Made by a program: the position numbers and the translations under genes. 14,143 bases of DNA from NCBI GenBank assembly GCA_025361665.1, contig JANYKF010000020.1, forward strand, positions 1 to 14,143, given 5' to 3'. Source of the stretch: Clostridiaceae bacterium (GTDB lineage: Bacteria > Bacillota > Clostridia > DSM-8532). The notes below the pieces were generated by a model. That model made no database searches and was not told where the DNA came from. It saw only the letters and a program-made list of their open reading frames with translations. Shown piece after piece: positions 1 to 14,143 of the stretch (within the stretch, counting starts at the first letter, position 1; the number at the start of each line of letters is the position of its first letter).

Positions 1-5
1 TCACG

Positions 6-106
6 TGATTCGGTGTGTTGAAGGCACAAAATGTGCCTTCAACATGCAGGATGTCAGAGACATCCTGCATAAAAACTCACAAAAGTGAGTTTTTACACCA
101 GAATCA
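6..106 (+). repeat. Cloverleaf repeat element, copy 1 (three hairpins in a closing stem)
   Basis: Seen directly: the closing arms TGATTCGGTGT (6-16) and ACACCAGAATCA (95-106) form 11 base pairs with A100 bulged. They enclose three perfect hairpins. Hairpin 1 is 17-43 (12 bp, AAA loop), hairpin 2 is 44-70 (12 bp, AGA loop) and hairpin 3 is 71-94 (10 bp, AAAA loop). No spacer bases separate the hairpins, so the fold is a compact cloverleaf. Positions 1-109 match the reverse complement of 5384-5492 at 105 of 109 positions. The element lies downstream of the MFS gene, and the match runs up to the window edge, so a neighbouring unit may lie to the left. It is not a tRNA: too long, with no T-loop, anticodon arm or CCA-type end. 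Function unknown. Hairpin 3 carries a T-tract on either strand, so weak two-way termination is possible. Confidence 0.85.
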
Positions 107-273
107 TGTTTCCATACTACAGGTTATCATGTGATCCGGGGTCACCGCAAGCCGCCAGAGGCTTATCCTCCGATATGGGAATCCTGCTGTTTGAAGCAGG
201 CATGCGCTATGCAACCGGATCCTGCCCGTCAGGCAACCGGATCCTGCCTGTTCAAGCAGCCGGATCCTTCCCG
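107..273. other. Non-coding spacer downstream of the MFS gene
   Basis: No convincing gene is seen here. The left part (107-177) shows only short imperfect inverted repeats, such as a 5-bp AAGCC/GGCTT pair near 149-164. A 6-bp hairpin CCTGCT/AGCAGG lies at 184-201, and its sequence resembles the neighbouring 22-23-bp repeats, so it may be a diverged unit of that array. No typical intrinsic terminator for the leftward MFS transcript is visible, except possibly hairpin 3 of the cloverleaf element at 71-94. Confidence 0.5.
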
Positions 274-304
274 TCAGGCAACCGGATCCTGCCTGAAAGA
301 GACG
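215..304. repeat. Tandem array of 22-23-bp repeats with BamHI-like cores
   Basis: Four units begin with CCGGATCC at 215, 237, 260 and 282, spaced 22, 23 and 22 bp. They form a higher-order 45-bp duplication: 215-250 and 260-295 are identical except for one base (G224 against T269). Less perfect relatives appear on each side (GGAATCCTGC near 179 and GGAATCCTTC near 313). The fourth unit lies inside the last codons of the leftward MFS gene, and the MFS stop codon (274-276) falls within the array. Units contain short CCTG/CAGG dyads. Function unknown; it could be a slippage-generated array or a small hairpin array at the 3' end of the transcript. Confidence 0.75.
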
Positions 305-1527
305 GGCTGTGTGGGAATCCTTCCTGAAAGCTTGCGTCCGGTTGTAGAGGCCAGGATGAATTCAACCAGGAGGAAGGCCGGAATGGCTATCAATACGGCT
401 GTCAGGGAATACCGGATGGACAGCCATCCCCCGAGCATCGGCGACAGGCCCCATCCGATGCTGCCGATGAGTGTCTGGATTCCGAACATGGTGCCGCGCT
501 GGTTCCGGTCGATGCGGCTGGTCGTGGCCCCCATCAGGACCGGTTCAATCCCGCACACGAAGAACATCATCACACCGTAATTGATCATCAGCAGCCAGAT
601 GGAATGGATGAAACTGAGCGGGATGCCGAGAATGCATCCGGCCAGGGCATAAAACCGGAGCAGCTTCATCCGGTCGTGCCTGTCGCCCAGCTTGCCCAGC
701 AGGATGCCGGAAACGGCCATCATCATGCTGATGAAGGCGTTTACGAGGCCGGTGGTTCCGGCCGCTCCTTCCAACGTCTGCAATCTCGTCTGGATGAGGA
801 TGGGCATGTACGGACCGAAAATGGAAGTGGCAAACCGGAGCACGAGCAGCAGCAGCATGGCTGACATGAACCAGCCGCGAAACAGGAAAGCGTCTCGCAT
901 ACGGGGCTTCTCCCGAAGTGTCGTGCCGTTTGATCCGATGGGAAGGAGCGGTTTGCGGTCCGAACTGTCCTGTACCAGGAACGTGACGACCAGGACATCG
1001 ATGAACAGAAAAAGGGATCCGACAAGGAAACTGCTGCGGTACCCCAGCCATTCAGCCATCACACCGCCCAATGCGGGTCCCACCGATGCGCCGATGGCCG
1101 TGGACGATGCGAGGAAGCCCAGGGAATAGCCGAGGCGGTTTTCCGGCACCGTGGAAGCGACCAATGCGGAGGATGCCGTGATCGTGCCTGTGAAGACCCC
1201 CTGGATCATGCGGAGGACAACCAGCTGCCATACCTGGGTTGCCAGGCCGAGGGCCAGCATGATGACGCTGCCGAACAGCACGGCGCGCAGCAGCATGAGC
1301 TTCTTTCCGAAACGGTCCGCCAGACGTCCCCATATGGGGGCCATGAGGCCGAGCGATATGGCGGGTCCGGCGCTCAAAATGCCGGCATACAGCTTGATCT
1401 GCGCCGGATCCGTCATCCCGAGTTCCTGGATGTAGTAAACCATGAAGGGCATGCCGAAATTGAAACTCATGATGGAAATGATCTGCGTGAACCAGACACT
1501 GTAGAGGTTGAGCCGCCAACGTTCCAT
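274..1527 (-). CDS. MFS transporter, DHA1-like drug/proton antiporter family
   Basis: Predicted 12-helix inner-membrane secondary transporter of about 417 residues, the usual length for the family. Using the start at 1527, a motif A (GRLADRFGKK) lies at about residues 67-76 between helices 2 and 3. A motif C type sequence (ASSTAIGASVGPALGG) lies at about 140-155 in helix 5. Motif C is typical of 12-helix drug/H+ antiporters such as MdtG and TetA-like proteins; the substrate cannot be told from sequence. I chose ATG 1527 because MERWRLNLYSVWF matches the usual family N-terminus. An in-frame ATG at 1551 adds eight residues, and neither start has a strong Shine-Dalgarno. It is the last gene of the leftward pta-ackA-aspartate kinase cluster, about 80 bp after the kinase. 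Oddity: its last eight or so codons are encoded by the CCGGATCC repeat array, so the C-terminal tail (FRQDPVA) is probably recent and non-functional. Confidence 0.85.
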   Translation of the reverse strand: MERWRLNLYSVWFTQIISIMSFNFGMPFMVYYIQELGMTDPAQIKLYAGILSAGPAISLGLMAPIWGRLADRFGKKLMLLRAVLFGSVIMLALGLATQVWQLVVLRMIQGVFTGTITASSALVASTVPENRLGYSLGFLASSTAIGASVGPALGGVMAEWLGYRSSFLVGSLFLFIDVLVVTFLVQDSSDRKPLLPIGSNGTTLREKPRMRDAFLFRGWFMSAMLLLLVLRFATSIFGPYMPILIQTRLQTLEGAAGTTGLVNAFISMMMAVSGILLGKLGDRHDRMKLLRFYALAGCILGIPLSFIHSIWLLMINYGVMMFFVCGIEPVLMGATTSRIDRNQRGTMFGIQTLIGSIGWGLSPMLGGWLSIRYSLTAVLIAIPAFLLVEFILASTTGRKLSGRIPTQPVSFRQDPVA

Positions 1528-1609
1528 GAAACCCGCTTCCCGAAGCCTCATTGTTCGAACTGCCCGTCATGGCCCTTATCCGGCGCAATGGGCGGGACAG
1601 CTGACTTAC

Positions 1610-2977
1610 TCACTTCCCGGCGGTTTCTCCGAAGAATTCGCCGTAGATGGCGATGACGGCCCGATCGACATCCTCCTCGTTCACGCCGAACATGATGCTC
1701 ACTTCGGACGAGCCCTGGTTGATCATGCGGATGTTGATGGCGTTTTCCGCCAGCGCCTTTGAAACGCGCGTCGTGACGCCGATGCGGTGCTTCATGCCTT
1801 CGCCGACCACCATGACCAGCGCCAGGTTGTACTCGAAACTGATGCTGTCCACACGCAGTTCCTTTGAAATGCGTTCCATGATGCGGCTCTTTTTGCCGTC
1901 ATCCAGGAACTGGTTGCGGACGATGATGGAGATGTCGTCAATGCCGGAAGGCATATGTTCGAACGGGACGAACTCCTCCTCAAGTATCTGCAGCACCTTG
2001 CGGCCGAAACCGATTTCCCGGTTCATCATGTATTTGTTGATGTTGATGCTGCAGAAGCCCTTGTCGCCGGCGATGCCGGACAACGGGATGTCGAACCCCT
2101 CGGAACGGACGGGTGTGATCATCGTTCCGTGCGCCTCCGGGTTGTTCGTGTTGCGGATATTGACGGGAATCCCGCGCTGGAAAACGGGCTCGAGGGTTTC
2201 CTCATGCAGGACGGTGAAGCCCGCATAGGATAGCTCGCGCATTTCCCGGTACGTAAGTTCCGAGATGGGCGCGGGATTCCTGATGATGCGGGGATTGGCG
2301 ACAAACACGGAGTCGACATCCGTGAAATTCTCGTAAACTTCCACTTCCAGGGCTGCCGCGAGGATGGAACCCGTGATATCGGATCCGCCCCGGGAGAAGG
2401 TGACCACGTCGCCGGACAGGGAGTAGCCGAAGAAACCGGGAAAAATGACGATGCCGTCGATTTCCTTCAGCTTCGTGAGATTCTTGAAGGATTGCGGCAG
2501 CACGCGGGCGTTCCCGTATTCGTCGCTCAGGAAAAGACCCACATCCTTCGGGTTCACATAATGGGCACGATGTCCGGTTTTGCGCAGGTATTGAGAAACC
2601 AGACGCGCGGCATTGTCCTCCCCCGCCGCCTTCATGCGGTCCATGAATTTCGCATCGGAGTCGAACCCCATCACCACACGGGTACGCAGGTTGCTTTCGA
2701 TATCGCGGACCACTTCGTCATCCAGATTCAGGTCGCGGGCGATTTCAGCGAAACGCAGCACGATATTCGACAGGACAGTTTCGTAGTCCTTGTTTCTCAA
2801 ATATTTGTCCGCGCAGTCGATGAGCATGTCAGTCACCTTCACGTCTTTGTCGAAACGCTTTCCAGGAGCGGAAACCACAATGATCTTCCTTTCCGGGTCC
2901 GACGTGATGATCTGACAGACTTTTCGAATCTGTTCCGCATTGGCCATCGAGGTGCCGCCGAATTTACTTACTTTCAT
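1610..2977 (-). CDS. Aspartate kinase (aspartokinase), monofunctional
   Basis: ATP-dependent phosphorylation of L-aspartate to 4-phosphoaspartate, the first step towards lysine, threonine, methionine and diaminopimelate; cytoplasmic. The 455-residue protein begins with the diagnostic KFGGTS motif (5-10). It has the kinase-domain signature FSRGGSD (194-200) and FTDVDSVFVANPR (218-230). Two ACT-type regulatory domains follow, roughly 300-375 and 380-455; the second contains the NQGSSEVSIMFGV stretch typical of amino-acid-binding ACT domains. Feedback inhibition by lysine and/or threonine is therefore likely, but which ligand cannot be told. There is no homoserine dehydrogenase or decarboxylase fusion. 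GGAGG at 2982-2986 sits four bases before the ATG. The gene follows ackA by 57 bp on the same strand, so it is probably co-transcribed with pta-ackA, an unusual partner for these genes. The symbol (lysC, thrA-like or yclM-like) is left open. Confidence 0.93.
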   Translation of the reverse strand: MKVSKFGGTSMANAEQIRKVCQIITSDPERKIIVVSAPGKRFDKDVKVTDMLIDCADKYLRNKDYETVLSNIVLRFAEIARDLNLDDEVVRDIESNLRTRVVMGFDSDAKFMDRMKAAGEDNAARLVSQYLRKTGHRAHYVNPKDVGLFLSDEYGNARVLPQSFKNLTKLKEIDGIVIFPGFFGYSLSGDVVTFSRGGSDITGSILAAALEVEVYENFTDVDSVFVANPRIIRNPAPISELTYREMRELSYAGFTVLHEETLEPVFQRGIPVNIRNTNNPEAHGTMITPVRSEGFDIPLSGIAGDKGFCSININKYMMNREIGFGRKVLQILEEEFVPFEHMPSGIDDISIIVRNQFLDDGKKSRIMERISKELRVDSISFEYNLALVMVVGEGMKHRIGVTTRVSKALAENAINIRMINQGSSEVSIMFGVNEEDVDRAVIAIYGEFFGETAGK

Positions 2978-2981
2978 GATG

Positions 2982-2986
2982 CCTCC
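2982..2986 (-). promoter_or_regulatory. Ribosome binding site of the aspartate kinase gene
   Basis: GGAGG on the minus strand lies four bases before ATG 2977. It supports independent translation initiation after the 57-bp gap that follows ackA. No promoter is evident in that gap. Confidence 0.65.
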
Positions 2987-3034
2987 ATGATGAATGGGAT
3001 ACCCGTGCTCATCCGCATGCTGCGTGCGCTGATC

Positions 3035-4228
3035 TTAGTCAAGCAATTTGCGGGTTTCACGGGCGATGGCGAGTTCCTCGTTTGTCGGGATGACGAGGGT
3101 TCTGACTCTGGCCCCATCGGTACTGATATCCCGCTCACCCCCGCGCAGCGCATTTTTGACGGGATCCACCGCGACACCCATGAAATCCAGCCCTTTCGTG
3201 GATTCGTACCGGACAAAAGGATTGTTTTCCCCAATGCCCGCCGTGAAGATGACGGCATCCAGGCCGTTCATGGCTGCCGCGTAGGCGCCGATGAACTTGC
3301 AGACCTGGTAGTTGAAAATGGAAAGCGCCAGTTTCGCACGCTCATTGCCGGCATTCAACGCGACTTCCAGATCGCGGAAATCGCTGGAAACCCCGGAAAT
3401 CCCGAGCATGCCGGACTGCTTGTTCATGATGGCGTCCATTTGCTCCGTGTCGATGCCTTCCTTCCGCATCAGAAACGTGACCACGGCCGGATCGATGGTG
3501 CCGCAGCGGGTGCCCATCGCGAGACCATCCAGGGGGGTGAACCCCATTGAGGTGTCCAGCACTTTTCCACCGTTGATGGCGGCCAATGAGGAGCCGTTGC
3601 CCAAATGGCAGGTGACCATCTTCAGGGTCTCCAGCGGTTTTCCGAGAAACATCGCGGCGCGTTCAGCGACATATTTGTGCGACGTGCCGTGGAATCCGTA
3701 TTTGCGCATCTTGTATTTCAAGTAGTATTCGTAAGGAAGTGCATACATGCAGACATAGTTCGGCATGGTCTGGTGGAAAGCGGTGTCGAACACGGCCACT
3801 TGCTTCGTGCCGGGCATGATCTCCTGGCAGGCGCGGATTCCGGTGATGTTCGGCGGATTGTGGATGGGTGCGAGCTCCGCGCATTCCTCAAGGATTTTCA
3901 TGACTTCCTCGTCAATGATGACGGACTTGAAGAATTTCTCCCCGCCATGCACGACCCGGTGGCCGACGGCGGAAATCTCGTCCATCGATGCGATGACGCC
4001 GCAGGCTTCCCCGGTCAGTTCCTTCACAAGTTCCGCAATGGCATCGGAGTGACGCATCATGGATGCGGTCCGAACGGTTTCGCGTCCGTCGTGGGTACTC
4101 TGCTTGACAATGGCGCCGGCGAGACCGATGCGGTCACACAGGCCCTTGGCGAGGACCACATCTTTTTTCATGTCGATGAGTTGATACTTGAGGGAGGAAC
4201 TCCCCGCGTTGATGACCAGGATGTCCAT
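3035..4228 (-). CDS. ackA: Acetate kinase
   Basis: Interconverts acetyl phosphate + ADP and acetate + ATP, the substrate-level phosphorylation step of acetate fermentation; cytoplasmic. The protein is 397 residues, full length for the family. It starts with the signature [12 protein letters not shown] (4-15). The catalytic and binding residues known from the Methanosarcina enzyme fall at the same positions: R91 (GHRVVHGG), D148 ([11 protein letters not shown]), H180 (YGFHGTSH), R241 (GTRCGTIDP) and E384 (PTNEE). The adenosine/phosphate motifs HLGNGSS (208-214) and GIGEN (331-335) are present. All key residues are intact, so it should be active. It starts 12 bp after the pta stop, and its AGAGGA-type ribosome binding site overlaps that stop codon, which fits a pta-ackA operon with coupled translation. 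Confidence 0.97.
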
Positions 4229-4240
4229 ATCAGCTTCCTC

Positions 4241-5242
4241 TCAGGCTTTCACGCCCTGTGCCTGCACGGCGGTAATGGCGACCACGCCGACGATGTCTTC
4301 CGCGGAGCAGCCGCGGGACAGGTCGTTGACCGGCCGGGCGATCCCCTGTGTGATCGGGCCGTACGCTTCCGCCTTCGCGAGCCTCTGGATGAGTTTGTAG
4401 GCGATATTGCCGGCATTCAGGTCCGGGAAGACAAGGACGTTGGCCCTTCCCTTCAAGGGGCTTGCGGCGGCCTTTGAAGCGGCAATGTCAGGAATGATGG
4501 CCGCATCCACCTGCAGTTCGCCATCCAGCAGCAGGTGTGGGGCTTTTTCCTTTGCCAGGCGCGTGGCTTCGATCACTTTGTCGACCAGCGGGTTTTTCGC
4601 GCTTCCATAGCTGGAATAGGACAGCATGGCCACGCGCGCTTCCGTTTCCAGCAGGTTCACGCAGGTGCCTGCGGAAGCGATGGCGATTTCGGAGAGTTCT
4701 TCTGCGGACGGGTTTTCCACCAGGCCGCAGTCTGAAAAGACAAAAGAGCCGTTTTCGCCATATTCGCAGTCCGGCACGACCATGATGAAGAAGGAGGACA
4801 CCAGTTTTGCGCCGGGAGCCGTCTTCAGGATTTGCAGCGCGGGTCTCAGCGTATTGGCGGTGGAGTTGATGGCCCCCGAGACCATTCCGTCCGCCTCACC
4901 TTTCTTCACCATCATGACGCCCCAGTATAGCGGGTTCTTCATGGTTTCCCGGGCCTGTTCAGGCGTGAGGCCTTTCAGCTTGCGCATTTCATAAAACGTT
5001 TCGGCAAAGGAATCAAACCGGTCGGATGTTTCCGGGTTCACGATGACAGCTTTTGAAAAATCCAGCCCCTTGCCCAGGATCTCCATCTTCTGCCCGTCTC
5101 CGACAAGGATGACATGAGCGAAGCCCTGTTCCAGGATCATCGCGGCAGCCTTCAGGGTACGGATGTCCGTGGATTCCGGCAATACGATTGTTTTTCTGTC
5201 GGCGCGGGCCCTTTCGGTAATCCGTTTGAGAAATGCGCTCAT
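4241..5242 (-). CDS. pta: Phosphate acetyltransferase (phosphotransacetylase)
   Basis: Converts acetyl-CoA + phosphate to acetyl phosphate + CoA, feeding AckA; cytoplasmic. From ATG 5242 the protein is 333 residues, the short single-domain class of Gram-positive bacteria, without the N-terminal DRTGG/BioD-like domains of the enterobacterial enzyme. Family stretches are intact: KTIVLPES near the start, [11 protein letters not shown] in the first third, [26 protein letters not shown] and [19 protein letters not shown] in the C-terminal third. I prefer ATG 5242 over the in-frame ATG at 5287 because a strong GGGGAGGAA ribosome binding site (5251-5259) precedes it at 8-base spacing and MSAFLKRI matches the family start. 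It is the first gene of the leftward unit, with a promoter just upstream. Confidence 0.96.
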
Positions 5243-5250
5243 GAGTGGTG

Positions 5251-5259
5251 TTCCTCCCC
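5251..5259 (-). promoter_or_regulatory. Ribosome binding site that decides the pta start
   Basis: GGGGAGGAA on the minus strand lies eight bases before ATG 5242. It fixes the start there rather than at the upstream in-frame ATG 5287. That upstream ATG would lie at or in the -10 region of the predicted promoter. Confidence 0.8.
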
Positions 5260-5287
5260 ATATGGTGGAAAAATCAAAACAATTCAT

Positions 5288-5315
5288 ATTATATCATGCT
5301 GTTTTTTGTATACAA
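5288..5315 (-). promoter_or_regulatory. Predicted promoter of the pta-ackA-aspartate kinase-MFS unit
   Basis: On the minus strand a perfect TATAAT (5288-5293) is preceded by TG one base upstream, making an extended -10 (TGATATAAT). The -35-like TTGTAT lies at 5310-5315 with a 16-bp spacer. It matches the consensus at only three positions, but an extended -10 tolerates this. The -35 lies inside a 10-bp perfect palindrome TTGTATACAA (5306-5315), a possible operator. The predicted transcript start is near 5281, giving a leader of about 40 bases before pta. Confidence 0.7.
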
Positions 5316-5386
5316 GATAGGGTCAGCAAAATGGCATCTGGTAATAAGATGAGGTCAATAATTGCTCAAAAAGGGCAATCCGTACA
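5316..5386. other. AT-rich spacer between the pta promoter and the repeat block
   Basis: No gene is seen. An ATTGC/GCAAT inverted repeat (about 5361-5378) with an A-rich centre lies upstream of the predicted pta promoter. It could be an operator or a weak hairpin. Nothing else is recognisable. Confidence 0.4.
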
Positions 5387-5487
5387 TGATTCTGGTGTAA
5401 AAACTCCCTTTTGTGAGTTTTTATGCAGGATGTATCTGACATCCTGCATGTTGAAGGCACATTTTGTGCCTTCAACACACCAAATTA
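5387..5487 (-). repeat. Cloverleaf repeat element, copy 2 (inverted relative to copy 1)
   Basis: Seen directly: read on the minus strand this is the same element as copy 1, in opposite orientation. In plus coordinates the hairpins are 5399-5422, 5423-5449 and 5450-5476, enclosed by arms TGATTCTGGTGT (5387-5398) and ACACCAAATTA (5477-5487). With flanks, 5384-5492 matches 1-109 at 105 of 109 positions. All four differences fall in stems and each breaks or weakens a pair: two in the closing stem, one in hairpin 2 and one in hairpin 3. None is compensated, so this copy appears slightly decayed relative to copy 1. It abuts copy 3 with two bases between them. Confidence 0.85.
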
Positions 5488-5489
5488 CG

Positions 5490-5592
5490 TGATTCGGTGC
5501 CCTTTCGGCGGCATTTGCCGCTGGATGCATGCAAGCTGCAAAATGCAACTTGCATGCAAAAAGTCGAAAATCGACTTTTTGCACCAGAATCA
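5490..5592 (+). repeat. Cloverleaf repeat element, copy 3 (divergent stems, same fold)
   Basis: The closing arms TGATTCGGTGC (5490-5500) and GCACCAGAATCA (5581-5592) form 11 pairs with A5586 bulged, exactly as A100 is in copy 1. Inside are a GC-rich hairpin (about 5504-5525, seven to nine pairs including wobbles, ATTT loop), a long hairpin (about 5526-5558, 14 of 15 positions paired, AAA loop) and a 10-bp hairpin (5558-5580, AAA loop). Hairpin sequences differ from copies 1 and 2, but order, approximate sizes, the ATGCA/TGCAT start and end of hairpin 2 and the A5/T5 flanks of hairpin 3 are kept. The last closing pair is T-A in copy 1 and C-G here. It lies downstream of the acyl-CoA synthetase; hairpin 3 could act as a weak terminator for that gene. 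Confidence 0.8.
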
Positions 5593-5634
5593 TACATTGG
5601 TTTGGAAAGAAACGCCACTGGCTGCCATGGAAAG

Positions 5635-7515
5635 TCAGATGCGGTGATCGGTGACGGGCACTTTCTTGCGCTGCATGGACTGGTTGACGGCCTCCTTCAG
5701 CAAATCGATGTTCTTACCCGCCACGGTGCGGATGCTGGCGGACATTTCCGCCAGAAGACGGTGCAGCTCCTCGATTTCCAGATAGCGCTTCACTTTCAGC
5801 GTGGTTGTCTTGGCCAGCTCCGATTCTCCGTATACGAAATGCCGGATGGCCTTATACGGAGAGACTGTTTTGTTGAAATCACGGATAGCTGCGATAAGCA
5901 GCTGATGAATGAACTCCTCGTCTCCGGGTGGATGCTCGGGCAGGTTTTCCCTGTCCACGACGATTCGTGCGCAAACCTCCACCTCGCCGGAGTCCCCCCG
6001 TTCCCCCCAGACAATGGACTCTTTCACATAGGCGATCTGGTTAAGCAGCGCCTCCATTTCTTCGGGAAATACTTTCTTCCCGGTTTTGAGCACGATCATC
6101 GATTTGGAGCGGCCGGTCACATGCAGGAGGCCCCGACGGTCAAACCGGCCGAGATCGCCTGTGTGGAACCATCCGTCCCGAATGGCTTCCCTGGTGGATT
6201 CATCATCTTTCCAGTAGCCAATCATCACCACGGGACCACGAACCACGATTTCCCCGGTTCCGGTCGCGTCGGCGCCGGCGATGCCCATTTCGACTTCAGG
6301 CAATGGCTGGCCGCATGTGCCGGCCCGCCGGATGCGATCATTGCAGCCGGCGATGACCGGGGAGGTTTCCGTGAGTCCGTATCCCTGATAGACCTTGATT
6401 CCGATTCCTTCATACCATTTTGTGACAGTCGGGTCCATGGCTGCGCCCCCGGCGATCAGGAGCCGCAGTTTTCCGCCGAAGGATGCATGCACTTTGGCGA
6501 ACAGCTTTCTGCGCAGGTCGATTCCGACAAACCGCAATCCACGCGCCACCTTCATGCCGACCGTCATCTTTTTCTCCATGCCGGACTTGCGGGCTTCATC
6601 AAGAACGCGTTTGCGGAATTTCTCGAGTATCAGGGGCACGCCAACCAGGATGGCAGGCTGATGTTCGACCAGATTTTTCGAAAGGAATTTCAAACCGTCG
6701 CTGATGGCCACGGTCATGCCGTGGCTCAGGGAGAAAAGAAGGCTGCATGTGTTTTCAAACGTATGGTGCAGCGGCAGCACGGACAGGACGGACTCTCCGG
6801 GGTCCGCGCGGACGATGCCGGACAGCGCCCGGACATCCGCGCAGAGGTTGCGGTGGGACAGCATGACGGCTTTGGAGGTAGCGGAGGTTCCGGAGGTAAA
6901 CAGCAGGATTTTCATGGCTTCGGGATCGATGGGGGCGTCGAGATAGCGTCGGTCTCCTTCGGAGATTCTTGCGGCGCCGGTTTTCATCAGGTTTTCCAGT
7001 TTCAGAAAACGGGTGTCGGGTTCGGGCCGATCAGCTTCCCCGGGGTCATTCATCCTGATATAGAACCTGACACGGCGATTCCGGGCGGAAAGGCTGCGGA
7101 TATCCTCTTCGAAGGCCGCACTGTAAAGAAGGGCGTCCACTTCGCCGCGAACCAGCATGGTCTCGATTTCCGCAGCGGGCAGCATGCGATCAAGGGGAAT
7201 CACGACCCCGACCCCGTTGGTGACCGCCAGATAGGACAGGGCCCATTCATACCGATTTTCACCGATCACGGCGATATTGCCGCCCATAAGACCCAATGAA
7301 GCCAAAGCGGTTCCCAGTTCATTCATTTCCGACAGAAATACGGGATAGCTTTTTTCCATCATGGCACCCGCGGGAGCCTCCCGATAACGAAAGGCCGGAT
7401 ATTGCACAAATCTGACTGCAGAGTCCCGAATCATGTCCCGAAGGGTGTCGTACCGCCTGGCCCTGTATATGGGTTTTCCATGTCGGATCTGTGAAATCCT
7501 GTTTTGTTCGGACAT
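5635..7515 (-). CDS. Long-chain acyl-CoA synthetase (AMP-forming), FadD-like
   Basis: Activates fatty acids to acyl-CoA through an acyl-adenylate, using ATP and CoA; probably cytoplasmic and membrane-associated. From ATG 7515 the protein is 626 residues, normal for the long-chain group. ANL-superfamily motifs are in order: the P-loop FTSGTSATSK (206-215), GYGLTETSP (378-386), GWFHTGDLG around 448-456, the hinge region VTGRSKSMI around 466-474, and a C-terminal lysine region TTTLKVKR around 570-577 carrying the expected catalytic lysine. I chose ATG 7515 because GGAGG (7525-7529) precedes it by nine bases; the in-frame ATG at 7545 has no clear ribosome binding site. The gene is monocistronic, divergent from trkH, and followed by the cloverleaf repeats. 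Chain-length preference cannot be told. No other fatty-acid degradation genes are nearby, so recycling of exogenous or membrane fatty acids is as likely as beta-oxidation. Confidence 0.92.
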   Translation of the reverse strand: MSEQNRISQIRHGKPIYRARRYDTLRDMIRDSAVRFVQYPAFRYREAPAGAMMEKSYPVFLSEMNELGTALASLGLMGGNIAVIGENRYEWALSYLAVTNGVGVVIPLDRMLPAAEIETMLVRGEVDALLYSAAFEEDIRSLSARNRRVRFYIRMNDPGEADRPEPDTRFLKLENLMKTGAARISEGDRRYLDAPIDPEAMKILLFTSGTSATSKAVMLSHRNLCADVRALSGIVRADPGESVLSVLPLHHTFENTCSLLFSLSHGMTVAISDGLKFLSKNLVEHQPAILVGVPLILEKFRKRVLDEARKSGMEKKMTVGMKVARGLRFVGIDLRRKLFAKVHASFGGKLRLLIAGGAAMDPTVTKWYEGIGIKVYQGYGLTETSPVIAGCNDRIRRAGTCGQPLPEVEMGIAGADATGTGEIVVRGPVVMIGYWKDDESTREAIRDGWFHTGDLGRFDRRGLLHVTGRSKSMIVLKTGKKVFPEEMEALLNQIAYVKESIVWGERGDSGEVEVCARIVVDRENLPEHPPGDEEFIHQLLIAAIRDFNKTVSPYKAIRHFVYGESELAKTTTLKVKRYLEIEELHRLLAEMSASIRTVAGKNIDLLKEAVNQSMQRKKVPVTDHRI

Positions 7516-7524
7516 GCCGACCAT

Positions 7525-7529
7525 CCTCC
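7525..7529 (-). promoter_or_regulatory. Ribosome binding site that decides the acyl-CoA synthetase start
   Basis: GGAGG on the minus strand, nine bases before ATG 7515. It lies inside the codons that would be translated from the upstream ATG 7545, which has no comparable site. Confidence 0.7.
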
Positions 7530-7563
7530 GATACTGTTCAATCATGCTTGAGGTCTACTTTTG

Positions 7564-7592
7564 ATCATACCATTCCAGATTTGATCTGTACA
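7564..7592 (-). promoter_or_regulatory. Predicted promoter of the acyl-CoA synthetase with a dyad in the spacer
   Basis: On the minus strand the -35-like TGTACA (7587-7592) and -10 TATGAT (7564-7569) are separated by 17 bp, with a TG one base before the -10 (TGGTATGAT). A perfect dyad CAGAT-TTG-ATCTG (7576-7588) occupies most of the spacer and touches the -35, a position where a bound repressor would block RNA polymerase. No match to a named regulator is claimed. Confidence 0.6.
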
Positions 7593-7626
7593 GTTGGCCA
7601 CGTGGACTAAATGTAAAAGTTGGTGT

Positions 7627-7660
7627 GAAAAAGAGAATGAAAAAGAGAATGAAAAAGAAT
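7627..7660. repeat. 12-bp A-rich tandem repeat in the divergent intergenic region
   Basis: Two perfect copies of GAAAAAGAGAAT (7627-7638, 7639-7650) and a 10-base shortened third (7651-7660) place A5 tracts every 12 bp. They lie upstream of the predicted trkH promoter and just beyond the acyl-CoA synthetase promoter. Possible roles are intrinsic bend or UP-element-like DNA. A coding reading (Lys-Arg-Met repeats) is not credible. Confidence 0.7.
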
Positions 7661-7662
7661 AG

Positions 7663-7672
7663 GCCAATTGGC
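7663..7672. promoter_or_regulatory. Perfect 10-bp palindrome upstream of trkH, possible operator
   Basis: GCCAATTGGC is a perfect palindrome ending eight bases before the predicted trkH -35. A second palindrome, CCACGTGG, lies at 7598-7605. Position suggests regulator binding, but 8-10-bp palindromes can occur by chance. Confidence 0.35.
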
Positions 7673-7680
7673 TGGAATGA

Positions 7681-7709
7681 TTGCATTTTCAGCTTGTTTT
7701 GGGTATATT
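7681..7709 (+). promoter_or_regulatory. Predicted trkH promoter
   Basis: A TTGCAT -35-like hexamer (7681-7686) and a TATATT -10 (7704-7709, five of six consensus bases) are separated by 17 bp. The -35 matches only the TTG. Transcription would start near 7716, about 70 bases before the trkH ATG. Confidence 0.5.
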
Positions 7710-7784
7710 GGATCAGGATCGAAAGGCAGGTGATGTCCAACCATTCGCGAGACTGTGTCAAGACACGCGAGGTTGGCAGACAAC

Positions 7785-9149
7785 ATGGGAAAACTTCTTC
7801 GCCAACTGCAGAAAAGTGTTGCCGGCATTTCCCCCCCCATCGTGGTTTTCTTTAGTTTCTTCTTCGTGATTCTAGTCGGAGCCATTCTCCTCACCCTGCC
7901 GATCGCGAGCGAGACCCACCAGAGAACGGCCTTCATCGATGCACTCTACACCTCGACATCGGCCACCTGCGTGACGGGCCTCGTCGTGTTCGACACGGCG
8001 GATCACTTCTCCTGGTTTGGGGAAATCACCATCCTGCTGCTCATTCAAATCGGCGGTCTCGGCCTCATCACCCTCATGACATTCTTCATGTCCGCCATGG
8101 GCCGAAAATCCGGCCTGAAGACGATGATGCTGGCGCAGGAATCGCTCAACACCTTCGACTGGCAGGATTCAATCAACCTGATCCGCAGGGTGGTGGTCGT
8201 CGTTTTCGGCATCGAATTCATCGGAGCGGTGCTCCTGGCCATCGCGTTCATTCCCGAATTCGGTATCATCGGCCTGTATTACGGTGTATTTCACGCCATA
8301 TCGGCTTTCTGCAATGCAGGGTTTGATGTGCTGGGCGGTTTGAAGAGCATGTCGGATTACAATGGCAAACCCCTGGTGCTGTACACGATCAACGGCCTGA
8401 TCATGGTGGGTGGCCTGGGGTTCATTGTCTGGCAGGACCTATGGTCATTCCGAAAAACCCGCAGACTGCAGATCCACACCAAACTTGTCCTCATGATTTC
8501 TGCCGTCCTGTGGGTTGGCGGAGCGTTGTTCATTTATGTGGTGGAACGGCAGAATGTCAACACACTCGGATCCATGCCTACGCAAGAGCAGGTCAATGCC
8601 GCCATTTTCCTATCCGTCAATGCCCGGACAGCCGGTTATGCAACCTTTGATCTCAATGCGATGAATGATGTGACGAAGGTTTTCACGTCGATCCTGATGT
8701 TCATCGGCGCGGCTTCCGGCTCCACCGGCGGCGGGATCAAGGTGAATACCCTGGGTGTGATGATCATCGCCCTGGTGAGTGTCGTAAGGGCAAGGGAACA
8801 AATCGTCTTCAGCAAGCGGCGCATTCCAACGTCCACGGTGCTGAAGGCATTCACCGTGATGGTGCTGTCCGGCACCCTGCTGCTCACGGTCACCATGCTG
8901 ATTTCGCTGATAAACCCCGAGTTCCGCCTCGTCAATTCCCTGTTCGAATCGGCCTCCGCTTTCGGTACGGTCGGCTTGTCTATCGGGATGAGCTACTCTC
9001 CGGACTATGGAACGCTTTCCAAGTTCATCCATGTCCTGACCATGTTCATCGGGCGTGTCGGACCCATGACTTTCGCCATCACCCTGACGCTCGGAAAGCG
9101 CCGTGGCAGCGACATCGTCTATCCTGAAGGAAAGGTTGTCGTCGGCTGA
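7785..9149 (+). CDS. TrkH/KtrB-family potassium uptake membrane subunit
   Basis: Ion-translocating subunit of a Trk/Ktr-type K+ (or Na+-coupled K+) uptake system in the cytoplasmic membrane. From ATG 7785 it has 454 residues, the KtrB size. It shows the four pore-loop repeats of the family, each with its filter glycine: TSATCVTGL (58-66), FCNAGF (165-170), NARTAGY (269-275) and FGTVGLS (373-379). The glycine-rich GAASGSTGGGIKV (298-310) that forms the gating region of the third repeat is intact, and the C-terminus YPEGKVVVG is typical of KtrB. A GTG at 7755 would add ten residues. I prefer the ATG, although its only Shine-Dalgarno-like GAGG (7769-7772) is 12 bases away. The usual cytoplasmic TrkA/KtrA gating subunit is not in the window. 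The next gene is a permease on the same strand. Confidence 0.92.
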   Translation: MGKLLRQLQKSVAGISPPIVVFFSFFFVILVGAILLTLPIASETHQRTAFIDALYTSTSATCVTGLVVFDTADHFSWFGEITILLLIQIGGLGLITLMTFFMSAMGRKSGLKTMMLAQESLNTFDWQDSINLIRRVVVVVFGIEFIGAVLLAIAFIPEFGIIGLYYGVFHAISAFCNAGFDVLGGLKSMSDYNGKPLVLYTINGLIMVGGLGFIVWQDLWSFRKTRRLQIHTKLVLMISAVLWVGGALFIYVVERQNVNTLGSMPTQEQVNAAIFLSVNARTAGYATFDLNAMNDVTKVFTSILMFIGAASGSTGGGIKVNTLGVMIIALVSVVRAREQIVFSKRRIPTSTVLKAFTVMVLSGTLLLTVTMLISLINPEFRLVNSLFESASAFGTVGLSIGMSYSPDYGTLSKFIHVLTMFIGRVGPMTFAITLTLGKRRGSDIVYPEGKVVVG

Positions 9150-9258
9150 GCTGCCGGCATCCCCATTGACGCAGGCCGCATTTCGATTGGCAGGTCATCG
9201 GGAATGGAATGCAGTGAGATCTCTGCAGATAGAAACGTGAGTTCAAAAGGAGGCCGCA
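9150..9258. other. Short intergenic region between trkH and the permease gene
   Basis: 109 bp with no visible intrinsic terminator, so the two genes may be co-transcribed. An imperfect dyad GCAGTGAGATCTCTGC (about 9212-9227) and a strong ribosome binding site AAAAGGAGG (9245-9253), five bases before ATG 9259, are the only recognisable features. Confidence 0.5.
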
Positions 9259-10527
9259 ATGAAGACCGCCGCCATCGTCCTGTTCATCCTGACTTATGCC
9301 TCGCTGCTTGTTTTCCCGAAAATCAGAGCCTATGCAGCCCTTACATCGGCTGCCATTTTCGTCATCATCGGCATTCTGCCCGTCGGCAAAGTATTTTTCG
9401 CCGTGGACTGGAACGTCATCCTGATGATAGCCGGCAGCATGGGGGTTGTTTCGCTGTTCATCGATTCGAAAATGCCGGAATTGCTGGCTGACAAGATCAT
9501 CGACAAGATGCCGGACGTCAAATGGGCGATTATTTCGCTGTCGCTTTTTGCCGGCATCATATCAGCCTTCGTCGACAACGTCGCCACTGTCCTGATGGTG
9601 GCGCCCGTGGCCCTGACCATCGCGAAAAAACTGAAGATTTCGCCTGTGCCAAGCATCATCGCCATCGCGGTCGCATCCAATCTTCAGGGAGCGGCCACGC
9701 TGGTCGGGGATACCACATCCATCCTCCTGGGCGGATACGCGCATCTTGATTTTCTGGATTTCTTCTTCTTTCAGGGAAAACCCGGCATGTTCTGGGTTGT
9801 ACAGGCGGGAGCGGTAACCTCCACATTGGTTCTTCTTTACATGTTCAGGAAGCAGAATCAGCTCATCAGCCCGATGAAGGACGCCTCCGTCCAGGATTAC
9901 TTTCCAACCTGGCTGCTGGGGGCCATGGTCGGGATGCTCATCCTGGCTTCCTTCATCCCGGGCAAAATCGCCATCACCAATGGCCTCATCTGTGTCGGAC
10001 TGTTCGCCGTCGGCTTGATTCGGCAGTATTTCATCAAGAAAGATCACAAACTCACCTTGAAGGCCATCAAGGAGATTGATTACTACACAATCCTTCTCCT
10101 GGCGGGCCTCTTCGTCGTGATCGGCGGCATCACGGAAGTCGGGCTGGTAGAAGATATCAGCAGGATTTTCGTCGGAATCGGCAAAGACAACCTTTTCGTC
10201 ATCTTCACCCTGGTTGTCTGGGCTTCGGTCTTCTTCTCCGCCTTCATCGACAACATTCCCTATGTTGCCACGATGCTGCCGGTTGTAGCCGGGATAGCCG
10301 GAATCATGAACATCGACCCGAACATCCTGTTTTTCGGCCTTCTCACGGGTGCGACCCTGGGCGGCAACCTCACCCCCATCGGCGCATCCGCCAACATCGC
10401 GGCCCTCGGCATCCTGCGCAAGGAAGGGTATCAGGTCAGCACGTGGGAATTCATGAAAATCGGAGTTCCGTTTACCATGGCCGCCGTCATCACGGGATAT
10501 GTCATGATCTGGTTCATCTGGCACTGA
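9259..10527 (+). CDS. ArsB/NhaD-superfamily (ion transporter superfamily) permease
   Basis: Polytopic membrane transporter of 422 residues, the usual size. It belongs to the ion-transporter superfamily that includes ArsB, NhaD, the P-protein and SLC13/CitM carriers. The internal two-fold repeat is visible: SAFVDNVAT (about 102-110) is echoed by SAFIDNIPYVAT (about 327-338), and SNLQGAATLVGDTTS (140-154) is echoed by GGNLTPIGASAN (368-379). These paired re-entrant motifs form the substrate site in the superfamily. The closest subgroup by feel is the ArsB/P-protein type; substrate could be Na+/H+, arsenite, a dicarboxylate or another anion. Arsenic resistance is not supported by any neighbouring ars gene. 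Its position after trkH suggests a role in monovalent cation or pH balance, but that is inference. Translation signals are excellent. A two-way terminator follows 14 bp after the stop. Confidence 0.88.
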   Translation: MKTAAIVLFILTYASLLVFPKIRAYAALTSAAIFVIIGILPVGKVFFAVDWNVILMIAGSMGVVSLFIDSKMPELLADKIIDKMPDVKWAIISLSLFAGIISAFVDNVATVLMVAPVALTIAKKLKISPVPSIIAIAVASNLQGAATLVGDTTSILLGGYAHLDFLDFFFFQGKPGMFWVVQAGAVTSTLVLLYMFRKQNQLISPMKDASVQDYFPTWLLGAMVGMLILASFIPGKIAITNGLICVGLFAVGLIRQYFIKKDHKLTLKAIKEIDYYTILLLAGLFVVIGGITEVGLVEDISRIFVGIGKDNLFVIFTLVVWASVFFSAFIDNIPYVATMLPVVAGIAGIMNIDPNILFFGLLTGATLGGNLTPIGASANIAALGILRKEGYQVSTWEFMKIGVPFTMAAVITGYVMIWFIWH

Positions 10528-10541
10528 GCATTCTCAGGTTG

Positions 10542-10590
10542 GAAAAAGGGCGTTTTCACTGGCTATATCAGCCATGAAACGCCCTTTTTC
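10542..10590. terminator. Bidirectional intrinsic terminator between convergent genes
   Basis: GAAAAAGGGCG at 10542-10552 pairs with CGCCCTTTTTC at 10580-10590. The stem continues to TTTCA/TGAAA with one extra T, then after a small internal loop an inner TGGCT/AGCCA stem (10559-10563 and 10569-10573) closes on ATATC. The A-tract on one side and T-tract on the other make it work on both strands. It ends the rightward permease transcript and the leftward trmFO-hflK-hflC transcript, whose last stop codon is about 64 bp away. Confidence 0.92.
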
Positions 10591-10653
10591 ATCGGGAATC
10601 GTCCTGTGAATACGACCCTTGTCATCAGGAATTGATCGATGAGTGTTGTCTGT

Positions 10654-11685
10654 TCAGTTCGCCAGTTTCGGGTTGAACAGGTACTTTGCCAGTTCGGAAT
10701 CCGGGCTGATGAAGATGGTGGTATCCTTGTCGATGATTTTGCTATAAGCCTGCAGCGTGCGCCAGAAAGCATAGAACTCGGTGTCTGTGTTGTAGGCTTC
10801 CGCATAGATGCGAAGTGCCTCCCCATCTCCTTCCCCTTTTGTCTTCTCCGCTGTCTGGTAGGCCTGGGCCTCAATGATCGTGGCGTTCTTGTTGGCTTCC
10901 GCCAGGATGGTCCTGGCCTGCTTCTGACCGTCCGCCCGATACTGGGTGGCCACGGCCTGGCGTTCCGAGCGCATCTGCTCATAGATGCTGGGCTTCGTTT
11001 CCTCCGGGTACTCGGTGCGCTTGATGCGGATGTCCACCACGGAAATGCCGTAGGGGTTCATCTGGCTGTTGATGTAGTCCCGGACGCTGAAAAGCATCTT
11101 GTTGACATACACCTTGTCGGCAACCAGCTGCTTCGCTTCGATTTTACCGATTTCCTCGCGCATACGGGAGTAGATGTACTCGTCGATGCGCTGGTGGGCC
11201 GCGCTCTGCGTGCCGATGCTGCTCAGGAACAGGGCCGGGTTTTCGATCCGCCACTGGGCGTTGTTGTCGAGCAGGATCTTCTTCTTGTCTTTCGTGAAAA
11301 CCTCTTCGATGGCGGTATCATAGGTCAGGAGCATGTTGGTGTAATGCTGGGCGCTCTGGATGAAGGGTGTTTTGAAAAACAGGCCTTTGCCGGTCTGAAT
11401 CCTGATGCCGGCATATTTGGGATTCTCCTTGAGGGCCAGCATGGTCGGGGAGTTTGCGTCATCCACGATGATCCGGACGATTTTGTCAAATTCCGTGACG
11501 ACCACCTGCTCGCGCTCCCCCACCATGAAGGTGAAGGTGGACAGGACGATGATGAGCACAATCAGGAGCCCGACGATGATTCCGGTCGTGATCAGCAGGT
11601 TCTTCGCACCTTTTGGCAGGGAAACGGATGCTTTCTGCTGCTGGTACTGCTGTTTGAATTCAAAGGGGTTGAAATTGTCTGACAT
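10654..11685 (-). CDS. hflC: HflC-like SPFH-domain membrane protein
   Basis: Partner of HflK. In studied bacteria the two form a large membrane-anchored complex around the FtsH protease that modulates degradation of membrane proteins. From ATG 11685 the protein has 343 residues: a cytoplasmic N-terminus of about 28 residues, one membrane helix (about 29-52), an SPFH/band-7 domain to about residue 210, and a charged coiled-coil stretch. That stretch carries the HflC hallmark TEYPEETKPSIYEQMRSER (about 214-232), followed by GEGDGEALRIYAEAYNTD and the tail SPDSELAKYLF. AAAGGAGT (11693-11700) seven bases upstream fixes the start at 11685 rather than the in-frame ATG at 11748, which lies inside hflK. 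It is 34 bp after the hflK stop and last in its operon. The N-terminal Gln-rich stretch is longer than in Escherichia coli HflC. No ftsH is in the window. Confidence 0.9.
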   Translation of the reverse strand: MSDNFNPFEFKQQYQQQKASVSLPKGAKNLLITTGIIVGLLIVLIIVLSTFTFMVGEREQVVVTEFDKIVRIIVDDANSPTMLALKENPKYAGIRIQTGKGLFFKTPFIQSAQHYTNMLLTYDTAIEEVFTKDKKKILLDNNAQWRIENPALFLSSIGTQSAAHQRIDEYIYSRMREEIGKIEAKQLVADKVYVNKMLFSVRDYINSQMNPYGISVVDIRIKRTEYPEETKPSIYEQMRSERQAVATQYRADGQKQARTILAEANKNATIIEAQAYQTAEKTKGEGDGEALRIYAEAYNTDTEFYAFWRTLQAYSKIIDKDTTIFISPDSELAKYLFNPKLAN

Positions 11686-11692
11686 GCAAAAG

Positions 11693-11700
11693 ACTCCTTT
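11693..11700 (-). promoter_or_regulatory. Ribosome binding site that decides the hflC start
   Basis: AAAGGAGT on the minus strand, seven bases before ATG 11685. It supports the shorter protein that begins MSDNFNPFEF. Confidence 0.8.
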
Positions 11701-11719
11701 CCGCCTGTTCGGCAGTGCC

Positions 11720-12724
11720 TTATGGAATGAGCGGCGGTACGGCCGCACCGTTTACAATCGAGGAACCGGTCGTATTGGTCGCGCCGGATCCATCCAGCGG
11801 CAGGTATTTCAGGGTGTCCCCGTTGTCTTTCATGATGTAGACCCTGGCAGCCGGCAGGACGGACTCCATCACTTCCAGATACATGCGGGTGCGTGTGACT
11901 TCCTTGCCCAGCACGTACCGCTGAAGTACCTGTTTGAAGTTCTCGACGTCCCCTTTGGCTTCCGCAATGCGTTTTTCCTTATAGGACAGCGCCTGGTTCA
12001 GGATTTCCTGAGCGAGTCCTTCCGCTGCCGGGACGATTTCGTTTGATGTTTTCCTGGCCTCGTTGATGTAGCGTGCCATGTCTTCACGCGCCTTGATCAC
12101 GTCATCGAATGCTTCCGTTACTTCCGTGGGTGCGTACACGGATTGCAGCGCAACCTTCGTGATCTCGATGCCAAGATTGTATTCTTCGCAGATAGCCTGC
12201 AGATCATCCCGGATTTCAGTTTGAACCACGTCCTTCTGATCCGTCAGGACATCGTCGAGTTTGTGGGAAGCGACGACGCGGCGGATGGCGGATTCCGCCA
12301 CGATACGGAGGCTTCCGAGCGGGTCGTCCACCTTGAACAGGAAGTCGTGCACGTTCTTGATGCGGTATTGGATGACGGTCTCCGTGTTCACGAGGTTTTC
12401 GTCACCCGTGATCATCAGGGATTCTTCCGGAACGGCTGTGAATGTGGAGCTGCCCGTGGAGCTGCCCACCGACTCTGTCCGGTAGCCGATTTCCAGTGTG
12501 CGGACTGTGGCAGCCCTGATGATTTCCACCGTTTCAATTGGGTATGGAAGATGCCATTTGAGGCCGGCCTGTTCGTCGGTGCGGACATAGGCGCCGAACC
12601 GCAGGATCACGCCTTGCTCGCCGCCGTCGGTTTTCAGGGTGTAGATTCCCGTGCTGAGCCAGATCCCGATCACCACCAGCAGCACGAGCACCAGGGTGAC
12701 GATGGACAGTTGCAGTTTTTTCAT
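11720..12724 (-). CDS. hflK: HflK-like SPFH-domain membrane protein
   Basis: First partner of the HflK/HflC membrane complex, expected to regulate FtsH-dependent proteolysis. The protein has 334 residues: a membrane helix right at the N-terminus (about 6-25), GEQGVILRFG (35-44) opening the SPFH/band-7 domain, and VTEAFDDVIKARED (about 212-225). The latter matches the conserved HflK stretch before the long coiled coil (about 216-275). The C-terminus is Ser/Gly/Pro-rich and low in complexity, as in other HflK proteins. It lacks the glycine-rich N-terminal tail of proteobacterial HflK, which is common outside that phylum. Its ATG overlaps the trmFO stop (ATGA, 12721-12724), and AAGGAG (12731-12736) lies inside trmFO, so translation is probably coupled. 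hflC follows on the same strand. Confidence 0.9.
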   Translation of the reverse strand: MKKLQLSIVTLVLVLLVVIGIWLSTGIYTLKTDGGEQGVILRFGAYVRTDEQAGLKWHLPYPIETVEIIRAATVRTLEIGYRTESVGSSTGSSTFTAVPEESLMITGDENLVNTETVIQYRIKNVHDFLFKVDDPLGSLRIVAESAIRRVVASHKLDDVLTDQKDVVQTEIRDDLQAICEEYNLGIEITKVALQSVYAPTEVTEAFDDVIKAREDMARYINEARKTSNEIVPAAEGLAQEILNQALSYKEKRIAEAKGDVENFKQVLQRYVLGKEVTRTRMYLEVMESVLPAARVYIMKDNGDTLKYLPLDGSGATNTTGSSIVNGAAVPPLIP

Positions 12725-14143
12725 GCAGGTCTCCTTTCCTTTTCTGAAGTGGGATTTGAGGGTTCTTTCGGATCGATCGCCGATGAACCGGGTGGATGGT
12801 TTGTATCATGATACCGTCGTGCAGCCTCTTTGTCTGCCGTCAGGACATCCATTCGGAGAATGGCGGCGGTCAGGTCGGCAAGGGAGCGTTCCGCCAAACG
12901 GGCATTCTTCATTCTTTTGTCCTTGAACTTGCCGGTGATTGGATCCATGAGGCCGAAATTGGCATTCATGGGTTGGAAATTTTTGTTGAGCGGGTTCGAG
13001 ACATACCGCGCCAGACTGCCGATGGCGGTCGTGCCGGGGATGGAAAGTGCTTCGCGGCTCAGAGCCGAGAGTGCGGCATTCACGCCGCACAGCCAGCCGG
13101 AGGCGGTTGATTCGACATATCCCTCCACCCCGGTCATCTGCCCGGCGAAATAAAGGCGGGCGTCGCTGCGGAGCCGGTATGTGTCCGTCAGCAGCTGCGG
13201 CGCATTCAGGAAAGTATTGCGGTGCATGACGCCGAAGCGTTCAAATTCGGCGGATTCCAGGCCTGGTATCATCCGGAAGACACGCTGCTGCTCCCCCCAT
13301 TTCAGGTGCGTCTGAAATCCGACAAGGTTGTAAAGGGAAGCGGCGGCGTCATCCTGGCGCAGCTGCACAATGGCGTAGGCTTCACGCCCGGTGGCCGGAT
13401 CCTTCAAACCGACGGGTTTCAGGGGACCGTACCGCATCGTGTCCACGCCTCTGCGTGCCATGCTTTCGACAGGCATGCAGCCCTCAAAAAGGCGGGTTTC
13501 CTCAAAGTCTCGCAGCTGAACGGTTTCCGCTTCCACCAGCGCCTGCTGGAAGGCCAGATACGTTTCCCTGTCCATCGGGCAGTTGATGTAGTCATCCGAT
13601 CCCCTGCCGTATCGCGAGGCCCGGAAGACTCTTTTCATGTCGACCGTTTCCATGCGGACAATGGGGGCGGCCGCATCGAAGAAAAAAAGACCGGCGGCAC
13701 CGACGCGTTCCGCGATGGCAGCCGAGAGGGCATCCGTGGTCAGGGGACCCGTGGCGATGACGGTGATGCCGGTTGCCGGAACCGTGTCGAGTTCTCTTTC
13801 CTCGATTGTGATGAGCGGGTGCTCGCGGAGGGATCGGGTGACGGCATCGGAAAAGGTCCGCCGGTCCACGGCGAGCGCTCCGCCTGCCGGCACGGCCGCC
13901 GCGTCGGCAGCCTGCATGATGAGGGAACGAAGGCGGCGAAGTTCTTCCTTGAGCAGGCCCGAGGCGTTCTCAAGCTGGTTTGAGCGAAGAGAGTTGCTGC
14001 AGACCAGCTCCGCAAAGGCATCCATGTGGTGGGCAGGCGTTTTTCTGCCGGGTTTCATTTCGATCAGCCGGACAGGGATGCCCAGACGAGCGATCTGCCA
14101 GGCGGCTTCACTTCCTGCAAGTCCGGCACCGATCACCTGGATG
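12721..14143 (-). CDS. trmFO: TrmFO, folate/FAD-dependent tRNA (uracil-54-C5)-methyltransferase (5' end outside window)
   Basis: Makes ribothymidine at position 54 of the tRNA T-loop using methylenetetrahydrofolate and reduced FAD; cytoplasmic. The reading frame is open to the right edge (IQVIGAGLAGSE), so the true start lies a few codons beyond 14143. Diagnostic features: the FAD dinucleotide motif GAGLAGSEAA, MKPGRKTPAHH, ELVCSNSLRSNQLENASG, FEGCMPVESMARRG, YNLVGFQTHLKWGEQ, and AGQMTGVEGYVESTASG near the C-terminus. The two catalytic cysteines (C53 and C226 in Bacillus subtilis) correspond to those in CSNSLR and FEGCMP. After the usual end of the family there is a hydrophilic, low-complexity tail of roughly 30 residues. 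This tail contains the ribosome binding site of hflK, so it may exist because of the gene overlap. The gene heads, or is upstream in, the trmFO-hflK-hflC operon. Confidence 0.95.
   Translation of the reverse strand, partial: IQVIGAGLAGSEAAWQIARLGIPVRLIEMKPGRKTPAHHMDAFAELVCSNSLRSNQLENASGLLKEELRRLRSLIMQAADAAAVPAGGALAVDRRTFSDAVTRSLREHPLITIEERELDTVPATGITVIATGPLTTDALSAAIAERVGAAGLFFFDAAAPIVRMETVDMKRVFRASRYGRGSDDYINCPMDRETYLAFQQALVEAETVQLRDFEETRLFEGCMPVESMARRGVDTMRYGPLKPVGLKDPATGREAYAIVQLRQDDAAASLYNLVGFQTHLKWGEQQRVFRMIPGLESAEFERFGVMHRNTFLNAPQLLTDTYRLRSDARLYFAGQMTGVEGYVESTASGWLCGVNAALSALSREALSIPGTTAIGSLARYVSNPLNKNFQPMNANFGLMDPITGKFKDKRMKNARLAERSLADLTAAILRMDVLTADKEAARRYHDTNHPPGSSAIDPKEPSNPTSEKERRPA

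Follow-up and report, generated by a model that had tools for sequence, protein, structure and literature searches.

The window, i.e. the whole 14,143-nucleotide stretch of DNA that was analysed, is an entire contig (C56) of a genome of 2.59 Mb that is distributed over 525 contigs and is 83% complete. Its ten genes are ordinary (MFS, aspartokinase-type, acetate kinase, pta, AMP-binding, TrkH, CitMHS, two band-7 and a GidA-family gene, PF01134). Four G+C-rich direct repeats (CAACCGGATCCTGCC...), about 22 bp apart, are found at 212-297, where they overlap the end of the MFS gene (274-1551, minus strand) and the DNA beyond it. The element of interest lies between the AMP-binding gene, which ends at 5635, and pta, which starts at about 5242, both on the minus strand. 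Ahead of pta, a promoter-like stretch recognised by eye at 5243-5310 (GTATACAAAAAACAG.ATGATATAATA) is conserved in the sister species (L159). Scanning of 5200-5700 for sigma-70 promoters and for terminators returned neither.

The element occupies positions 5387-5592 and is a single compound structure of 206 bp, in which two three-hairpin units, A (5387-5487) and B (5490-5592), adjoin head to head at the near-palindrome CACCAAATTACGTGATTCGGTG (5478-5499). Both halves have in common one outer pair of 11-bp inverted repeats of the form TGATTCTSGTG, perfect in the window copy, namely TGATTCTGGTG on the left (5387-5397, plus strand) and CACCAGAATCA, as read on the plus strand, on the right (5582-5592, minus orientation). 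A single 4-bp direct repeat, TACA, flanks the whole as a target-site duplication (5383-5386 and 5593-5596). From left to right, the end TGATTCTGGTG is followed by hairpin 1 (5398-5423), whose arms are A/T tracts, hairpin 2 (5424-5448) and hairpin 3 (5449-5477), then by CACCAAATTA, CG and TGATTCGGTG, and finally by hairpin 4 (5502-5527), hairpin 5 (CATGCAAGCTGCAAAATGCAACTTGCATG, 5528-5556), hairpin 6 (AAAAAGTCGAAAATCGACTTTTT, 5558-5580) and the end CACCAGAATCA, the closing stem of unit A enclosing hairpins 1-3 and that of unit B hairpins 4-6. Some of these hairpins are imperfect in the window copy, the worst damaged being hairpin 4. Full elements measure 204-206 bp; they contain no transposase gene, the longest stop-free stretch of the window copy being 68 codons. 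An origin of units A and B as an inverted dimer is not claimed, since a clear resemblance is limited to hairpins 1 and 6.

A previous sequence-only reading of this DNA had described three cloverleaves of about 101 bp, at 6-106, 5387-5487 and 5490-5592, with their loops and closing stems. All three structures are present as described and are far from chance, but the cloverleaf stands as a structure rather than as the mobile unit, which is the double cloverleaf of about 205 bp. Since the contig, which the window covers in full, starts inside a second element, the first of the three is the A half of that element: unit A and the beginning of the central palindrome are seen at 1-106 on the minus strand, with the outer inverted repeat at 96-106.

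The same reading had proposed a covariance-model search for further copies, and this search revealed many, with conserved ends. In the window's own genome, at least 76 and at least 74 matches to the full element were obtained in two covariance-model searches, and DNA searches gave at least 40 matches for each half of the element. A sister species (G022, probably MAG bin_86; assembly 75% complete) carries a diverged set of elements. After rough deduplication, the fetched DNA holds about 100 full or partial copies, a tally in which at least one place is counted twice; 66 of them are nearest to queries from the own species and 34 to queries from the sister. The end motif TGATTCTSGTGYA, with up to one mismatch, has 176 matches in the own genome, against 0 in the listed controls, and 93 in the sister, against 1 in the listed control, some of the one-mismatch matches being due to chance, as was seen for several. 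Complete elements also occur in pairs on the same contig, at L183:1777-1980 and L183:4939-5142, about 3 kb apart, and at L105:3528-3730 and L105:5174-5376, about 1.4 kb apart. Among 84,980 species genomes, a collection that may omit the window's own genome, the exact pattern of hairpins 5-6 occurs in 18 stretches, all of them in the MAG 'Clostridia bacterium isolate bin_86' (JAIFNI01). Plasmids and phages searched with blastn gave no match to the element, and viral contigs no match to the exact hairpin 5-6 pattern.

At a wider taxonomic scale, the covariance model matches 4 of 32 genomes of the family at an E value of 0.1 and 4 of 33 genomes of the order at 0.001; the matching genomes are the own one, that of the sister and those of two species belonging to another genus, G007 (E 7e-13) and G002 (E 8e-8). 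In a sample of the class, scored with stricter filters and few candidates per genome, 2 of 391 genomes match, namely the own genome and G007. Short matches were also obtained by DNA search in G004 and G007. The elements of G007 and G002, of 193 and 183 bp, have TGATT...AATCA ends and hairpin arrays in common, and are very different in sequence; that of G002 is flanked by an exact ATTA duplication, and that of G007 has none at the fixed position. In G002 (C182), a lone perfect hairpin, TTTTCATGCAGGCGGCATCATGCCGCCTGCATGAAAG, near 1501-1529 of L155, gives a weak match to the model (E 0.02).

Insertion has left footprints. Among 45 complete copies, a set wider than and overlapping with a first set of 35 elements in which 23 had an exact 4-bp duplication, 29 are flanked by an exact 4-bp target duplication (20 of 34 in the own genome and 9 of 11 in the sister); seven more duplications have one mismatch, three are of 5 bp, and an exact duplication of 4 or 5 bp is missing in 13 copies. 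When the left flank of one copy was compared with the right flank of another, only 32 of 1980 comparisons matched (1.6%). The target is a loose palindrome: reading inward from either side, an A stands just outside the duplication in 42 of the 46 flanks of exact-duplication copies. Hairpin 3 is missing from three copies at separate places and, since two of these have exact duplications, elements of this type appear to have inserted too; such natural copies predict that this hairpin is dispensable. Mean GC is 44.2% in the elements and 43.5% in their 30-base flanks, so that composition provides no independent sign of insertion. In the sister, no element was seen in the 660 bases about the start of pta and no exact empty site was found; because a different gene lies beyond, this region represents absence at the locus rather than a clean empty site. 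An element of the own species (L127:69-293) and one of the sister (L145:5765-5967) lie 60-67 bp from the same homologous stretch with different duplications (TCAT and AGCA), which may reflect either a shared old insertion that has since drifted or two independent hits.

The surroundings of the copies were determined with a gene caller based on codon usage; its training set was the ten genes of the window, which it hence recovers by construction. Of 36 complete copies with enough flank, 23 are intergenic, 17 between genes in the same direction and 6 between divergent genes, while 6 touch one gene end, 3 apparently lie within a gene and 4 could not be assigned. A convergent setting was met once in the 36, at a gene end. 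This placement looks like that of tolerated insertions rather than siting at transcription ends.

As regards the fold, the z score of the element at 5387-5592 is -12.6 for DNA, -12.2 for plus-strand RNA and -14.8 for minus-strand RNA, with none of 200 shuffles as good in each case. Covariation was evaluated in an alignment (A3) of 27 of the first 35 elements (17 own, 10 sister), from which 8 near-duplicate or rearranged ones were omitted and whose structure was drawn from one of its rows. Over 89 pairs, 97.0% of 2346 cells are paired. Double changes are seen in 143 cells; 500 shuffles gave 46.2 +/- 5.5 and slid controls no more than 13, although related rows inflate such counts. Within unit A, the strongest covariation is that of hairpin 3. 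The number of further pair types is weakly raised, 22 of the 500 shuffles reaching the observed value. The covariation leans towards each unit closing on itself, as in the DNA fold of the window copy, where two separate cloverleaves are predicted. At position 8, unit A pairs within itself in 26 of 27 rows, a double change being involved in 3 of these, and the matching site of unit B does so in 17 of 27 rows plus one G-T, compared to 8 of 27 for pairing from end to end. An alternative in which the outer repeats close end to end over a central stem was also tried, and yields no covariation signal; some likelihood is left to it, because in the RNAalifold structure and in both RNA folds of the window copy the outer ends are paired with each other and because position 6 pairs end to end in 26 of 27 rows, compared to 11 of 27 for the own stem of unit A.

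The manner in which the stems stay paired is visible among recent copies. In 61 own-type copies at least 93% like their consensus, 5 divergent ones being left out, 3324 pair cells contain 111 single and 14 double changes. Thirteen of the 14 double changes are Watson-Crick and fall in 10 classes, whereas about 0.3 would be expected from independent substitutions, a value that assumes independent copies when related ones in fact share changes. Mismatches are of the G.T and A.C types in 38 and 40 cases in the own species, 21 and 13 in the sister and 59 and 53 in both together; the near equality in the own species implies that the RNA pairing of neither strand is favoured among recent changes. Besides, in 4 of the 12 classes formed by hairpin and species, namely hairpin 2 of the own species and hairpins 2, 3 and 6 of the sister, some loops are exact reverse complements of others from which three substitutions separate them. 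The inversion pair in the loop of sister hairpin 5, which needs one substitution, is excluded from this number, and an apparent inversion in own hairpin 5 proved to be an artefact, one place having been read on both strands. Arm-to-arm copying accompanied by a flipped loop has been published as a mark of template switching during replication (PMC8794818, PMC8604942). The first of these papers assigns both inverted loops and multiple compensatory changes to this process, with loops seldom inverted in its data on RNA genes. The recent changes thus look DNA-made, and template switching probably maintains the hairpins.

Taken together, these data make it very probable that the element, non-coding and about 204-206 bp long, is a MITE-like DNA transposon that is moved in trans and whose stems are kept complementary. 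Four of five MITE features are present (inverted repeats, target duplication, small size without a transposase gene, and many dispersed copies), the fifth would be a partner insertion sequence with the same ends, and the element is best classed with the bacterial MITEs, of which it would be a structurally new variant. A transposase provided from elsewhere would act at the TGATTCTSGTG ends, and the element would insert at a palindromic target with duplication of 4 bp; sequence footprints testify to the insertion, and the enzyme and its reaction are inferred. The interior would consist of two units, each made of at most three hairpins enclosed by a closing stem, whose complementarity would be kept as the sequence drifts, replication template switching between hairpin arms copying one arm onto the other and sometimes flipping the loop. 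Copies with intact ends, and perhaps also with intact folds, would be those that spread. Conceivable jobs of the fold include recognition by the transposase, a halt to transcription that enters the element, and the formation of a cruciform.

The mover itself is inferred, because no transposase partner was found. In the own genome, which was searched for Y1_Tnp, rve and DDE_Tnp_1, there is no Y1_Tnp (PF01797) match in the 83% that is assembled, the same search being positive in 5 of 14 control genomes, and no rve match; the single DDE_Tnp_1 match, partial and located where a contig ends, has no element-like ends in its flanks. This partial gene (L149, at the end of contig C340 of G000) lies after a small ORF and some short GCATGAAAGCC repeats. 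The sister, 75% complete and searched for rve and DDE_Tnp_1, contains three DDE_Tnp_1 and two sub-threshold rve matches, none with element ends nearby. Inspection by eye of ends and of inward-facing end pairs in the fetched DNA did not reveal an autonomous partner either.

Other readings account for part of these observations. The elements could be small structured RNAs, or regulators carried on mRNAs, that arise from many loci and are kept by selection on the RNA fold, in line with the very stable RNA fold on both strands, the strong covariation and the location of most placed copies between genes, most commonly between two in the same direction. Nevertheless, G.T and A.C mismatches (38 to 40) favour the pairing of neither strand in the own species, even if the sister alone gives 21 to 13, no Rfam family matches, the 5200-5700 scan contains no sigma-70 promoter, and target duplications are unexpected for an RNA gene family, which makes this reading highly improbable. 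Alternatively, the elements may have moved as folded single-stranded DNA, in the manner of IS200/IS605 derivatives or of REP/RAYT systems, with the help of a HUH (Y1) transposase. The close packing of the hairpins and a DNA fold with two separate cloverleaves would fit with such a route, and the inverted loops suggest that DNA hairpins were the site of events; it is nonetheless very unlikely, since it is argued against by the 4-bp duplications and by the lack of a Y1_Tnp match in the own genome, even though absence from an assembly that is 83% complete is not proof. The sequence-only reading had suggested a non-autonomous mobile element folded as single-stranded DNA: its mobility is borne out by the many copies, the inverted repeats, the target duplications and the diverged set of the sister, but the single-stranded part is not retained.

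Finally, once-mobile elements may now be kept for a cellular job, be it to stop transcription in both directions, to influence mRNA stability or to bind a protein as a cruciform. The A-tract and T-tract arms of the outer hairpins would suit such a role, and MITE transcripts of bacteria have been proposed, in the accessible part of PMC2229807, to affect neighbouring mRNAs. Little probability can be given to this reading, however, as no terminator was detected in the 5200-5700 scan, only 1 of 36 copies stands between convergent genes, the setting that would profit most from a shared stop, a gene seems to be interrupted by 3 of the 36, and the number of hairpins varies among copies.

The element can be compared with known systems. 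In the available excerpts, bacterial MITEs are described as short, interspersed and mostly intergenic, with terminal inverted repeats, a target duplication and a stable predicted fold (PMC2229807, PMC10969869), and these general features of RUP, Correia/NEMIS, ERIC, Chunjie and QMITE are also those of the present element. According to the same excerpts, most bacterial MITEs form a stem-loop from paired 5' and 3' ends, whereas six separate interior hairpins that covary within and between species are found here; a further difference is that no partner insertion sequence was found. The CIR repeats of Caulobacter likewise comprise two folded arms joined by a linker, but these arms are, as described in the accessible text, long inverted repeats, one with GANTC at its loop, instead of three-hairpin cloverleaves (PMC2229807). 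In the same line, bcr1 and related repeats of the Bacillus cereus group are lineage-restricted, of 100-400 bp and endowed with mobile-element traits, bcr1 being of high copy number, but their mobility is tied, in the available description, to repeated TTTAT motifs rather than to 4-bp duplications at a palindromic target (PMC6542083). Strings of the element occur in two papers which, to judge from their titles, concern a DNAzyme and a pigeon rotavirus. A literature search that covered titles and abstracts, mostly outside subscription papers, returned no six-hairpin bacterial repeat.

REP/BIME sequences consist of palindromic units in inverted pairs and are associated with RAYT transposases. This arrangement of units is also that of the present element, which differs by its long closing stems, its target duplications and the lack of a Y1 transposase match in the own genome. 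In agreement with the sequence-only reading, which had recognised no tRNA, attC site, REP/BIME unit or known riboswitch, ARAGORN reports 0 tRNA or tmRNA in the window, PF01797 has 0 matches in the own genome, and Rfam gives 3 chance-level matches up to an E value of 5 in the window, all of them clear of 1-109 and 5387-5592. Scattered copies bordered by target duplications are also unlike the cassette array of integron attC sites.

A bolder proposal is that the element is defined by its shape, its two three-hairpin DNA units being read as folded DNA by the mover or by the replication machinery and its hairpins being renewed by template switching, so that the architecture and the 4-bp insertion would outlast a turnover of the sequence between two genera. 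This remains speculative and rather unlikely.

The MITE-like element is well bounded, and is thereby useful for finding a transposase with these ends. With dozens of near-identical copies of six hairpins in one genome, it constitutes a natural archive of hairpin mutation. Covariation is usually taken as proof of a functional RNA, whereas the compensated stems and flipped loops of this family look DNA-made; covariation alone is therefore insufficient to call such families non-coding RNAs.
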